This document shows, one piece after another, positions 1-64,000 of a stretch of DNA of 64,000 bases. Every line of letters begins with the position of its first letter. Position 1 is the stretch's first letter. Origin of the DNA: Terriglobia bacterium (GTDB taxonomy: Bacteria; Acidobacteriota; Terriglobia; JAJPHL01); assembly GCA_021325275.1 (NCBI GenBank), contig JAJPHL010000063.1, positions 62,001 through 126,000 on the forward strand, given 5' to 3'. A program made the position numbers and the translations under genes. Below the pieces are notes generated by a model. It saw only the letters and a list, made by a program, of their open reading frames with translations. It was not told the origin of the DNA and did no database searches.

Positions 1-1879
1 GCGTGCGACCCATCTCGAGCCACTGCGGGTCTTTCGTCTCCGCCGCCGCCCACCACCACACTTGCAGATTCATCAAAGTATCGATGATCGTGTCGTCGCC
101 GTTTTCGCCCCACGACGAGATCATGCCGATCGTGGGATTGTAGAGTTGCTTCAACCTCGCCGCCGCGCGCATCGCACCGTCGTGGTATTTCGTATCGTGC
201 GTGTTCTCCCAGCCGAGCAGGGAAGAGTAAATGTTCAGAAATCCCGTGTCGTGATTCTGCTTTTGCTCCATTCCCAGCAAGCGCGCGTTCCAAAGCTCCG
301 CCCAGCGTTTGTATTTTTCGTCGTGCGTCGCCGCGTAGAGCTTCCACAACTCGCCGGTCCAGAACGATCCGGTCCAAAAGTATCCTTTTTGTTCTTTCCA
401 CACACCGGTAGCGGGATCGCCCTCGGTGAAAAATCCCAGACCGTTGTATTTGTCGATCGTCCCAGGCGTCGACTTCGAAATGATCGGCTCCCAGGCTTGT
501 GCCGTGCGATCGACGGACTGCCGCAACAGGGCGATCGCCTCGGCGTGAGTGCGATGCACGGCAGTCAGCGTGTCGGGCGGCGCGGACTCCGGCGCTGCGG
601 CCGTGGAGAGAATGCGCGTGACCGCCGGCGCGGTCATGTGCGCAGCCGCTAACTCGAGCGCATTCAGGAAATCCTGGCGTTGCGGTTTCGCCGTGGGCGT
701 GGACAACGTGCCTTCGCCATCGCGATGAGCGGCGTCCGCCGCGCGCACCACCATCTGCTCGCTGCGTTCTTGATCCCACATGAAAGCGCCGTAGAAATTA
801 GCTTGGCCATGCGGTTGGATGCCGATCAAATAGTTATCGGCATCGGGCGCTTGCGGGGCCGCGAATTCGCTTGGCACGAGCACCGCGACACCGAGATTCT
901 CGTTCGGTAAATCGTCGTGCTGCGCTTTTGTGCCGGCGGCAACAACCTGCGGTCCCCAGGTCACCAGCGAGGCAACGCCGCTGGGGCCGGCGACGGGCTC
1001 GAGGTTTTTCTTTCGCGTGATTCCCGTGACAAGCGTCAGTCCCGTCGCGTCAGAAACCCTGATGCGATGGTCAAACCCATGCTCGCCGGCCCAAATCGTG
1101 ATGCGGCTCGTGAGATCGACGGTGCGTCCCGAAACTTTCCATCCTTTATAGGTGAGCTCGCCAACCGCGCGCACGGGACCGTTCGCCAAAATCTTCCACT
1201 CGCGCGAGGCTACGTCCGCCACGCGTACAACCTTGCCCTCTTCGATCGCCGCGATCGCACCGACGCCGATCGATTGGCCTACGTCATAGATGTCGCGGCC
1301 CATCGGCGATTCCATGTGGTAGACGTATTCGGGCGCGCTGAATACATCGAGGTAGAGCCCCGGACGGCGCTTACCGTAGAGATCCACGCCGTTGCGTCTG
1401 TCGAAGTAGATGCGCCACGCCGTTTCGTCCGATTCCCATCCGAGTCCTTCATAGCGCGTGGAAAACTTCATGTACGCGCGCTGCGGATATGCGGAACGAA
1501 GCCGCTGAATCGCCGCTTGATCGCCGTAGGAAATCGTGACGATGCGGGTTTGGCGCGGCTGCAAGGGAATCTGGAAAACCAGTTCGCTGTACTTGCCGTC
1601 GCCTCTCAGGTCGTCAGCTTGCGACGGCAACTCCACCGTTTGCATCGTACGCGCGTCGTCTTCCAGCGTGGCGGCGTTGGTGGCGGTGACAATCGCGCTC
1701 CCCGCTTTGAAGTCCGGCGCGATTTCTACGAGACCGGCCACGCGAAGCACGACATTTTCCGCGGGGCGCGCGGTGGCCGATGGATTGGTGACCGCAATCT
1801 TGATGACCTTGATGCGAGGCGCTGCGTGGAGCGCGCTGCCGAGCGCCACTAACATCGCAAAGTGGAAAAACTTCTTCAT
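1..1879 (-). CDS. Secreted DUF4861-GH88 fusion, unsaturated glucuronyl hydrolase-like (3' end outside window)
   Basis: Reading from the ATG at 1879, the protein begins with a signal peptide ([19 protein letters not shown]), followed by a beta-rich region of about 400 residues that resembles DUF4861. From about residue 460 it resembles GH88/GH105 alpha-toroid enzymes: Trp-rich repeats such as [14 protein letters not shown] and the segment [14 protein letters not shown] near residue 595, where the family carries its catalytic Asp. These enzymes remove the 4,5-unsaturated uronic acid left by polysaccharide lyases. The gene starts 3 bp after the kduI/iolB-like stop, with AAGGA just before the ATG, so it is the second gene of that operon. 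The C-terminus runs off the window. The DUF4861 assignment is less certain than GH88. Confidence 0.85.
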
Positions 1880-1882
1880 TCC

Positions 1883-2704
1883 TTACCGGCCCGTCTCGAT
1901 TCCCGAGCCGCTGCCCGCGTATTCCGGCTGTACGTTCACCACACCGAACTGGCGATCGACGCTTTCGCGATGCGCCGCCATCATCCAGAGAAAGTTGATG
2001 CGTCCTCCAGGTGCCGAGACGTTCGGGTGATAGCCCTGCGGCATCACCACGCAATCGCCTTCGTGAACCACCGCGGCCAATTCCGGCGCCGCGGGATTGT
2101 TGTAGACAAACTGCACGCCCCACGCCGGCTTCGGCATGTCGATATAAAGGTACGCCTCCTCCAACATCTCGGCGTGTTCATGCGGAGGCCACGACGTCCA
2201 ATTGCCCGGCTCGCTGAACGTGACGCCCGCCAGGATCCGGCCGGCTTCCACGTTCTTGCCGATTAAAATGTTCAGGTCGCGCTGGTTCGACGCGCTGCCG
2301 GCTTTGAAATGGAGTCCCGGATCACTGCGCACGGTAGAGAAGGGAACGAACTGCAACGGATAGGATCCGGAAACCGGCGCGGAAACTTCCGCTAGATCGC
2401 AACCGCCGTCGGCCGTGACGGAGATTTCGGAATCGCGCGGAATGTAGAGCGAATCGTACGGAACCATCATGAACGTTTGCCCCGCGGCGGAAACCCGGGC
2501 GCGTCCCTTCAGGCAAATCAATCCGGTTTCGTGATCGTTATTACGGAACGCGGTGGTGTCGCTTCCATCCAGAATGATACGTCCATAGTGCAGCCAGCGC
2601 ACCGCCGCACGATCGGGCGCGAGCGACAAACTCCGTCCCTTGGCGCGATCCGTGCCGCGGAGCACACACGTGCTCTCGGAAATAGGAAGAATCGCCGAAG
2701 TCAT
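1883..2704 (-). CDS. KduI/IolB-family uronate isomerase
   Basis: A 273-aa double-cupin protein of the KduI/IolB family. Metal-binding features are visible in the second cupin: PPHEHAEMLEE followed by GYHPNV. KduI converts 5-keto-4-deoxyuronate to 3-deoxy-D-glycero-2,5-hexodiulosonate; IolB isomerises 5-deoxyglucuronate. Its partner, a GH88-type hydrolase that yields unsaturated uronates, favours the KduI role, but the sequence alone does not decide. The ATG at 2704 is preferred over an upstream in-frame start because GGAG lies about 12 nt before it. It is transcribed divergently from the IclR gene, which probably controls it. Confidence 0.85.
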   Translation of the reverse strand: MTSAILPISESTCVLRGTDRAKGRSLSLAPDRAAVRWLHYGRIILDGSDTTAFRNNDHETGLICLKGRARVSAAGQTFMMVPYDSLYIPRDSEISVTADGGCDLAEVSAPVSGSYPLQFVPFSTVRSDPGLHFKAGSASNQRDLNILIGKNVEAGRILAGVTFSEPGNWTSWPPHEHAEMLEEAYLYIDMPKPAWGVQFVYNNPAAPELAAVVHEGDCVVMPQGYHPNVSAPGGRINFLWMMAAHRESVDRQFGVVNVQPEYAGSGSGIETGR

Positions 2705-2731
2705 GAGGTATGTCTCCGATCTCGCAATATG

Positions 2732-2808
2732 AAACACTCAATACCGTATGCCGTTCCAATGTAAATTTCCCTTGGCGCGGTGTCAAGGAGTGTTTTACAA
2801 TACGGAAC
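2732..2808. promoter_or_regulatory. Candidate IclR operator region between kduI-like gene and iclR
   Basis: The divergent intergenic region contains an 8-bp inverted repeat, AAACACTC (2732-2739) and GAGTGTTT (2788-2795). It also holds a 17-bp imperfect palindrome, GTTTTACAATACGGAAC (2792-2808), of the GTT...AAC type seen for IclR-family operators. CAATACSG occurs twice (2739-2746, 2798-2805). Position over the iclR -10 suggests autoregulation. This is inference from spacing and symmetry. Confidence 0.4.
2772..2801 (+). promoter_or_regulatory. Predicted iclR promoter, possibly leaderless
   Basis: TTGGCG (2772-2777) and TACAAT (2796-2801) are 18 nt apart. Transcription would begin at about 2808-2810, practically on the ATG at 2810, so the mRNA may be leaderless. 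The -10 lies within the candidate operator at 2792-2808. Confidence 0.4.
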
Positions 2809-2809
2809 G

Positions 2810-3601
2810 ATGACGAAGAGAACAAGAGACGCCCGGAGCAGCGCCAGGGCCGCCGGCGGCGTTCAAGTGCTGCACAAGACACTCGACATCCTGGAGCAAC
2901 TGAAGGCCGAGCACGGCGGCGCCCGGCTCGCCGACTTGTCTCGCATCGTGGACATGCCCAAGCCCACCGTGCACCGCATTCTCTCGACGCTCGAGGGCCG
3001 CGGCTATCTCGATCGCGCGCCCGACGGGGCGTATCGTGTCGCCAAAAAGTTTTATGCCATGCGTCGCGACGAGCCGATCGAACAGCAAGTGCTGCGCGCC
3101 GCCGAGCCGCTGATCGAGAAACTGGTCGCGCAGTGCAAGGAAACGGTGAACATGGGCCTCCTCGACGCCGGTGAAGTCGTGGTGATTCACACGCTGGAAA
3201 GCCCGCAAGCCGTGCGCATGTCGTCGAAGGTGGGGAACCGCCGCCATCTGCATTCCACCGCGCTCGGCAAAGTGATGCTCGCCGGATTGCCCGATCGCGA
3301 CGTGCTGCGTTTGATCAAAATGAAGGGTCTGCCGCGCCTAACGTCCACGACGCTGGTGACCAAGCAATCGGTGATGGGAGAAATCCAGCGCGTGCGCGAG
3401 CAGGGATTCGCGCTCGATAATCAGGAAAACGAAATCGAAGGGCGTTGCATCGGCGCGCCGATCCTGGGACCGGATCACTCGGTGGTGGCGGCGCTGAGCA
3501 TCTCGGGTCCCGTGTTTCGCATGGATCTGGCGCGCGCCCATTCGCTGGTCGGCGTCCTGCAAAACACGTGCGCGGCGATTTCACGCGCCATTTCGAGCTG
3601 A
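2810..3601 (+). CDS. IclR-family transcriptional regulator
   Basis: A 263-aa protein with an N-terminal winged helix (about residues 15-80; LADLSRIVDMPKPTVHRILS is the helix-turn-helix) and a C-terminal GAF-like IclR effector domain with the familiar HSTALGKVMLA segment. IclR proteins sense small metabolites, often sugar acids, and here the divergent neighbour is a uronate isomerase, so a KdgR-like role is plausible. The ATG at 2810 is preferred over the upstream in-frame ATG at 2780 because the wHTH-family N-terminus and the predicted promoter both fit the shorter form. The stop abuts the stop of the convergent gene at 3602. Confidence 0.9.
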   Translation: MTKRTRDARSSARAAGGVQVLHKTLDILEQLKAEHGGARLADLSRIVDMPKPTVHRILSTLEGRGYLDRAPDGAYRVAKKFYAMRRDEPIEQQVLRAAEPLIEKLVAQCKETVNMGLLDAGEVVVIHTLESPQAVRMSSKVGNRRHLHSTALGKVMLAGLPDRDVLRLIKMKGLPRLTSTTLVTKQSVMGEIQRVREQGFALDNQENEIEGRCIGAPILGPDHSVVAALSISGPVFRMDLARAHSLVGVLQNTCAAISRAISS

Positions 3602-4807
3602 CTACTTCGGGATCGTGAACGTGTAACCCTCGCCGGGCTTCAAGCGAATCGCGGGACCGCGCCATTGCAGCAAGCTCTTCTGCGGCCGAAAATCCTTGTC
3701 GAGAAAAAACACTTTGCTGATCTCTTCGATCACGCAGAAGCTCTCGGCCTTGGGCGTCGCCGGCGCGTGACAGCGAAACTCGATCGACGGCACTTCCTTT
3801 TTGTCCAGGCGGATCGTCGAGCGCACCCAGCCATCGCGATTGATGCGCATGCGTGGCTCGCCGCGGTCGGATTTCGCGTCGCCCACGTTGAAACTGGCCG
3901 CCGCGGTCGCCGATTGGATCTTCGCTTCCACGTAGAGATAGTCGAGCGTATTGCCGAGCTTGGAGATTTTGTCCTCGCGCACGAGTTCGTCGTTCATCAA
4001 CTTGTACGCCCACGGATTTTGATCGGCCACTTCCTCGCGCGAATGCTGCGACAAATCGAACGGCACGGGCCACAACGCCACGCGCAGCGGTGAATCGCCG
4101 GTGTCGGCGAAATTGTTGTTGTCGCTGGCGTCGTAGATCAACGGATGCTCGCCGATTTTCTGCCCGTGAAAAGGCGTCTCCTTGTGATTCACGGCCTGAA
4201 ATGTCTGGGAGCCGTCGGCGCGCCAGCGATAGTAGTATTCGATATCCAGGGTTCGCCCCCAACGCGCCATCAACGCTTGCGTATCGGTGCCGCCGTCTTC
4301 ATTCGTGAAGATCACGCTGAATTGCAGCGTGCGGCCTTCCGGCATATCGAGCCACTCGTACCAACTGATGATCGGCAAGTCGGAAAAGCGATGCACGGTG
4401 TCGGGACGGAGATAAAGAAACGGCGCGTGCACCAGCGCGGGATCGGTGACCAGATCCACCTTGAACGAGGCGTCGAACGATCCGAAGGTGCTCGATGAAT
4501 ACATTTGATTATTCTCGTAGTCGATGCGATGCTTGCCGGCCTTCAACGGCCCGAGCAGCACTTTGTAATCGTGCGGCGTGGCGCCGAGGAACAACGTGAC
4601 GTCCTGGTTGTACACGCCGTCGACCTTGAGCGTGAGAATCAAGGCTTCCTGGCCGGTCTTGCCCCAGTCGGTGCCGGGCGCCGCGGCGTGAATCGTGAGT
4701 CCGGCCTCGCCGTCGTTCGGCATGATGAAATGAAATGTTTTGGCGGCGGCTGGAGTCGTCAGGATGATCGTCAAGATCGCGGAAAGAAAGACAAAGAATC
4801 GTTTCAA
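3602..4807 (-). CDS. Secreted protein of unknown function
   Basis: A 401-aa protein with a clear Sec signal peptide (hydrophobic core FFVFLSAILTIILTTPAAA). The mature part is predicted to be mostly beta structure, and I do not recognise a family. Paired segments such as TLFLGATPHDYKVLLGPL suggest a beta-sandwich. It is the last gene of a three-gene minus-strand run with the two TIM-barrel proteins upstream (12-bp gap), so it may bind or process carbohydrate in the periplasm or outside the cell. It faces iclR tail to tail. The function is not supported by any motif I can name. Confidence 0.75.
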   Translation of the reverse strand: MKRFFVFLSAILTIILTTPAAAKTFHFIMPNDGEAGLTIHAAAPGTDWGKTGQEALILTLKVDGVYNQDVTLFLGATPHDYKVLLGPLKAGKHRIDYENNQMYSSSTFGSFDASFKVDLVTDPALVHAPFLYLRPDTVHRFSDLPIISWYEWLDMPEGRTLQFSVIFTNEDGGTDTQALMARWGRTLDIEYYYRWRADGSQTFQAVNHKETPFHGQKIGEHPLIYDASDNNNFADTGDSPLRVALWPVPFDLSQHSREEVADQNPWAYKLMNDELVREDKISKLGNTLDYLYVEAKIQSATAAASFNVGDAKSDRGEPRMRINRDGWVRSTIRLDKKEVPSIEFRCHAPATPKAESFCVIEEISKVFFLDKDFRPQKSLLQWRGPAIRLKPGEGYTFTIPK

Positions 4808-4819
4808 GGAACCTCCACT

Positions 4820-6211
4820 TTACCTAGGCGATGTTATCAGATGATGATGCTGCCTTGTTCCCGCGGCGACGGCGGCGGCCGCAAATTCCCAATCGTACGG
4901 GGCGACGGTCGATTCCGAGTAAACGGCCACACGCCCGTTAACCGCGGCGTGGCGCAGGAGTTGCAGGAACTCCGTTCCCGTAGCGAGCGCCGACGGTAAG
5001 TTTGTGTTCTCCACGTCGCGATCTGCGACGACGTTCAGGTCGAACATAAAGGACCGCCGGTAGTTTGCGGCGAATCTCCGGTACCGGTCGGGACGTGTCG
5101 GCCACAGTTCGTAGGAATCTTCGAGTTGCAGCGTGAACGGAAAGTGTTTTGCAAGCGCCGCAATCGCGGGTGTGTCGACGCCGTGCGTTGTTCGCAGCGC
5201 GGGTGTTGCGATGCTGTCGAATGTGGTGATGATGATCTCGATGTTGCCGTGCCGCAGCGTTTCCAGGAGCTCGCGATGCCATGCCGTCACATTTTCCGCG
5301 CTTCCGCCCGAGCCTTCGTAGTTCATTTCGGCGATATTCACGCCGTCCCAGTGATACTGGTCAAGCAAACGGCGTGTCCAATCGAACGCCGCACGCCGCG
5401 CCTGGGAAATTTCGAAATTCAGCGGATAGCGCCAGCTCGTTTTCTTTGCTCGCCACTCCGGTTGCTCGTCCCAAAACGCTCGCGTCACCATCGGCAGCCC
5501 CAGCCATGCATAAACGGCGATGTTACGCGCGTGGCACCGCTCGATCAAGCGCGCGTAATCGAGGTCGTACCACGCGGCCGCGTAGATCGCGGAGATTCCC
5601 TCCTCGTGCCATTGCTGCGTGAGGGCATCGAAATCGGTGTTCGGGCGAAATCCCGGATCGAAATACGCTTCGATGTGCTGCCGCGTGGCGTTTGAACGAT
5701 AGCCTACGGCCCGCTTCAAATATTCCGCAAAATATGGATAGCGTGACGTTCCGAGATCGCTCGTCGTATCGAATTCCGCGGCCAGTGCAAGGTATCGTCC
5801 CTTGCCGAGAGTTCCGAAAAACGCCAGTGGTTGATGCGTCGGTTGATCTTGCATCAGAACCTGCGCGCCCGGCGGCAGCGTGAAACGCCCGATGGTTGCG
5901 GTGGGGTTCCAACGAAGATAGCGCTCCGGATGCGCGAGTTCAGTGACGTCTTTCACGATGATGGGCGTGTCGCTTGGCGTGCCCCAAAACAGAGACGCGG
6001 GAATGACGGCGTCACCGCCATTTTCGATGAACGCGCGAACCTTTGCGGATTCCTTTGGCGAAAGTACCGCGCCCGAAGGAATCACGAGCAGGCCTGGTCC
6101 GACACGTCGAGCGACGCGCGTTTCGTATCCCAATAATTCAAGCACGCTCTGAAAAGCGCGTGCTTCCACCGATGCACCGATCACGGTCCATATGACGGCG
6201 TGCAAAATCAT
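4820..6211 (-). CDS. TIM-barrel glycosidase-like protein, shorter paralogue
   Basis: A 463-aa protein paralogous to its upstream neighbour. An N-terminal region of about 140 residues resembles a glutamine-amidotransferase-like or beta-galactosidase-trimerisation fold (AFIENGGDAVIPASLFWG). It is followed by a TIM-barrel-like region with AVYAWLGLPMV and the motif WDGVNIAEMNYEG, where the Glu pair could be catalytic. The neighbour has WDGVNLSELYYES at the equivalent place. The start overlaps the upstream stop by 4 bp (ATGA), so the two are translationally coupled. No strong export signal is obvious, although the first residues are hydrophobic. A glycoside-hydrolase role is an inference from fold and motif. 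Confidence 0.75.
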   Translation of the reverse strand: MILHAVIWTVIGASVEARAFQSVLELLGYETRVARRVGPGLLVIPSGAVLSPKESAKVRAFIENGGDAVIPASLFWGTPSDTPIIVKDVTELAHPERYLRWNPTATIGRFTLPPGAQVLMQDQPTHQPLAFFGTLGKGRYLALAAEFDTTSDLGTSRYPYFAEYLKRAVGYRSNATRQHIEAYFDPGFRPNTDFDALTQQWHEEGISAIYAAAWYDLDYARLIERCHARNIAVYAWLGLPMVTRAFWDEQPEWRAKKTSWRYPLNFEISQARRAAFDWTRRLLDQYHWDGVNIAEMNYEGSGGSAENVTAWHRELLETLRHGNIEIIITTFDSIATPALRTTHGVDTPAIAALAKHFPFTLQLEDSYELWPTRPDRYRRFAANYRRSFMFDLNVVADRDVENTNLPSALATGTEFLQLLRHAAVNGRVAVYSESTVAPYDWEFAAAAVAAGTRQHHHLITSPR

Positions 6212-8103
6212 TGGCGCGCCTGCACGCGATGCTCTCCGGGCGGCAGCAGAAGCGATTCAACGGCCTTCCCATCGACGAGGATGCTGGACGGAAAGCTCGA
6301 AAAAGCCGCGATGGCTCGGGCATCGGACCGATAGGTGAAGGAAATTGTCCTTGGATCGTCGTACGTCGCGCTTAATAACTCGCCGGAGAGATGCGTGAGC
6401 GTGAACCCCGGCGCGTCACCGGCGCCGACCGTATGTTTGCCGGACGGCACAAGAATCGCGGCGGGCGTGCGCGCGGGCCACGGTTTGCCGTCGAGTTGCG
6501 TGCTGTTCGTTTGCACCCACACGCTTCGCGGTGACTCCACACTGTCGCCGCTCAACCGCGCGCTCGCGGCGAGCGCATATGCCACCGTCTCCATGTCGCG
6601 CGGCAACACGGACGCTTCAAAGTAAACCAGCACGGGAGAAAACGCCGCCGCCGCGTTGTGAAACAGTTCGAGAAACTCGCCGCCGGTTTGTCTCTTGGTC
6701 GGGAAAACATCTTGATAGCGATCAACCACGTTGATGTCGATGCCCGCGGTCTGCGCGCCGTATTTCTCTCCGAGCACGGAATAGCGCTCCGGTCCCAACG
6801 ACCACATCGACGCGGGATCTTCAACGACCAGCGTGAACGCCGAGGCCGGACGGAGCAGCGTGACATCGACGCCGAGCGCTTCTCTCATCCGCGTCTCGTA
6901 CAAATTGTCGACTGAAGTAAGGATCGCGTGAAGGTACGGCTTCGTCAAGCGTGCGCGGTGGATTTCGTGGAGCATGAGTTCATCCAAGGACCGCACGCGG
7001 CCCACGCGGTAATCGACGAATTTCTTCCAATTCGCCGCATCCTTCAAGTAGTGGTGCGGCGACGACGGATCGAAAAACTCCACCGGATCGATTCCCGATT
7101 GCTTGCGGAAATCCGCGCGGACAACATCGTTCATCGGCGTAAAACGCTGCGGGTTCTCCGGCCCTTGCGGCGACTCGTAGTACAACTCGGACAGGTTCAC
7201 GCCGTCCCAATCGAAATCGCCGAGGAGTTTGTTGAGATCGCGCGCCACTGCTTGAAATGCGTTCGGATCGAGGAGGTTGATCAAGCCGCGCCAGTCGAGA
7301 TGCGCATCGGCGAGCGCGGCGGTTTTTTCACGCCATTCGGGATGATCCTGCCAGAACTTGTCGCTGACGTGCGGCAGCTCGAGCCACGCGTAGACCAGCA
7401 CGCCCTCGCGATGACACGCGGCGATGAGCGTGTGCAGGTATTGGTCGCGGTCGGAATTACGATCCCAGAATTGCCACGCGCTGGCGTGCAGCGCCATGAC
7501 ACCGTCGCGACGCCAGCGTTTCGCGAAGTAATCGACATCCACGCCGGTGCGATATCCATAGTCGAAGAAAGCGTGCAGGCGCGACGCGCGAAACGGCGGC
7601 GTAACGCCGCACTCGGCGATCAGCGTTTGGATGAAGTAGGGAAATCGCGCATAGCCGGAAAGCGGCGCGGCCAGAAAAAAGACGCGGCCGCGGCCGTGCG
7701 GAAAGACCATCGCCAGTGGCGCGCCGGTCCATTTGTCTTTGACGGTGACTTTCGCGCCTGGGGGCACCGATGGTGGCACGAGCTTCAATGGCTTTTCCCA
7801 GACGATCGCGAGTTTCGGGCTGCTTGCGTCTTCTACTTGTGTCACTTCAATCGACGATGCATTGAACGAAAGTCCCAGCGCGCGAGAGAGCGGGGAATCG
7901 CCTTCGGTTACGAGGAGCGCGCCGGAATCGACACGCGCAACAATTGCCGCCGTATCAACTCCCGTGGCGCCTGCAGGAACGACGATCGCCGTCGCGTCTT
8001 CGATGCGCTCGACCATCGGGATTTGCACGGCGTCAAGGAGCCGGGCGTAGTCGGGCGGCGCGCCGAAGAGAAAGAAGCAAGCGTGAAGGGCGACACAGAG
8101 CAT
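6208..8103 (-). CDS. TIM-barrel glycosidase-like protein, longer paralogue
   Basis: A 631-aa protein with a short hydrophobic N-terminus (VALHACFFLFGA) that may be a signal peptide. An N-terminal GATase-like domain (to about residue 170) is followed by a barrel region containing YAWLELPHVSDKFW and WDGVNLSELYYES. A C-terminal beta domain of about 150 residues (ILVPSGKHTVGAG, ILVDGKAVESLLLPPGEH) is lacking in the paralogue. It heads a run of three unknown genes. The shared motif W-D-G-V-N-x-x-E-x-x-Y-E is probably the active site. Substrate is unknown; the proximity to GH88 and KduI genes suggests polysaccharide work. Confidence 0.75.
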   Translation of the reverse strand: MLCVALHACFFLFGAPPDYARLLDAVQIPMVERIEDATAIVVPAGATGVDTAAIVARVDSGALLVTEGDSPLSRALGLSFNASSIEVTQVEDASSPKLAIVWEKPLKLVPPSVPPGAKVTVKDKWTGAPLAMVFPHGRGRVFFLAAPLSGYARFPYFIQTLIAECGVTPPFRASRLHAFFDYGYRTGVDVDYFAKRWRRDGVMALHASAWQFWDRNSDRDQYLHTLIAACHREGVLVYAWLELPHVSDKFWQDHPEWREKTAALADAHLDWRGLINLLDPNAFQAVARDLNKLLGDFDWDGVNLSELYYESPQGPENPQRFTPMNDVVRADFRKQSGIDPVEFFDPSSPHHYLKDAANWKKFVDYRVGRVRSLDELMLHEIHRARLTKPYLHAILTSVDNLYETRMREALGVDVTLLRPASAFTLVVEDPASMWSLGPERYSVLGEKYGAQTAGIDINVVDRYQDVFPTKRQTGGEFLELFHNAAAAFSPVLVYFEASVLPRDMETVAYALAASARLSGDSVESPRSVWVQTNSTQLDGKPWPARTPAAILVPSGKHTVGAGDAPGFTLTHLSGELLSATYDDPRTISFTYRSDARAIAAFSSFPSSILVDGKAVESLLLPPGEHRVQARQ

Positions 8104-8310
8104 GCCTGCTTTGCATTTTACTCCCCTTCTTTGGAGGGAGCAGTGGGGCGCACCGCAGCGGCGTCCATCAGTTGGCTGAGGATGCTACTCCGGAGCGTCA
8201 TGGATTAGCGCGGGCCGGCAGGAACCTTCGGTAAAAGGTGCCAGATCGACTACTCGCGGACATTCCGGCTCCTAGAGAGGGGGCCGCTACGAAATGTTAC
8301 GCCGGAACGC

Positions 8311-9765
8311 TTATCCGCGATAGACCACACGGATTCCTTTTCGCCAATCGTCGTTAATTCCCAGGCGCGTCACCGGAATTTCCCGCGAAAAATACTTCAG
8401 TACCGTTTCGTTCGCGGCGTGCAGGCGGATCGCTGGGAAGACAAGCCAAAGCAGCGGGGGATCGGGCGAAATCTGGCGGCCGGCAAAGAATCCGTGCGAC
8501 TGAAAATCGCCGCGCTCCAAATGCCGGCGGACGCGCATCCAATAGTCGAGGGCTTGCAGCGGAAGGCGCGTGTCTTCTTCGGCTTTCAACTCAATCACCG
8601 CAAGACGTCCGGCGTTGGTGATCGCCAACAAGTCCATGATCCCGCGCGTGCGTCCCGCTTCCAATAGCACCTGCGAGTACACCGGACTTCCGGCTACTTC
8701 CAGCGCCAGAGGCGAAACGTCCGCTTTCACAAGCGACTCCATCCAGCGTTCCGCGGAGCGCGTGTATAGAGGATGGCGGCGATCGGGCGTGTCGGGCGTG
8801 CGAATCCGCGCGACCTCAGACATCGCCGCGTCGATCACCGTGGCGCCGATCGTGTTGGCGTGCGCCACTTCCAATCCGCGATAACGAAGCGACAATTCGC
8901 CTTGCGGCGTGATTTCTTCCTCGACGCCGGGAAACGACGCGATGGCGCGAAGCTTCTCGCGCGCTTCCGGCGCCACGCTCGCGGTGATGCGCGGAGGGCG
9001 CAACTCGGTGGCGAGATTGCCGAAGTCCGCGGGGTCGATTTCCGCCAGCGGTTCAACCGATGTTTGTGCGGCGTCGCTCGGCGGCATCGGAAAAAGCCGA
9101 TACGCCGCGCGGTCGTGATTGAGGTACAGCAAACGCCGCGCGGTCACCGCCGCCGATCTTTCCGGAACAAAGAGGCACAAGCCCGCCGCATGTACGTGAT
9201 CGAGCCACAACAGACCATCGGTGAGAATCGACGACGCGGCGCTCTCTTGTTCGGCCTCGGATACGGCGATGGCCGCCCATGACGTCCCGGCGCGTGTAAC
9301 GAGCGCCCGCACGTAGTGTTCGGAAAACGCGCGGTGCAGATCGCGCTCGGCGGTCAGCTTGTCGATCGTCCATCCGGGGAATTGACGCGTCAGCAGCGCG
9401 CGGAAGCGTTCGCGGAAGTTCTTGCGGCGCAGGTTGCGGTCGAGATCCGCGCCGCGCCGCGCGGTATCGGAAATCGCGATTTCGCCTTCGCGTCCGCCGA
9501 ATTTGCGGATGACCAACAGCAACGCGCGGGCTTGCACACGCGCCGAAACCACGCGCCGCGCAATGGTGTGATGCTCGTCCCACGCTTCGAGAAGCAACGC
9601 GCTGTTGTCGATGCGCAGATCGAAACGGCCAGTCAGGATGGCCAGCGGCTCGCCTGAGTCTTCGCGCAGCATCGGCTGCTTGCAGGTGGCGATGAAATCG
9701 AGAATCTGCTCGCGCAGGGCCGCGAGAGAGGGCGCAAGCTCCGGACTCGCGCCCGCCTCAGGCAT
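8311..9765 (-). CDS. PD-(D/E)XK nuclease-like protein of unknown role
   Basis: A 484-aa protein whose C-terminal third contains GIMDLLAITNAGRLAVIELKA, matching the PD-(D/E)XK endonuclease core: D378, then E392-x-K394. The family uses these residues to bind metal and cut DNA or RNA. The first ~330 residues match nothing I recognise; they contain an Arg-rich stretch (RRNLRRKNFRERFRALLTRQ-like, residues ~113-133). The gene overlaps the end of the ABC ATPase gene by 8 bp and is the last gene of the exporter operon, an odd place for a nuclease. It could be a repair enzyme, a restriction-like protein or a catalytically silent fold. Confidence 0.75.
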   Translation of the reverse strand: MPEAGASPELAPSLAALREQILDFIATCKQPMLREDSGEPLAILTGRFDLRIDNSALLLEAWDEHHTIARRVVSARVQARALLLVIRKFGGREGEIAISDTARRGADLDRNLRRKNFRERFRALLTRQFPGWTIDKLTAERDLHRAFSEHYVRALVTRAGTSWAAIAVSEAEQESAASSILTDGLLWLDHVHAAGLCLFVPERSAAVTARRLLYLNHDRAAYRLFPMPPSDAAQTSVEPLAEIDPADFGNLATELRPPRITASVAPEAREKLRAIASFPGVEEEITPQGELSLRYRGLEVAHANTIGATVIDAAMSEVARIRTPDTPDRRHPLYTRSAERWMESLVKADVSPLALEVAGSPVYSQVLLEAGRTRGIMDLLAITNAGRLAVIELKAEEDTRLPLQALDYWMRVRRHLERGDFQSHGFFAGRQISPDPPLLWLVFPAIRLHAANETVLKYFSREIPVTRLGINDDWRKGIRVVYRG

Positions 9766-10462
9766 GCGATCCCGCCGTCGCGGCGTCGTCGACGAGCACG
9801 CCTTTGTCGAGGTGATAGCGCGTGTGGGCGTACTGCGCGGCGCGCGGATCGTGCGTCACAAGCACGATGGTCTTGCCGAAATCTTTGTTGAGCTTCGCGA
9901 AAATCTCCATGACCTCTTGCGCGGAGTGCGCGTCCAGATCGCCCGTAGGCTCGTCGGCCAGAATCAGCGTGGGATCGATCACGATCGACCGCGCGATGGC
10001 GACACGTTGCTCTTGTCCGCCCGAGAGCTGGCGCGGATAATGCTTCACGCGATCGCCCAATCCCACCAGGGTCAGCGCCGTCAACACCCGCCGGTTGCGA
10101 TCGGCCTTGCCGATCTTGGTGAGCAGCAGCGGCAACTCGACGTTCTCGAATGCGGTGAGCACGGGAATCAAATTGAATGTTTGAAACACATAACCGACGT
10201 AACGATTTCGCCAGCGCGCCAGCTCGCTTTCGCTCATCGACCCCGGCTCGGCGCCGAGCACGCGCAGCACGCCGCCGGTGGGACGATCGATGCCGGCCAT
10301 CATGTTCAACAGCGTCGTTTTGCCGGAACCGGATGGTCCCATGAGCGCGACGAAGTCACCTTCGGAAATGTTCAGCGACACGCCGTCGAGCGCCACAACT
10401 TCTTGTGTGTCGCGCTTGAAGGCTTTGCGTACACTCTGTGCTTCAATGAGGATTTTGCTCAT
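9758..10462 (-). CDS. ABC transporter ATP-binding protein, MacB/LolD type
   Basis: A 234-aa ABC ATPase. Visible motifs are Walker [10 protein letters not shown] (about residue 42), Q-loop [20 protein letters not shown], the signature [13 protein letters not shown] (second Q replaced by E compared with the usual LSGGQQQ), Walker [13 protein letters not shown] and the switch His in VTHD. The [18 protein letters not shown] segment is typical of MacB/LolD exporters. Its permeases and HlyD adaptor lie upstream in the same operon, beyond the kinase gene. It drives ATP-powered export or mechanotransmission across the inner membrane; the cargo is unknown. Confidence 0.92.
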
Positions 10463-10477
10463 AGCCGTCCGTCTATC

Positions 10478-13237
10478 TTACGGATTTGCCTCTCGCCGCA
10501 CAATATCCATGTCGCTTTCGTTGACGCTGACAAGCGCGCGCTGATGCGCGAAGTCGAAATCCATGAGCGCCTGCGGTCCGAACTCAGTGAAAGCCGAAAG
10601 CAGCACCTGCGACGCGTACGATACCGGCAGCGCGCCGTTGCCGCCGTTCACCACGACCGATTGCAACTGCGGCGGCGCGAGACTGGTGAAGAAAATCACG
10701 CGTGTGGGATCGGGCGCGAAAAACGGCGCGCGCGCCGGGCCCGTGTAAATGGGCTGCGGCTCGCCGCCTTCGGCGGGAACCACGAGAATCCGCTGCGGCG
10801 CACCGACTCTAGGTGGCGTCTCGAACAAGCCGATCCATTTTCCGTCGCTCGAGAAACCAATGGAGTTCACGTTCTGCGCGACAGTGCGTTCCTTGCCGGA
10901 AGCCGGATCAAACACCGCCACATCGATTCGCATATCAGCGCCGAATTCATCGATCAAGTATTGTCCCGCCGGCGAAAAGGCCACAAACTTAGTGCTGTGT
11001 CCCGGCGACGGAATCGGCGTGTTGCGACCGCTTTCGAGATCGACCACACCGGCCTGAAACGTTCCCGTGGCGCGCGATTCATATCCGATGCGCTTGCCGT
11101 CAGGCGACCAATGGATTGCTTTCACGAGCGCCGGAGTATCGACACGCTGCACATGACCGGAGTCGCGATTCAGCAGCATCAGGTCGCCTAACGTGGTGCC
11201 GGACCATTGTGGACGCACAAACGCCACGCGGCTGCCGTCGGGAGAAAGCGACGCTTCGGAAACGAGTGTGTCGTCGGCCAGGGGCCGCGTGCCGGATTCG
11301 TCCACCAAATGCAAGCGCGCGCGATGTCGCGCGCTGACGTAGTAAATCCATCCATTCGGATCGAGCGCAGGCGACTGATCTTCGCCCGTGGAAAACGTAA
11401 CTTGCTTCGGTTCACCGCCGGAAACCGGAATGCGCCAGAGGTTGACCAGCCCGTCGTGAATCGCGCCGTAGTAAACCCATCCATCGAGCGAGACGGCGGC
11501 GGGTTGGGAAACCAGATCCAGCGACGCCAGGGTGCGAGGAGGGGAACTTCCGTCGGCCGCCGCGGCCATGAGTCGCGGCGCGTGCAGTTCCGTGTACGCT
11601 TCCACGTAGACCACTTGCTTGCCGTCGCGCGTCCACACCGGGTACATGTTCGGCTGGCCTTCCACCCTGGCGATTCTGCGCGGGCTCTCGCCGTGCGCGC
11701 CGCCGACAAAGAGCGCGAGGCTGGTGCCGGAATCCGCGCGCGAAAACGCCAACTGCGATCCATCCGGCGACCACGCACCGTAGAGCGCGTCCGCGGCAAC
11801 GCGCCGTGCCTCGCCGCCGAGCGCCGGAATCTCCCACAGGTCGCCGGGGTTGCGTCGCGTGAAAAGAATGCGCGATCCGTCGGCGGAAAATCGCGGATAC
11901 GCGTTGGTGTCGGTGGTCTTGGTGAGCTGCGTGGCCTCGCCGCCCTGCGTGAGCGCGACGTACACTTGATTGTCGCCGGAGATGAACGTGATCAGTTTGC
12001 CGTCGGGCGAAAGCGCCGGTTGCGAAATCGACTTGTGTAGATGGGTCACCGGATACGTTTGCTCTTGCGGCGACAGTTTCGTTTGATTCATCGCCTGATA
12101 GAGCAGCGCTGCGGCCAAGGCGATCGCCGCCGCGAGTGAAATCATCGTGAGCCATGTGGGCAGATGCCCCGGACGCGGAGGCGGTACAGGAAGCGGCGCT
12201 GGAACCGCGCGGTCTCCGGATTGTGTGGGCTGCGCCGGCAGCACCGGCGGCGCGATTTGCCCCGCCGTCTGGGTCAGCGAGGGCGGCGGGACGGCGCCGG
12301 TGGTCATTCCGGCGGACAGGCGCCGCTCGGCGCGCCGCAGGTCCACCAGCAAATCGGCGGCGGACTGGTAGCGGTCCTCGCGATCCTTCTCCATCAATTT
12401 TTCGACAACCGACTCGATGTCGGAGGGAATCGACATGTCGTATTGGCGAAGCGGTGGCGCGGGATGATGCGTGATGGCGAAAAGCGCGTCGACGTTGTTT
12501 CCGGAAAACGCCTTGCGTCCCGCCAGACATTCGTAGATCACCGAGCCCAGCGAAAAAAGATCGCTGCGTGGATCGATTTCCTCGCTGCGCGCTTGCTCCG
12601 GCGACATGTAGTGAATCGTGCCGAGAATAAATCCGGGAACCGTGAGCGCCTCAAGCGTGGCGCCGTCCGCTTCCTTCTCGGCGTCGGGACGGCGCAGCTT
12701 GGCGATTCCGAAGTCGAGCAGCTTGGTTTGTCCTTCGGTGGAGATGATGATGTTTTCCGGCTTGATGTCGCGATGCACCACGCCGGCCGCGTGCGCGCGC
12801 TGCAACGCTTCGGCCAACGTGATGGACATTTTGATGGTGGCCTTGGTGTTCATGGCGCCGGAATCGAGCTTGCGCCGGAGCGTTTCGCCCTCCACCAATT
12901 CCATGGCGATGAAGAGACGTCCTTGCCACTCGCCCACATCGTAGATGGTGACTATGCCGGGATGATTCAGCGCGGAAACCGTGCGCGCTTCGCGCAGAAA
13001 ACGCGTACGCGGATCGGCGGAGCGCTGGCGCGACGCATCGGTGGGCTGCGCCTTTTCGTCGGCGGCGCTGCGCAGGAGTTTCTCCCACGTTTCGATTGGC
13101 GCGGGACTCGCTGCCATCATCACCTTCAGCGCCACCTGCCGGCCGAGTCGCGTGTCCTCCGCGCGATACACTTCGCCCATGCCGCCCGCGCCCAACTTGG
13201 CGGTGACCCGATAGTGCGAAATGATCGTTCCGATCAT
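10478..13237 (-). CDS. Membrane Ser/Thr protein kinase with TolB-like beta-propeller sensor
   Basis: A 919-aa protein. An N-terminal Hanks-type kinase (residues 8-275) shows GAGGMGEVYRAED, the ATP-binding Lys in VALKVM (K38), HRDIKPENI (D157), DFG (175-177) and GTIHYMSPEQ. About 28 extra residues lie between the VALK lysine and the alphaC region. A Pro-rich linker and one membrane helix (about 365-388) lead to an outer region of repeated PD40/TolB-like blades (LSPDGKLITFISGD, WSPDGSQLAFSRAD, SPDGSRVAFV). The start overlaps the S23 gene stop (ATGA). The propeller probably senses an extracytoplasmic ligand or tunes the adjacent exporter. This architecture is frequent in Acidobacteriota. Confidence 0.92.
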   Translation of the reverse strand: MIGTIISHYRVTAKLGAGGMGEVYRAEDTRLGRQVALKVMMAASPAPIETWEKLLRSAADEKAQPTDASRQRSADPRTRFLREARTVSALNHPGIVTIYDVGEWQGRLFIAMELVEGETLRRKLDSGAMNTKATIKMSITLAEALQRAHAAGVVHRDIKPENIIISTEGQTKLLDFGIAKLRRPDAEKEADGATLEALTVPGFILGTIHYMSPEQARSEEIDPRSDLFSLGSVIYECLAGRKAFSGNNVDALFAITHHPAPPLRQYDMSIPSDIESVVEKLMEKDREDRYQSAADLLVDLRRAERRLSAGMTTGAVPPPSLTQTAGQIAPPVLPAQPTQSGDRAVPAPLPVPPPRPGHLPTWLTMISLAAAIALAAALLYQAMNQTKLSPQEQTYPVTHLHKSISQPALSPDGKLITFISGDNQVYVALTQGGEATQLTKTTDTNAYPRFSADGSRILFTRRNPGDLWEIPALGGEARRVAADALYGAWSPDGSQLAFSRADSGTSLALFVGGAHGESPRRIARVEGQPNMYPVWTRDGKQVVYVEAYTELHAPRLMAAAADGSSPPRTLASLDLVSQPAAVSLDGWVYYGAIHDGLVNLWRIPVSGGEPKQVTFSTGEDQSPALDPNGWIYYVSARHRARLHLVDESGTRPLADDTLVSEASLSPDGSRVAFVRPQWSGTTLGDLMLLNRDSGHVQRVDTPALVKAIHWSPDGKRIGYESRATGTFQAGVVDLESGRNTPIPSPGHSTKFVAFSPAGQYLIDEFGADMRIDVAVFDPASGKERTVAQNVNSIGFSSDGKWIGLFETPPRVGAPQRILVVPAEGGEPQPIYTGPARAPFFAPDPTRVIFFTSLAPPQLQSVVVNGGNGALPVSYASQVLLSAFTEFGPQALMDFDFAHQRALVSVNESDMDIVRREANP

Positions 13238-13638
13238 AAGGCAGTGCTGAGTGCTGAGTGCTGAGTGCTGAGTTTCTTTCTCTCGACCGACGCTCGGAGT
13301 CCTCCGAGAATGCGAGCAACTTCCTCAGCCAGTTTGGAAAGTTCGCGAAACGTCCCTTCCTCGATATAACCGACGTCCATGGCAACGTACAAGTGCGATC
13401 TTACCTCCGCGCACGATGCCTTTGCAGTAGACAGAAACTGGTGGAATTCGCCTGGTCGATGTCGCTCAAACCCCTCCGCGATATTCGCCATGATCGACAC
13501 CGCTGCCCGCTGAAGCTGGTTGCACAGACCATAGTCCTTGGCTAACGCACCCTTCCTGCTGGCGAGGTACACGGCTTTCGTCAACTGCCTTGCCCTTTGC
13601 CACGCAATCAAATCCTCGAATCGCTCAGTTCTCGGCAT
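13234..13638 (-). CDS. S23-type four-helix-bundle protein, copy 1, inside heptamer-array cassette
   Basis: A 134-aa protein of the S23/bAvd-like four-helix-bundle family, with the signature [14 protein letters not shown] near the start, [15 protein letters not shown] in the middle and SCAEVRSHLYVAMD later. The ATG at 13638 follows AGAAGG; an upstream GTG is less likely. The family was first found in ORFs of 23S rRNA intervening sequences; the cellular role is not settled. The last residues (STQHSALST-) are encoded by the flanking heptamer array, and the stop overlaps the kinase start. It sits between the HlyD gene and the kinase gene, interrupting an exporter operon, which suggests insertion. 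It is related to but clearly different from copy 2. Confidence 0.88.
   Translation of the reverse strand: MPRTERFEDLIAWQRARQLTKAVYLASRKGALAKDYGLCNQLQRAAVSIMANIAEGFERHRPGEFHQFLSTAKASCAEVRSHLYVAMDVGYIEEGTFRELSKLAEEVARILGGLRASVERKKLSTQHSALSTAL
13243..13273. repeat. Heptamer array GCTGAGT, 3' side of S23 copy 1
   Basis: About four tandem copies of the 7-nt unit GCTGAGT (plus strand). They encode the tail of S23 copy 1 and end 5 bp before the kinase start. The unit is the reverse complement of the array at 13649-13770, so the two arrays are inverted ends around the gene. Confidence 0.9.
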
Positions 13639-13648
13639 AGCCTTCTTT

Positions 13649-13770
13649 CTCAGCACTCAGGACTCAGCACTCAGGACTCAGGACTCAGGACTCAGCACTC
13701 AGGACTCAGGACTCAGCACTCAGGACTCAGCACTCAGCACTCAGCACTCAGCACTCAGCACTCAGCACTA
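13649..13770. repeat. Heptamer array ACTCAGC/ACTCAGG, 5' side of S23 copy 1
   Basis: About 17 tandem heptamers alternating between ACTCAGC and ACTCAGG (plus strand). The array reaches exactly to the TAG stop codon of the HlyD gene (13768-13770). It fills the gap between the HlyD gene and the S23 gene. Confidence 0.93.
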
Positions 13771-15099
13771 TCTCGTCCTGACCCGCTGACCATTCTGCAA
13801 CGCTTGCGGATTTCCCGTGACCACCGATTCCGATCCGCTGAGTCCCGCCGTGACGCGAACACTCTCGCCCGTGATGTCGCCGAGCGTGACGGGCTTGAAG
13901 ACCGCGTGTCCGTCTTCCACCACGGCGACGACCGACTTGCCGTCTGACTGAAACACGGCGCTCTTCGGAATCAACATTTCGGTCGATTTCGTCTCGCCGC
14001 CCGCGGGCGAAAGAAAATTCACCTTGGCGTTCATCTCGGGGCGGAGAAGTCCGTCCGGGTTTAGGACTTTCACCTTCACTTGCACGGTACCCTTTTGACG
14101 ATTCGCTTCCGGCGAGATTTCGAAGACCGTTGCTTTGTATTTCTTGTCGGGATACGCGTCGGCGACCACCGTGCATTCACCGTGCTCCTTCACGCGCGCA
14201 AAATCGTTTTGATTGATGTCCAGTTCCACCAGCAAGTCGTTGAGATCGGCCAGCGATACCACCGACGATTTCGCGCCGCGGTCGCCGACAAAACTGGTCG
14301 TGACCATTTCGCCTTTCTCCACCAGCCGATCGAGCACCGTGCCGTCGACGGGTGAGCGAATCTCGGTGGCGTCCAGTTGCGTTTGCGCGTAATCGAGCTG
14401 GCCTTTGGCTTGCACCATCTGCGCGCGTGCCGTCTCGATGTCCTCGGCGCGATTACCGATGCGTGCCAGATCGTACGTTTTCACCGACGACTGCCAATTC
14501 GCTCTGGCCGTGTTGTAGTTGGCTTGCGCGTTGTCGAAATCGCTCTTGCTGATGAGGTCGTCGTGCACCAGACTCGCACTACGGTCGAGTTGCACTTTGG
14601 CGACGTCCATCGACGCCTTGGCCTGATCCATTTGCGCCTTGGCGCGATCGATCTCCTCGGGGCGCGAGCCGTTCTTCATTTTCTCGTACGCCGCGGCCAT
14701 GGCATCGTAGTTGCCCTTGGCTTGTAGCAGATTCGCTTTGTACTCGGGGTCTTCTAAGCGAACGAGGATTTGGTCGCGTTTTACGAAGTCGCCTTTTTCG
14801 ACGCCGATCCAAAGCACTTTGCCGATGATTTTCGAACTGACCTCGATTTTGTGGTGCGCCACGATGTAACCGCTCGCGACAAGCACGGCGGCGGCCTCGT
14901 GAACTTCCATGCCTACGACGCGCGCGGTGGTGACTTCGGGACTGCGCAGCGTGTTCACTCCGGCCCATCCCGCGAGCACCACGAGCGCGACGATCACCAT
15001 GAACCACAGCCAGCGTGGCGTGCGTCCGCGACCCGACTCGCGATGTTGTTCGTCGATCTTGAGGCTTTCGAGATGTTCGTTCAGACTTTGGTTCGGCAT
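13768..15099 (-). CDS. HlyD/MacA-type periplasmic adaptor (membrane fusion protein)
   Basis: A 443-aa protein with a short cytosolic N-terminus, one membrane helix (about residues 29-50, WLWFMVIVALVVLAGW), a biotinyl-lipoyl half-motif (ASGYIVAHHKIEVSSKIIGK), a long alpha-helical hairpin rich in Ala and Gln (AKAQMDQAKASMDVAKVQLD), the second half of the lipoyl domain (ATEIRSPVDGTVLDRLVEKG) and beta-barrel domains at the C-terminus. It links inner-membrane exporter parts to an outer-membrane channel. It starts 14 bp after the permease stop. Its stop TAG is the first base triplet at the edge of the heptamer array. Confidence 0.93.
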   Translation of the reverse strand: MPNQSLNEHLESLKIDEQHRESGRGRTPRWLWFMVIVALVVLAGWAGVNTLRSPEVTTARVVGMEVHEAAAVLVASGYIVAHHKIEVSSKIIGKVLWIGVEKGDFVKRDQILVRLEDPEYKANLLQAKGNYDAMAAAYEKMKNGSRPEEIDRAKAQMDQAKASMDVAKVQLDRSASLVHDDLISKSDFDNAQANYNTARANWQSSVKTYDLARIGNRAEDIETARAQMVQAKGQLDYAQTQLDATEIRSPVDGTVLDRLVEKGEMVTTSFVGDRGAKSSVVSLADLNDLLVELDINQNDFARVKEHGECTVVADAYPDKKYKATVFEISPEANRQKGTVQVKVKVLNPDGLLRPEMNAKVNFLSPAGGETKSTEMLIPKSAVFQSDGKSVVAVVEDGHAVFKPVTLGDITGESVRVTAGLSGSESVVTGNPQALQNGQRVRTR

Positions 15100-15113
15100 G
15101 TCGAGTTATTAGT

Positions 15114-16271
15114 CTACGCTCGCAACGATTGCACAATGGGACGCCGCGCCGCCATCACTGCGGGAAGCAATCCGCCGAACGCGCCCATGAACGCGGCGAA
15201 GCCGATTCCGCTCGCGAGCATCAACGGTGTGATGCGGAATTGAAACGCCAGTTCGGAAAACGTGTTGAAATTCAGTGTACCCGTGGAAATTCCATGCACC
15301 GGTAGCGCGACCAAACATCCCAACGCCCCGCCGACGATGGCCAGCAAAACCGCTTCCATCAGAAACGCCAGCAGCACCGCTTGACGGCGGAATCCGAGCA
15401 CACGCAGCGTTCCAATTTCGCGCGCGCGGTACGCCACTTGCGCGTACATCGCGTTCATCGCCGCGAAACAGGCGCCAACGGACATGATCAGCGCGATGAA
15501 TGTGCCGAGGAAGCGAATGGGCAGGGAGGCGCTGGTCTGTTGATTGAAGTAATCGATTTCGTTGCATGCTTGCAGTTTCAAGCGATTGTCGCTTTCGATG
15601 CGTTTGATCAAGTCGAGGGCCGCGCCCTGGTCGCGCGCGCGAACCAGCATCGAGGAATACGCGGTGCGGCGAAATTCATCCATCACCATGTTGACGTCGG
15701 TCCAGATTTCCGACTCGTACGCGGTGCCTTGGCCGTCGGTGAGTCCCACGACTTGCCATTGCGTGGTCCCTTCGAGCTTTAGGCTTTGTCCGAGAGCCAT
15801 GCCAAAACGTTTCGCCAGCGTGCGGCTGACGATCACTTCATGCAGTCCAGTTTTGAACATGCGGCCATCGACGAGCGTCACTTGTGGACGCAGGAGAATC
15901 CCGGCGGGCGAAACGCCGCGCATGAGGATGTGCGCTTTCTCGCCGCCGGCGCGCGGCAACAGCACGAGCACGAGCAACTCCGCCGATGCCAGCGGCTCGC
16001 CGTGACTATCCTTGGCGACGCCGTCGAGGTACTTGATGGTTTGCGCTTGCTCTCGATCGACTGAGGAGTTCGATTCCACTTGCGATCCTTGGCGGATCAG
16101 CACGAGATTCAGCGGATCGCCAGTGCCGATGAACGCCGACTCGAGTCCGCGTGCGAGCGCCAGCACGGAAATGAAGACGGCCACCGTCGCGGCGACGCTG
16201 AGCACGGCCATGAGCGTGCCGGTGCGACGAACGATGACGCTGCGGAAGTTATATTTGAAAGGGATAGCCAT
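15114..16271 (-). CDS. FtsX/MacB-type ABC transporter permease B
   Basis: A 385-aa permease with one N-terminal helix (GTLMAVLSVAATVAVFISVLA), a periplasmic domain of about 220 residues and three C-terminal helices (about residues 257-280, 305-330, 350-372), the usual FtsX/MacB-like arrangement. The segment YRAREIGTLRVLGFRRQAVL is typical of these permeases. It pairs with permease A to form a heterodimer or a two-permease complex with the ATPase encoded downstream. The heptamer array at 16277-16308 occupies the place where its ribosome-binding site would lie, so translation initiation here may have been changed by that insertion. Confidence 0.92.
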   Translation of the reverse strand: MAIPFKYNFRSVIVRRTGTLMAVLSVAATVAVFISVLALARGLESAFIGTGDPLNLVLIRQGSQVESNSSVDREQAQTIKYLDGVAKDSHGEPLASAELLVLVLLPRAGGEKAHILMRGVSPAGILLRPQVTLVDGRMFKTGLHEVIVSRTLAKRFGMALGQSLKLEGTTQWQVVGLTDGQGTAYESEIWTDVNMVMDEFRRTAYSSMLVRARDQGAALDLIKRIESDNRLKLQACNEIDYFNQQTSASLPIRFLGTFIALIMSVGACFAAMNAMYAQVAYRAREIGTLRVLGFRRQAVLLAFLMEAVLLAIVGGALGCLVALPVHGISTGTLNFNTFSELAFQFRITPLMLASGIGFAAFMGAFGGLLPAVMAARRPIVQSLRA

Positions 16272-16276
16272 CGAGA

Positions 16277-16308
16277 AGTTCCGAGTACCGAGTTCCGAGT
16301 TCCGAGTG
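16277..16308. repeat. Heptamer array TCCGAGT, 3' side of S23 copy 2
   Basis: Four units TCCGAGT, ACCGAGT, TCCGAGT, TCCGAGT (plus strand), just downstream of the S23 copy 2 stop and 6 bp before the permease B start. It is the reverse complement of the array at 16701-16732. Confidence 0.9.
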
Positions 16309-16315
16309 GAACGCG

Positions 16316-16693
16316 CTAGGCCGCCTTCCTGTGCTTTGCAACCACCGTTTGTAGTCCACCGATGATGCGCGACACTTCATTCGTTTGTTGCACCAAATTA
16401 TCGAAATCGCCTTTCGGCAGGTACTCGGCGTCCAATGCTACATAGAGCTGGGACCGAACCTCGGCGCACGACGCTTTGGCCACTACGAGGAAACGGTGGA
16501 AATCAGCCGGGCTACGTCGCTCGAAACCCTCGGCAATATTTGACATTACCGAGACCGCGGCTCGCCGGATTTGATCGCTCAGCCCAAAATCTCTGGCGAA
16601 GGTCCCTCGCTTTGTGGCCCGGTAGATACAGTTCGCCAGACTCCTGGCTCTTTGCCAAGCGATGAGATCCTCGAACTTCTCGACGGTTGCCAT
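16316..16693 (-). CDS. S23-type four-helix-bundle protein, copy 2, inside heptamer-array cassette
   Basis: A 125-aa protein of the S23/bAvd-like family: [19 protein letters not shown] near the start, [18 protein letters not shown] centrally and [14 protein letters not shown] afterwards. It shares these blocks with copy 1 but differs at many other positions, so it is not a recent duplicate. It lies between the two permease genes of one exporter operon and is bounded on both sides by inverted heptamer arrays, with a different unit from copy 1. The ribosome-binding site is weak. A role as cargo of a mobile cassette is an inference. Confidence 0.88.
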
Positions 16694-16700
16694 TGCTTTT

Positions 16701-16732
16701 ACTCGGAACTCGGAACTCGGTACTCGGAACTA
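16701..16732. repeat. Heptamer array ACTCGGA, 5' side of S23 copy 2
   Basis: Four units ACTCGGA, ACTCGGA, ACTCGGT, ACTCGGA followed by ACTA (plus strand). As with the copy 1 cassette, the array ends exactly on the TAG stop codon (16730-16732) of the upstream gene, permease A. Confidence 0.9.
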
Positions 16733-17878
16733 CCCTACATACCTCAACGCTTCCGCAATATTCAGCCTGGACGCGCGATACGCCGGAACCGCGGCCGTGA
16801 TCACGGCGACGGCGACGGCAAGCGCGAGTCCTTCGAGGAGAATCTGCGGCGTCACGTTTAGCGCCGGGAAAAATCCTGCCGTCATGTTGCCCATATTCAC
16901 CGTGCTATAAAGGACGCGCGCGCCCAAACATCCAATCAGCCATCCGGTCAAGGCGATCATGGCCGCTTCGCCGACCAGCAACGTAACGATCAATCCGCTC
17001 GTGAATCCCAGGGACTTCAGGATACCGAACTCGGCGGTGCGCTCGCGAATGCTCATGCCCATGGTCGCGGCCGTGACGAGAAGAATCGTGAATGTGACGA
17101 CGGCGGAAATGCTGGCGACGAGAAGCTTGACGTTGCCCATCATGCCGCTGAAGCTCAAGTTGAATTCTTTCTCAGTCTCGCTTTTCGTCTCCGCCGATGA
17201 ATTGCGGAACATTCCGTCGACGGCGGCGATCACCTTCGGCACATCCTCGCGGCTCTTGGTGAGCACGGAGTACGTTCCCGCGTTGCCGGAGCGGCCATCC
17301 ATCTCGTCGAGATAATCCCAGTGGAAGAACAGCGTGCTTTCGTCAGGCAGATTGGGCGAAGTATACATACCGGCCAGGACCAACTCTGCGTCGACGGGGA
17401 AGATCGTGCCCTTCAGCGTGATGTGGTCGCCGACGTTCCAATGAAAGCGATCGAAGAGCGCTTTTCCGGCGATGGCCGCGTTGCGCTGCGCGATGAAATT
17501 CTGCCGCTGATCGGCGGGCATGGAAAATTCCGGGCGTATGTTCAGGTAATGCTCCGGTTCCACGGCGAACTGCGCGAAAAAGTTCTTCGGCTCGACGTAG
17601 ATTCCGCCGAACCATTGAAACGCGGAGAGGTCTTCGATGCCGGGAACGGCGGCGATGCGTGGCCGATAAGAGATCGGCAGCGATTGTGTGAACGACACGG
17701 CGTGATGCACCATGACGCGCAGATCGCTCTTCGGCGAGGCCGAAGAGAATTCAAACTGATGAAGCACGGCTTGGAGCGTGGTGAGCAGGAACAGCGACGC
17801 CGCGAGGCTCAACACCGTGAGGATGGAGCGCCGCTTGTTTCGCAGCGCATTTTTCCACGCCAGAAGAGCGAACTTCAT
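16730..17878 (-). CDS. FtsX/MacB-type ABC transporter permease A
   Basis: A 382-aa permease starting at the ATG at 17878 (MKFALLAWKNALRNKRRS, the usual N-terminus of this family). An upstream extension of 43 residues in frame is rejected because it overlaps the tRNA promoter and is not hydrophobic. It has one N-terminal helix, a large periplasmic domain, and three C-terminal helices with RERTAEFGILKSLGFTSGL between them. It heads the exporter operon, followed by S23 copy 2, permease B, HlyD, S23 copy 1, kinase and ATPase. Such pairs act in lipoprotein, antibiotic or peptide export; substrate unknown. Confidence 0.92.
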   Translation of the reverse strand: MKFALLAWKNALRNKRRSILTVLSLAASLFLLTTLQAVLHQFEFSSASPKSDLRVMVHHAVSFTQSLPISYRPRIAAVPGIEDLSAFQWFGGIYVEPKNFFAQFAVEPEHYLNIRPEFSMPADQRQNFIAQRNAAIAGKALFDRFHWNVGDHITLKGTIFPVDAELVLAGMYTSPNLPDESTLFFHWDYLDEMDGRSGNAGTYSVLTKSREDVPKVIAAVDGMFRNSSAETKSETEKEFNLSFSGMMGNVKLLVASISAVVTFTILLVTAATMGMSIRERTAEFGILKSLGFTSGLIVTLLVGEAAMIALTGWLIGCLGARVLYSTVNMGNMTAGFFPALNVTPQILLEGLALAVAVAVITAAVPAYRASRLNIAEALRYVG

Positions 17879-17920
17879 GCAAAGGATTCTACCACGTTGG
17901 TACAACGCGCCGATGAGGCG

Positions 17921-17950
17921 TTGCCGCGAGGACACGTAGTGCGATATACT
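17921..17950 (+). promoter_or_regulatory. Predicted promoter of tRNA-Ala
   Basis: TTGCCG (17921-17926) and TATACT (17945-17950) are 18 nt apart, placing the start of transcription about 13 nt before the mature tRNA. Confidence 0.55.
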
Positions 17951-17969
17951 GGCAGAACTTCTTGCGGAT

Positions 17970-18045
17970 GGGCCTGTAGCGCAGTTGGGAGCGCGCCTGA
18001 ATGGCATTCAGGAGGTCGCCGGTTCGATCCCGGCCAGGTCCACCA
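17970..18045 (+). tRNA. tRNA-Ala (anticodon GGC)
   Basis: A 76-nt tRNA. The acceptor stem GGGCCTG pairs with CAGGTCC and includes the G3-U70 pair that identifies tRNA-Ala. D-stem GCGC/GCGC, anticodon stem CCTGA/TCAGG with loop ATGGCAT (anticodon GGC), T-arm GCCGG-TTCGATC-CCGGC and an encoded CCA end (18043-18045) are all present. It reads GCC and GCU codons. Confidence 0.98.
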
Positions 18046-18105
18046 AAATCAATTCAAATGCTTAGAAGATTTTTGGCCCGTTCGACGATACCCTGGGGAA
18101 GGCTC

Positions 18106-18489
18106 CTACTCTGGATGGTTGCGAGGGGTACGGCCGCCCGAAGACTGTGGAAACTTGCCAATCGAAATCGTACACGGGATCGCCCAAAACAACGCAAAAA
18201 TGATGGCCGTTATCCCGGCATCGTGCGGGTTTGAGAGGAGGAAGAGAACTATCCCGAATCCAACGACTAAGTAAAAAGACACGGTGATGCCTCTCGCTGC
18301 CGGCTTCCATGCTCTCGACCACATGGCTGGGCCGATCATCACGGAGGTCAAACCTGCAAGGAATGGCCCGATTATAACGTCCTCAATCGGCGCGCGCTGG
18401 TATGGCTGGTCGGTCACAAAGATTGGGATGGCGCCCGCGCAGATCAAAACGCCCACAATCGTCATCCATTTGCCAATTCTAGCGACCAT
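18106..18489 (-). CDS. Small integral membrane protein of unknown function
   Basis: A 127-aa protein with three or four likely membrane helices (MTIVGVLICAGAIPIFV, IGPFLAGLTSVMIGPAM, VSFYLVVGFGIVLFLL, ITAIIFALFWAIPCTISI) and positively charged ends. I recognise no family. It is a lone minus-strand gene between the tRNA and a plus-strand DHFR-like gene. Support rests on the membrane-protein composition; no strong ribosome-binding site is visible. Confidence 0.6.
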   Translation of the reverse strand: MVARIGKWMTIVGVLICAGAIPIFVTDQPYQRAPIEDVIIGPFLAGLTSVMIGPAMWSRAWKPAARGITVSFYLVVGFGIVLFLLSNPHDAGITAIIFALFWAIPCTISIGKFPQSSGGRTPRNHPE

Positions 18490-18571
18490 GCCTGGACCCG
18501 GTTTCGAGCGTGACCATACTCGCTATCGTACAACGCCCTGGTTACTGTACGATTCTTTCCGGAGCATTCTC

Positions 18572-19108
18572 ATGCCTATAACCTTGCACATGGTGGCGAC
18601 TCTGGACGGGTTCATCGCGCGGAAGAACAACGACGTCTCGTGGCTGGAGACGGCGGAAAGCGTCTATGAAGGCGGCGAGGCGATGTCCGAGGAAGAAGTC
18701 GCGGCATTCATCAAATCCATCGACTGCTACGTCATGGGATCGCGCACGTACGAACATGCGCTCGAGATCGGCTGGCCGTACGGCGACACTCCCGTGGTTG
18801 TCGTGACGAGCAGGGAATGGCCAGCGGCGCGCAAGTCCATCGAGCTCTACTCGGGCGATCTGAAAGCGTTGGTCGAAACGAAGCTCGCACCGAGGTATCG
18901 CAACGTCTGGCTTGTCGGCGGAGCGATGTTGTGCCGGCGGTTTCTCGAGCTCGGCCTCGTCGACGAAATCAACCTTAAGATCGCGCCCTCGCTTTTGGGC
19001 GAAGGACTCCGCTTGTTCGACGGTCCTGTGGCCGCCGAGCGGTGGAACCTGAAGAACGTAGTCGCCTACAAGAATGGTTTTGTCGAGTTGTCGTACTCGA
19101 CCCGATAA
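18572..19108 (+). CDS. Dihydrofolate reductase/RibD C-terminal family protein
   Basis: A 178-aa protein of the DHFR-like RibD_C family: start HMVATLDGFIARKNNDVSWL, central CYVMGSRTYEHAL, NADPH-site-like VWLVGGAMLCRRFL and LVDEINLKIAPSLLGEGLRLF. The ATG at 18572 is chosen because the family N-terminus (MxxxLxVAxTLDGFIA) begins there. Such orphan proteins reduce small molecules with NADPH; they are not assumed to be true dihydrofolate reductases. It stands alone, 67 bp from the next gene. Confidence 0.88.
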   Translation: MPITLHMVATLDGFIARKNNDVSWLETAESVYEGGEAMSEEEVAAFIKSIDCYVMGSRTYEHALEIGWPYGDTPVVVVTSREWPAARKSIELYSGDLKALVETKLAPRYRNVWLVGGAMLCRRFLELGLVDEINLKIAPSLLGEGLRLFDGPVAAERWNLKNVVAYKNGFVELSYSTR

Positions 19109-19138
19109 TTCCATTTCTTACTTTGCAACAAAAAGTAC

Positions 19139-19168
19139 TTGACGTATACAAGCCCGCCGGCGTATTCT
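19139..19168 (+). promoter_or_regulatory. Predicted promoter giving a leaderless transcript
   Basis: TTGACG (19139-19144), an 18-nt spacer and TATTCT (19163-19168). Only 7 nt separate the -10 from the ATG at 19176, so the transcript should begin at or next to the start codon, in keeping with the absence of a ribosome-binding site. Confidence 0.5.
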
Positions 19169-19175
19169 ACTTTGC

Positions 19176-20402
19176 ATGACAAAGCGAATCGCCGCGGTGA
19201 TCGCCATCTACTTCTGTACCGCCTTCAGTTGGCTCGTTCTTTCCGGCACGATCGAAGATCGTACCCGCGCCTCCCAGGGAAGACTCGGGGGCAAGGTTCA
19301 ATCGTCGTGGGGAGCATCGCAGGAGCAGAGCCCGCCCACAGCGACGTACGAACATGTCGAGCAGCACACCGAAACCACGGAGGACGAGAAGGGAAAGAAA
19401 GTATCGAAGACCAAAGACGTGAAGGTCAGCTTCACTTTACCCGTGGAAAGCAGCAAGATCGACACGGGCCTCGACCTCGAGTACCGGCAGAAAGGGTTGC
19501 TTTGGTACAGCACGTACAAAGTCGCGTTCTCCGCGGACTACGTTTATCGCAACTCTAGCCCGCTGCCTGAAAAGGTTTGGCTGACGCTGGGATTTCCGGC
19601 GGCGCAGGCAATCTACGACGATCTTCAATTCTTAGTTGACGGGCAGCCGGTTACGACTGCGAACGGCAAAGACAACGTTTACGCCCAGGTGGCCATGCAG
19701 CCAGGGCAGGCGGTCGCGCTTCACGTGGCGTATCGCTCGCAGGGCCTCGGGTCGTGGTGCTATCACTTCGGCGCGGATGTCACGCAGGTGAGGAATTTCT
19801 CGCTGGTGATGCACACCAACTTCAAGGACGTCGATTTCCCGGACAACGCGCTCTCGCCGACCACGAAACACGAAACGGCGAATGGTTGGCTGCTGACGTG
19901 GAATTACAAGAATCTCGTCTCGGGAGATCAGATCGCGATGGTCCTGCCGGAGAAGTTGCAGCCGGGGCCGCTGGCTGGGCAAATCAGTACGTTCGCACCG
20001 GTGTCACTCCTGTTTTTCTTCTTCTTTCTTCTAACCATCACTACAATCCGCAAGATCGAGCTGCACCCAATGAATTACTTCTTCCTGGCGGCGGCGTTCT
20101 TCGCGTTTCACCTGCTCATGGCATATCTCGTCGACCACATTTCGATCCACGTGGCGTTCGCGATCTGCTCGGCCGTCTCGATTTTCCTGGTGGTGAGTTA
20201 TCTGCGGCTGGTTGTCGGCATGCGTTTCGCTGCGGCGGAGGCAGCGGGGGCGCAGTTCGTTTACCTGGTGCTATTTTCCTACGCGTTCTTCTTCAAAGGC
20301 TTCACCGGATTGACGGTGACGATCGGTGCGATCGTCAGCTTGTTCGCGGCGATGCAAATTACCGGACGAATTCGTTGGGGCCGGATCGAGGAGGGCGCTT
20401 AG
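19176..20402 (+). CDS. CreD-like inner membrane protein
   Basis: A 408-aa protein with an N-terminal membrane helix (AAVIAIYFCTAFSWLVLSG), a beta-rich periplasmic domain of about 230 residues and five or six C-terminal helices. The end (FFFKGFTGLTVTIGAIVSLFAAMQITGRIRW, residues ~367-397) resembles the CreD C-terminus, as does the overall layout. CreD proteins belong to envelope-stress or CreBC regulons; no CreBC pair is next to it. No ribosome-binding site precedes the ATG, consistent with a leaderless message. Confidence 0.7.
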   Translation: MTKRIAAVIAIYFCTAFSWLVLSGTIEDRTRASQGRLGGKVQSSWGASQEQSPPTATYEHVEQHTETTEDEKGKKVSKTKDVKVSFTLPVESSKIDTGLDLEYRQKGLLWYSTYKVAFSADYVYRNSSPLPEKVWLTLGFPAAQAIYDDLQFLVDGQPVTTANGKDNVYAQVAMQPGQAVALHVAYRSQGLGSWCYHFGADVTQVRNFSLVMHTNFKDVDFPDNALSPTTKHETANGWLLTWNYKNLVSGDQIAMVLPEKLQPGPLAGQISTFAPVSLLFFFFFLLTITTIRKIELHPMNYFFLAAAFFAFHLLMAYLVDHISIHVAFAICSAVSIFLVVSYLRLVVGMRFAAAEAAGAQFVYLVLFSYAFFFKGFTGLTVTIGAIVSLFAAMQITGRIRWGRIEEGA

Positions 20403-20403
20403 G

Positions 20404-20763
20404 TCACGCCAATAGGAAACGCATTGGCCGGAGCGCACGTTTGAACGGGTCGAGCACGAGCCCTAAGCTCTCAAGAGTCGTAACCCCGAGCAGAGACTCA
20501 TCGCCCTTTTCTCCAAAAATGACGGGCGCTGGTCCCCGGCTGCCGTTGATCTCGAAGTAGGCGTCACCAACCTTCCGCTTGACCTTCGTCCCATCGGCTA
20601 GCGTAAATGTCTCGGTGCGATATGGGCGGAGGCCCAGTTTGCGGAGAATTGCGCCCGGAACCACGCTATACACGGCACCCGAATCCATTAAGAACTCGAC
20701 GGACTGAGAGGCGCGTGCGGATCTGCTAGGCCGCACGATCCCAACCTGCATTGTTAGTCCCAT
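20404..20763 (-). CDS. Retropepsin-like aspartic protease
   Basis: A 119-aa single-domain protein with the active-site motif FLMDSGAVYSVVP (D-S-G), the hydrophobic flap-side segment and the C-terminal LLGVTTLESLGLVLDP typical of clan AA, retroviral-type proteases. Two copies would be needed to form the active dimer. No signal peptide is visible. It converges on the CreD-like gene with a 1-bp gap. Substrate unknown. Confidence 0.82.
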   Translation of the reverse strand: MGLTMQVGIVRPSRSARASQSVEFLMDSGAVYSVVPGAILRKLGLRPYRTETFTLADGTKVKRKVGDAYFEINGSRGPAPVIFGEKGDESLLGVTTLESLGLVLDPFKRALRPMRFLLA

Positions 20764-20864
20764 GAGTTGTTTTTATCTCAAAGCGATCGCGCGCAATAGC
20801 GCTACCTTGAGTGCGTGACGACAGCGAGGAACGTCTCTGTCCAGGGAGCTAAGCGGACGTACGG

Positions 20865-21663
20865 AAAAAAGAAAATGGGTTCCAAGCGACCGCGCAGAGC
20901 GGGCGAAATAGCCTTGGCTTCGGTAACAGTATTCCGCGCATCCGTCCCCGGCGTCTCGCCGGGTAGGCGACCGAGTTTCCTCGTCTTGGCTTCCCCTCTC
21001 CCAGCCACCCTTGCGGGCGGCCTGCCCCCGCATTTTCCGCGGGGATTCAGGATCAGGGTTGTCGTCCGAGGTATCTCCAACGGTTTCGGCGCAGCCTTTC
21101 GACATCGCCGTTCCCCGCCAGATCTTCTCCTGCTCGAACCTCGCCGCCTGCCTTTCGGCCGGCCGCTCGGTGTCCTGAGGGTCGTTACTTGGTCCCGCGC
21201 AGAGCCTTGCGGCCCCACCCGGGCGTCGAGGTTTCCTTGGCGTTCTCCCTAGACCCGGCGCCTTTCAGCTTCCGGTTCGGTATCCGAGCGATCCCTGCGG
21301 TTCCCGTCCACGTCGTTAGCTTTGAACTACGGCTTTTACACCGCCAACCTGAACCAGCCCGCGCTTCTTACCCGGCCTATTCGCCCTGCGCATCGATACG
21401 CTTGGCGCGTCGCCACTTCCCCCTCGACCTGCTCCGCGCTGGTCGTTGACCATTTTCCCTTGCGGGCTTCCGGCTACGCTCACGCGGTCCTACGACATTT
21501 CCCCCAAGTCTACTGCCGGCTCACGGTTTTAAGATGTGCCGGTCTTCGGCAGGTTCCTCTCGATTCCTTCCGAATAGTCGCCCTGCGGCTTCCATCCGGC
21601 TGTTCGGAACCTACTACCTTCGCCGAGAGCTTCTTCCCACTGCTGGGACCTCTCGGAACCCAC
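20865..21663 (-). ncRNA. Large structured RNA candidate, copy 1
   Basis: An element of about 800 nt with no credible protein reading. An 11-bp helix closes it: 20876-20886 pairs with 21652-21662. Hairpins on the minus strand include 20947-20963 (7-bp stem), 21026-21044 (6-bp stem), 21202-21215 (5-bp stem, GCAA loop) and 21260-21269 (GAAA loop). A promoter at 21669-21697 ends 6 nt before the closing helix, and the 3' end runs into a U-tract (20865-20875 on the minus strand). It is alignable over its whole length with copy 2 at 21979-22803. In several stems the non-Watson-Crick pair is G-U on the minus strand but A-C on the plus strand, which fixes the strand. I do not recognise the family. Confidence 0.75.
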
Positions 21664-21668
21664 GTATA

Positions 21669-21697
21669 GTTATAAATTCAACTTATGATTTCGTCAA
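21669..21697 (-). promoter_or_regulatory. Promoter of RNA copy 1
   Basis: On the minus strand TTGACG (21692-21697), a 17-nt spacer and TATAAC (21669-21674). Start of transcription is expected at 21661-21665, at the 5' base of the closing helix. Copy 2 has the same -35, spacer length and position although the spacer sequence differs. Confidence 0.8.
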
Positions 21698-21730
21698 GAT
21701 CTTTCGATCTCATGTTTTCAACCACTTCGT

Positions 21731-21742
21731 ATTTTGCTGCAC
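21731..21742. promoter_or_regulatory. Conserved upstream element of RNA copy 1
   Basis: ATTTTGCTGCAC (plus strand) lies 45 bp from the -35 of copy 1. The identical 12-mer lies at the same distance from the -35 of copy 2, while the DNA between differs. It may be an activator site or UP-like element. The remaining 21743-21978 is AT-richer sequence in which I see no gene. Confidence 0.5.
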
Positions 21743-21978
21743 TAATCTCGTGCAAAAGAGCCATCAAGTCGAGCCTGTGGATTTCGTTTCGAGCGCCTAC
21801 ATGCACGGAAGGCCGATAAAATAAGGGTTAGAATGCTATGCTGCAATATAGTGCAATGAGAATTCAACAACATTTCCACAGAGCATAAATAGCTTTCCAC
21901 AGAAACCGGCTAGTTTTGAGGCAATGCTAAATTGTTCGCTAATTGGATTACAGCGGGCGGGGAATTGAGAACGGCGGG

Positions 21979-22803
21979 AAATAGAAAATGGGTTCCAAGC
22001 GACCTGGCAGAGCGGGTGAACAGCCTCAGGCTTCGGTAACAGCGTTCCGCGCATCCGTCTCCGGTGTCTCACCGGATAGGCGACCGAGTCTCCTCGTCTT
22101 CGCTTCCCCTCTCCCAACCACCCTTGCGGGCGGCCTGCCCCCGGCTTTTCCCCAGGGATTCAGGATCAGGGTTGTCATCCGAGGTATCTCCAACGGCTTC
22201 GGCGCAGCCTTTCGACATCGCCGTTCCCCGCCAGATCTTCTCCTGCCTGAACCTCGCCGTCTGCCTTTCGGCCGACCGCTCGGTGTCTTAAGGGTCGTCT
22301 CTCGTTCCCACGCAGAGCCTCGCGGCTCCACCCGGGCGTCGAGGTTTCCTTGGCGTTCTCCCTAAACCCGGTGCCTCGCGGCCTCCGGTTCGGTGTCCGG
22401 GCGATCCCCGCAGTTCCCGCTCGCTCCGTTAGCTTTAAACTCCGGGTTTTATCCCGGCGGTGCGAACCAGCCTGCGCTTCTTACCCGGCTCATCGCCCTG
22501 CGTATCGATCCGCCTGGCGCGTCGCCACTTCCTCCCCGACCTGCCCCGCGCTCGACGCTTCACTTTCCACCCTTGCGGGCTTCCAATTCGCCATCCACCC
22601 TTGCGGGCTTCCGGCGGCGCTGACGCGGTCCTGCGCTATTTCCCCTAAGTTCACTGCCGGCTCACTTTTATATGTGCCGGTCTTCGGCAGGTTCCTCTCG
22701 ATTCCTTCCGAATCGTTGCCCTACGGCTTCGATCCGGCTGTTCGGAACCCACTACCTTCGCCGAGAGCTTCTTCCCACTTGCTGGATCTCTCGGAACCCA
22801 CGT
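21979..22803 (-). ncRNA. Large structured RNA candidate, copy 2
   Basis: A second copy, same orientation, about 1.1 kb from copy 1. The 11-bp closing helix is 21989-21999 with 22790-22800. Hairpins homologous to copy 1: 22060-22076 (two compensatory pair changes), 22039-... region conserved, 22139-22157 (one compensatory C-G to G-C change, one G-U on the minus strand), 22315-22328 (loop GCGA instead of GCAA) and 22373-22382 (loop GCGA instead of GAAA). An 18-nt hairpin segment is duplicated (22567-22584 and 22595-22612), adding 28 nt relative to copy 1. A U-rich run follows the 3' end (21979-21988). Promoter at 22807-22835. Confidence 0.75.
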
Positions 22804-22806
22804 AAT

Positions 22807-22835
22807 GTTTTAATCTCACCTTAACGTTTCGTCAA
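22807..22835 (-). promoter_or_regulatory. Promoter of RNA copy 2
   Basis: On the minus strand TTGACG (22830-22835), a 17-nt spacer and TAAAAC (22807-22812), a slightly weaker -10 than copy 1. Transcription should begin near 22800-22804. Confidence 0.75.
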
Positions 22836-22868
22836 GGAATTTTTGCCCTGTAGAATCAGTGAGTTAGA

Positions 22869-22880
22869 ATTTTGCTGCAC
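22869..22880. promoter_or_regulatory. Conserved upstream element of RNA copy 2
   Basis: ATTTTGCTGCAC (plus strand), 45 bp from the -35, identical in sequence and spacing to the element of copy 1. Confidence 0.5.
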
Positions 22881-22998
22881 TTTCCTTCAGCAGGAGAGTT
22901 TTTTGAGAGTGAGCACGTTGTTATACGGCATTCCTACGATTTTTGCACCGCTACTAATTCGCGACAAAATGATTCAAACGCAACTTGCTGAAAATGAT

Positions 22999-23967
22999 TT
23001 AATCAATTTTGTCGCGATTGTCGCGGCGGCGCCGCGCCGTCGCCAGCGCCAGCATGCCTGATCCCAGCAGAAACAGCGAGGCCGGCTCCGGCGTCGACGG
23101 GCTTGCGCCGCTGCCGGCCAACGGGCCGCCGCCGCCGCCGGGCAACAGGCCGCTCAGTGAGTTCACGCCGACAACCGAGGCCGAGTCCTGCGTCATCGGC
23201 GGATCGACCAGCAGGGAACTGTTCGACGCGATGACGCCTTGATCGTAGGAATACTGCACGTACTCGCCGGGACTGCCGCCGGAGATGCCGACCGTGGCCG
23301 CCGCGCCATTCGAGAGCGCCGTGTTGCCGGTATTCAAGTTCGCGTAGGAGAAAATAATATCGCCGCTGCTCTGCTCGAGCGTCGCTTCGAAGGTCACGCC
23401 TTGGTTGGCGAGGAAATTCGTGGATCCCGCGTTCGACCACTCCACGATGAATTCTTCGCTGCCCGGATCGCCGATCGTTTCGTAGTACACCGCGCCGGTG
23501 CCCGGCGTGTAGAATTGCCAATCTTGCCAGAGCGGCGCGATCACCGCGCCGAGATTCGATGAATCCATCGGGACGTTGGCCCCGGAAATATCCGGCGTGC
23601 CGAAACCCATCAGACCATTTGAGGAGATCCACGCTTGTCCATACGATGCCCCGAGAAACGCGAAGCCGAAGCCCAGGTTCGCCGTCACCGTGGAGTCGTC
23701 GCTGCCTTTGAGCACGCGCGTTCCGCTGGAAGCGATATCCACGAACGGCGCGTTCGAGCTTTCGATGAAGTAGCCCATGTTTGTGGCGCCGCTGCCGGTC
23801 AGACTGCCGAAGCCGGCGCCGGAGCTAAGAATGGAGCCGGCAAAACTGCATGTCGCGCAAGCGAGCAACACAATGATGACGCGGGCAAGGACGAAGCGGG
23901 GAGTAAGATCTCGCACTGATATTTTCCTCTCAGATGCATAGATCGGCGGTACTGTCGCACTCTCCAC
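22999..23967 (-). CDS. PEP-CTERM-anchored exported protein
   Basis: A 322-aa protein. An N-terminal hydrophobic stretch (VIIVLLACATCSFAGS) acts as the signal peptide; the body is Gly/Ser/Asn-rich beta structure (SSNGLMGFGTPDISG, LWQDWQFYTPG), and the end is a canonical PEP-CTERM tail, TPEPASLFLLGSGMLALATA followed by RRRR. Such proteins are recognised by an exosortase and processed for the surface or matrix. No exosortase gene is in the window. The exact start is uncertain, since residues 1-25 are not typical of a signal peptide; a start nearer the hydrophobic core is possible. Confidence 0.85.
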   Translation of the reverse strand: MESATVPPIYASERKISVRDLTPRFVLARVIIVLLACATCSFAGSILSSGAGFGSLTGSGATNMGYFIESSNAPFVDIASSGTRVLKGSDDSTVTANLGFGFAFLGASYGQAWISSNGLMGFGTPDISGANVPMDSSNLGAVIAPLWQDWQFYTPGTGAVYYETIGDPGSEEFIVEWSNAGSTNFLANQGVTFEATLEQSSGDIIFSYANLNTGNTALSNGAAATVGISGGSPGEYVQYSYDQGVIASNSSLLVDPPMTQDSASVVGVNSLSGLLPGGGGGPLAGSGASPSTPEPASLFLLGSGMLALATARRRRDNRDKID

Positions 23968-24074
23968 GAGCGTACCGGCGCTTGAGAGGAATCTAATTTC
24001 CGCAGCGGGGCAAACCTAACTTACGTCTCGAATCGAGGCACGGCTCGGTGGCGGCTCCATTTGCGATTCTTGCT

Positions 24075-24291
24075 GCATCCCGGAGGGATGCTAGCCTGTA
24101 GCCGGTGGTTGAGCGTTCTTTGCGATACCACCGGTTTGAAAACGTAAACAAATTTCGATCCCGGAGGGATCGCAGCGGGAGGCAGAACTGCTGCGATCCC
24201 TCCGGGATCGAAATAATATTTTGTTCGCCTATCCGGTGGTATCGCGAAAACCGCTCAACCACCGGCTACAAGCTGCGATCCCTCCGGGATC
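24075..24291. repeat. Nested palindromes, MITE-like or large hairpin
   Basis: The gap 23968-24396 contains nested inverted repeats: a perfect 19-bp pair (24097-24115 with 24252-24270), a 13-bp pair (24122-24134 with 24233-24245) and a 25-bp pair (about 24152-24176 with 24189-24213). They share one centre with a short loop. Further CATCCCGGAGGGATG-like and GATCCCTCCGGGATC palindromes lie outside (24075-24091, 24274-24291). The unit resembles dispersed intergenic repeats. The rest of the gap shows nothing else. Confidence 0.85.
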
Positions 24292-24396
24292 GAAAAACTC
24301 CAAGTCACCACGTAGCGCCCGGCAAAACATATTGTTTTCCCCTGAAACAACAGTTTATGATCGGTGTATCGGCAGATTCCTGCCAAGGGGGTGGAC

Positions 24397-25473
24397 ATGC
24401 ATATCAACGTTCGGGCGAGCGTTGCGATTTTTTCGGCCGTTTTCTTGGCCGCACTCACACTCAGCGCGCAAACCGGTTCCACAACTGCGCCTGCCAAGCC
24501 CAGCCCCTCGGGTCCCGCCGCGTCGCCTAGTTCCTATGGCACGCAACCGACCATCTTGGGCGCGCCGAGCACCGGCGCGAACGTGGGCATTTCCGGTCGC
24601 GTTGTGCCGAACCAGTTGACGCGCGTGGCCGTGGAGCTTTACCAAGATGGCATTCGTCTCGATACGACCTACACAGGGTCCGACGGCTCGTTCCGCTTCC
24701 CCCGCCAGATGAGCGATCGCCGCTATGACGTACACGTGATCATGCCGGACGGTCAGGAAGTTTCGCAGATGGTCGATTTCATGGGGCAATATCCCGCCAC
24801 GGTGCAGCTCAGCTTGGCGAAAGTGGTGAAGTCGGACAGCGATGCCAAGCCGGCATCGGGCACGGTGAGTGTCGCGAACCTGTCGGCGCCCAAGAAAGCG
24901 CAGCAAGAGTTCGAGAAAGCCGTGGAGCTGGCCGAAAAGAAAAAGTTCGACGATGCGATGACGCACTTCCACAAGGCCACCGACATTTACGCGAAGTATC
25001 CGGCGGCGTACAACGAAATGGGACAAGTGGAGCGCGCGCAGAACCACGCCAAGGAAGCAGCGGTGGAATTTCAGAAAGCCATCGACGCCGATCCGAAATG
25101 GGTGGTGCCGTACGTCAATCTGGCGCAGGTTCAGTTGACCTCCCACGAGATCGAGCCGATGATGAAGACCAACGAAAAAGCGCTGGCCCTCGATCCGACG
25201 CTGGCGATGCCGAATTACTTTAACGCGGTCGGCTATCTCACCATGGGACGTTTAGAAGACGCCGAGAAGTCCGCGTTGGCCGCCGAACGCACCGACCAGG
25301 GACGCACGCCGCAGATCCAACTGGTCCTCGCGCATGTGTACGATGCGCGTCACGACGTGGCGGGCGCGCTGGCTCACTACAAGCGGTTCCTAAAGGAGAG
25401 TCCCCACGCCGCGAACGCTCCGCAGATCAGCGCGAGGGTGGCCGAGATGGAGAAGGCCGAGGCGAAGCCGTAG
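24397..25473 (+). CDS. Exported TPR protein with carboxypeptidase-regulatory-like domain
   Basis: A 358-aa protein starting at 24397 after AAGGGGG. A signal peptide (SVAIFSAVFLAALTLSAQ) is followed by a Ser/Pro/Thr-rich linker, a beta-sandwich of the CarboxypepD_reg type (about residues 50-120, VAVELYQDGIRLDTTYTGSDG start) and four or more TPR units (KAVELAEKKKFDDAMTHFHK, AKEAAVEFQKAIDADPKWVV). TPRs mediate protein contacts; this one is likely periplasmic. It lies upstream of PEP-CTERM and TPR-lipoprotein genes and may belong to an envelope or secretion system. No enzymatic motif is seen. Confidence 0.85.
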   Translation: MHINVRASVAIFSAVFLAALTLSAQTGSTTAPAKPSPSGPAASPSSYGTQPTILGAPSTGANVGISGRVVPNQLTRVAVELYQDGIRLDTTYTGSDGSFRFPRQMSDRRYDVHVIMPDGQEVSQMVDFMGQYPATVQLSLAKVVKSDSDAKPASGTVSVANLSAPKKAQQEFEKAVELAEKKKFDDAMTHFHKATDIYAKYPAAYNEMGQVERAQNHAKEAAVEFQKAIDADPKWVVPYVNLAQVQLTSHEIEPMMKTNEKALALDPTLAMPNYFNAVGYLTMGRLEDAEKSALAAERTDQGRTPQIQLVLAHVYDARHDVAGALAHYKRFLKESPHAANAPQISARVAEMEKAEAKP

Positions 25474-25516
25474 ACCCCCGGTACTTAGAGTACTAGGACC
25501 AAAATCAGAAAAATAG

Positions 25517-25547
25517 TTGTGCGAATCGCCGGGGATTTTCCTATAAT
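25517..25547 (+). promoter_or_regulatory. Predicted promoter of PEP-CTERM gene
   Basis: A perfect -10 TATAAT (25542-25547) with TTGTGC (25517-25522) 19 nt upstream; the ATG at 25586 follows a leader of about 30 nt containing GGGGATC. Confidence 0.55.
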
Positions 25548-25585
25548 TGGCGTTTGTAGGTATGTTGATCTGGAAAAGGGGATCT

Positions 25586-26581
25586 ATGAAGAGATACACT
25601 GTTGCTAACCTCGTTTTACTCTGCTTGATTTCTGCTGCTAGTATGGCCACGCCCACCCACGCTGCGACGGTGAGTCTCGGAACAGCCGTGAATTACGCGG
25701 TGCTGGGCGTCGGTCAAATCACTTACAACAACGGCTCCGGCAACGTCACGGTCGGCAGCACCAGCGAGGCCCTCGCTTCCACCAAAATGACGGTGGACGG
25801 CAACGAGGGTATCTCGCAGGGCGGGACGGTGCTTGTTCAGGGGTCCTCCAGCATCGTAAACGGAACGATCTACGAATACTCAAGCGGACAGACGACCATC
25901 AGCAACGGGGTGGTCACCGGAAATGGCGGAGTGCCGGTGGTCGCACCCTCGACACTCACGCAGAACGACGCCGACGTGGCCACCGCGCTCACGGAAATCG
26001 CCGCGCTCACGGCCACGCAAACCATCAACGGCAACGTCACTACCGCTACGACGATCAACGGCAACGGCGGGCTGAACGTAATCCAAATCAACGGCAATGT
26101 GATCACCTCGTCAGGCAACTCGCTGACGTTGAGCGGGACTGCCAACGATTACTTCGTTGTGAGGGTCACGGGCGAAGTTAACATCCAAGGCGCCACCGGC
26201 ACCGGATTGCTGACGGGCGGCGCAGTGACGGCCAGCCACATCATTTACGATTTCACCGGAGCGGAAGGCACCACGACCAATTGCGATACCAGCTCATCCC
26301 CGGGCGGTCCTTTTCAGGTTTGTACGGGACATGCGACAACGATTGACGGCACGATCTTGGCGCCGAATCTCGCGGTGGTCCTCGACAATGGGACCAACGG
26401 CGAAGTGATCGTCGGACAGAATCTCCTGCTGCAATCGGGCGGAACCCTCACGGGAACGGGCAATACGTTCACGGGGTTTTCCTCGGGTCCAACGACGCCG
26501 GAACCAGCCTCGCTTCTGTTGCTGGCTTCTGGATTGTGCGGCGCGTTGGGACTGCGGAAGCGCCGCTCGAATGTGAGCTAG
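25586..26581 (+). CDS. PEP-CTERM protein with repetitive beta-roll body
   Basis: A 331-aa exported protein. Start at 25586 (MKRYTVANLVLLCLISAASM) after GGGGATCT, with a signal peptide ending near ATPTHAA. The body is Gly/Asn/Thr-rich with recurring short strands (INGNVTTATTINGNGGLNVI), like choice-of-anchor or ice-binding-like beta-solenoids, and one Cys pair region (NCDTSSSPGGPFQVC). The C-terminus is a PEP-CTERM tail, TPEPASLLLLASGLCGALGL followed by RKRR. Likely an exosortase substrate found in the cell surface or exopolysaccharide matrix. Confidence 0.88.
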   Translation: MKRYTVANLVLLCLISAASMATPTHAATVSLGTAVNYAVLGVGQITYNNGSGNVTVGSTSEALASTKMTVDGNEGISQGGTVLVQGSSSIVNGTIYEYSSGQTTISNGVVTGNGGVPVVAPSTLTQNDADVATALTEIAALTATQTINGNVTTATTINGNGGLNVIQINGNVITSSGNSLTLSGTANDYFVVRVTGEVNIQGATGTGLLTGGAVTASHIIYDFTGAEGTTTNCDTSSSPGGPFQVCTGHATTIDGTILAPNLAVVLDNGTNGEVIVGQNLLLQSGGTLTGTGNTFTGFSSGPTTPEPASLLLLASGLCGALGLRKRRSNVS

Positions 26582-26609
26582 CGCAGGACTCCCGCAAAAC
26601 TCTTAGTGT

Positions 26610-28928
26610 ATGAATCGTAGTCCGATGTCCGTGCTTTGTCCGCGAGGTTTACGGCGGCTGGCACTTGCAGCGGCCTTCGTGTTGTTGGCCGGTTGTCATC
26701 GCGCTACGTTCCAGGAGAACTACACCGCCGGCCTCGACGAGCTGCGGAAAGGCAACGTCGAACGCGCCCGCGAACGTCTCTTTAGGGCGTACCGTCAGAA
26801 TCCCAACAGTCTCGATTTGAAGTATTACCTCGCCGACGTCAGTTTAAAGCTCAACGATTTCCAAGGGGCGTACGCCCTTCTGAGCCAGGCAGAAGCGCAG
26901 GACAAAGAAGGCGCCGGCATCGGCATCGCCGTGCGACTGTCCCTGGCCCGCATCTTCATTGTGGCGAAACAGTACGATGAAGCGCAAAAGCGCTTGTTGT
27001 GGGTGCTCGACAAGCAGCCGCACAATCACGATGCGCGCGCCTTGCTCGCCGCGAATCTCTCGTATCTCGCGCAACCGGACGCCGCGCGCGAGCAAGTGGA
27101 TCTCCTGCTCACCGAAGACCCCAAAGACCCCAGCGGCCGGGTGCTCGACGTGGCGCTGCATCTCGGCGACCGCGACACCAAACACGCGGAAACGTCGCTC
27201 CTGGAGGAAGTGAAGGTCAGCAACCGTTCCATCGATTCGCTGGCGTCGCTCTCGTTCTTCTACAGGTTGAGGCAGACGCCGGACAAGGCGATTCCCTTGT
27301 TACAGGAGTGCATCCAGCGCGACCCAAAGAATCTGGCGTGGCGCGAACAACTCGGCTGGACCTATCAGCAAACCGAAAATCGCGTGAAAGCAGTGGAGAC
27401 GTTTCGCGGAATGGCCGCTTTGTCTAATGACCGCCGGGCGCAGATGGCGCTGGCCAACTATTTCATCAATATGTCCGATTGGAACGCCGCCATCGCCGAG
27501 CTGGAGCGCTTGCGCACGCGCTTTCCCGATGTCGTCACGCGCAATCTGCTGGCCGCTTCGTACTATCGCAGCGGCCGGTGGGCCGAGGCCGAGGCCCTGG
27601 CTCGCCAGTTGATCTCGGAGAACGATCATAACCGTGAAGCGCACATGTTGCTCGGCGCACTGCATCTTGGTCATCGCGATTACGACGAGGCCGCGCAGCA
27701 ATTCAACCACGTCCTGCATGATGCGCCGGATTCCGCGACGGCATTGTACTTCCTGGCAATGGCGTCCTACGGCGCGGGCAAGGAAGCGCTGGCGCTGCAA
27801 CAAATGGAGAAAGCGCTCGATTTGCGCAAGGATCTGCTGCCGGCGCGAATCTGGCTGATCGATCATCATTTGAAGCGCGGATCGAACGGCGTGGCGCTGG
27901 AACTGGTGCGCGGCGCGCCGGGCCGTCAAGCCTATGCGCCGGAAATCATCTTGTACCGCGATCTGTGCGATCCGCTGGCGGGGTTGAGCGCGGAGCAGAT
28001 TGCCGCGTTGCGCCGCGCGCTGTTGTTGCGTCCGCGATTCATCAGCGAGTACGAAAATCTCGGTATGTTCACGCTGCTGCGAAAATACGGCGGCGATCTG
28101 GAACGCCCGCTGGACACCGTGGCGCAAAAGCATCCCGAATTGCGATCCGTGCAGCAACTCTTGATGCGCATTCTGGAAGCGCAAGGCAAACAGCAGCAGG
28201 AGATCGCGATGCTCGAACGGAGGATCGCTCTGCAGCCGAATTCGGTGCCGAATCTGCTGGCGGTGGCGCACTTGCTGATTTCGCAGGGGAAGAAAAAAGA
28301 TGCGCGCGACGAATTGGACAAAGCCGCGCGCCTGGAGCCGTATAATCCCGGGGTGTTGGCGCGCTTCGCGGAACTGGAAGTTTCGGAAGGGAATCTGGTC
28401 GCAGCGACGGATCGCTTGGATCAGTTGATCCGGAGGTATCCGGATTTTTCGGAGGGTTACACTTTCAAGGCCATCGTCTTGGAACAGCGCAAGCAGCCCA
28501 AAGACGCGCGCAGTCTCTACGAGCAGGCCCTGAAATACGATTCGCACGACGCCGTGGCGGCGAACAATCTGGCGTGGCTGATGGCGACCACATTCGAGGA
28601 ACCGGAAAGCGCATTGGAATTGGCGCGCCGCGCCCATCGCCTCGCGCCCGCCAACGCCGAGTTCTGCGACACGCTCGGTTGGATCCAATTTCAACTCGGG
28701 CGCTTCGACGACTCGATGGAATCGCTCGGCGATGCGGTCCGCTTGCAGCCGGACGACGCGCACGTGCGCTATCACCTGGGAATGGTGCAATCGCGCGCGG
28801 GTCGCAACAAGGAAGCGGTGGCCACTCTGAAAGCTGCTTTGTTGCTCGATCCCAAACTTCCGGAAGCCGCGCAGGTGCGCGAGGAACTTGTGGGACTCAA
28901 CACGCGCCTGACGCGTGTCGATCATTGA
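26610..28928 (+). CDS. TPR-repeat lipoprotein, PEP-CTERM-system type
   Basis: A 772-aa protein with a lipoprotein signal (LALAAAFVLLAGC, Cys near residue 30) and at least fifteen TPR-like repeats to the end. Repeats such as LRKGNVERARERLFRAYRQN, AQKRLLWVLDKQPHNHDARA and LARRAHRLAPANAEFCDTLG are visible. It resembles PrsT-like TPR lipoproteins found with PEP-CTERM/exosortase loci. The preceding gene is a PEP-CTERM protein 28 bp upstream, so co-transcription is likely. It probably scaffolds export or surface assembly in the periplasm. An overlapping reading of the opposite strand is a shadow. Confidence 0.88.
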   Translation: MNRSPMSVLCPRGLRRLALAAAFVLLAGCHRATFQENYTAGLDELRKGNVERARERLFRAYRQNPNSLDLKYYLADVSLKLNDFQGAYALLSQAEAQDKEGAGIGIAVRLSLARIFIVAKQYDEAQKRLLWVLDKQPHNHDARALLAANLSYLAQPDAAREQVDLLLTEDPKDPSGRVLDVALHLGDRDTKHAETSLLEEVKVSNRSIDSLASLSFFYRLRQTPDKAIPLLQECIQRDPKNLAWREQLGWTYQQTENRVKAVETFRGMAALSNDRRAQMALANYFINMSDWNAAIAELERLRTRFPDVVTRNLLAASYYRSGRWAEAEALARQLISENDHNREAHMLLGALHLGHRDYDEAAQQFNHVLHDAPDSATALYFLAMASYGAGKEALALQQMEKALDLRKDLLPARIWLIDHHLKRGSNGVALELVRGAPGRQAYAPEIILYRDLCDPLAGLSAEQIAALRRALLLRPRFISEYENLGMFTLLRKYGGDLERPLDTVAQKHPELRSVQQLLMRILEAQGKQQQEIAMLERRIALQPNSVPNLLAVAHLLISQGKKKDARDELDKAARLEPYNPGVLARFAELEVSEGNLVAATDRLDQLIRRYPDFSEGYTFKAIVLEQRKQPKDARSLYEQALKYDSHDAVAANNLAWLMATTFEEPESALELARRAHRLAPANAEFCDTLGWIQFQLGRFDDSMESLGDAVRLQPDDAHVRYHLGMVQSRAGRNKEAVATLKAALLLDPKLPEAAQVREELVGLNTRLTRVDH

Positions 28929-28984
28929 TTTCGAGTGCGGCGATTCGCCGCCGCTTGGCATGCGCGAAGGCTTGCCCCGCGCCG

Positions 28985-31762
28985 CTAATCCTGTGATGCC
29001 GCAAGGAGCGCGACTGGGAACCGCTTGAGAATCGCGGCCAACGGCATGCGCCGCGCTTCGGGAATCTTCACAACTTCATCGGTTAAAACATTTCTCCATC
29101 GGCGCGGCGCGTTTTGCGGCAACGGCAACTCAGTGTCGTACCAAACGCGGCCTCCCAGCGGCGCCTTCGCCAAGCTCGATAGCTTGGTCAGCAATCGCGG
29201 CGCTGCCGCAATGATCCATTGGGCGCCGGCGTGCCGTGCGAAGGCAATCACGTGATCCTTGCGCTTGCCCGTCGCCGTGAGCGGAAGATAGTCGCCCGCG
29301 GAGAAAACTTCCGGACGCGCATGGCGCTGCTCGAGCGTTTTCTGTACCAGAAATAATTTCATCGCTCCGTCGCCCCAGTTTTTCAAGAGACACGGCAAGC
29401 CCATCGACGGCAAGGCGGAGAGTTTTTCTTCGAGCGCCGCGAAATTCACGGGCCGGCGATTGTCCGGATCGACCAGGCTGAAATTCCACACTTCGGTTCC
29501 TTGATACGTATCGGGCACGCCGGGCGAGGCTAGTCGCAGCAGCGTTTGCGTGAGTGATTGCAGCGATCCGAAGAAGGCGATGCGTTGCTGGAACGCCAGA
29601 AAATCGTGGAGAAAGCGATTCTCGCCGTTCGATTGGAGGATTGCCCCGACGAATCTCTCGACGGCGTTTTCATACGCCGTGTCTGGGCGATTCCAACTCG
29701 TCACGACCTTGGCTTCGCGCAGAGCTTTTTGAATGTACGCTTGCAAGCGATCGCGAAACGCGTCGGATTCCGTTTCATCGAGCGGCCACGCGCCAACCAG
29801 CGTTTGATAAATCAAAATCTCATCGTTGGGCAAAGGCGCGGGTACGCCGTCAACCACCGGTTTGCGGCGCGCATTCCACTTGCGCCACTGGCGCAGACGC
29901 CGCTCCCACGCGGCCGGCATCTCCGAAAGCAGATGAATGCGTGCGCGCACGTCCTCGCTGCGTTTGGTGTCGTGCGTGGACGTGGCGTTCATCGTCAACG
30001 GCCATGACCTTTGTCGTGCGGCGTTGAAGTTGTGAAATTCCTCTACGGTCGCTGCCGCTGCGCTTCCGCCGACTTCGTTGAGCGACACCAAACGGTTATA
30101 CACGTAGCACGCCGTGTCCTCGGATCCCTTCGCCATCACCGGGCCGGTGAATTGTTGCCAGCGTCGCACAAAACGCTGCCACGCCATGCGCGCCTCCGCG
30201 TCAAGCAGGGCGGGGAATTCGAGGAGCAGGACGCGTCGCACGAACGCGTACACGGGCTCTGGTACGTCGGCCGCGCGGCGCTGCGCTTCCTTGACGGCGC
30301 TTTCGATCACCGCGCGATCAGCGCCGACTTCGAGCGTACGGACATAGGTCCGATAGACCGGCAGGCACGCCGTAATTTCTTCGAGCGCGCGCCGCAGCGC
30401 CTCGGGGCTCAGGTCGCGGCCGTGACGGTCGTGGTCGGCGAGCAATCCCAGTTGCAGCGACAACGACAATACTTCACCCGCGAACATCAGGGACATCACC
30501 TGCTTCTTCGATTCATAGACGACGGTGGCGAAATCCGCTTCCTGTTTGGTGAACCGCGAATAAACCGCCCCTAGTTCAGAGAGCCCCGCGGCGTCGACCA
30601 GCACGGAGTTGAGCGTGGCGGCGAATTCGTACCCGGTGTCGCCGCAAACCGGCCAGTCGGCGGGCAGCGTTTCGTGGCCGCATAGAATTTTCTCGATTAC
30701 CAGGTAGCGATCCGGCGCGTGATCCTTGAAACGCGCCAGATAGCCGTGCGGATCGTTCAGTCCATCGATGTGATCGACGCGCACGCCTGTCGCCGATCCT
30801 TCTTCCAAGAGCTGCAAGACCAAGGCGTGCGTGTGCGCGAAAACTTCCGGATCCTCCGTGCGGATCGCCACCAGATCGGAAATATCGAAGAAACGCCGGT
30901 AGTTGATCTTCTCGCGCGCCACACGCCAATACGACATCGCATACGGTTGCTGCGAAAGCAGAGCGTCGAGCAAATCGAAACTGCGCGGATCGCCTTTCGC
31001 GCCGTTGAACAAGCGAATGTTTTCGTCGAGGAACGCGCGGACGCTGCCGCCGGTAGACGTCTCGCTGGAATACGCGGCCCACAAGCGCTGCTTCAAGATG
31101 GCGGACTCGGCGTAGCGCTGTTCGACTTGAGCCTTATCGGAAACAGTCCGTGGCGGCAAGCCATCGACGATCACCAGCAACTCGCGCAGCGCGACGAAAG
31201 TGCCGCCGTCCACGCGATGGCCGATCACCGCGCCGTACGTTTTCGGATCCAGCGGCAACCGGCGGTCGAAATACAACACGTGCAATCCGCGCGCGTCGAT
31301 CGCCAGGCGCAATTCGCCATTTTCGAGCGCGGTTCCGTACGGCGATCCGAGAATCGGCAGCAAAACGCGATCGTCCGCCGCTTCGAGCGAGGAATCCCAG
31401 TTGATGTCGAAGTAGAACGCGTGCGGAGAACACGCGCCGTTCTCGAGCACGTCCATCCACCAGGCGTTCTCCGGATCGGCGGCCATGTGGTTCGGCACGA
31501 TGTCCAGGATCAATCCGAGATCGTGTTGTTTCAGTGTCGCGAGAAAGTCGCGAAAGGCCGTTTCGCCGCCCAGTTCCGGGTTCACCCGCAGCGGATCGGT
31601 GACGTCGTAGCCCGAGCAACTGCCGGATTTCGCTTTGAAGATCGGCGAGGCGTAGACGTCGCTGATTCCCAACGATCGTAGATACGGAGCGAGCGCGGCG
31701 GCTTCGCAAAAACCAAAGCCGTTGCCGAACTGCAAGCGATACGTCGCAATTGGTATTCGCAA
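28985..31762 (-). CDS. treY: Malto-oligosyltrehalose synthase
   Basis: A 925-aa GH13 enzyme that converts the reducing-end alpha-1,4 bond of malto-oligosaccharides to alpha,alpha-1,1, giving maltooligosyltrehalose. Diagnostic features: IATYRLQF and YASPIF at the start, IVPNHMA, GVRVDHIDGLNDP (nucleophile region), EKIL..ETLP, and ATSTHDTKRSEDVRARI. Only TTG at 31762 can start the frame, since a TGA (the GH57 stop) lies 9 nt upstream in the same frame; reinitiation after the GH57 gene is likely. It forms one operon with the GH57 and TreZ genes. Confidence 0.95.
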   Translation of the reverse strand: MRIPIATYRLQFGNGFGFCEAAALAPYLRSLGISDVYASPIFKAKSGSCSGYDVTDPLRVNPELGGETAFRDFLATLKQHDLGLILDIVPNHMAADPENAWWMDVLENGACSPHAFYFDINWDSSLEAADDRVLLPILGSPYGTALENGELRLAIDARGLHVLYFDRRLPLDPKTYGAVIGHRVDGGTFVALRELLVIVDGLPPRTVSDKAQVEQRYAESAILKQRLWAAYSSETSTGGSVRAFLDENIRLFNGAKGDPRSFDLLDALLSQQPYAMSYWRVAREKINYRRFFDISDLVAIRTEDPEVFAHTHALVLQLLEEGSATGVRVDHIDGLNDPHGYLARFKDHAPDRYLVIEKILCGHETLPADWPVCGDTGYEFAATLNSVLVDAAGLSELGAVYSRFTKQEADFATVVYESKKQVMSLMFAGEVLSLSLQLGLLADHDRHGRDLSPEALRRALEEITACLPVYRTYVRTLEVGADRAVIESAVKEAQRRAADVPEPVYAFVRRVLLLEFPALLDAEARMAWQRFVRRWQQFTGPVMAKGSEDTACYVYNRLVSLNEVGGSAAAATVEEFHNFNAARQRSWPLTMNATSTHDTKRSEDVRARIHLLSEMPAAWERRLRQWRKWNARRKPVVDGVPAPLPNDEILIYQTLVGAWPLDETESDAFRDRLQAYIQKALREAKVVTSWNRPDTAYENAVERFVGAILQSNGENRFLHDFLAFQQRIAFFGSLQSLTQTLLRLASPGVPDTYQGTEVWNFSLVDPDNRRPVNFAALEEKLSALPSMGLPCLLKNWGDGAMKLFLVQKTLEQRHARPEVFSAGDYLPLTATGKRKDHVIAFARHAGAQWIIAAAPRLLTKLSSLAKAPLGGRVWYDTELPLPQNAPRRWRNVLTDEVVKIPEARRMPLAAILKRFPVALLAASQD

Positions 31763-31768
31763 CCTTGC

Positions 31769-34189
31769 TCAACTCACGTTAATTTTCAAATCCTCGCCGA
31801 GAGTACGAAATTGTTCGATCCACGCTTGCGCGTCGGCGTCGCCTTCGGCGGCGCGTTTGGCGGTGTCGTCGAAGACCATGCGGCGAATCTCGAACCAGCC
31901 GTTCTGCGCGCTCCACAAAACCACATCAAACGGCAGATAACGCGTCATGCGCACCATCGGCTGCAAGCGCCGCAACGATTCCAGGTCCGCGGGATTCTTG
32001 AGGAACGCATCGAACTGGCGCTCGATGGTCTTGCGCAAGGTGAACTCAAGCGTCGTGGCATCCAGGTCCAGGCCGGCGGTGCGCGACTCTTCGATCAAAC
32101 TGTTGACGCGCGCAATATCGAATTGTTCAGCGGCAAATTCGCGCCGCAGCAAGCTGTTGGCCGCGGCTTCCGCGGAAGCGCGCATCGCTTTCGGCAACGG
32201 GACGCCCAAGTCGCGCAGGAAATGGATCAACGGCGCCTGATTGTCGTGAATCTGCCGGTACGACGCTTCCGCTTCCTCCAGCGTGGTGTTCAGCACTTCC
32301 TTCAGCACGGCGCGTTGACCATCGCGGAAGAGATTCTTCAGCGAATAGCGCATTTCTCCGAAGTGCTTGTCCATCATCCGCAGCGTCTCCGCCAAATCGC
32401 CCGCCGAGAAGGCCCCACCCAATTCCGCGCTCATCCCCTGAAACGCTTCGGGACTCTCGAACTTCTTGATGCCGCAATTCAAATTGTGATCGCCCATGTG
32501 CAGCGCGCTGAACACCAACGTCTCGGAGACATGCGTGATTTCCGAGGAGAACTTGGCGTGGCCGATCGCCAGCTTGCTCTTGCCGGATTCAAGCGCGGTG
32601 TATTCTTCTTCTTCGACGTTGTAGTGATACACCGGCGACGGACCGGAATGCGGGCGAAACAGGGAACTGATGGCGTAGTGCGCCGCGACCTTCTCGAGCG
32701 TCACCATCGCCGGCTTGGCAAACTTCTCGTAGATCGCCGCGCCGTCGCGATGCTCGGGAATATTGCTTTTCGCGCCGGCCAACTGCTCGATCAGGCGATT
32801 TTCCAGCCCCTCGCCGAAAATATCTTGCGCCAGTTGCACGGCGCGCGCGGCGTATTGGATCACTTGCACCGACTCGATCCCGGAGATTTCATCGAAGAAC
32901 CATCCGCAACTTGTGTACATCAGCATCAAATGCCGCTGAAGTTCCATCAAGCGCAGCGCCATCACCGTTTCCTCCGGCTTCAGCGCGCGCGCCGCGGTTT
33001 TGGCGAGAAACGCTTCGACGTTGGCAGGCGAGCGGTCGAGCACCACGCCGATGTATTCGTCGCGCGCCGCCCACGGATCCTTGAACAATTCGTGGCCGCG
33101 CGATTCGAAGCACTGCGTCACGCCGTCGCGCAGTCCGTCGAGCGCGTTGCGCAGCGGCGCGCGCCACTGCTGATTCCATCCGGCTCGTCCGGAGTTGCAT
33201 CCACAGTCCGACTTCCAACGTTCGATGCCGTGAATGCAACTCCACGAACTGTTTTCGATGATTTCCACGTCGTGCGTCGGGGGATGCTGTTCGAGAAACA
33301 ATCCGTAGTTGATGATTTCGGCCAGTTCTTTCGAGGCAATGTGATCGAGCGCGTAGGACAGCGCCATCTCGCCGTGCGCATGATGATGGCCGTACGTTTC
33401 TCCATCGGTGGCGATGTGCACAAGCTCAGGCCAGTCGCGCGTCTCGGAGAATGCGCCCAGGAGGCGCTCGGCGAATTTCTCGCCGTTATCGAGCACGCCT
33501 TCAAACGCCACCCCGCGCGAGATGGGACCGTCGTAAAAGAACAGCGCCATCGACCGGCGTCCCGTCAAGCGACAGCGATAGGCGCGCGTCGGATCGATTT
33601 TCTCGCTTTGCACATCGGTCCAAGTGCGGCCGCCGATGCGGCGCACGCGGGCGGCCTGGCGCGGCGCGAGGATGGTGAACTTGATGCCGCACTCCGCCAT
33701 GATGTCCAGCGATTCGAGATCCACCGCCGTTTCCGGCAGCCACATCCCTTCGGGCTTGCGTCCGAAGTGACGTTCGAAATCGCGAATGCCCCACAGGATT
33801 TGCGTGCGTTTGTCGCGCCGATTGGCCAGCGGCAGAATCATGTGGTTATAGGCCTGCGCGATCGCCGAACCGTGGCCGCCAAAACGTTCGGCGCTTTGCT
33901 TGTCGGCGTCCAGGATCAACTGATAGACCTGCGGCGCCGACGTCGTCAGCCAGGAAAGAAGCGTCGGCCCGAAATTGAAGCTCGTCGATGCATAGTTGTT
34001 GACGATCTGACGAATCAGATTATTCGAATCGAGAATGCGCGACGCGCCGTTGGGCGCGTAGCATTCCGCGGTGATGCGTTCGTTCCAATCGTGATAGGGA
34101 TACGCGGAGTCCTGCAATTCCACCGCTTCCAGCCAAGGATTTTCGCGCGGTGGTTGATAAAAATGATTGTGGATACAGATGTATCCCAT
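31769..34189 (-). CDS. GH57/DUF3536 family glycoside hydrolase-like protein
   Basis: An 806-aa protein. The N-terminus (ICIHNHFYQPPRENPWLE) and the later segments NASRILD-like and IATDGETYGHHHAHGEMALS are typical of GH57 proteins joined to DUF3536. These are thought to act on alpha-glucans; the specific reaction is unknown. A perfect ribosome-binding site (AGGAGG) precedes the ATG at 34189. It lies between TreZ (10 bp) and TreY (6 bp), suggesting a role in preparing or debranching glucan for the TreYZ route. Confidence 0.9.
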   Translation of the reverse strand: MGYICIHNHFYQPPRENPWLEAVELQDSAYPYHDWNERITAECYAPNGASRILDSNNLIRQIVNNYASTSFNFGPTLLSWLTTSAPQVYQLILDADKQSAERFGGHGSAIAQAYNHMILPLANRRDKRTQILWGIRDFERHFGRKPEGMWLPETAVDLESLDIMAECGIKFTILAPRQAARVRRIGGRTWTDVQSEKIDPTRAYRCRLTGRRSMALFFYDGPISRGVAFEGVLDNGEKFAERLLGAFSETRDWPELVHIATDGETYGHHHAHGEMALSYALDHIASKELAEIINYGLFLEQHPPTHDVEIIENSSWSCIHGIERWKSDCGCNSGRAGWNQQWRAPLRNALDGLRDGVTQCFESRGHELFKDPWAARDEYIGVVLDRSPANVEAFLAKTAARALKPEETVMALRLMELQRHLMLMYTSCGWFFDEISGIESVQVIQYAARAVQLAQDIFGEGLENRLIEQLAGAKSNIPEHRDGAAIYEKFAKPAMVTLEKVAAHYAISSLFRPHSGPSPVYHYNVEEEEYTALESGKSKLAIGHAKFSSEITHVSETLVFSALHMGDHNLNCGIKKFESPEAFQGMSAELGGAFSAGDLAETLRMMDKHFGEMRYSLKNLFRDGQRAVLKEVLNTTLEEAEASYRQIHDNQAPLIHFLRDLGVPLPKAMRASAEAAANSLLRREFAAEQFDIARVNSLIEESRTAGLDLDATTLEFTLRKTIERQFDAFLKNPADLESLRRLQPMVRMTRYLPFDVVLWSAQNGWFEIRRMVFDDTAKRAAEGDADAQAWIEQFRTLGEDLKINVS

Positions 34190-34199
34190 CGGATCCTCC

Positions 34200-36110
34200 T
34201 TAGGAGCCGGAAATCATTTCAAACATCACGGCTGATTTCGGGGCGAGCGTCAGTTCCACCTGACCGGCCGAGACGATGTTCTTCACGTCGAGACGTCCGC
34301 TGCCCATCCACTCGTCGGCGTCGGTATCGAACACTTTTTTCCATTTTCCGCGTGGCAGCGGCACACGCACGGCGCCGGGAACGGGCGCGAAATGAAAAAT
34401 CACGCAGGCTTGATTCGCTTCGTTCCAGCGGCGGACGAAAAGCGTCATCTCTTCTTCCATCGCAATCACTTCGGTCGACTCCTTGCTCGGCGCGGCGAGT
34501 GCCGGCAGCGACTTGCGCAAGCGGATCAGCTCACGATGCAACGCAAACAGCGCGTTGTTGCGCTGATCGCGCGCTTCCGGATTCAGTTTCGATTGCAGAA
34601 ACGTCTCGTCGGCTTGCGGATCGGGCGCTTCGCCTTGCCAGGAGAACGCCGCGAATTCTTCTTTACGTCCGTGACGCACCGCTTCGATCAACGCGGGATC
34701 GGAGTGATCGGTGTGATAGAGAAACGGCGCTTTCTCGCCGTATTCCTGACCCATGAAGAGCAGCGGGACATACGGCGACAGAAGCACCGCCGCGGCGGCC
34801 AACTTCGCGCCATCGAAGCCGACCAGATGGTTCAAGCGTTCGCCCAACATGCGGTTGCCGATTTGATCGTGATTCTGCGAGCAGACCACCAAGCGCGACG
34901 CCGGAACGGCGTGAGACGAGTTCCCGTGTTTCCGCCGTCGAAACGCGGAGTATTGTCCGCAGTAGACAAAGCCTTCGCTATACGCTTTGGCCAGATGATC
35001 GAGCGTTCCGAAATCCTGATAATAGCCTTGCGTCTCTCCGGTGAGCATCGTATGAAGGGCATGATGAAAATCGTCGTTCCACTGCGCCGTAAATCCCAAA
35101 TCCCACGGGCGCGTGTTCGTCACCACACGCGCATCGTTTAGATTGCTTTCCGCGATCACCGGGACGTGACGCTTCAAGTGTCGCGCGCGATCCTCCACGG
35201 CGGCGTTCAACTCGGCGAGAAACGGGCGCGCCGATTGGTCGGAGATGGCGTGCACAGCGTCGACGCGCAGCGAGTCGATGTGAAAGTCGGTGATCCAGTA
35301 AAGCGCGTTTTCGATGAAGAACGTTCGTACCGCATCGCTGTCGGGACCATCGAAATTGAGAGCCGCGCCCCACGGCGTCTTATAGCGATTTGTGAAGTAA
35401 GGGCCGAAATTTCCGAGGTAGTTTCCCTCCGGACCCAAGTGGTTGTACACCACGTCGAGCGTTACGGCGATCCCCATCGTGTGACAGGCGTTCACCAAAC
35501 GCTTCAACGCGGCGGGCCCTCCGTAGGAATGCTGCACGGCGTATGGATACACACCGTCGTATCCCCAATTTCGTTCGCCGGGAAATTGCGCGATGGGCAT
35601 CAGTTCGATGGCGGTGACTCCCAGATCGCGCAGCTCCGGTAAGTAGGGAATCGCGCCGTCGAATGTGCCGGCCTTGCTGAACGTGCCCACGTGCAGTTCG
35701 TAAAAAATGTACTGCGACATCTCCAGACCGTGCCAACCCGAGTCTTCCCACTGAAAATCCTGCGAGACGATTCGCGAAGGACCATGCACACCTTGCGGTT
35801 GATGACGCGACGCCGGATCGGGCCGCCGCGTGCCGTTGATGACGCACCAATACGGCGTGCCCGCCTCCACGTCGTCGGCCGCGGCGTGAAAGTATCCGTT
35901 GTCCAGACGTTCCGGCGTGATGATGCGTTCCTTGCGGCTCAACAGGCAAATCTCCAGATCGTTGGCGAACGGCGCCCACACGAGAAACTCGCAGAGTCCG
36001 GCGCCGCGATACGTAGCGCCGGGCGCCAGGACGCGTTCCGCCGCATGCGCAAACGGTTCGATTTTGCCGCTATGCGACACCGATGAGAATGTGGTTGTCA
36101 ATGAAATCAC
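34200..36110 (-). CDS. treZ: Malto-oligosyltrehalose trehalohydrolase
   Basis: A 636-aa GH13 enzyme releasing trehalose from maltooligosyltrehalose. Motifs: ELHVGTFSKAGTFDGAI, VYNHLGPEGNY, DSLRVDAVHAISD (nucleophile), VIAESNLNDARV (acid/base) and CSQNHDQIGNRMLGER. An N-terminal beta domain precedes the barrel. The start is taken as GTG at 36110, but TTG nine bases downstream fits better with the AGGGTGA ahead of it; the start is therefore uncertain. It is the first enzyme gene in the treZ-GH57-treY run, 47 bp after the receiver-like gene. Confidence 0.94.
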   Translation of the reverse strand: MISLTTTFSSVSHSGKIEPFAHAAERVLAPGATYRGAGLCEFLVWAPFANDLEICLLSRKERIITPERLDNGYFHAAADDVEAGTPYWCVINGTRRPDPASRHQPQGVHGPSRIVSQDFQWEDSGWHGLEMSQYIFYELHVGTFSKAGTFDGAIPYLPELRDLGVTAIELMPIAQFPGERNWGYDGVYPYAVQHSYGGPAALKRLVNACHTMGIAVTLDVVYNHLGPEGNYLGNFGPYFTNRYKTPWGAALNFDGPDSDAVRTFFIENALYWITDFHIDSLRVDAVHAISDQSARPFLAELNAAVEDRARHLKRHVPVIAESNLNDARVVTNTRPWDLGFTAQWNDDFHHALHTMLTGETQGYYQDFGTLDHLAKAYSEGFVYCGQYSAFRRRKHGNSSHAVPASRLVVCSQNHDQIGNRMLGERLNHLVGFDGAKLAAAAVLLSPYVPLLFMGQEYGEKAPFLYHTDHSDPALIEAVRHGRKEEFAAFSWQGEAPDPQADETFLQSKLNPEARDQRNNALFALHRELIRLRKSLPALAAPSKESTEVIAMEEEMTLFVRRWNEANQACVIFHFAPVPGAVRVPLPRGKWKKVFDTDADEWMGSGRLDVKNIVSAGQVELTLAPKSAVMFEMISGS

Positions 36111-36157
36111 CCTAGGATCGCTAAATGGACGCCCTCGCTGCGACCGGACGCCTTACG

Positions 36158-36535
36158 CTACGCCGCGTGAGCTTGACGCTGCCGCGTCAAGGCGCCACCG
36201 ACCGAAGAACAGAGTGTGTCCGGATCGCAGGGGTCCGGCAGCACGTCGAACGCTCCCGCCGCGAGCGCTTCCACCCAGAGGCGTTCGTCGGCCACGCGCG
36301 ACAACAGGATCACGCGCGCTTGCGGCATGTATCCGAGAATCATTTGCGTGTTGCGCCGCCAGCCCTCGCCGTAGTCGGCGTCACACACCACAACGCTGGC
36401 GGAAACGCGGATGGCGTCGTCGGTTTGCGCGGCGGGAATCACGGTCACGCCGAGCCGCTCAAGGGCTCCGCGGACTTTGTCTAACTGCTCTTCCGGCATC
36501 ACGGCGGCAACTCGATCTGTGTGGCGAATATTCAT
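36158..36535 (-). CDS. Degenerate receiver-domain protein
   Basis: A 125-aa single domain with a CheY-like pattern. The strand VSASVVVCDADYGEGW has Asp52 and Asp54 near the phosphorylation site, but the conserved Lys of the K-P motif is replaced (GAFDVLPDPCDPDTL: D-P instead of K-P). It is probably phosphorylation-independent or non-functional as a switch. GGGAGAAG precedes the ATG at 36535. It lies upstream of treZ on the same strand and is divergent from a sigma-factor gene, so it could couple regulation to the trehalose genes. Confidence 0.75.
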   Translation of the reverse strand: MNIRHTDRVAAVMPEEQLDKVRGALERLGVTVIPAAQTDDAIRVSASVVVCDADYGEGWRRNTQMILGYMPQARVILLSRVADERLWVEALAAGAFDVLPDPCDPDTLCSSVGGALTRQRQAHAA

Positions 36536-36699
36536 GACGAGCTTCTCCCTGAAAGTCTCTCCGCACGTTTACACCCATCCAGATTCGGGTGCGGCGGCTA
36601 ACCAGCGCAATGTAAGCCTTTAAAAATTCAGCCTTTGTTAAGGTGAGGAGAGCCTCGCCGCACAATTCAAGTTCACGCCGGCGCGATTTCAACTTGCGC

Positions 36700-36719
36700 G
36701 TGCATGAAAGTTTTTGCAC
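36700..36719. promoter_or_regulatory. Palindromic motif GTGCAT-N8-TTGCAC between receiver and sigma genes
   Basis: Imperfect 20-bp palindrome in the 325-bp divergent gap 36536-36860; further TTGCAT and TTGCGC half-sites lie nearby (36694, 36744). The same layout recurs at 57493-57512 and 58562-58581. A candidate operator; no binding protein is known. Nothing else stands out in the gap. Confidence 0.4.
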
Positions 36720-36860
36720 GTCTGCCGTGCGAATGCAGGCAAATTGCATGTTGGCGTGAGGCGCTCCCCTGTGACGTGACCAAGTTACGACGCGGCGCGG
36801 CACGCAGACTCCTGGCATTCAACGTGCACAGAGCGCCTACGAAGTACAGTGAGGAGCGCA

Positions 36861-37586
36861 ATGCCGAACCTACAAGCAAGACCTGTACAATTGAGCACTT
36901 ATCCGACGTCATCGTCCGCACAATCATCAAGCTGGTTGGATCCTGATGCCGAGCTCGTCGCGGCCGCACGCGACGGCGACGCCGCAAGTTTCGAAGTATT
37001 GGTGCAACGCCGTCAAGGAAAAATCCTGCGCCTGGCGCAAAGCTTTACCCACAATTTGGCCGACGCCGAGGAAGTCACGCAAAATTCTTTTCTGCTGGCG
37101 TTCCGCCGGCTGGACTCTTTTCACGGCGACTCGCGATTCTCCACGTGGCTGGCGCGCATCGCCATCAATCAATCGCTGATCGCCCTGCGCCGCCGGCGCA
37201 CGCGGGAAGTTTCGCTCGACGCGCCGCCCGATGAGCGCGGCGCATCGTCGGCGTTCGAGGTCGACGATCCGCGGCCCACGCCCGAGGAGCGACTCTTCGA
37301 CGGCGAAACGCGCGACCACGTGGCGGCCGCCGTGGCGCGCTTGAAGCCGGCGTTTCGTGACGCGATCGAAGTGCATTATTTCCAGGAAAACTCCACCGAA
37401 GAGTCGGCGCGAATTCTGCGTTTGTCGAACGAAGCGTTGAAGACCCGCTTGCATCGCGCGCGCCGGAAGCTGCGTGAGATTCTAACGACGCCGGCCGGCG
37501 GGGCGGGACGCTTCTGCCGGCCTGCTCTGGGGTCGTCGTGCCTGCAATCTATAGGTGCCGGAATGGTTCCTCAGCCGTCTCGGTAG
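36861..37586 (+). CDS. ECF-type RNA polymerase sigma factor
   Basis: A 241-aa sigma-70 family protein. Region 2 (about residues 35-105) has EEVTQNSFLLAFRRLDSF and FSTWLARIAINQSL; region 4 (about 150-200) has AFRDAIEVHYFQENSTEESA and LSNEALKTRLHRARRKLRE. A 30-residue Ser/Gln-rich N-terminus and a Gly/Pro-rich tail are outside the domains. The ATG at 36861 follows GAGGAG. It faces the channel-like gene, and the last 38 bases overlap its 3' end. No anti-sigma gene is adjacent, so control may be through the N- or C-terminal tails. Confidence 0.92.
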   Translation: MPNLQARPVQLSTYPTSSSAQSSSWLDPDAELVAAARDGDAASFEVLVQRRQGKILRLAQSFTHNLADAEEVTQNSFLLAFRRLDSFHGDSRFSTWLARIAINQSLIALRRRRTREVSLDAPPDERGASSAFEVDDPRPTPEERLFDGETRDHVAAAVARLKPAFRDAIEVHYFQENSTEESARILRLSNEALKTRLHRARRKLREILTTPAGGAGRFCRPALGSSCLQSIGAGMVPQPSR

Positions 37587-38250
37587 GAGTTTTTTCCGCC
37601 TCGCGCTCTAGTGACCGGCTGACGAGCTCCTTCGCTCCCAGGCCCACTGCGAGCGCCAGCGCGAAAACAATCCCCCCAAAGAGAATTCCGAAGGCGAGCT
37701 GTACAATTCCCGGCGCGATCTTCAGGTGATCGAGCGTCATCGCTACCGCGAGCACCAACACCATCCACTTCACGCCCACGCTGAGCAATCGCGCGTACTG
37801 CAAGTTGATGTTCACCGCGCCGATCAGCACGCTGCGGCTCAGGAATCGCGCCAAAATTGTACCGATCAACAGCACCATCACGCCGCCCATCAAGTTCGGC
37901 ATGTATCCCACGATGCTATGCACTAAATCGTAGGTGAGCGACACGTCGAGCGCGGAGATGCCGATGAGAAATCCCATGATCAGCACGGCGGCCGCGGCCA
38001 AGCGCGTGACCAGCAGCGCGGGACTATGGTGCGGCGACCAATCCGATACCGACGGCCATCCGCGCTCCAGGCGCTGATCGAAATGCATCGCGCTGAGCAG
38101 CGCGTGCAGCAACGCCGCGAGCATCCAGGCCACCGCGAACGATGCCGCGATTGCCACAACCATGGCGAGGAATCCCGGCAAGAGTGCTGCGAATTGGCCC
38201 AGCAAGCGAGCCCAGGATTGATCGAGCGCTTGTCTTGCTTGTTCCCACAT
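37549..38250 (-). CDS. MscS-like conserved TM helix protein
   Basis: A 233-aa membrane protein with about five helices (LPGFLAMVVAIAASFAVAWML, LLVTRLAAAAVLIMGFLIG, LMGGVMVLLIGTILARFL, VKWMVLVLAVAMTLDHL, IVQLAFGILFGGIVFALALA). The last one with GLGAKELVSR resembles the pore-lining region of small-conductance mechanosensitive channels, but the cytoplasmic beta domain is missing. It ends an operon with a glycosyltransferase and trehalose enzymes, which suggests a role in osmotic response. Convergent overlap with the sigma gene. Confidence 0.82.
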   Translation of the reverse strand: MWEQARQALDQSWARLLGQFAALLPGFLAMVVAIAASFAVAWMLAALLHALLSAMHFDQRLERGWPSVSDWSPHHSPALLVTRLAAAAVLIMGFLIGISALDVSLTYDLVHSIVGYMPNLMGGVMVLLIGTILARFLSRSVLIGAVNINLQYARLLSVGVKWMVLVLAVAMTLDHLKIAPGIVQLAFGILFGGIVFALALAVGLGAKELVSRSLEREAEKTPTETAEEPFRHL

Positions 38251-38258
38251 ACGCCCTC

Positions 38259-39488
38259 CTAAGGACTAAATCGATCAGGTGACCGCCAACGCGAAATCAG
38301 ATACGGCTTGGCCGCTTCGTACTCGCGCGCGAGTCGAAGCAAGCGTTCTTCCACGCCTTCGCCGCCCGACTCCATCTCCAGCGCGTACGACGCGACCCAC
38401 GCCAGATAAAGCGGCGTGAACGCGCGCAGCAAGTGGTCGCGGCGGATGCTACGCAGGCGATGCGCCAGCGCGAAATCGTAAACCACGCGGGCCCACACCG
38501 AGTCGGGCATGCGAAATGTCTCGGCGGGCGTCCGCGACAGCCGGTGCAATTCCAGCAGGGACGCCGGCGGCAATACCAATCCCCAAATTTCCTGCAAATT
38601 CCGTACCCCAAGTTGAAACGATTCCACCATGCGATGCACTTCGATGGGTCCCGTTTGCGACTCCGTCAAATGCGCTTCCTCACCGAGCGTCGGCACGGGT
38701 TGCGATCCGCGCACGCGCTGCCAAAGGGCCGCGTTCAATTCCATGTCGGTGAACACAGGACCGAGTAGTTGCGCCAGCACCGAACTGAGATTCACCCAAT
38801 CGGTTGGCGGATAGACGCGCTCGCCCACGTGGGTCTGCGCGACCTGCAAACCGGAACGTATCGCTTCCGGCGCGAGCCGTACCAGCGGCATCATGGGGTT
38901 CGGATCGTTGGCCGCGCCGCTCAACTTTTCGAGCAACCGCTTGGAGCACGCCAGATCGGGTCCCATGGGATTTTGAATCCTGCGCCCATACAGCGCCTGA
39001 CTCAACGGGCTGACAATGCCGCTGTTGATCAATCCTTCGAACTTGTGACGGTCATAGCACGGTGTCACGAGATCGAAGTTGCGTTCCAGAATCGGCTGCG
39101 CGAGTTGCGAGATCCAGTGCGGCGTCACAGTTTGCAAATTCGACGCCACCACGCAACACGCGCGCGCGCCGAGCTTGCTTCCCGCGGCAAAGAGGGAACG
39201 ATACGCCGCGCCGACGCTCTCCACCGTCGCGACCGTGGGACTTTGTCCGAACGTGCGGTCGCGCACCACAAAGAACGAATCGTCCGCCGCTGCCTCGGCG
39301 CCATCGCCGTCGTTATGGATCACCACGGTCTTAGGTCGCTCCGCCAGAGCGCCCAGCGACTCGCGCACCATCATCGCCGCGCCGGCCGAATGTGTTTCGT
39401 CCGCGCCGAGAATGCCCACTACCAGATCCGCGCCGCCGATTCCGGCGATCTGTTCTTGCGTTTCCGAGAGTGTGTTCGCCTCGCTCAT
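38259..39488 (-). CDS. Glycosyltransferase-like protein, possibly glucosylglycerate-type
   Basis: A 409-aa protein with a GT-A-like N-terminal domain: DLVVGILGADETHSAG, ACCVVASNLQTVTPHW and DLVTPCYDRHKFEGLIN, followed by GRRIQNPMGPDLACSKRL. The order of motifs resembles the GT81/glucosyl-3-phosphoglycerate or glucosylglycerate synthase group, but the sequence does not decide the acceptor. It starts 10 bp after the TreS-Mak gene in the same operon. Compatible-solute synthesis fits the neighbourhood. Annotation of the substrate is inference. Confidence 0.65.
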   Translation of the reverse strand: MSEANTLSETQEQIAGIGGADLVVGILGADETHSAGAAMMVRESLGALAERPKTVVIHNDGDGAEAAADDSFFVVRDRTFGQSPTVATVESVGAAYRSLFAAGSKLGARACCVVASNLQTVTPHWISQLAQPILERNFDLVTPCYDRHKFEGLINSGIVSPLSQALYGRRIQNPMGPDLACSKRLLEKLSGAANDPNPMMPLVRLAPEAIRSGLQVAQTHVGERVYPPTDWVNLSSVLAQLLGPVFTDMELNAALWQRVRGSQPVPTLGEEAHLTESQTGPIEVHRMVESFQLGVRNLQEIWGLVLPPASLLELHRLSRTPAETFRMPDSVWARVVYDFALAHRLRSIRRDHLLRAFTPLYLAWVASYALEMESGGEGVEERLLRLAREYEAAKPYLISRWRSPDRFSP

Positions 39489-39498
39489 GGCGTCTCGA

Positions 39499-42400
39499 TC
39501 AAATCGGTAGCGAAAGAATGCCGCGCAGCGGAATCAAAACCCACGCCGGACGGCTGTTCAGTTCGTAGAGCAATTCGTACAGCGCCTTGTCGAAGAGATA
39601 CGTGTCCAGCAGCATGGCGAAGTCTTCGCTGCGCTCCGGAAGAAACGCCGCGCCCCGCGCCGTTTCGCGATAGGCGCGCAAGAATTGCGCCGACACTTGG
39701 TGATCCCAAAGCTGCGCCCACGGTTCCAAACGGTCCAGATCCTCGGGGCGTCTGGCCGTGTAGTTGATAAGGGTGGAGTACGCTGCATAACTGAACGATC
39801 GCAACATTCCGGCGACGTCTTTCAGCGGCGATTGCTTGGCGCGGCGCTCCGCCAGCGGACGCGATGGCTCGCCTTCGAAGTCGAGGATCACGAAATTCGA
39901 AACCACGCGCAGGACTTGGCCCAAGTGATAGTCGCCGTGAATGCGGATGCGCTGCGCGTGGAACCCGCCGTCGGCGCGCGGCCGGAAGTGATCGAGAATG
40001 CGGTGGCGGCGGCTCAACACGGTCGCGGCCAAGTCCACGGTTTCGTCGGGCAACTGCGCCAAGTTGTACTTCAACGCGTCGAAGGCCATAGAAGCCTGGC
40101 GCCGCAGCGACTCAAAGATCGCCTGTAAATCGGTTGAGGAAATCGTTTCGGGCGCAAACGCGGGATGCTTCAAAGGATCGTTTGGTTGCGCGCCGAGCGC
40201 CAAATGCAATTCGGCGGTGCGGCGGCCGAGTTTGTCCGCCGCTTCCATATACATTCCGATGTGGTCGTGCGCCTCCGGGTTCGGATCGCGCTCCGAAAGG
40301 TCGAACGGACTCGCGAGCTCGCCGCGCAGGGCATCGGGGAATGGATTGGGCGCGGCGGTTTCGTAGAAACGCTCGACTTCTTCGATGCTCCACTTCCAAC
40401 CGTCGCCCTCGTTGGCGACAAAGCCTTGCATCATCGCGACGGTAACGGTTTCCGCGCCGGCTTCGGATGAAGGCTCGGCGGGCGCGTACTCGATGGATCC
40501 GGCGAACGGCGGGATCGGTGCAAAATGCGCTTGCTCGGTGAGATACTTTCCGACTTCGCAATCGGGATTCGGTCCGGCCATTTCGTGACGGAACAATTTC
40601 AGAATCATGCGATCGCCGTACATCACCGAAGTATTACTTTGCTCGATCGAACCTCGCTTGACGGGAAGGACTGCCGCGTCTCCTCGAATGGCCGCGAACG
40701 CGGAACTGGGAAGCCCGCGCAGCACGCCGCTGTGCATGCGAATTTCACGCGATCCCGCGATCATGTCGGCGAGCTCGCGGCAGAACGCTTCGCTGAAAAT
40801 GGCATCGTGCAAGACGCCGCCTTGCTCGCGCGCCGTTACTGGGCAAAGCACCGCGTTGGGCGACGATTGCACCAACGCCGCGGACGCGTCGCCGAAGGAC
40901 GAGCTCAGTGGGACGAGATAGGTGTCGGGATCGCCCGCGTCGTAGCGGACTTCCAACATCGCCAAGGCCGCGCCGCTATCGGGCAGCGCGGCCCAATCGA
41001 CAATGCGAGTCGACGCGATGTGCCGCGATTTCGCGGCGAACCAGCGCTGCTTCGGCAGATAGTCGGGCAGAATGCGTGTCTCGAGACGCCGCCCCGTCGC
41101 GCCGGTGAGCACTTTCTCCCATCCTCCCGCGACGCTGATCGTGTTTTCGGGCTCGGCGGAGGGCGCCTCCACGTCCGGCGCGTGGATTTCGAGCCATAGC
41201 GAACTGTAGGGCGCCAGTGTGAGACGGTAGGCTTCACGTCCAATTGCCGGGAACTCCACGTAGCCCAACATTTCGATCGGCGTGGATCCCGCGAGGTCCT
41301 TCAGGTCGAGATCGACCGGCTGCGCGAAGCGCGACAGATTCGCGACGCATAACACTTGTTCGCCCTCGTATCGCCGCAGATACGCCAGCACCTTGCGATT
41401 CGCGGGATTCAAAAACTCGATCGTCCCGCGTCCGAAAACGCGGAAGAGCTTGCGCAGCGCGATCATGTTGCGCATCCAATTCAGCAGCGACGACGGATCG
41501 GACTGCTGCGCTTCCACGTTCACCGCTTCGTATCCCCACACGGGATCCATTACCACCGGCGAGTACAAACGCGCCGGCGTGGCGGTGGAAAATCCGGCGT
41601 TGCGGTCGGCGTTCCACTGCATCGGCGTGCGTACGCCGTTGCGGTCGCCCAGATAAATGTTGTCGCCCATGCCGAGTTCGTCGCCGTAGTAGAGGATCGG
41701 CGTGCCAGGCAGGGAGAAGAGCAAGCTGTTGAGCAACTCCATGCGCCGGCGATTATTGTCGACCAGCGGGGCGAGTCTTCGGCGAATGCCGAGGTTCAAG
41801 CGCATGCGCGGATCGGAACTGTACGCCAAGTACATGTAATCGCGCTCGTCGTCGGTGACCATTTCGAGCGTCAACTCGTCGTGATTGCGCAGAAACAATC
41901 CCCACTGGCATCCCGCCGGAATCGGCGGCGTTTGACTCACGATGTCGGTGATCGGCAGGCGGTCTTCCTGACGCAGCGCCATGTAAATGCGCGGCATCAG
42001 TGGGAAATGAAAAGCCATGTGAAACTCATCGCCGTCGCCGAAATACGGGCGGACGTCGGTGGGCCACTGATTGGCTTCCGCGAGAATCATGCGATTCGCG
42101 TATTCGCTGTCCACGGTGTGACGCAATCGGCGAACCACTTCGTGCGTCTCCGGCAGATTCTCGCAACTGGTTCCTTCGCGCTCCACCAAGTACGGCACGG
42201 CATCCACGCGCAGCGCGTCGACACCGAGGTCGAACCAGAAGCGCATCACTTTCGTCACTTCTTCCAACACCACCGGATTGTCGTAATTCAAATCGGGCTG
42301 ATGCGAGAAGAAACGATGCCAGTAATATGCTTGCGCCACGGGATCCCACGTCCAGTTGGACTTTTCCGTGTCGCTGAAGATGATTCGCGCGTCGGCGTAT

Positions 42401-42861
42401 TTCTTGTCGGTATCGCTCCAAACGTAGAAATCGCGTTCCGTCGATCCCGCGGGAGCGCGGCGCGCGGCGTCGAACCAAGGATGCTGGTCGGAGGTGTGAT
42501 TCACCACCAGTTCGATCATCACTTGCAGGCCGCGCGCGTGTGCGGCATCGAGAAACGCCTTGAAATCGTCGAGCGTGCCGTACATCGGATGCACGCCCAT
42601 GTAGTCGGCGATATCGTAGCCGTCGTCTTTCAAGGGCGAAGGAAAAAAGGGCAGCAGCCAAATGCATGTGACGCCGAGATCCTGGATGTAGTCGAGCCGT
42701 TGCAGCAGACCAGGGAAGTCGCCGACACCGTCGCCGTTTGAATCCTTGAACGCCTTGACGTGAACTTCGTAGATGATCGCGTCCTGATACCACAAGGGAT
42801 CGGACGCGCTGCCAGAGCGCCTCGCGGCTACGAGCGGTTCTTGAACGGCTTCACGCGGCAT
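39499..42861 (-). CDS. treS: Trehalose synthase/maltokinase fusion
   Basis: A 1120-aa bifunctional protein. The N-terminal GH13 trehalose synthase (about 1-540) interconverts trehalose and maltose: [38 protein letters not shown] (nucleophile), [10 protein letters not shown] (acid/base) and [13 protein letters not shown]. The C-terminal maltokinase (about 620-1120) phosphorylates maltose to maltose-1-phosphate, with [20 protein letters not shown] and [13 protein letters not shown]...FEGEPSRP. The ATG at 42861 follows AAGGAA; an upstream extension of 21 residues is rejected. It begins 10 bp after GlgE, the next enzyme in the pathway. Confidence 0.95.
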
Positions 42862-42871
42862 CGTGTTTTCC

Positions 42872-44860
42872 TTATTGACGCAAACGCAAAATGTGCGCCG
42901 GCCGGCGTTCCGGCGCAAGCTCAACGTAATTCCGCGATCCTTGCCACAAATAGCGCTGGCCGCCCAGAAGGTCCTGCGCTTGAAACGCGCGGTTCCAATC
43001 GAGTCCCAAGGCGCCGAGATCGAGCGACACCCATCCGGATTGCGTGTAGAACGGATCGAGATTCACGACCGCGACGATTGGCAGACTGGCGTCGGATTTA
43101 GAAGCGCCGGGCGCGGTCTTGCTATAGCAAATCAGCATGGGATTGTCGGTGGCATGAAAGCGCAGCGTACGATCGGTTTGCAGCGCGGCGTTTTGGCGGC
43201 GAATCGCGTTGACCTGCGCGATGAAATCCTTCAAGCTGTGCGGCGCGTCGAGATTCCAGTGCTTGATTTCGTATTTCTCCGAGTTAAGGTACTCTTCGCT
43301 GCCGGACTCCTTGCGTTCGCGCTCGCACAACTCAAACGCCGGACCGTAAATGCCGTAATTGGCGCCGAGCGTAGCGGCCAGCAGCAGGCGGATCATGAAC
43401 CCGGCGCGTCCGCCGTCGACGAGCGCTTGCGCGAGAATGTCCGGTGTGTTCGGCCACAAATTCGCCCGGAAGAATTCGCGGACGTCCGTTTGCGTCAGTT
43501 CCGTCAAGTACGCGGTGATTTCGTCACGCGTGTTGCGCCACGTGAAATATGTATACGACTGCGAGAAGCCCAGCTTCGCCAAGCCGTACATCAGGTGCGG
43601 GCGCGTGAACGCCTCCGCGAGGAAGAGCGTTTCGGGATGCTCCCTTTTGATCTCGGCGATCACCCACTCCCAAAACGAAAACGCTTTGGTGTGCGGGTTG
43701 TCGACGCGAAAGATGCGCACGCCCTGAAAAATCCAAAAGTCCAAAACGCTTTTCAGCTCTTGCCACAGCTCGCGCCAGTGTTCGGTCTCGAAATCGAGCG
43801 GATAGATATCCTCGTACTTCTTCGGAGGATTCTCAGCGTATTGAATCGAGCCGTCGGGGCGATGGCGAAACCACTCCGGATGCTCTTGCGTGTAAGGATG
43901 GTCGGGGCTGCACTGAAACGCGATGTCGAGGGCGATTTCCATGTTCATCTCGCGTGCCTTCGCAACGAGACGGCGAAAATCGTCGAGCGTTCCCAGTTGC
44001 GGATGCACGGCGGAGTGCCCGCCTTCCGGCGCGCCGATCGCCCAGGGACTTCCCACGTCGCCGGGCGCGCAGGCGACGGAGTTGTTTTTTCCTTTGCGAT
44101 GATCGCGCCCGATTGGATGCACAGGTGGAAGGTAGACGACGTCGAAGCCCAGCGACTGAATATACGGCAAACGCTGTTCACAGTCCCGAAACGTCCCGTG
44201 AGTACCGGGTTCGTTAGAGCAAGAGCGGGGAAACACTTCGTACCACGTGGAAAATCGCGCGCGTTCGCGATCCACTTGGACGGCGAGCTCGCGCGGAAAT
44301 CGGCTGGCCAGGTGACGGTCGGCGTTGCGATCCGCGACAGACGCCAGATCGTCGCTCAGGGCCGCTGCGACGGCACGCGCGCGATCGCCGTTGGCGGTGA
44401 TTTCCTCTGCCCAGTGGCGAAGCTGCGCCGCGTCGTTGCCGTTGGCGCCTTCGGCGAGCGATCGAATCAATCCGGCGCCTATTTGTAAATCGAGGCTGAC
44501 ATCTTGCGATGCGGCGGTCTTCTTGATAAGCGCGGCGCGCCACGACTGAAAGTGATCCACCCAGCCTTCGACCGTATAAAAATACTTGCCGAGCTTGCCG
44601 ACGCGAAATTGGCCGCGCCACAAATCGTTGCCGAGCGGCTCCATCGGTGCGGCGCGCCACTCGTCCTCCGACTCGTGACGATAGAGCAGCTTGCAACTGA
44701 TCTGATCGTGGCCGTCGGCGAAGATTGCCGCTTCCGCAGTCACGCTTTCGCCCACGACGCGCTTGATGGGATAGCGTCCGCCGTCGATCTCGGGGCGCAC
44801 CATGTCCACCACTACGCGAAGTCTTCCGTCGGTTTCAAGACCGCTAATCGCGATAGCCAT
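42872..44860 (-). CDS. glgE: Alpha-1,4-glucan:maltose-1-phosphate maltosyltransferase
   Basis: A 662-aa GH13_3 enzyme that extends alpha-1,4-glucan with maltose from maltose-1-phosphate. Recognisable are the N-terminal beta domain ([18 protein letters not shown]), [46 protein letters not shown] (nucleophile Asp), [10 protein letters not shown] (acid/base) and [12 protein letters not shown]. It heads the glgE-treS/mak-GT-TM operon, 38 bp after the LPKTA-protein gene. With TreS-Mak it completes the trehalose-to-glucan route. Confidence 0.96.
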
Positions 44861-44898
44861 GTCCGACCGAACCCACCAATCCGGCGCGGGCGACTCGC

Positions 44899-45678
44899 TT
44901 ACGCCCGCAAGAATGCGCGGAGCGCCACCGCCGCCGCGAGTGTCAACATGCCGACGATCGCAATCAGCGGAACGGTGCTCGCGGTTTTTGGCAAAGTTTC
45001 CGGCGTGCCAACCGGCGTTTCGATCGTTCCGCCGGGAACCGCCGGTGGAGCCGCCTGCGCGCTCACCGTTGGCGTCTGGTCCGCAGCCTGCCCAGGATTC
45101 TGCTGCAAGGTTTGCGGCTGAGGCTCGACGGGAGTTACCGGCGCGTTGTTCTTCGCCGTCTGATCCGGGAGCTGATCCGGCGATTGCCCGGAGAGCTGCG
45201 GAGTCTCGGCGAGCGGCGAGGCCGCCGACAAATCCGCGACGGTTGCCGCGGGATGATCCATGTCCTCCGCTGTCGCGAGCATCGTCGCTTCCCCGATCAT
45301 CATTCCGGGTTGATAGACGAATCGCTCACCGACGCGCGAGCCCGGACGGAACCACTCGGCGACCGCCTGACCGCGGAACGGTCCTTGGCGTTCTTCAAAT
45401 TTCACGTTTTCTTCCGGCGCTCGCGGGAGTTGGTCGGGATCGGTGGCCACAACCGCCACCAACTGGCGCGTCACACCATCGAAAATCTGCACGTGGTGTT
45501 CGGCGCCTTGATTGTCGGAAAGCACGAAAAGGTACGTGCCGCCCGGCAGCACCATGCCGGGAATCTCCACCCACGTATCGAATTTCACCGTGGCTTGGCG
45601 CGAGTCCGCTGCCACGGGAAGCGTCAGCGCGACCAGCGCCAGCGCGAGCGAGAAAAGCAGAGTACGTTTTGCAAACAT
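44899..45678 (-). CDS. Exported protein with LPKTA-type C-terminal anchor
   Basis: A 259-aa protein. A signal peptide (LLFSLALALVALTLPVAA) is followed by a beta domain of about 110 residues (FDTWVEIPGMVLPGGTYLFV), a Pro/Gln-rich linker and a sorting-like tail: LPKTAS, a hydrophobic helix (VPLIAIVGMLTLAAAVAL) and basic residues. This looks like a sortase-type or related CTERM signal with Ala in place of Gly. The beta domain resembles a family common in Acidobacteria. No sortase gene is in the window. It is upstream of glgE on the same strand. Confidence 0.75.
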   Translation of the reverse strand: MFAKRTLLFSLALALVALTLPVAADSRQATVKFDTWVEIPGMVLPGGTYLFVLSDNQGAEHHVQIFDGVTRQLVAVVATDPDQLPRAPEENVKFEERQGPFRGQAVAEWFRPGSRVGERFVYQPGMMIGEATMLATAEDMDHPAATVADLSAASPLAETPQLSGQSPDQLPDQTAKNNAPVTPVEPQPQTLQQNPGQAADQTPTVSAQAAPPAVPGGTIETPVGTPETLPKTASTVPLIAIVGMLTLAAAVALRAFLRA

Positions 45679-45750
45679 TTCAGAACCTCACTTTCAGGTG
45701 ACGAAGCCGGTCGTGACGAAGCGGCGCTTGGTTCTGATGCGACTCGTTAC

Positions 45751-47376
45751 CTAAAGGCTTCCGCCCGGCGTAACCGGTTGCCCGATCACGTCGCCGGAAA
45801 CCACAAGTTCCACGCGGCGATTCTGCTGGCGTCCCGCGGCCGTGTCGTTCGACGTCACCGGACGCGTCTTGCCGAATCCACGCGCACTCACCATGTCGTG
45901 GGAGACACCTTGGCCAACGAGATAATCGCGCACCGCGCCGGCGCGTTCTTCGGAGAGCTTTTGGTTGTACTCTTCGCCGCCCACGCTGTCGGTGTGGCCT
46001 TCGACCTGGATTCTCAATCCGGGATGCGCCAGCAAAATGCCCGAGACTTTCGCCAGCTTCTCGCGCGCGCCCGGACGCAGCGTATAGCGCGCCGTGTCGA
46101 AGAGCACGTCGGACATATTGACGATCAGTCCACGCGCTGTATCGCGCGTTTCCAAAATCATGTTCAGTTGGTTCAACAATTGCTGGCGTAGAGCGATTTT
46201 GTCCTGCTCGGCCTGTTGACGCATGCGCTCGGCTTCCGCGGCGGCTTGTTGGGCGCGCGCCGCGTCGGCTTGCGCTTGTTGCTGCTGCGCCACGGCCGCG
46301 GCGCGAGCGGCGTCGGCTTGCTGGCGTGCGCTTTCGGCTTGCATGCGCGCGGAGTCCGCGTCGGCCTTGGCTCGCTCAGCAGCGCGGCGTTCGCTCTCCG
46401 CGCTCATGCGATCGGCTTCGGCTTGGCGGCGTCGCGCCTCGGCGGCGTCGGCCTCGGCTTTCGCGGCGGATTCCCGCGCGGCTGCGGCGGCGCGTTCGTT
46501 GGCCAGCGTTTCTTCTTCGATGCGCTTCACCGTGATGATGCGCGCGTCCTCGGCCATCTGCACGGCTTCACGCGCTTCGGTGCCGATGGGACGCTTTCCG
46601 CCACGGCCGACCAGAAATCCCTCGGCGTTTTGCAGATCGATCAACGCTTTCTGGAACGTGTCGGCGGCGTAGCGATCAGCGCCCGTCCAGCGCGCGATCC
46701 TGACGGCGTTGCGCGCTTCGTACAACTCGATCGGCGTGCGCGAATCCATGATGATGGGCTGCAACTCGCGCGGATTGGCGGTCATCACGTATTGGCCGCG
46801 CTTCAGCAATTCGTATTTCGCTTCAATCGGCTTGATGGTTCCTTCGGTGTCGTAACGGATAAAGTTTTCCATCACAACCACGTCGCTCGGCGTGGTAACG
46901 GCGAAGTACGGTTCCGCCGTGACGATCAAACCGAACGCCTGCAGGTCGCTGGTCGCGTGCAAGCTCGACTTCATACCGCCGTTCAACAGCACTTCGCCGA
47001 GGTTTTCCGCTCGGCCTTCCGGCGTGATGGCCCAAAGGACATACGTGAGATACTCGGGGCCGTAGGTTGTGGGCGGCTGCATGTGTTCCATGTCCGCGTC
47101 GACCTTCAGAACGCCTTGTTTGCTTTCCACTCGCGCTTCGCCCGTGGCTTGCGGCATCAGCGCGGTTCCGCGAAACGCGACATGCGTCGATCCGCTGCGA
47201 TGGTTGTAGTTCACCGCCATCGTGGTGCGCGACACGACGGTCACGCGATAGACGGGCACCGGTTCGCCGGTCTGAACTACGCCCGGGGCTTGCATGGGGT
47301 TGGGGGCCGCCGGCGCTTGCGCGCCGGCGAAAGATCCTGCCAAGAGTCCACACAGGAAGAATGTTTGGAGTTTCAT
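45751..47376 (-). CDS. OmpA-family outer-membrane or peptidoglycan-associated protein
   Basis: A 541-aa protein. The signal peptide (TFFLCGLLAGSFAGA) is followed by an N-terminal domain of about 230 residues of unknown type, a long coiled-coil of Ala/Glu/Arg-rich repeats (about residues 280-390), and a C-terminal OmpA domain (about 410-535: VEGHTDSVGGEEYNQKLSEE, ARGFGKTRPV, NRRVELVV) that binds peptidoglycan. It probably links the envelope layers. The coiled-coil explains the repetitive DNA. It is separated by 64 bp from the SYLF gene, which may share a promoter. Confidence 0.9.
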   Translation of the reverse strand: MKLQTFFLCGLLAGSFAGAQAPAAPNPMQAPGVVQTGEPVPVYRVTVVSRTTMAVNYNHRSGSTHVAFRGTALMPQATGEARVESKQGVLKVDADMEHMQPPTTYGPEYLTYVLWAITPEGRAENLGEVLLNGGMKSSLHATSDLQAFGLIVTAEPYFAVTTPSDVVVMENFIRYDTEGTIKPIEAKYELLKRGQYVMTANPRELQPIIMDSRTPIELYEARNAVRIARWTGADRYAADTFQKALIDLQNAEGFLVGRGGKRPIGTEAREAVQMAEDARIITVKRIEEETLANERAAAAARESAAKAEADAAEARRRQAEADRMSAESERRAAERAKADADSARMQAESARQQADAARAAAVAQQQQAQADAARAQQAAAEAERMRQQAEQDKIALRQQLLNQLNMILETRDTARGLIVNMSDVLFDTARYTLRPGAREKLAKVSGILLAHPGLRIQVEGHTDSVGGEEYNQKLSEERAGAVRDYLVGQGVSHDMVSARGFGKTRPVTSNDTAAGRQQNRRVELVVSGDVIGQPVTPGGSL

Positions 47377-47440
47377 TGTGCCTCGCTCCTTTAGTCAAAG
47401 ATTCCTTACTAAATTCCCGCCTGCGTGATTCCGGGCGCCG

Positions 47441-48148
47441 CTACTTCTTTTCGGTGTAGCGATTCAGCTCTTCCATCAGGCGACCCGAGCCCTGCGGCGG
47501 CGCGGCTTCGCGCTCCTTCACGATCTGGCGATTCGTGAGGCGTTCGCCGTAGAGCGCCGCGTTGTCGTCGAGATCCTGGCGCAGTGTCGCGCCGGTCAGC
47601 GACACGCCCGCGAACAATCCACGGGTGCGCGACCACGAAAGAATCTCCGCCGTCATCTGCGCGTCGGTTTGCGCGCTCGCGTCGCGACCCACGGGACCGG
47701 CCGCGATGGAACCTTCGCCGCCGAGCGTGAATTTGTCGTTGAGCAGCTTGTTCACGCCGCCCTCGTTCATGACTAAGAGCACAACGTCGGTATCCGATCC
47801 GCCGATCTGGAAACCGAAGCTGCCGCCTTCAATGCGGATTGCCGCGGGCGGCGACCAGCGTCCATTCACTTCGCGGCGGCAAGAAATGAAGCCCTTGCCG
47901 TACTTCGCGCCGACAATGAACGCCGCTTTCTTCACACTCGGAACGATCGCGATGCAATGCGCTTTGGCCATCAGATCGTGGGGAATGCCGTGATCGGGCG
48001 AGGCCATGATTTCCGAAAATACCGTGGCCGATTCATCCAGACGTTTCGTGGTGTCGGCGGTGTCCGCCGCGGCGGCGCGCAGCAACGGAACAAAGCTCGT
48101 TACCGCAAACGCGCCCACCGTGAGCAAATACGCAAAATTCTTTTTCAT
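47441..48148 (-). CDS. SYLF-domain (Ysc84-like) lipid-binding protein
   Basis: A 235-aa exported protein with a signal peptide (LLTVGAFAVTSFVPLL, residues 6-21) and a SYLF domain from about residue 40 (SVKKAAFIVGAKYGKGFISC, SFGFQIGGSDTDVVLLVMN, FTLGGEGSIAAGPVG). SYLF proteins bind phosphoinositides in eukaryotes; in bacteria they are periplasmic and the role is not settled. GGAGGG precedes the ATG at 48148, so an upstream extension is rejected. Its upstream region (48149-48368) contains many TTGCAY half-sites and separates it from the gas-vesicle genes. Confidence 0.9.
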   Translation of the reverse strand: MKKNFAYLLTVGAFAVTSFVPLLRAAAADTADTTKRLDESATVFSEIMASPDHGIPHDLMAKAHCIAIVPSVKKAAFIVGAKYGKGFISCRREVNGRWSPPAAIRIEGGSFGFQIGGSDTDVVLLVMNEGGVNKLLNDKFTLGGEGSIAAGPVGRDASAQTDAQMTAEILSWSRTRGLFAGVSLTGATLRQDLDDNAALYGERLTNRQIVKEREAAPPQGSGRLMEELNRYTEKK

Positions 48149-48368
48149 GCGAATACCCTCCGTGTTTGGGCGCGCCAAGGCGGCCCTTTGAATACCGTTC
48201 AAAAAGATCAGTGCAAACGGAGTTCCCAAACGGGGGACCTGCGGAAGTCCTCAGGTCGCTTGATTGCCAAGGGCTTGCATGTATGGCGGATTTCGCGACC
48301 CGTTGGAGTTGCACGCAGGACCATGCAGGCGTGCAAAAACGAGCAGGGAAATGCAAGAATTGCGCGGT

Positions 48369-48695
48369 TTACGACAACCGGCCCAAAGGACCTAGGTCGA
48401 GATTCAAATCTTCCGGCTTCAAATCGAATTGCGCGGCCAGCCCGTGGATGGTTTCTTCAATGCGCATGATCGCGAGACCGAGATTTTCGGTTTCTTGTGG
48501 CGTGAGCGTGCCTTTTTCCATGCGGCGAATCGCTTGGCGCTCGAGAAGCTTGCGCAGGAACTCGATCAGCGTAAGGACAAGTTTGATGACGGAGCGTTGC
48601 ACGTCGTCGGGGTTCGCGTTCCACCGCGCGGTTGCAGCTTTAACGGTCTTCTTGCGCAGTTCGCTGCGCAGCGATTCCACTTGAAAAGTTTTCAT
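48369..48695 (-). CDS. gvpK: Gas vesicle protein GvpK
   Basis: A 108-aa protein with the GvpK pattern: SVIKLVLTLIEFLRKLLERQ, AIRRMEKGTLTPQETENLG and the C-terminal PEDLNLDLGPLG. GvpK is a minor protein needed for assembly of gas vesicles. The start at 48695 overlaps the stop of the preceding GvpL/F gene (ATGA), so they are coupled. It is the last gene of the gas-vesicle operon. An upstream in-frame extension is not supported by a ribosome-binding site, whereas GGGAG lies before this ATG. Confidence 0.93.
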   Translation of the reverse strand: MKTFQVESLRSELRKKTVKAATARWNANPDDVQRSVIKLVLTLIEFLRKLLERQAIRRMEKGTLTPQETENLGLAIMRIEETIHGLAAQFDLKPEDLNLDLGPLGRLS

Positions 48696-49288
48696 GATTG
48701 CTCCCAACGTCCAAAGGCGTACGGCGGCCAAGGACCAGTGGCCGCGAATTGTACTTCGCCGCTCGGCGCCTCGGCGACGGCGGCAAGATAGTCGGCGCTG
48801 CGTCCGCGTTCAATTAAATGATAGACACTCGCCAGCAAGGGAGGCGCGCCGTGGCGCTCGACATGCTCGGCGCGGACGAAAGGACGAAGCGCGTCGAGAG
48901 AGGGAATTTCCCGCAGCTTGGCGGAAAGGTATCGTGTACCCGGGCCGCCTTCGGTGTTCTCCGGTGGTGCGACGCGATTACCGAAAACGCGCAGCGTCAT
49001 TTGTTCGCGTCCCGCGACCATTTGCAGCGCGCGCTGCCAATGCGATGCGCGCGTGCTCAAGAGACGCGCCAAAGCGTCGTCGTCCTCCACGATCGAGCCG
49101 AACCGGGCCGGAAGAATCGCGTGCGACTCCGCGGCGAGCTGGCGCACGATCCGATCGTGATCGCGCAACGACGATTCGTCGATGGCTGGGCACTCCTCCA
49201 CGTCTTTCACGGCCGCGAAAACCCCGGCGTTACCAACGCAGCGTAGATCTTTCGGCTTGGAATCGAGAATGGCGTAGACGTACAGCAT
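48692..49288 (-). CDS. Gas vesicle protein GvpL/GvpF family, short copy
   Basis: A 198-aa protein with the GvpL/F features: start LYVYAILDSKP, middle ILPARFGSIVEDDDALARLL and the signature C-terminal TGPWPPYAFG. It is shorter than the other two copies here. GvpF/L proteins contact GvpA and act in nucleation or assembly. The ATG at 49288 immediately follows the TAG of the small gvpJ-like gene with no spacer, and its stop overlaps gvpK. Confidence 0.9.
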   Translation of the reverse strand: MLYVYAILDSKPKDLRCVGNAGVFAAVKDVEECPAIDESSLRDHDRIVRQLAAESHAILPARFGSIVEDDDALARLLSTRASHWQRALQMVAGREQMTLRVFGNRVAPPENTEGGPGTRYLSAKLREIPSLDALRPFVRAEHVERHGAPPLLASVYHLIERGRSADYLAAVAEAPSGEVQFAATGPWPPYAFGRWEQS

Positions 49289-49486
49289 CTATTTGGCCTC
49301 CACTCGATCGGCGGAGCAGAGCACGACACTGAGTCCCAAATAAATCAAATCAATGTCGGCGACGCCGAGCACTACGTCGCCGGTAATCACAACGCCCATG
49401 TTCAAGACGTGATCGACGATATCGAGCAGCGAGGCGTCGGCGTGCTCGATGATTTGTTGCGCCTCGCGGCCGGCAATCTGTTTCAT
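49289..49486 (-). CDS. Small GvpA/GvpJ-family gas vesicle protein
   Basis: A 65-aa protein with the GvpA-superfamily core: ASLLDIVDHVLNMGVVITGD followed by LIYLGLSVVLCSADRV. It is nearer to GvpJ/GvpM than to the shell-forming GvpA because of the GDVVLGVADIDLIYL segment. The ATG at 49486 (after AAGAAGG) overlaps the previous stop (ATGA). An upstream extension of 63 Arg-rich residues in the frame is the shadow of the preceding gene and is rejected. It has no C-terminal tail, unlike the two other family members in the locus. Confidence 0.88.
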   Translation of the reverse strand: MKQIAGREAQQIIEHADASLLDIVDHVLNMGVVITGDVVLGVADIDLIYLGLSVVLCSADRVEAK

Positions 49487-50274
49487 AGCGCCTTCTTGAC
49501 AAAATTGTACGGCGGCCACGGGCCGCTCAGCGTGACGTCGAAGGACGCCGACAAACGGCGGGTGAGTTTTTCGACGCCTAAGCGAAAGTTCTTCTCTCTC
49601 GCGGATGGAATCAGGAACGCCGCGTCGAGAATCACCGACGCGCCTCCTTCGCCATGGACAATCGGCAATTCGCAAGCGTCTTTTGCGTGGCGCGCCAACT
49701 CGCGATACGATTTCGCTGACTCCGTGACGGCGTCGCGGCGCAAGTTCTGCGTGAAGTCGCGCTCTTGTTTCTTGAGCAGCAAGAATTGTGTTCCTTTACT
49801 CGTACGGGCCGGAGTTTTCGCAGAGGCCCGCGCGGCCGCGGCGGCACGCGAAGGATTCAGTGCAATTCGCACGCCAAATTCCTGGCATCCCGCGACATGC
49901 TTGATGGCTTTGTTCAGCGCGGTGCGATGAGCGCGGACGTAATCGAGCGCCCGTGCGTCGGTGGAGAACAGCGTGAACAGCTTCATCGGGATCACGGTAC
50001 GTTTGGGCGCAGCGAAGTGTTCGATCACACGTTCGTGGGCCATGGCGCACGCGGCGACCCAGTCGAGGTCTTGCAATCCTTTGGAAATCGGGCCTTCACC
50101 GTAGCGCGAGAGCGGAGCATCCGCCGCCACGACGTAGAGTGATTGTCCGGCGTCGAGGAGGCGCGGCGCCGACATGCGGTCCAATCCGGGACCTGCGCCC
50201 TCGCAAGATGGCGCGGATGCCGCATGCACGAGGCAATAAAGGTACGTCGCCGATTTCTTCACCTGATCTCCCAT
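49483..50274 (-). CDS. Gas vesicle protein GvpL/GvpF family, middle copy
   Basis: A 263-aa protein: start SATYLYCLVHAA, middle TVIPMKLFTLFSTDARALDYV, and end LSGPWPPYNF. An Ala-rich insertion (NPSRAAAAARASAKTPARTS) separates the N-terminal ferredoxin-like domain from the coiled-coil and C-terminal domain. The ATG at 50274 follows GGGGA and overlaps the ArsA-like gene by 16 bp, so longer forms in frame are rejected. Operon context is the gas-vesicle locus. It probably acts with GvpA in assembly. Confidence 0.9.
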   Translation of the reverse strand: MGDQVKKSATYLYCLVHAASAPSCEGAGPGLDRMSAPRLLDAGQSLYVVAADAPLSRYGEGPISKGLQDLDWVAACAMAHERVIEHFAAPKRTVIPMKLFTLFSTDARALDYVRAHRTALNKAIKHVAGCQEFGVRIALNPSRAAAAARASAKTPARTSKGTQFLLLKKQERDFTQNLRRDAVTESAKSYRELARHAKDACELPIVHGEGGASVILDAAFLIPSAREKNFRLGVEKLTRRLSASFDVTLSGPWPPYNFVKKAL

Positions 50275-52139
50275 GTTTTTCCCCAATGCAACAACTCCTT
50301 GATTCCGCGCGGAGGCGGCGCGGCTTCCGGCGCGAGCACCTTGGCATGACCCGGCGCGAGTGCGCGAATCTCGCGCTCTTCCATCGCCGCGACGCGGCGG
50401 CATCGCGCGCATTCACCCGACGCAACCGCGTTCACCAGCACGCCCGACACTGGAATTTTCATCCGAGCGACGCTCTGCAGCAAGCGCGCTGTTTCCAGGC
50501 GCGGCAGCTCGGCGGCGCGCGTGACGGCGACTAAGCAGGTCTGTTGCGGATCGCGCAACAAGTCGAGGAACTGGCGCATCTGTCGCGCTAACTCCAACAG
50601 GTCCGGCGCGAGCCGGCCGAGTCCTGTCACCTTCCGATATTTTAGAAGAATCGCGAGCAGCGTGTGAACCCATTCCAGCGCTTTGCCGGGCATTTCAAGC
50701 AGGCGAAGCGCGTGGCCGGTGGGTGCGGTGTCGACAATTACTTGATCGGCGGTGGGTGCGCCCGCGCCAGGAACGAGCGCATCGCTGATCGAGAGGATTC
50801 CGAAAATTTCGTCGAGCCCCGGCGGCGACAGGTCGATGAGGTCGCGGGCTACGGCGCGATCGTAGGTCGCATCGAGGTTCGACCCGCCTTGCAGCGAATC
50901 GAAAAGCTCATCGATGGCATCGATGTAGCGCTCGCGACGCGCGCGAAAAAGCGCGGCGGCGTCAACCTCGCGGGTGCGCAGAGCGGGGAAGCCGGGCAGG
51001 GCGCGCTCCTCATCGCTAAGTTTGAGGTCGAGCGCGTCGGAGAGCGAGTGCGCCGGATCGGTGGACAGCAATAGGATCTTTCGCCGCTTGTGGCGTTCCG
51101 CTAACAGAAGCGCGGCCGAGGCGGCGCATGTTGTTTTGCCGACACCACCTTTTCCAGCGAACATCAGCAACCGGCAGGTTTCCGGCGCAATCACTTCCAG
51201 CGGGTGCCGCGGCGTCGCCCGGCGCTTCGGCGCCGCTGAGCGCACAGGCGCGGGAAGCAGCTCGGGGATCACGCGGACACTCGAAAAATCCTTTCGGACT
51301 TGGCGCAACACCTCCGCCTCCGCGCGGACTTTCGGCGAACACTTCGAGCAATGGCCGCGCGGCGCGGCGCGCACGCGGTTCACGATGAAGTCGGAAATCG
51401 CAATGGCTTCTTCGTGGAGTGCCGCGACGGCATCACGCGTTTCTTCGAGCGGCAGCGCTTCCGGCAGCAAGACCCAATGGAAGCGGGCGCGTTCTGAATC
51501 GCGCAAGGTGTCGAACAACTCGCGGCCTTCCATCGCCAATTCCGAAATCACCGCGTCGCCGGAATCGGCGCGATACGTCCCGCCGAGACTCTCCGCCAGA
51601 AAGCGGTGCTTGGCTTGCATATCGTTGAAGATTTCCGCGATGCGGCTCAGCGTTTCGGGCATGGCCAGCAGGCGCAGCGTGTGACCCGTCGGCGCGGTGT
51701 CGACAACCACTCGCGTGTACGGTTTGGAACTCGCCAACCGGCGCAGTTCCACTAATCCCATTAATTCGTCGACGCCAGGAAGCGAGAGGCGCAGCAATTG
51801 CGCGATGTCGTCGGAGTCGAGATAGGTTCCATGCTCGGCGATTGTTTCGAGTCCGCGTTTGTGCCGCGCGATCCAACGCGTGAGGGCGCCGTCGGCATCG
51901 AGTTCCACGGCGTCCAGTCCGGCCACACGCTTCACTTTTGAAGAGAGCTTGTGCTTCAGCGCGTCGCCGAGTGAATGCGCGGGATCGGTGGAGACAATCA
52001 ACACGCGCTGGCGGGATTTCGTAAGTTCTCGCGCGGCAGCCACCGAGCAGGTGGTCTTGCCCACGCCGCCTTTGCCGCCGAAAAAAATGAATTGCTGCGG
52101 AGGCGTTTGCCTAGCGGCGGCGCGGCCGGCGTTCACCAT
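50259..52139 (-). CDS. Tandem ArsA/GET3-family ATPase in the gas-vesicle locus
   Basis: A 626-aa protein made of two ArsA-like halves. Each has a deviant Walker A (FFGGKGGVGKTTC near residue 20; FAGKGGVGKTTCAA near 330), a STDPAHSLGDAL / STDPAHSLSDAL switch I segment and a DTAPTGHTLRL / DTAPTGHALRL switch II. This matches ArsA, which has two fused ATPase domains, and Get3-like membrane-protein chaperones. CSKC and CARC Cys pairs near the half ends could bind metal. The start is set at 52139 (MVNAGRAAARQ); a longer N-terminus overlaps gvpG heavily. It may act as a chaperone or ATPase for GvpA assembly in place of GvpN. Confidence 0.85.
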   Translation of the reverse strand: MVNAGRAAARQTPPQQFIFFGGKGGVGKTTCSVAAARELTKSRQRVLIVSTDPAHSLGDALKHKLSSKVKRVAGLDAVELDADGALTRWIARHKRGLETIAEHGTYLDSDDIAQLLRLSLPGVDELMGLVELRRLASSKPYTRVVVDTAPTGHTLRLLAMPETLSRIAEIFNDMQAKHRFLAESLGGTYRADSGDAVISELAMEGRELFDTLRDSERARFHWVLLPEALPLEETRDAVAALHEEAIAISDFIVNRVRAAPRGHCSKCSPKVRAEAEVLRQVRKDFSSVRVIPELLPAPVRSAAPKRRATPRHPLEVIAPETCRLLMFAGKGGVGKTTCAASAALLLAERHKRRKILLLSTDPAHSLSDALDLKLSDEERALPGFPALRTREVDAAALFRARRERYIDAIDELFDSLQGGSNLDATYDRAVARDLIDLSPPGLDEIFGILSISDALVPGAGAPTADQVIVDTAPTGHALRLLEMPGKALEWVHTLLAILLKYRKVTGLGRLAPDLLELARQMRQFLDLLRDPQQTCLVAVTRAAELPRLETARLLQSVARMKIPVSGVLVNAVASGECARCRRVAAMEEREIRALAPGHAKVLAPEAAPPPRGIKELLHWGKTWEIR

Positions 52140-52485
52140 GCTCGACGATATCTTCCGCATGCTCGACGATGTCTTCCGCGCGCGCGTGACCCGTTTCGTC
52201 ACCTTCAAAGGTGACCTCCGCTCCGGTGATTCGAAGTTCACCCTCTTCCACGTCTTCCTGCGTGGCCATCTGCCGTTCGCGGATTTCGCGCAGTTGCGCG
52301 AGCACCTGATCTTCCACCTCGCGGAATTCCTGCTCGGTGATCTCGCCCAATTCCAGGCGCATCTGCGCGGCCATCAATTCCTCGCGCAGCGCGGTATCGT
52401 CGTTCATCTCCTTGTCCACGGCGGTAGCGATTTTGTCGAAGCAAAACTTGATGCCGCCGATGATCAGGGAGTCGATCAGGATCAT
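52111..52485 (-). CDS. gvpG: Gas vesicle protein GvpG with acidic and basic tail
   Basis: A 124-aa protein: ILIDSLIIGGIKFCFDKIA at the start, then LREELMAAQMRLELGEITE and EDQVLAQLREIRERQ, the GvpG pattern. The C-terminus adds an acidic stretch with the repeat AEDIVEH twice and ends in RRPRRR, unusual for this family. Start and stop overlap neighbours (ATGA at 52482-52485; overlap with the ArsA-like gene). GvpG works with GvpF/L in assembly. Confidence 0.88.
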   Translation of the reverse strand: MILIDSLIIGGIKFCFDKIATAVDKEMNDDTALREELMAAQMRLELGEITEQEFREVEDQVLAQLREIRERQMATQEDVEEGELRITGAEVTFEGDETGHARAEDIVEHAEDIVEHGERRPRRR

Positions 52486-53393
52486 TTGGCGTCCTTGGCG
52501 CGCTCCAGTTTCAAGCGGATGTTCACGAAATTGTAGGGCGGCCACGGCCCGGTGTAGCGGAAATTCAGCTTGCTGTAGCGCACGCCGATCTCTTTCATCT
52601 TGGCGTCGAAGACGCCCTCTTTGTCGCGCGGCACCAGAAACGCCGCGTTCAAGATCATTTTATCGCCGATCGGTTTGTTCCAGCGCGACGCGACCGAGAC
52701 GTCGCTCAATTCATCCATAATGCTCTTCACGAAACGCTCGGACCGCGCTTCGAGCGCCGCCGCCACCAAGCGGTCGTACTGCACGCGCGCAAAATAGGTG
52801 GATCCCTTTTGCGAACTCAGCTCCGTCTTCAGGCGGCGGATGTCTTCTTCTTCCTGCTCGATCACCCGCACGATCTCCTGCGATTCCCAGAGCACTTTCA
52901 AACCGAACTCCAGCTTGTCTTGCATCTTCGAGAGCACGTCGAGGAACGCGTCGTACGCGGACCGCAGCAGCTCGACGATGTCCTCGCGCGTCTTGAACAC
53001 GGTGCCGAACGACATCGGGATCACGGTGTGTGTCTTCATCACCGTTTCGTTGACGCTTTCATGGGCCAGCACGTTTTCCCGCGTGGCGTCGTAAACTTGC
53101 AGCGGCGTATCGGAGACCACCGCGGCGATGTCCTTGTAGTTGATGGTGCGGACGTCGGTGGGCTTGGTGCCGATGCCGATGCGGCCGAACTGCAACGGGT
53201 CGGCGGAATGAATCACGCAGTAGACGTACTTTCCCTGACCATCCGCGGCCGCAGCGGCGGTGTGACCCTCATGCTTGTGCGCTTTCGCAACGGCCGGCGC
53301 TGGTGCGGTACGCGCTTTGGCGGATGGGGCGTCAGCCGCCGCCGCACCAGGTTTTGTCTTGGCTTTGCTCGAAGAGGGGGACGTTTTCTTCAT
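52482..53393 (-). CDS. Gas vesicle protein GvpF/GvpL family with lysine-rich N-terminal extension
   Basis: A 303-aa protein. Residues 1-55 are Lys/Ala/Pro-rich and probably disordered (SSSKAKTKPGAAAADAPSAK). The GvpF/L domain begins at YVYCVIHSADP and continues with VIPMSFGTVFKTREDIVELL, a coiled-coil and FRYTGPWPPYNF. The ATG at 53393 is preferred; a TTG 12 nt upstream is possible. It is the first gene after the receiver gene (26-bp gap) and is coupled to gvpG by ATGA. The disordered basic tail could bind nucleic acid or polyanions, an inference. Confidence 0.9.
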   Translation of the reverse strand: MKKTSPSSSKAKTKPGAAAADAPSAKARTAPAPAVAKAHKHEGHTAAAAADGQGKYVYCVIHSADPLQFGRIGIGTKPTDVRTINYKDIAAVVSDTPLQVYDATRENVLAHESVNETVMKTHTVIPMSFGTVFKTREDIVELLRSAYDAFLDVLSKMQDKLEFGLKVLWESQEIVRVIEQEEEDIRRLKTELSSQKGSTYFARVQYDRLVAAALEARSERFVKSIMDELSDVSVASRWNKPIGDKMILNAAFLVPRDKEGVFDAKMKEIGVRYSKLNFRYTGPWPPYNFVNIRLKLERAKDAK

Positions 53394-53419
53394 ATTCAGG
53401 TTCAACCTATGATTTCAAC

Positions 53420-53830
53420 TCAGGCTCCTTGCGTCTTGCTTCGTCCAGGACGATCCTCCAGGATGCGCGCGATCTCGCGCGCCAGCTCGTCGGGCGGGCA
53501 CGGCTTAGTGATGAAGCGATCGCATCCCGCTTCGCCCGCCGTTTCCGCCACGCCGTCTTGCGCGTGCGCGGTGAGCGCGATCACCGGAATGTGTTTCGTG
53601 ATTCCGTTTTGCTTCAGGCGCCGCGTCGCTTCCCAGCCGTCCATCACCGGCAGCGACAAATCCATCACGATTAAGTCGGGCGCCAGTTGCGCCGCTTTGT
53701 CGAGCGCTTCTTGTCCGTCGCCGGCGAGCGCGACTTGAAATCCGTCGTGGACCAAATACTGGGTATAGATGTCGCGGTTGTCCGCCACATCGTCGACTAC
53801 TAAAATGAGCCCACGCCGTTTCTTCTTCAT
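53420..53830 (-). CDS. CheY-like response regulator receiver
   Basis: A 136-aa single receiver domain. Acidic pair in ILVVDDVADNRDIY, phosphoacceptor in DLIVMDLSLPVMDGWEATR, Thr in VIALTAHA and Lys in FITKPCPPDEL are all present, so phosphorylation is expected. It starts 9 bp after the histidine kinase stop and 26 bp before a gvpF-like gene. It is likely the partner of that kinase and has no output domain, so it must act through protein contacts. RBS AAGAAG precedes the ATG. Confidence 0.93.
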   Translation of the reverse strand: MKKKRRGLILVVDDVADNRDIYTQYLVHDGFQVALAGDGQEALDKAAQLAPDLIVMDLSLPVMDGWEATRRLKQNGITKHIPVIALTAHAQDGVAETAGEAGCDRFITKPCPPDELAREIARILEDRPGRSKTQGA

Positions 53831-53839
53831 GTTTCTTCT

Positions 53840-56047
53840 TTAAGGCGTTTTCGGAGCCCGCGGCAGGGTCAGCGTAAAGGCCGATCCCTGCCCCAGTTTG
53901 CTGTTCACCGTAATTTTACCGCCGATCAGTACGGCCAAGCGACGGCAAATCGACAGGCCCAAACCGACGCCGGCATAGCCCTTGGCCACCGAATCGTCGG
54001 AGCGCCGGAAATCCTCGAAGATTTTTTCCTGCTCGGTTTCGGCGATGCCGATCCCGGAGTCGGCAACCGTGACGATCAAGCGATCTTGCATGCCTTGATA
54101 CGTCGCCGAGACGTTCACGTAACCTTTGGGCGTGAACTTGAGGGCATTCATCAAAAGGTTGAGCAGAATCTGCTTGATCTTCTCGCGATCGCTGCGGATT
54201 TCCGGCAGATCGTTGGGAACTTTCTGCGTGACTTCCAACTTGGCTTGCAGGATCAGCGGCTCCACTTCCGCCAGCACTTCGCTGATCAGCGTGGAAAGGG
54301 AAACCTTGGCCATGGTCACGGCCATCTTGCCGGCTTCAATCCGCGTGATGTCGAGAAGCTGGTTGATGAGCGTCAACAAGCGGCCGGCGTTGGCGTCGAG
54401 GCGCGAGAGATTTACGCGCTGCTGCGGCGTCACCGTGCCGGAAATCCCCTGCATGAGAATTCGCGTGTAGCCAATGATCGAATTTAGCGGCGTGCGCAAC
54501 TCGTGCGACACGTTGGCCAGGAATTGCGACTTCAACTGCGACGCCTGCTGCAATTCCATGTGCTGCCGGCGCAGCACTTCGTTCTGGCGGACCAGTTCGG
54601 CGGTGGCCTCGCGCACTTTTTCTTCGAGCGCTTCCGACACCAGCCGCAACTGCTCGTAGAGCCGCGAGCGCTCCAGGGCCTCGGTCTGGTCGTGCAGAAT
54701 CGTGACCACGCCGAGCAATTCGCCTTGCTGCGAAATCAGTTTTGCGGAGATCGCTTCCACGGGAACCGGCGTGCTTTTTTCGGGATCCACCAGGCTGATG
54801 CCGCCGTGATGCTGGCGGCCTTCCGACATCAGGAACAAGTTTGAAACGAAAGAGGAAAAGTTGATGTCGTTGGCCTGCACGTTCTGCGTCTCTTCCAGGT
54901 TGCCGGATTTCGGCATCGTGAAAAGACGCTCCGCCGGGTCGTTCATCATCACGATCTTGCCTTCGGGGTCGGTTACCAGAATCGGCTCGGCCACCGAACT
55001 GATGATCAAGTCGAGACGATCGCGCTCGGCACGGACTTCTTCTTCGGCCAGGCGCAGGCGGCGATAGTTTTCTTCTAGTTCTTGGGTGGTGCGCCGCAAA
55101 TCGCCGACATTGCGCAGCACCGTCACGACGCCGGTGCCTTCGTGCACGTCGCTGAAGACGGTGCTGGCGAGTTCGAAGAACAAGTCCGATCCGTCGGCGG
55201 GATCGGCCAGGAGCAATTCGCGGGAGTCCAGGGAAACGTCTTCGATCGCGTGCCTTGAGAGCGCCGCCGAGAGGAACATGTTGTTCAACGCGATCGCGCG
55301 GCGGCGGCCTTCCGATTCTTCCTCCCGCGCGCCGAACAAGAGTTCCGCCGAGCGGTTGGAAATCACCAAGCGCCCTTCGGTATCGGTCAAGATGATCGGG
55401 TCGTGAACCGTGTTCAGGATGTTGTAGAGCAGGGTGCGCTCGCGGCGCAAGCTGCGTTCGGCTTCCGAGAGGTGGCTGGTGCCCAAGCGGCGGCGCAACA
55501 CGGGCATCATGTAATCGTTGAGCCACTGGAGATCGGGATCGGTGCGCGCGGACGCCGGATTCACGATCAACAATCCCACCGCGCGGCGCTCAGCCGTTTG
55601 GTCGCCTCCACCAAGAGGTATTGCGGCAAACGTATCGGGAGAATACGGCGCGGCGGCCGCGCGAGGATCCGAAAACGTTCCGCGCAACATCACCATTTTG
55701 TTTTTGAACAACGCTGCGACGTAGGGATGTTGGCGGTCGGTGAGATCGAGCATGAAATCAGCGGGTTCCTGCTCGTCCCATCCGACGGCGGCAAGAGCGA
55801 TCAATTGCTTTTGACTCGAATCGACGGCGAGACACAGCGCCTTGGTGACGCCGCTGTGTTGTTGCAGCCATTCGAGCGCGCGCTCCGCGCATTCCGCCAT
55901 GTTCTCCTGCACCAGGAGAAATTCGGCCATCGCCAGCTTCGCTTCAGGCGATGCCGGCGCGGATACGGCCTCCGGGGACATGGTGCTTCCCGGTGAGGAC
56001 CTCGCGGGCCTCATCACCAAGGCGCGATTCGCTTCAGAACGGGGCAT
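53840..56047 (-). CDS. Multidomain sensor histidine kinase with GAF-like and two PAS domains
   Basis: A 735-aa cytosolic kinase without membrane helices. GAF-like region about 40-190, PAS 1 about 205-315 (DPIILTDTEGRLVISNRSAE), PAS 2 about 345-460 (EPILVTDPEGKIVMMNDPAE), coiled-coil, HisKA (ANVSHELRTPLNSIIGYT, phospho-His 515) and HATPase_c with N-box KQILLNLLMNALKFTP, G1 DSGIGIAETE and G2 GVGLGLSI. The start at 56047 lacks a clear ribosome-binding site; an ATG at 55981 preceded by GGGAAG is an alternative. It lies between gvpA and gvpF with its receiver partner, in the gas-vesicle operon. Confidence 0.92.
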   Translation of the reverse strand: MPRSEANRALVMRPARSSPGSTMSPEAVSAPASPEAKLAMAEFLLVQENMAECAERALEWLQQHSGVTKALCLAVDSSQKQLIALAAVGWDEQEPADFMLDLTDRQHPYVAALFKNKMVMLRGTFSDPRAAAAPYSPDTFAAIPLGGGDQTAERRAVGLLIVNPASARTDPDLQWLNDYMMPVLRRRLGTSHLSEAERSLRRERTLLYNILNTVHDPIILTDTEGRLVISNRSAELLFGAREEESEGRRRAIALNNMFLSAALSRHAIEDVSLDSRELLLADPADGSDLFFELASTVFSDVHEGTGVVTVLRNVGDLRRTTQELEENYRRLRLAEEEVRAERDRLDLIISSVAEPILVTDPEGKIVMMNDPAERLFTMPKSGNLEETQNVQANDINFSSFVSNLFLMSEGRQHHGGISLVDPEKSTPVPVEAISAKLISQQGELLGVVTILHDQTEALERSRLYEQLRLVSEALEEKVREATAELVRQNEVLRRQHMELQQASQLKSQFLANVSHELRTPLNSIIGYTRILMQGISGTVTPQQRVNLSRLDANAGRLLTLINQLLDITRIEAGKMAVTMAKVSLSTLISEVLAEVEPLILQAKLEVTQKVPNDLPEIRSDREKIKQILLNLLMNALKFTPKGYVNVSATYQGMQDRLIVTVADSGIGIAETEQEKIFEDFRRSDDSVAKGYAGVGLGLSICRRLAVLIGGKITVNSKLGQGSAFTLTLPRAPKTP

Positions 56048-56119
56048 ATTAGACGATCAATCGACCGGGACTCACCCGGCGCGGCGGATGGGGCCGACCG
56101 CGCCGGCAATGTTTCGAGA

Positions 56120-56452
56120 CTACCGGCGGGCCGCCTTGCGCGGCCTCGGCGGCCGTCCTGCACCCTTGGCCACGGCCAGTTGGGCCCGCAGCGAGGCGTT
56201 TTCGGCAACCAAATCGTCGTGCGCGTGGCCTTGTTCCACAGCCGGTCGCGAGACCGGCGAGATTTGCGTCACCGCTTCGGAATACCGGATGTACGTTTCG
56301 ATCGACGCCACGACGACGCGCGCTTCCACCGTGATCAGATCGATTCCCACAAGGGAGACGCGGACCCATGCGTCAATGACGATACCTTTGTCCAGGACGC
56401 GATCCAGTACGTCAATAAGACTGGTTCCGCCTGCTGTTCTCTCAACGGGCAT
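56120..56452 (-). CDS. gvpA: Gas vesicle structural protein GvpA with C-terminal coiled-coil and basic tail
   Basis: A 110-aa protein. Residues 10-60 match the shell protein closely ([50 protein letters not shown]). After the core comes a coiled-coil segment ([16 protein letters not shown]) and an Arg/Lys/Pro tail ([11 protein letters not shown]) that canonical GvpA lacks. GGAGG precedes the ATG at 56452. The shell-forming protein makes the ribs of the vesicle. The tail might coat the vesicle or bind partners. The histidine kinase follows after 72 bp. Confidence 0.93.
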
Positions 56453-56492
56453 TATGTGCCTCCTTACTCTCCTCTACCTGTGAAACCTCACT

Positions 56493-56840
56493 CTACCTGC
56501 CGCGCTTGCGTCCCGCCGGCGCGCGATTGATCGGGGCCCCTGTCGCGCGGGCCAACTGGCGCTGCAGACCTCTGATCTGCTCGCGCAGCTTGGCGTTCTC
56601 CGCCGATTCCCTGTGCGATCCCGGCGCCAGATGTTTGTCGTAGCGCCACCAATCGAGCCCAATCTGCTCCGCCTTATCGATCGAGCACACGATCAGGCGA
56701 ATGCGAATGGTGAGCAATTCGACTTCGGCGAGGGACACCTTGACATCTCCAGCGATCACGAGTCCTTTGTCGAGCACTCGGTCGAGGAGATCCACCAAGC
56801 CGGTAGCGCGGTGTGGAGCTACGGGAAGATCGGACCTCAT
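56493..56840 (-). CDS. gvpJ: GvpJ-type gas vesicle protein with coiled-coil and basic tail
   Basis: A 115-aa GvpA-superfamily protein, closer to Gvp[21 protein letters not shown] and VSLAEVELLTIRIRLIVCSI, followed by EQIGLDWW. Its C-terminus repeats the plan of the neighbouring gvpA product: coiled-coil (AKLREQIRGLQRQLARATG) plus an Arg-rich end (RKRGR). It is the first gene of the operon. The upstream region carries a promoter-like pair at 56906-56934. GvpJ is needed for rib growth or tip formation. Confidence 0.88.
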   Translation of the reverse strand: MRSDLPVAPHRATGLVDLLDRVLDKGLVIAGDVKVSLAEVELLTIRIRLIVCSIDKAEQIGLDWWRYDKHLAPGSHRESAENAKLREQIRGLQRQLARATGAPINRAPAGRKRGR

Positions 56841-56905
56841 AGAGTTTCACTCGCTCCAGACAGCACTCCCCCGGCGAGATAGCGCATTCTCACAGGGAGA
56901 TGCCA

Positions 56906-56934
56906 ATTGTGTTACGGATATAGTGCACCGTCAA
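56906..56934 (-). promoter_or_regulatory. Predicted gas-vesicle operon promoter
   Basis: On the minus strand TTGACG (56929-56934), 17-nt spacer and CACAAT (56906-56911), giving a 59-nt leader before gvpJ. The -35 matches those of the large RNA genes. Confidence 0.5.
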
Positions 56935-56986
56935 GTACCAGAGCCTCAGGGATTTTTCCCTAGGGAATAACCCTAGCACAGTATCG

Positions 56987-57020
56987 GGAATTCTACTGAT
57001 GCAGGAATTCTACTAATGCA
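56987..57020. repeat. Tandem 17-bp repeat upstream of gas-vesicle promoter
   Basis: GGAATTCTACTGATGCA (56987-57003) and GGAATTCTACTAATGCA (57004-57020) are perfect tandem copies with one difference, between the zinc-ribbon gene and the gvp promoter. A palindrome CTAGGG-N5-CCCTAG (56960-56976) lies beside it. Possible regulator sites. Confidence 0.7.
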
Positions 57021-57070
57021 CGGCGAAGAGAGCTCGCGTGCCGCCGGTGATCCGCGGCGTGGGCGTTTTG

Positions 57071-57346
57071 CTACGAGCGGACTGGAACCGGTTCGCGACT
57101 CGCGATCGTGCCGAGTTGGCGCGTGCGAACCACGAAATCGATGGCTTGGCGCAGGATCAATTCCTTGCGCGTCACCTTGAAGATGAACGGCATCCGCACT
57201 TGGAGCGCCGGCACCGTGGTGATCGGCTGGCGCGGCCCGGAGGCGGCGGGCGTGACGGAGTCCGAACCACAGCAGAAGCAACGGGCGTGAATATCTAAAT
57301 CGCGGACTTGCATGCAATCCATACAGAACCAAGCGTCGTTTTTCAT
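57071..57346 (-). CDS. Small zinc-ribbon-like protein
   Basis: A 91-aa protein with CMDCMQVRDLDIHARCFCCGS, giving a Cys4-type zinc-ribbon pattern (C-x2-C ... C-x-C-C). The rest is basic with no recognised domain. The ATG at 57346 follows GAAGGA. A longer frame of 65 more residues exists upstream with extra Cys pairs (CAKCKKLF) but has no ribosome-binding site at its start and crosses the palindrome at 57493; a real longer form cannot be excluded. Its 3' end is 50 bp from the tandem repeat. Confidence 0.65.
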   Translation of the reverse strand: MKNDAWFCMDCMQVRDLDIHARCFCCGSDSVTPAASGPRQPITTVPALQVRMPFIFKVTRKELILRQAIDFVVRTRQLGTIASREPVPVRS

Positions 57347-57492
57347 GGTCCATCCTTCAAAGAAGTGGCGAACCTTCTCTGAAGGGGCTAAGAAGCACGT
57401 CTCGATCCAAAATGGCGTGAAAGGGAACTCGTTCTGATTCAACGAGAATGCACGGGACGCAAAGTGTTTCCCACAGTGAAGGGCATTGCGCG

Positions 57493-57512
57493 GTGCAAAA
57501 AGTTTCTTGCAC
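57493..57512. promoter_or_regulatory. Palindrome GTGCAA-N8-TTGCAC upstream of zinc-ribbon gene
   Basis: Perfect 6-bp arms (57493-57498 and 57507-57512) with another TTGCAC at 57514-57519. The same 20-bp plan recurs at 36700-36719 and 58562-58581. Candidate operator. Confidence 0.45.
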
Positions 57513-57574
57513 TTTGCACAAAACCGGTTGCTGGCAGCCAACTCTGGTCGCTCGATAACGACCAGCGACCAGTT

Positions 57575-58363
57575 TTAATGCGCGCCGCCAAATGCCGGAT
57601 TCGCGAAGAAATTAGAGACGCGGCGCTCCGGTCGAGCCTTTTCTTCATGATTGAAGATGACTCCAGCCAGAAACGACGGATCAAGCTTCGAAAGGCTCTC
57701 GCGCAAGTGCTGATGCGAGATGTAATCCGGTCGCACCACCATCACCACGACGTCGGTTGCGACGGCCAGCAGGCTGCATTCGTCCGATTGCACGCTGGGC
57801 GCGTCGATCACCATCCAGTCGAACTGCATGGCTAGGTCGTGCAGCCGCGTTTTCAAAGTGTGATCGCCCAAAAGAGTCGATGGATCGCCCTTGGACGGGC
57901 ATCCCGCCGGCAACCAGTCGATATTGAGATGGCGAATCGAGCGAACCAAGGGACGCAGCTCGCGATCATGCTCCAATCCTTCGGAGAGACCCGGCAGCAG
58001 CGCCGATTGTCCCAGCATGCGGGCCACTCCGGCGTTGCGCAGGTCGCCGTCAACGAGCAACACGCGCGTGCCCTCCTTCGTTCGGGAGGCGCTCTGAAAC
58101 CCTTTTGATGTGGCGACCGGCTTGGCGAGGGCCCCGGCTAGAGCCAGCGCCACCGTGGTCTTGCCTTGGCGGGGAACCGTGCTCGTGACCATCACGGTGC
58201 GGATGTCGCGCGTTTGCCGAAGAAAGCTCAGCCGACGGCGCATTTCCGTCACTTGATCCGTTGTGGAGCCCGCCGGCGCGGTAATCTGGCCCGAACCGAT
58301 TGGAACGATCCCGCGCTTAGCCGGGTCACCGACGTACTTGCCCAAATCGATGGCTTCGTTCAT
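57575..58363 (-). CDS. CpsD/CapB-like ATPase of the BY-kinase family, without Tyr cluster
   Basis: A 262-aa P-loop ATPase: Walker A VPRQGKTTVALALAGAL, Walker A' VLLVDGDLR, Walker B FDWMVIDAPS. This is the cytosolic BY-kinase (CpsD/CapB/Wzc) fold used in exopolysaccharide chain-length control. The C-terminus has no Tyr cluster, so autokinase control is probably missing or elsewhere. Start at 58363 after AAGAGG; a 12-residue longer form is rejected. It may work with exosortase/EPS genes outside the window, as the PEP-CTERM proteins suggest. It is divergent from rsbR. Confidence 0.88.
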   Translation of the reverse strand: MNEAIDLGKYVGDPAKRGIVPIGSGQITAPAGSTTDQVTEMRRRLSFLRQTRDIRTVMVTSTVPRQGKTTVALALAGALAKPVATSKGFQSASRTKEGTRVLLVDGDLRNAGVARMLGQSALLPGLSEGLEHDRELRPLVRSIRHLNIDWLPAGCPSKGDPSTLLGDHTLKTRLHDLAMQFDWMVIDAPSVQSDECSLLAVATDVVVMVVRPDYISHQHLRESLSKLDPSFLAGVIFNHEEKARPERRVSNFFANPAFGGAH

Positions 58364-58419
58364 GGTGAGCCTCTTCACCTGTTCCTGGTAGCAACGCACG
58401 GGCCAATTACCACGCCCGA

Positions 58420-58469
58420 GGGTTAACCCTGGATTGAGTCGCAGAATCAGTACCTTGTTGGGTTAACCC
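58420..58469. promoter_or_regulatory. Two GGGTTAACCC palindromes upstream of CpsD-like gene
   Basis: Identical 10-bp palindromes (58420-58429 and 58460-58469) exactly 40 bp apart, close to four helical turns, between 57 and 106 bp upstream of the CpsD-like start. The spacing suggests a dimeric or tetrameric repressor. The wider gap (58364-58853) also holds the palindrome at 58562 and the hairpin at 58741. Confidence 0.5.
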
Positions 58470-58561
58470 CGCGATTCATCCATAGGGCAACGCACCTAAG
58501 TTGAGTGCAACCGCATTCATTTGCGTGCTCTTTTTAGTTCCGCAGCCACCTTGCACGCATC

Positions 58562-58581
58562 GCGCAAAAGTTTTCTTGCAC
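58562..58581. promoter_or_regulatory. Palindrome GCGCAA-N8-TTGCAC in the cpsD-like/rsbR gap
   Basis: Third instance of the GTGCAA-N8-TTGCAC plan, with extra half-sites at 58505, 58551 and 58592. It could serve either divergent gene. Confidence 0.4.
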
Positions 58582-58740
58582 GCGCAGTTTATTGCACTAT
58601 TCTACAGACATTTTGCAGGGTTCCTTCGAAGGCATCAGGAAAAGAACTCATTGAAAACAATAGCAATCAGAAAAAAACAACGGCACTCAGTAGAATTGCC
58701 GATTCGGTTACCGATTTGCTTGATGAATATGGAATGCCTT

Positions 58741-58794
58741 GCGCGTCCGGGAAGCGGACATCCCGTGGGGGGAGGGTTCTTCTCCCGGACGCGC
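58741..58794 (+). promoter_or_regulatory. Large leader hairpin upstream of rsbR
   Basis: A 12-bp perfect inverted repeat (58741-58752 and 58783-58794) with a 30-nt loop lies 59 bp before the rsbR start. It could be a leader structure or terminator-like element; no U-tract follows, so it is not a classical terminator. Confidence 0.45.
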
Positions 58795-58853
58795 TTGATT
58801 CCGGTAGGTTCGTTTTGTAATTTCCCGATTGTTAAAACTGCAGGAGGGGTGGG

Positions 58854-59759
58854 ATGCCCAACAAGCCAGCGGTGAGGGCTACGGAAGTGGTGAGCGCGGA
58901 GACGGCGGGTTCGCTGTTGCGGGAATTGGTGGCGCACCTGCGTCAGAACCGTACACAACTCCGCGAAGAGTGGGCCAGCCGGATTACCGAAGCCCAACTG
59001 CTCACGGCGATGAGCAAGGAAGAAATCTTCGCCGAAGCGACATCGGTGTACGACAACTACGTCGAGGCGCTGGAAACCGAAACATTCGAGAGTTTGCAAG
59101 CGTACGCGCGCAACTTGTCGGAACGCATCATTCCGCGAGGTGTGGAAACGCATGAAGTTGTGGGAATCGTGCTGCTGCTGCGCGACGTGCTGGCGCGCTC
59201 GCTGTTCGGAAAGTATCGCGCCGACTACAACAAGCTGGCGCGCATCCTCGATGCGTACGAGCCGGCCGCCAACCGCATCGCGATCACCGTGGCGGTGGGC
59301 TTCGTCCAGGAACGCGAGCGCATCATCCGCGAGCAGCAAGAGGCGATTCGTGAACTATCGACGCCCGTGTTGCAGGTGCGCGAACGCTTGCTGATTCTGC
59401 CGATCATCGGCGCGATCGATCCCCAGCGGGCCCGCCAGTTGACCGAACAATTGCTCCGCGGAATTCGCAGCAACCGGGCCAAGGTCGCGGTGCTCGATAT
59501 CACCGGCGTTCCGTACATCGATTCAGCCGTGGCGAATCACCTGGTGCAGACCGTGGAAGCGTCGCGCTTGTTGGGCGCGACGGTCATCGTCACGGGATTG
59601 TCGCCGGAAATCGCGCAGACCCTCGTGAACATCTCCGTGGATCTCGCTAAGATGACCACGGTCGGCGACTTGCAAGGCGGCATCGAAGAAGCCGAGCGCC
59701 GATTGGGATACAAAGTTGTGCCGCTGTCCGAGATCCCGCAGCAGCAAGAGGAACAGTAA
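58854..59759 (+). CDS. rsbR: Stressosome coantagonist RsbR (STAS)
   Basis: A 301-aa protein. The N-terminal helical half (about 20-165) is a globin-like non-heme sensor plan, and the C-terminal STAS domain (about 185-285) has LDITGVPYIDSAVANHLVQT, which holds the phosphorylatable Ser/Thr region, and TVIVTGLSPEIAQTL. A strong ribosome-binding site, GGAGGGG, precedes the ATG. RsbR and RsbS form the stressosome scaffold, and RsbT phosphorylates them on stress. It is followed by rsbS, rsbT and rsbX. Confidence 0.95.
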   Translation: MPNKPAVRATEVVSAETAGSLLRELVAHLRQNRTQLREEWASRITEAQLLTAMSKEEIFAEATSVYDNYVEALETETFESLQAYARNLSERIIPRGVETHEVVGIVLLLRDVLARSLFGKYRADYNKLARILDAYEPAANRIAITVAVGFVQERERIIREQQEAIRELSTPVLQVRERLLILPIIGAIDPQRARQLTEQLLRGIRSNRAKVAVLDITGVPYIDSAVANHLVQTVEASRLLGATVIVTGLSPEIAQTLVNISVDLAKMTTVGDLQGGIEEAERRLGYKVVPLSEIPQQQEEQ

Positions 59760-59797
59760 GGGAAACACGAGACGGACGAAAGTTCTAAGGAGTCTTC

Positions 59798-60172
59798 GTG
59801 GAAGTTCCAGTTCTCAAACAAGGCGACTACTTGATCGCGTCGATCCAATCGGCGTTGAGCGATCAGGACCTGGTGCAGTTGCGCGACAGCATTGTTCAGA
59901 AGGTCGGCAAGCTGCGCTCGCGCGGAGTGATCGTCGACGTTACGGTGCTCGACGTGATGGATTCGTTCGCCACGCGCACTCTGCGCGACATTGCGCACAT
60001 GATCCGGTTGCGCGGCGCGGAAACGGTGATCGTGGGCATCCAGCCGGAAGTCGCGTTCGCCATGGTGCAGCTGGGGTTGAGTCTGGAAGGCGTGGCCTGC
60101 GCCCTGGACTTGGAAGAGGGCCTGGCTTACCTGAATCGCAAGAGTCCCAAGTCAACGAAAAAAGGTGCGTAA
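59798..60172 (+). CDS. rsbS: Stressosome antagonist RsbS (STAS)
   Basis: A 124-aa single STAS domain: DYLIASIQSALSDQDLVQLR, then VIVDVTVLDVMDSFATRTLR, where the conserved Ser of DSF-x2-R is the RsbT target. The start is GTG at 59798 after TAAGGAG. In the stressosome it binds and holds RsbT. The gene lies 38 bp after rsbR and 5 bp before rsbT. Confidence 0.95.
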   Translation: MEVPVLKQGDYLIASIQSALSDQDLVQLRDSIVQKVGKLRSRGVIVDVTVLDVMDSFATRTLRDIAHMIRLRGAETVIVGIQPEVAFAMVQLGLSLEGVACALDLEEGLAYLNRKSPKSTKKGA

Positions 60173-60177
60173 TCTAA

Positions 60178-60606
60178 ATGGCTCGCACTGAAAAAGGCCT
60201 GACCGTCAAGGAAGAAGCGGTGGTAGCCATTAATATCGACACCGATATCGTGGTGGCGCGCCACAAGTCGCGCGAGTTGGCGGCGCAGTTGGGCTTTTCC
60301 TACGTTGACTTGACGTTGATTGCAACCGCGGTTTCGGAGTTGGCGCGAAACATCGTGCTGTACGGCGGCGCGGGCGAAATCCAGCTGAGTCTCGTCGAGA
60401 ACGGCGTGAATCGCGGCATCGTGGTCGTCGCCGAAGATCACGGCCGCGGGATCGCGGACATCAATCGCGCCTTGCAAGACGGCTATTCGTCTTCGGGAAG
60501 TTTAGGTCTCGGGCTGCCGGGTACGCGGCGCCTGATGGACGAGTTCGAAATCGTTTCGGCGCCCGGCAAGGGCACGAAGGTCACGGTAAAAAAATGGAAG
60601 CGGTAG
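60178..60606 (+). CDS. rsbT: Stressosome switch kinase RsbT
   Basis: A 142-aa HATPase_c (GHKL) protein. N-box SELARNIVLYGG, G1 EDHGRGIAD and G2 GLGLPGTRRL are visible. RsbT phosphorylates RsbR and RsbS, then is released to bind an RsbU-like N-terminal domain. Here the only RsbU_N-like domain nearby is fused to a histidine kinase two genes downstream. Its last codons overlap a possible start of rsbX. Confidence 0.95.
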   Translation: MARTEKGLTVKEEAVVAINIDTDIVVARHKSRELAAQLGFSYVDLTLIATAVSELARNIVLYGGAGEIQLSLVENGVNRGIVVVAEDHGRGIADINRALQDGYSSSGSLGLGLPGTRRLMDEFEIVSAPGKGTKVTVKKWKR

Positions 60607-60608
60607 TG

Positions 60609-61253
60609 ATGAACACCTCGCAGATCGAATGGGGTGTCGCCAGTTCACCGTTGAAAGGAAACGTAGAGTCGGGCGACACGTACTTGATCCGCCATTTTCC
60701 CGGCGGCGCGCTGGCCGCGGTGATCGACGGCTTAGGTCACGGCGGCGAAGCGGCGGAAGCGGCGCGCGCGGCAATGGCCATGCTGGAGGAACATCCCTCG
60801 GATTCGGTGATCTTCTTGTTGCAAGATTGCAATCATCGCTTGCAAGGCGCTCCGCGCGGCGTGGTGATGACGCTGGTGTCCTTCGATTTCACCGAACGCA
60901 CCCTGACCTGCGCCGGGGTGGGCAACGTGGACGGCGTGCTGATTCGCGCGGCGACGTCGGCTGGTCCCAACGTACCGCATCAACACGAAAGCATTTTGCC
61001 GCGCCGCGGATTGGTCGGCGAGCGGCTGCCGCATCTGCACGCCGCCAGTCATGCGCTGTTTCCCGGCGACACGCTGGTGCTGGCCACCGACGGAATCCGC
61101 ATCGGATACACGGCGGAAGTGCGGAGCCAACGCACGCCGGCCGAGATTGCCGACGCGATCCTGAAGAATTACTCCAGCGGCAGCGACGACGCGCTGGCGT
61201 TGGTGGTTCGTTTTGTGGGAGCGGAGGAAGGCGGGCAGGGGAGCGACTCGTGA
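60609..61253 (+). CDS. rsbX: RsbX-type PP2C phosphatase
   Basis: A 214-aa PPM/SpoIIE-type phosphatase: AAVIDGLGHGGEAAEAARAA with the metal-binding Asp-Gly near residue 42, VMTLVSFDFTERTLTCAG-VGN and LVLATDGI. It dephosphorylates RsbR and RsbS to reset the stressosome. The ATG at 60609 has GGAAGCGG ahead; an ATG 15 nt upstream is possible. The stop overlaps the following histidine kinase start (GTGA, 61250-61253). Confidence 0.9.
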   Translation: MNTSQIEWGVASSPLKGNVESGDTYLIRHFPGGALAAVIDGLGHGGEAAEAARAAMAMLEEHPSDSVIFLLQDCNHRLQGAPRGVVMTLVSFDFTERTLTCAGVGNVDGVLIRAATSAGPNVPHQHESILPRRGLVGERLPHLHAASHALFPGDTLVLATDGIRIGYTAEVRSQRTPAEIADAILKNYSSGSDDALALVVRFVGAEEGGQGSDS

Positions 61254-62569
61254 CCGCGACACTCTACGATCTCTCCGATCAGTACGTAAGCGCCTTGCAG
61301 AATTATCTGCGCGGCGGCGGGGAAACTTCGCTTCGCCAAGCGTACGAACTGGGACGCCGCGCACTGCAAGACGGCTTGGGGTTGCTCGAGATCACGGTGC
61401 TCTATCATCAGGCGTTGGCGGCGGCGCTGCGCCACACCCTGAGTCCCACTGAAAACGCCCGCGTGATCCAATCGGGCGAAGGATTTTTCCTGGAGAGCCT
61501 CGCGCCGTTTGAAATGACGCATCGCGGATTTCAGGAAACCAACACGCTTCTGCACCAAAGCGACGAACGGTATCGCGAGCTTTTCGAAGACGCCAGCGAC
61601 ATGGTTTTTTTCACCGATGCCGTGGGACGGCTCACTTCGATGAATCCCGCGGGCGAGCGCCTCACCGGATACGAAACCGGCGATGCCTTGCCGAGTCTCG
61701 TGGAGATCGTCGCGCCCGAGCATGCCAAGTCACTGGACGCCATGCTCCGAATGGCTTCGAGCGCGCTGCGCTCGCCGCACTATGAAGTGGAGATCGTTTC
61801 GCGCGACGGCCGCCGGACTCCTGTGGAAATCAGCAGCCGGCCGATTGTTCGCAACGGCGAAGTGTTGGGCGTGCAGGGAATCGCGCGCGACATCAGCGAA
61901 CGCAAGCTGGCGCAACAGGCGATGCATCGCTTGAACGAGGGGTTGGAAGACGAAATGAAGCGGATCGCCCACGCGATCCACGACGAGGCGGGGCAATTGC
62001 TGGCCTCGGTACACTTGGCGCTGGAAGCAGTGGCTTCGGAAGACCCGCAACGCCTCGGGCAAAAGATTCTTCCGGTGCGCGACGTGTTGTTCGAGATCGA
62101 GGAAGAGTTGCGGCGGCTGTCGCACGAGTTGCGTCCCACCGTTCTCGACGATTTCGGCATTGGACCGGCGCTGCAATTTCTGGCCGAGGGCGTGGCCAAA
62201 CGCACGGGTCTAGAGATTCACCTCGATTCTTCTTTTGCGGGCCGGCTATCGCCGAACATCGAAACCACGCTCTATCGCGTCACGCAAGAAGCGCTCAACA
62301 ACATTCACAAACACGCGCATGCGCACAATGTGTGGATCTTGATGCAAGCTAACGGCGAGGTTCATTGCGAAATCCGCGACGACGGCGTCGGCTTCGACGT
62401 AGATGGAGTGGTCGGTGAGCGAGGACGTAGCGGATTGGGTTTACGCGGGATCGGCGAACGGCTGACCGCAGTGGGGGGTGAGTTCGCGATTTCCTCGCGG
62501 CCGAACGAAGGGACCACACTCAATGTGCGGATCCCCCGGCAAAACGCCGGAGAAACGGCGGGCAAATAA
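61250..62569 (+). CDS. Histidine kinase with RsbU_N-like N-terminus, PAS and HisKA_3
   Basis: A 439-aa cytosolic kinase starting at GTG 61250. Residues 10-62 (QYVSALQNYLRGGGETSLRQ and on) align with the N-terminal domain of RsbU, which binds RsbT: the ETSL-x-QA block is shared. A PAS domain follows (about 105-215), then HisKA_3 (RIAHAIHDEAGQLLASVHLA, phospho-His about 244), LSHELRPTVLDDFGIGPALQ and an HATPase_c (RVTQEALNNIHKHA, DDGVGFD, GLGLRGIGERL). This links the stressosome to phosphotransfer. It is coupled to rsbX and followed by its regulator. Confidence 0.92.
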   Translation: MTATLYDLSDQYVSALQNYLRGGGETSLRQAYELGRRALQDGLGLLEITVLYHQALAAALRHTLSPTENARVIQSGEGFFLESLAPFEMTHRGFQETNTLLHQSDERYRELFEDASDMVFFTDAVGRLTSMNPAGERLTGYETGDALPSLVEIVAPEHAKSLDAMLRMASSALRSPHYEVEIVSRDGRRTPVEISSRPIVRNGEVLGVQGIARDISERKLAQQAMHRLNEGLEDEMKRIAHAIHDEAGQLLASVHLALEAVASEDPQRLGQKILPVRDVLFEIEEELRRLSHELRPTVLDDFGIGPALQFLAEGVAKRTGLEIHLDSSFAGRLSPNIETTLYRVTQEALNNIHKHAHAHNVWILMQANGEVHCEIRDDGVGFDVDGVVGERGRSGLGLRGIGERLTAVGGEFAISSRPNEGTTLNVRIPRQNAGETAGK

Positions 62570-63334
62570 ATGATGATGACTTCACGCGCTTCCACGCTGG
62601 CAACGCCGCGGATGGCTCCTCCGGCGCTTGACTCCGATCTCGGCAACGGACGTGAGCCCGTCAGTCGCGCGGCGTCGAGCTCACAAACCGCCCGCGAGGC
62701 TCAGTCGATTCGCATTCTTCTGGCCGACGATCACGAAATTGTGCGGACGGGTCTGAAGGCCTTGCTCGAACAAAAAGGCTTTCAAGTGGTCGGCGAAGCG
62801 GCCAATGGTCACGATGCCGTGAAACTCGCCGTGAAGACGCAACCCGACGTGGCGATCTTCGATCTCTCGATGCCGCTGATGAACGGCTTGGACGCCACGC
62901 AGGAATTGCAGAGCGCGCTGCCGAAAACGCCGGTAATCCTGCTGACCATGCACACCGAGGAGCAATATATCCTCGACGCTCTGCGCGCCGGCGCTCGCGG
63001 CTACGTGTTGAAGAGCGAAGCGGCGACAAATCTTGTGACCGCCATCGAAGACGTAGTGAGCGGCGCGAGCTATTTGAGTCCTCGTGTGTCCCGCGCCGTC
63101 ATGCTGGCATACCTGGACAAGAACAAGCGCCTGGAAGATCCTTTATCTTCTCGCGAGCGCCAGGTCCTGCAATTGATCGCCGAAGGAAAGGCCACCAAGG
63201 AAGTGGCCTCCGTGCTGGGAATCAGCGTCAAGACGGCGGAATCGCATCGCAGCCGGATCATGGAGAAGCTCAATACCCATGGAACGGCCGCCTTGGTGCG
63301 GTACGCCATTCGTCGCGGCCTCATAGAACCGTGA
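62570..63334 (+). CDS. NarL/FixJ-type response regulator
   Basis: A 254-aa regulator. The first 45 residues are a Ser/Arg-rich extension, followed by a receiver (IRILLADDHEIVRTGLKALL, phospho-Asp in VAIFDLSMPLMNGLDATQEL, Lys in YVLKSEA) and a LuxR-type DNA-binding domain (LSSREROVLQLIAEG-like segment, SVKTAESHRSRIMEKLNTHG). It begins directly after the kinase stop codon, with three ATG codons in a row; which is used is unclear. It is the probable DNA output of the stressosome-kinase module. Confidence 0.93.
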   Translation: MMMTSRASTLATPRMAPPALDSDLGNGREPVSRAASSSQTAREAQSIRILLADDHEIVRTGLKALLEQKGFQVVGEAANGHDAVKLAVKTQPDVAIFDLSMPLMNGLDATQELQSALPKTPVILLTMHTEEQYILDALRAGARGYVLKSEAATNLVTAIEDVVSGASYLSPRVSRAVMLAYLDKNKRLEDPLSSRERQVLQLIAEGKATKEVASVLGISVKTAESHRSRIMEKLNTHGTAALVRYAIRRGLIEP

Positions 63335-63342
63335 AAACGAAG

Positions 63343-63413
63343 TCCTGAGTGCTGAGTCCTGAGTGCTGAGTCGTGTTTTTTTTAACTCAGGACTCAGGAC
63401 TCGGCACTCAGGA
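63343..63413. repeat. Inverted heptamer arrays without a gene
   Basis: Left arm 63343-63371 (units CTGAGTG/CTGAGTC) and right arm 63385-63413 are 29 nt each and pair at 27 of 29 positions around a T-rich loop. Same unit as the S23 copy 1 cassette but with no gene between the arms. It begins 8 bp after the regulator's stop and may double as a terminator. The rest of 63335-63561 shows no gene. Confidence 0.88.
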
Positions 63414-63561
63414 TTTCCCGTTGGACTTAGGACCGTAGGCGGTAGCCCGAAGGTACCGTATATTTTCTTGCATGGTTTCTCCTCTTCAGAATAGATGATA
63501 TTACCGATTGTCCCAAAGGCGTCGGAAGGGCTATCGTAAGATACGGAAAAGGAGACTTCTA

Positions 63562-64000
63562 GTGGCGCCTGTCCCTTCGCTGGACGACAAGGAACTACAC
63601 AACTCGGCGTCGCAAGAGGGCGTGAAGTCGGTACAGTTGGGCGAGGACTGCGTTTTTTTGGCAGCCAGCCCGGCCATGAGGGATGTGCATCAGCAAGTGA
63701 TGCAGATCTCCACCACCGACGTGCCGGTTCTCCTACTCGGCGAGAGCGGCACGGGAAAAGAAGTCGTCGCGCGTTTGATCCACAGGTTTTCGATGCGCGC
63801 CGATCGCACGTTCATGAAGGTGAACTGTGCGGCACTTCCCGCGGACCTCTTGGAAAGCGAGTTGTTTGGTCACGAAGCCGGCGCGTTCACCGGTGCGACC
63901 CGATCAAAGCCGGGCAAGTTTGAAGTGTGTCATCGCGGCACGCTGATGCTCGACGAAATCGCGGAAATGCCGATCGTGCCGCAGGCCAAACTCCTGCACG
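63562..64000 (+). CDS. Sigma-54-dependent transcriptional activator (3' end outside window)
   Basis: The first 146 codons of an AAA+ activator. Start at GTG 63562 after AAAGGAG. After a short N-terminal segment of about 35 residues comes the AAA+ core: LLLGESGTGKEVVARLIHRF (Walker A), FMKVNCAALPADLLESELFG, GHEAGAFTGATRSKPGKFE (the GAFTGA loop that contacts sigma-54) and GTLMLDEIAEMP (Walker B). No receiver domain is seen at the N-terminus. The C-terminal Fis-type DNA-binding domain is outside the window. Targets are unknown; such activators accompany EPS/PEP-CTERM genes in related genomes. Confidence 0.92.
   Translation, partial: MAPVPSLDDKELHNSASQEGVKSVQLGEDCVFLAASPAMRDVHQQVMQISTTDVPVLLLGESGTGKEVVARLIHRFSMRADRTFMKVNCAALPADLLESELFGHEAGAFTGATRSKPGKFEVCHRGTLMLDEIAEMPIVPQAKLLH

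Follow-up and report, generated by a model that had tools for sequence, protein, structure and literature searches.

The window, a 64,000-nt stretch of contig JAJPHL010000063.1 from a Terriglobia bacterium, contains a minus-strand exporter operon that encodes, in order, permease A, permease B, an HlyD-type protein, a protein kinase, and an ABC ATPase. Both S23 genes of the window occupy junctions of this operon, and each lies between tandem heptamer arrays that are inverted to one another. The relevant features are as follows, with 5′ and 3′ arms named in gene orientation.

16730–17872, minus strand: permease A, FtsX-type (PF02687); its stop codon bears element 2
16701–16731, minus strand: element 2, 5′ arm, AGTTCCG units; 31/31 inverted match to the 3′ arm, 31-bp RNA stem
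16316–16693, minus strand: S23 copy 2, 125 aa (PF05635, E 1.6e-36; TIGR02436); PDB relatives 2gsc and 2rld
16277–16307, minus strand: element 2, 3′ arm; 31/31 inverted match, 31-bp RNA stem
15114–16271, minus strand: permease B, MacB/FtsX-type (PF12704, PF02687)
13768–15099, minus strand: HlyD-type fusion protein (PF16576); its stop codon bears element 1
13649–13769, minus strand: element 1, 5′ arm, 17 units of AGTSCTG (an ACTCAGS array); TRF period 7, inverted to 13243–13273
13234–13638, minus strand: S23 copy 1, four-helix-bundle gene (PF05635, E 6.3e-35; TIGR02436)
13243–13273, minus strand: element 1, 3′ arm, 4.4 units, (AGTGCTG)4.4; from tandem and inverted-repeat searches
10478–13237, minus strand: protein kinase with beta-propeller repeats (PF00069, PF07676), downstream of element 1
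9758–10462, minus strand: ABC ATPase, named by its translation
63339–63417, no strand assigned: solo hairpin without S23, element 1 unit family, 13-nt loop, directly after the TGA stop of a gene

The two arms are fully complementary (31/31, 100%) in both cassettes, and the order of a variant unit, AGTACCG, is mirrored between the arms of copy 2. As the first-pass annotation had reported, both S23 genes lie between inverted heptamer arrays and both upstream arrays begin exactly on a TAG stop codon, that of the HlyD gene (13768–13770) and that of the permease gene (16730–16732), with the array supplying the ‘AG’. The C-terminus of copy 1 is translated through its 3′ array, and the copy 1 TGA overlaps the ATG of the next gene. 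The computed RNA fold of element 2 is a 31-bp stem (z = −7.5) with the S23 ORF in its loop.

S23, a small four-helix bundle with PDB relatives 2gsc and 2rld, has to our knowledge no catalytic activity. No DNA- or RNA-cutting or joining enzyme is encoded by the window cassettes. Ortholog comparisons gave dN/dS values of 0.06–0.19 in four or five of the five or six usable cases and 0.64 in one, with four more being dS-saturated; by this measure, the protein appears to be under purifying selection.

The cassette observation in the window is confirmed, and the pattern is general. Inverted repeats scoring at least 14 joined the flanks of 58 of 80 S23 loci from many phyla, picked by similarity to copy 2, versus none of 174 control flank pairs. 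An enlarged sample, made up of the earlier loci and same-class relatives found via the family profile, had arms at 128 of 164 S23 genes versus 10 of 1242 other ORFs in the same loci. These two sets of controls exclude chance. One control ORF with flanking inverted repeats is a RAYT gene with REPs. A further, separate sample, drawn by profile and mainly from a gammaproteobacterium's class, had arms at 33 of 51 S23 genes; many of the unarmed ones there carry a weaker pair or a one-sided array. Paired arms escape detection at about one in five to one in three S23 genes. The doubt raised in the first-pass annotation, that most S23 genes might lack such arrays, is thus not borne out, and the acidobacterial search proposed there proved too narrow a frame for elements spread over many phyla.

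The best 5′-arm period was seven in 112 of 128 cases and eight or nine in 12, while the heptamer itself varies from locus to locus. Between different genomes, S23 identity and arm similarity are correlated (rho 0.316; highest of 500 permutations, 0.113), and the AAAAGGC unit goes with one divergent S23 subfamily in Nostocaceae as well as in this bacterium. Fifteen phyla are intermingled in the S23 tree, with 34 label changes compared with a minimum of 14 and a shuffled mean of 52.6; this agrees with horizontal spread, in a tree that is weakly resolved. Multicopy S23-like genes of one genome (G517) have neither arms nor an Rfam (and so no rRNA) match. No S23 relative was found in phages, and long-loop scans gave no convincing case of a larger cargo gene other than S23 within heptamer arms.

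Filled and empty sites show that the cassette is an insertion unit of arms plus S23. Neither S23 gene is present in the corresponding operons of the relatives sampled. In the 20 relatives whose permease A–permease B junction was read, the two permeases adjoin and no S23 is present, which speaks against a second reservation of the first-pass annotation, that the cassettes are kept at the same sites by descent. A same-order genome (G001) carries a solo AGCTATC hairpin at that very junction. Nostoc plasmids provide reciprocal filled and empty sites at nucleotide resolution. At site 1, between a 441-nt and a 288-nt gene, three plasmids carry arms plus S23 and five are empty, with junctions that read like TTCTAGGTTATG. 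At site 2, the next junction, pNsp_c alone is filled, with a different S23 between GGGAAAA arms, and the other eight plasmids read are empty. Across Nostocaceae chromosomes, the content of one gene junction ranges from an S23 with AGTGCTG arms or one with AAAAGGC arms to other hairpins or next to nothing. A search for target duplication at site 1 returned short TTCTA repeats, which are ambiguous as a target-site duplication, since the final array unit has identical terminal letters. In the G016/G024 genome pair, several ‘empty’ sites turn out to be reduced remnants and may thus reflect loss instead of gain.

Insertions concentrate at gene ends. In 50 of the 77 loci with a clear co-directional upstream gene, the stop codon of that gene fell in the interval −20 to +7 relative to the array start, and this clustering, together with the Nostoc sites, upholds the earlier suggestion of a mobile or once-mobile unit that targets gene ends. 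TAG as a specific target, which the first-pass annotation proposed to test, has to be dropped as all three stop codons are used (TAG 19, TGA 18, TAA 13).

The genome that contains the window (6.86 Mb, 75 contigs) was surveyed by sampled stretches and pattern searches. All of its four S23 genes are armed, with four different heptamers. Arrays of GGTTGCT flank the third and start on the TAG of a histidine-kinase-like gene. A gene-less hairpin family with the unit AAAAGGC was seen first in the sampled sequence; an S23 gene with AAAAGGC arms was therefore sought, and a fourth, distant S23 gene (G000:C15:86352-86639) proved to have exactly these arms. The observation in the first-pass annotation of different units on the same plan consequently extends to four units in this genome, but the units are not peculiar to the exporter operon. 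In 464 kb of the genome, tandem arrays most often have period 7, with 26 cases compared with 0–8 for each of periods 5, 6, and 8–11. Solo families of all four units are dispersed, with 239, 47, 21, and 160 pattern matches (reversed-pattern controls 9, 0, 1, and 0), counts in which S23 arms are included and a single array can match several times. Most arrays are hairpins without S23. When 29 solo hairpins from the sampled portions of four genomes were compared with S23 arms, 23 matched an S23 of their own genome, against six that matched any S23 in the pooled set of other class genomes sampled. A dispersed hairpin family is thus paired with a single-copy S23 gene.

The arrays are also dynamic. 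A comparison of two congeneric genomes (~85% identical DNA) shows sites at which both arms have switched to another unit (G016:C1 sites 38638 and 109858, plus two S23 loci), one hairpin with an inverted loop, and sites where only remnants are left. Of 13 orthologous elements, 4 clearly show the two arms changing in concert, and most of the others have shared arms.

The described elements closest to these are the S23-bearing intervening sequences (IVSs) of 23S rRNA. The Coxiella burnetii IVS (~430 nt) combines an S23 ORF with a terminal stem of 28 bp and with tandem GACAGAT heptamers upstream of the ORF, in numbers that vary between strains, and RNase III excises it from the RNA (PMC4990558). 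The window elements fold on the same plan: the S23 (PF05635) ORF lies in the loop of a terminal-inverted-repeat stem, tandem heptamers precede it, and the sizes are similar. They differ in lying at the ends of protein-coding genes rather than in an rRNA helix (an rRNA match was sought in L001–L003 and L206, and none was found), in having a unit that differs per element, and in having dispersed solo hairpins. The earlier statement that no element of this form had been described consequently holds outside rRNA, in the open-access literature, but overlooks the S23-bearing IVS of Coxiella. Within that literature, which leaves most subscription journals beyond our search, no paper joins S23 genes to inverted heptamer arrays outside rRNA.

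REPIN/RAYT systems (PMC3116915) share another part of the layout, as a single-copy gene lies between inverted repeats that are also dispersed in gene-less form, with each gene having its own repeat family. S23, however, is a four-helix bundle matching PF05635 and not a Y1 transposase (PF01797), and its arms are tandem heptamers rather than single palindromes. Intergenic tandem heptamers are also described as TAACTGA arrays in Beggiatoaceae (PMC4679880) and as GGGAATC arrays in Xanthomonas, where about 70 inverted pairs occur (PMC4692102); they resemble S23 arms, often as inverted pairs in Xanthomonas. Neither paper mentions S23, and exact tandem arms of TAACTGA, GGGAATC, GGGGATT, or GACAGAT were not found among 221 S23 loci. 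A link between these arrays and S23 is at this stage a prediction only. S23-bearing IVSs, the REPIN/RAYT layout, and heptamer arrays in several groups are thus already known; there is a real chance that S23 heptamer cassettes form a class of their own.

A 182-bp hairpin of Nostocales bears on the question of which enzyme moves such elements. On pNPM1, an S23 gene is broken by this hairpin, which contains the Nostoc S23-arm units AGAATTC, AGAAGTC, and AGGAGTC. Similar sequence occurs at 98 places in 43 plasmid records, and ten copies align to sharp ends; neither the hairpin nor the S23 elements match an Rfam family. Three empty sites place the insertion of the hairpin directly before ATAA, with no duplication or loss; read on the other strand, it follows TTAT (TTAT|CAAAC...TTCAA) and ends in TCAA. 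Pairing in its inner stems is kept through two-sided changes at 8 of 58 pairs, with an overall covariation term that is not favourable. Insertion before ATAA without duplication is the manner of IS200/IS605 elements and their MITEs, and on this analogy host Y1/HUH transposases are the foremost candidates for the enzyme that moves the elements.

The same observations invite an alternative in which Y1/HUH transposases of the IS200/IS605 or RAYT type move the hairpins and S23 is a passenger, or a chaperone or repressor of the stem. Besides the shared units and insertion signature of the Nostocales hairpin, RAYT genes have a like layout, with 19 of 22 lying between inverted repeats that are REP palindromes where read. 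The TTAT/ATAA flank was not seen, however, at the S23-bearing insertions of the two Nostoc sites, and two genomes with S23 genes, G003 and G033, gave no Y1_Tnp match (G033 being only 88% complete). RAYT flanks also show no period 7, and RAYT as a general mover is accordingly not supported. We regard this alternative as unlikely, though deserving of attention. The arrays might instead be regulatory or terminator hairpins born by replication slippage and kept by selection, with S23 as a resident, non-mobile RNA-binding regulator. Hairpins do occur at gene ends, in some cases with a loop that contains T-runs (as at window 63341–63413), and expansions of heptamer arrays are also seen within coding sequence where no S23 is present (L358). 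This reading is weakened by the presence and absence of whole cassettes at orthologous sites, by the restriction of each S23 to one unit family, and by the recurrence of the same S23–unit pairs in distant phyla (AAAAGGC in this bacterium and Nostocaceae), and we consider it improbable.

The Avd protein of diversity-generating retroelements is a relative of the S23 fold, and a weak match to PF22296 (bAvd) could suggest that S23 genes are Avd-like accessory parts of a diversity-generating or other reverse-transcriptase element. That match falls below the cut-off, the flanking operon genes (exporter and kinase genes) include no reverse transcriptase, the adjacent reverse transcriptase and template repeat that such an element should have were not found, and PADLOC finds nothing; we give this idea very little credence.

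The explanation we prefer, and consider probable as a whole while well short of certain, is that each cassette is one insertion element with inverted arrays of the same heptamer family at the ends of an S23 gene. Such an element would land in intergenic junctions, on the stop codon of the co-directional gene upstream or no more than ~20 nt away from it, a position at which insertion is tolerated. The operon transcript of the element would form a long stem that carries the S23 ORF in its loop, as in the 23S-rRNA IVS, and by analogy with Coxiella the stem is probably trimmed by RNase III. The most likely task of the S23 protein is to recognise the heptamer stem of its own element and to promote the spread of that stem, a role in mobility suggested by association only. 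Copies that lost or never had S23 would spread as solo hairpins, giving one S23 ‘master’ per hairpin family. The arrays may grow, shrink, and homogenise across both arms through slippage and stem-templated copying. We read the window cassettes as the protein-operon counterpart of the IVS elements, with a RAYT/REPIN-like layout. A wider proposal, which we put forward tentatively as a possibility somewhat short of even, is a pan-bacterial class of selfish elements. Its small four-helix-bundle protein, not itself an enzyme, would recognise, build, or spread the heptamer stems of its own element; 23S-rRNA IVSs would then be a special case of landing site, and many bacterial heptamer arrays that now lack an explanation would be footprints of the class.

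We know of no function of S23 proteins beyond sitting in rRNA intervening sequences, and of no agreed origin for the heptamer arrays of cyanobacteria, Beggiatoaceae, and xanthomonads. The general link between S23 genes and inverted heptamer arrays offers a common, testable explanation for both. The two S23 genes of the window are copies of a widespread, little-noticed bacterial insertion element, and together these data point to an insertion element that has no recognised recombinase and lands repeatedly at gene ends inside operons.

Arrays of ACTCAGC, the heptamer flanking S23 copy 1 of the window, traverse the start of a coding sequence (locus L070, about 3480-3560; L352, L358, L360), with one frame reading STQHSAL, and they do so too in genomes that lack S23 at this site. 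Two stretches of the window about 1.1 kb apart (20815-21252 and 21988-22365) are alike, and their translations are GSKRPRRAGEIALASVT and GSKRPGRAGEQPQASVT.

The following genes and hairpins were located in other genomes:
L255:13692-14169 (genome G027), RAYT-like gene between REP palindromes
G517:C1:1415307-1422824 and 6182-95000 (loci L398-L400), copies of a distant S23-like gene
L325:1132-1313, 182-bp structured hairpin element, and 98 places in Nostocales plasmids

The RAYT-like gene and its palindromes form a system separate from the S23 elements, in which G027 is rich. In the 1.54-Mb genome G517, the S23-like gene occurs in about ten near-identical, clustered copies, around which neither arms nor a nearby rRNA match was found. 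The 182-bp hairpin, for which there is no Rfam family, has exact ends, targets ATAA without duplication, and interrupts S23 and RarA genes.

A further dispersed hairpin type (CTCTGCGCCTCTGTGG / CCACAGAGGCACAGAG) is present in GCA_021325275.1 and Nostocaceae (L035:14458-14557; L348, L352, L354), and no S23 gene for it was found. Finally, a heptamer hairpin has its loop in opposite orientations in two species of one genus (L229:13145-13318 in G016 versus L239:13113-13281 in G024), and the hairpin arms may therefore act as inversion sites.

Follow-up and report, generated by a model that had tools for sequence, protein, structure and literature searches.

Two direct repeats with shared ends

Structured RNA classes longer than 600 nt are few in bacteria, and the minus strand of the window (the whole stretch of 64 kb analysed here) raises the question of whether two direct repeats of ~0.8 kb each, lying between 22803 and 20865, encode another one. 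A preliminary description of this DNA had taken them for tandem copies of a structured RNA on the minus strand, in a region without a credible protein gene, each copy bounded by the same 11-bp closing helix, preceded by a promoter (TTGACG-N17-TATAAC or TAAAAC) and ended by a U-rich run. We consider it very probable (roughly 0.9) that each copy is a gene of ~0.8 kb for a free-standing structured non-coding RNA, a reading for which no expression data are at hand.

Copies A and B (Table 1) are the only two in the source genome (6.9 Mb) and align from end to end, with 84% identity when gaps are included and 87% over aligned bases. Outside these limits identity is 62% in the first 100 nt upstream, and about background both beyond this zone and downstream. 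The upstream zone alike in A and B contains a promoter-like element and a shared 13-mer. The pattern TTGACGAAA-N14-TWWAAC has two exact matches in the window, one before each copy, with 0.00 expected and none in shuffled sequences; a generic sigma-70 scan listed neither element, because the -10 ends in C. The 13-base element, identical in both copies, has two matches in the window and nowhere else (0.09 expected with one mismatch allowed). It is possibly a regulator or UP-type site and was not seen in the Lake Pavin relative described below.

The closing helix formed by TGGGTTCCGAG and CTTGGAACCCA comprises 11 pairs (one of them G-U) and a further 4 in both copies, and is predicted in the minimum-free-energy folds of A and B. 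Behind it follows a T-rich run, with TTTTCT at the end of both copies, with no strong or classical hairpin for local termination detected at either 3' end. The tandem arrangement, the common closing helix and the U-rich ends of the preliminary description were all recovered, as was the promoter in the sense of a promoter-like pattern. Copy A additionally carries 29 nt (~22558-22586, minus strand) with a second CCCGCAAGGG hairpin that is missing in copy B; this is apparently a local duplication, GGAAGCCCGCAAGGGTGG being present twice.

Table 1. Coordinates of the RNA copies and their associated elements in the window.
Feature	Position	Strand	Remarks
RNA copy A	22802..21985	-	~0.81 kb; 5' end near 22802, T-rich end near 21985
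RNA copy B	21662..20868	-	~0.79 kb
Promoter-like element, copy A	22807..22835	-	TTGACG-N17-TAAAAC; pattern TTGACGAAAN14TWWAAC
Promoter-like element, copy B	21669..21697	-	TTGACG-N17-TATAAC; pattern TTGACGAAAN14TWWAAC
13-base element AGTGCAGCAAAAT, copy A	22869..22881	-	33 nt upstream of -35
13-base element AGTGCAGCAAAAT, copy B	21731..21743	-	identical 13-mer, 33 nt upstream of -35
Closing helix 5' strand, copy A (TGGGTTCCGAG)	22790..22800	-	pairs with 21989-21999
Closing helix 3' strand, copy A (CTTGGAACCCA)	21989..21999	-	followed by TTTTCTATTT
Closing helix 5' strand, copy B	21652..21662	-	
Closing helix 3' strand, copy B (CTTGGAACCCA)	20876..20886	-	followed by TTTTCTTTTTT
3' core domain, copy A	22103..22286	-	used for covariance model; GGAGAAGATCYGGCGG and GATACnnCGGAYGRCAACCCTGATCCTGA, kept in homologue
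3' core domain, copy B	20990..21173	-	

A fold common to both copies

Folded as minus-strand RNA, copy A reaches a minimum free energy of -385.5 (z = -8.94 against dinucleotide shuffles) and copy B one of -360.9 (z = -6.21), while the opposite (plus) strand attains a z of only -2.07. The fold shared by A and B contains 239 pairs, with 100% of cells paired and 11 two-sided compensatory changes, against 5.5 +/- 1.6 in shuffles; when the partners were slid by 1-3 columns, 35-46% of cells paired and at most one two-sided change was left. This fold was derived from the same two sequences on which it was tested, which favours it over the slid controls, and over the whole length it rests on A and B alone. 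Substitutions affect 39 of the 472 paired positions (8%) and 62 of the 315 unpaired ones (20%). Many hairpin loops are of the GNRA type, and some are exchanged between the copies for another GNRA loop (GCGA to GAAA, GCGA to GCAA and GAGA to GAAA). The copies have diverged by 13-16%, with compensated changes, and we infer that they stem from an old duplication and are both still under structural selection.

Known RNA families and the intron alternative

At gathering thresholds, Rfam 15 yielded only a tRNA (17970-18042) in the whole window, and a cmscan of the RNA region with E values up to 10 gave nothing meaningful; the sequence, which the preliminary description had not recognised and had proposed to search in this way, matches no Rfam 15 family. 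RNase P RNA and tmRNA in disguise were ruled out, as the genome has both elsewhere (contig C49, 291.7 bits, and contig C13, 172 bits, respectively). The 6S model has no match in the source genome, though it also misses most control genomes. We did not find such an RNA in Acidobacteriota in the open-access literature, a search that leaves out most subscription papers and preprints.

Size and structural complexity are in a range that would also suit a ribozyme or an RNA derived from a self-splicing intron, either group II or circularly permuted group II (PMC8637638), with catalysis directed at itself or at other molecules. Part of copy B was indeed aligned with group-II-D1D4-6, as a very weak, chance-level match (11.7 bits against a gathering threshold of 49, E = 2.3), but no group II model rose above threshold, and neither a domain-5-like hairpin nor intron ends could be recognised by eye. 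Unlike introns, A and B are each preceded, immediately upstream of the 5' end, by a promoter-like element of their own and finish in a T-rich run, and the flanking genes scanned include no reverse transcriptase. We regard the intron or ribozyme reading as unlikely.

A homologue from Lake Pavin and the distribution of the RNA

The 184-position covariance model built from the 3' cores of A and B gave one good match among 60 relatives (47.5 bits, E = 2.8e-8), on contig JAPKYU010000410.1 of a Lake Pavin sediment Acidobacteria MAG, which belongs to a different family of the same order. The hairpins of this homologue differ greatly from those of A and B, yet both core motifs of Table 1 are retained together with TTGGGAGnGGGGAAG and CGCCTAYCC, and its 3' end consists of the closing-helix strand CTCGGAACCTA followed by a T run. 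Aligned over the core, the three sequences pair in 98.7% of cells (slid controls, 38-51%) and show two-sided changes in 13 of the 50 pairs, a result that is favoured by the alignment having been fitted to the model.

A second contig of the same MAG carries 71 bases of the RNA's 5' end and then stops. Before this piece stands TTGACC-N18-TACAAA, at positions matching the promoter-like element of A and B, and in the source genome the 71 bases match (E <= 1) nothing but the 5' end of copy A. When the 5' and 3' pieces were cofolded, they formed an end-to-end helix stack as in copy A at -94.2 kcal/mol, a value that none of 300 shuffles reached (-70.5 +/- 4.7 kcal/mol). Both contigs are broken inside the RNA, which leaves roughly half of the homologue to work with and its middle missing. 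Homologues of a large structured non-coding RNA should compensate their substitutions within one common fold, as is the case here, and the assignment of a structured RNA to the minus strand is supported by the strand-specific fold and by compensatory changes, both between the copies and with the homologue.

The two contig ends need not be assigned to different RNA copies: their closing helices can pair and therefore one copy suffices, the true copy number remaining open. The breaks themselves could point to strain variation within the population or to several copies of nearly identical sequence. Just past the T run of the RNA (~7040-7105 of the Lake Pavin contig that holds it) lies CGGCTGACGGCTTTCGGCTGACGGC as a short tandem repeat, and behind it come repeats of CCACCT-type units.

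A nucleotide search of acidobacterial genomes, also proposed in the preliminary description, was run with copy A as blastn query against 399 genomes of the class and 396 of the phylum, and returned nothing but isolated stretches of 20-50 matching bases, which upon re-alignment were taken for chance; it was the covariance model that yielded the Lake Pavin homologue. An improved model built from three sequences added nothing beyond chance in the same 399 and 396 genomes. These large scans score few first-look candidates per genome, and diverged members could be missed. Two weak covariance matches (G022, 25.6 bits; G585, 28.7 bits) lack the conserved motifs, and the latter lies inside an apparent protein gene. 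An exact-pattern scan of 84,980 species genomes found the Lake Pavin MAG as its sole true match, four others being protein-gene-like stretches. Phage and plasmid collections gave no match at the sensitivity used, and the matches of a structure-derived pattern in viral contigs were AT-rich sequence without helices. Judged from the genome sequences searched, this seems to be a rare RNA, known to date from two bacterial families within a single Acidobacteriota order that is sparsely sampled. Measured against Rfam 15, it is apparently a new class.

Its patchy distribution, the tandem pair and the contigs of the relative broken inside the RNA could all be expected of a repeat that is selfish or mobile and folds to promote its own propagation. 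Such an element is, however, hard to reconcile with a total of two copies that differ by compensated changes, with the lack of common flank ends past the promoter region, with the lack of mobile-element genes among the neighbours scanned, or with the absence, at the sensitivity used, from phage, plasmid and viral collections. We think it very unlikely, even if two genomes alone do not suffice to rule out a role that is selfish or specific to the lineage.

Genomic context

The RNA copies are flanked in the source genome by genes for a PEP-CTERM protein, an aspartyl protease, a CreD-like protein and a TPR protein. In the Lake Pavin MAG, a CRP-type regulator and an outer membrane barrel are encoded on one side and CpsB/CapC and a TPR protein on the other, and nothing specific is common to the flanks of the two genomes. 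Between the PEP-CTERM and TPR genes of the window (~23993-24530), look-alike ORFs on opposite strands (MVERFSRYHR... and MVERSLRYHR..., both with STTGY and SLRD) suggest an inverted repeat.

Copy B ends ~100 nt before the aspartyl protease gene (20763..20404) on the same strand, an arrangement that would allow a cis-acting leader of this downstream gene. That interpretation can scarcely be upheld: copy A precedes not this gene but copy B, which has its own promoter-like element, both copies have a T-rich end behind the closing helix, and the downstream gene in Lake Pavin (CpsB/CapC) is unrelated and convergent. The differing flanks and the convergent gene of the relative therefore argue against a cis-regulator. 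A chromosomal RNA that acts in trans rather than in cis fits best, with neither transcription nor function having been shown. A coding sequence or degenerate gene on either strand can be dismissed, as the preliminary description had held, for mechanical ORFs reach ~150 aa but all whole-length frames contain stops, no frame on either strand is under coding constraint (pN/pS 0.6-1.4 across frames), the A/B comparison has no third-position bias or excess, and indels break the frame.

From sequence comparison alone, we consider it established that the locus is non-coding, that an elaborate strand-specific fold is under selection and that both ends as well as a promoter-like element are conserved.

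Proposed mode of action

We infer that a sigma-70-type promoter would start the RNA at its closing helix and that, ~800 nt later, the 3' strand of this helix would pair with the waiting 5' strand directly before the T-rich run. Such late pairing may close the molecule and also assist termination. Once closed, the RNA, which has ~eight GNRA tetraloops as well as junctions rich in purines, is predicted to fold into a compact and stable particle, which its junctions and GNRA loops, together with the size of the molecule, make likely. It would act in trans, most likely as a ribonucleoprotein scaffold or as an RNA-only oligomer like OLE, ROOL and GOLLD (PMC12286853). By analogy with these RNAs, we give a role as scaffold or RNA-only assembly about an even chance; the analysis brought up neither a partner protein nor an associated gene nor a catalytic motif. 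Catalysis by the RNA is possible, as an inference only. Overall, we lean towards an undescribed class of large RNA, chromosomal and duplicated in one sparsely sampled Acidobacteriota order, that would form an RNA-based particle or a ribozyme with a cellular function unlinked to phages.

Comparison with known large RNAs

The likeness to OLE, GOLLD and ROOL that the preliminary description had seen holds for size and elaborateness and does not extend to homology, for which no evidence was found. GOLLD resembles copies A and B as an independent unit of ~800 nt with an elaborate branched fold and unknown function (PMC12286853). It occurs in phage and prophage genomes, in many cases close to tRNA islands (PMC12286853). 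Copies A and B, in contrast, do not match the GOLLD Rfam model, and the genes scanned next to them are of ordinary chromosomal types; the rest of the window is unannotated for phage genes, and the nearest tRNA lies 2.8 kb from the RNA copies. ROOL (Rumen-Originating, Ornate, Large) is likewise large, ornate, independent and of unknown function, but it measures ~660 nt and has a phage or prophage context (PMC12286853), and its Rfam model does not match A or B. OLE (Ornate, Large, Extremophilic) is further characterised by partner proteins (Oap) and membrane localisation. It shares with A and B a large size, an elaborate conserved fold and the lack of a precisely known function; it is ~600 nt long and mostly found in Bacillota (PMC12054373), while A and B are known only from Acidobacteriota and have no match to the OLE Rfam model. 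OLE, ROOL and GOLLD proved to form unexpected RNA-only assemblies (PMC12286853). A further class unrelated to them, located on the chromosome and coming from a phylum of soils and sediments, would offer a fresh case in which to test what such large RNAs do, and structure work on it could be guided by the two natural variants together with the diverged homologue.
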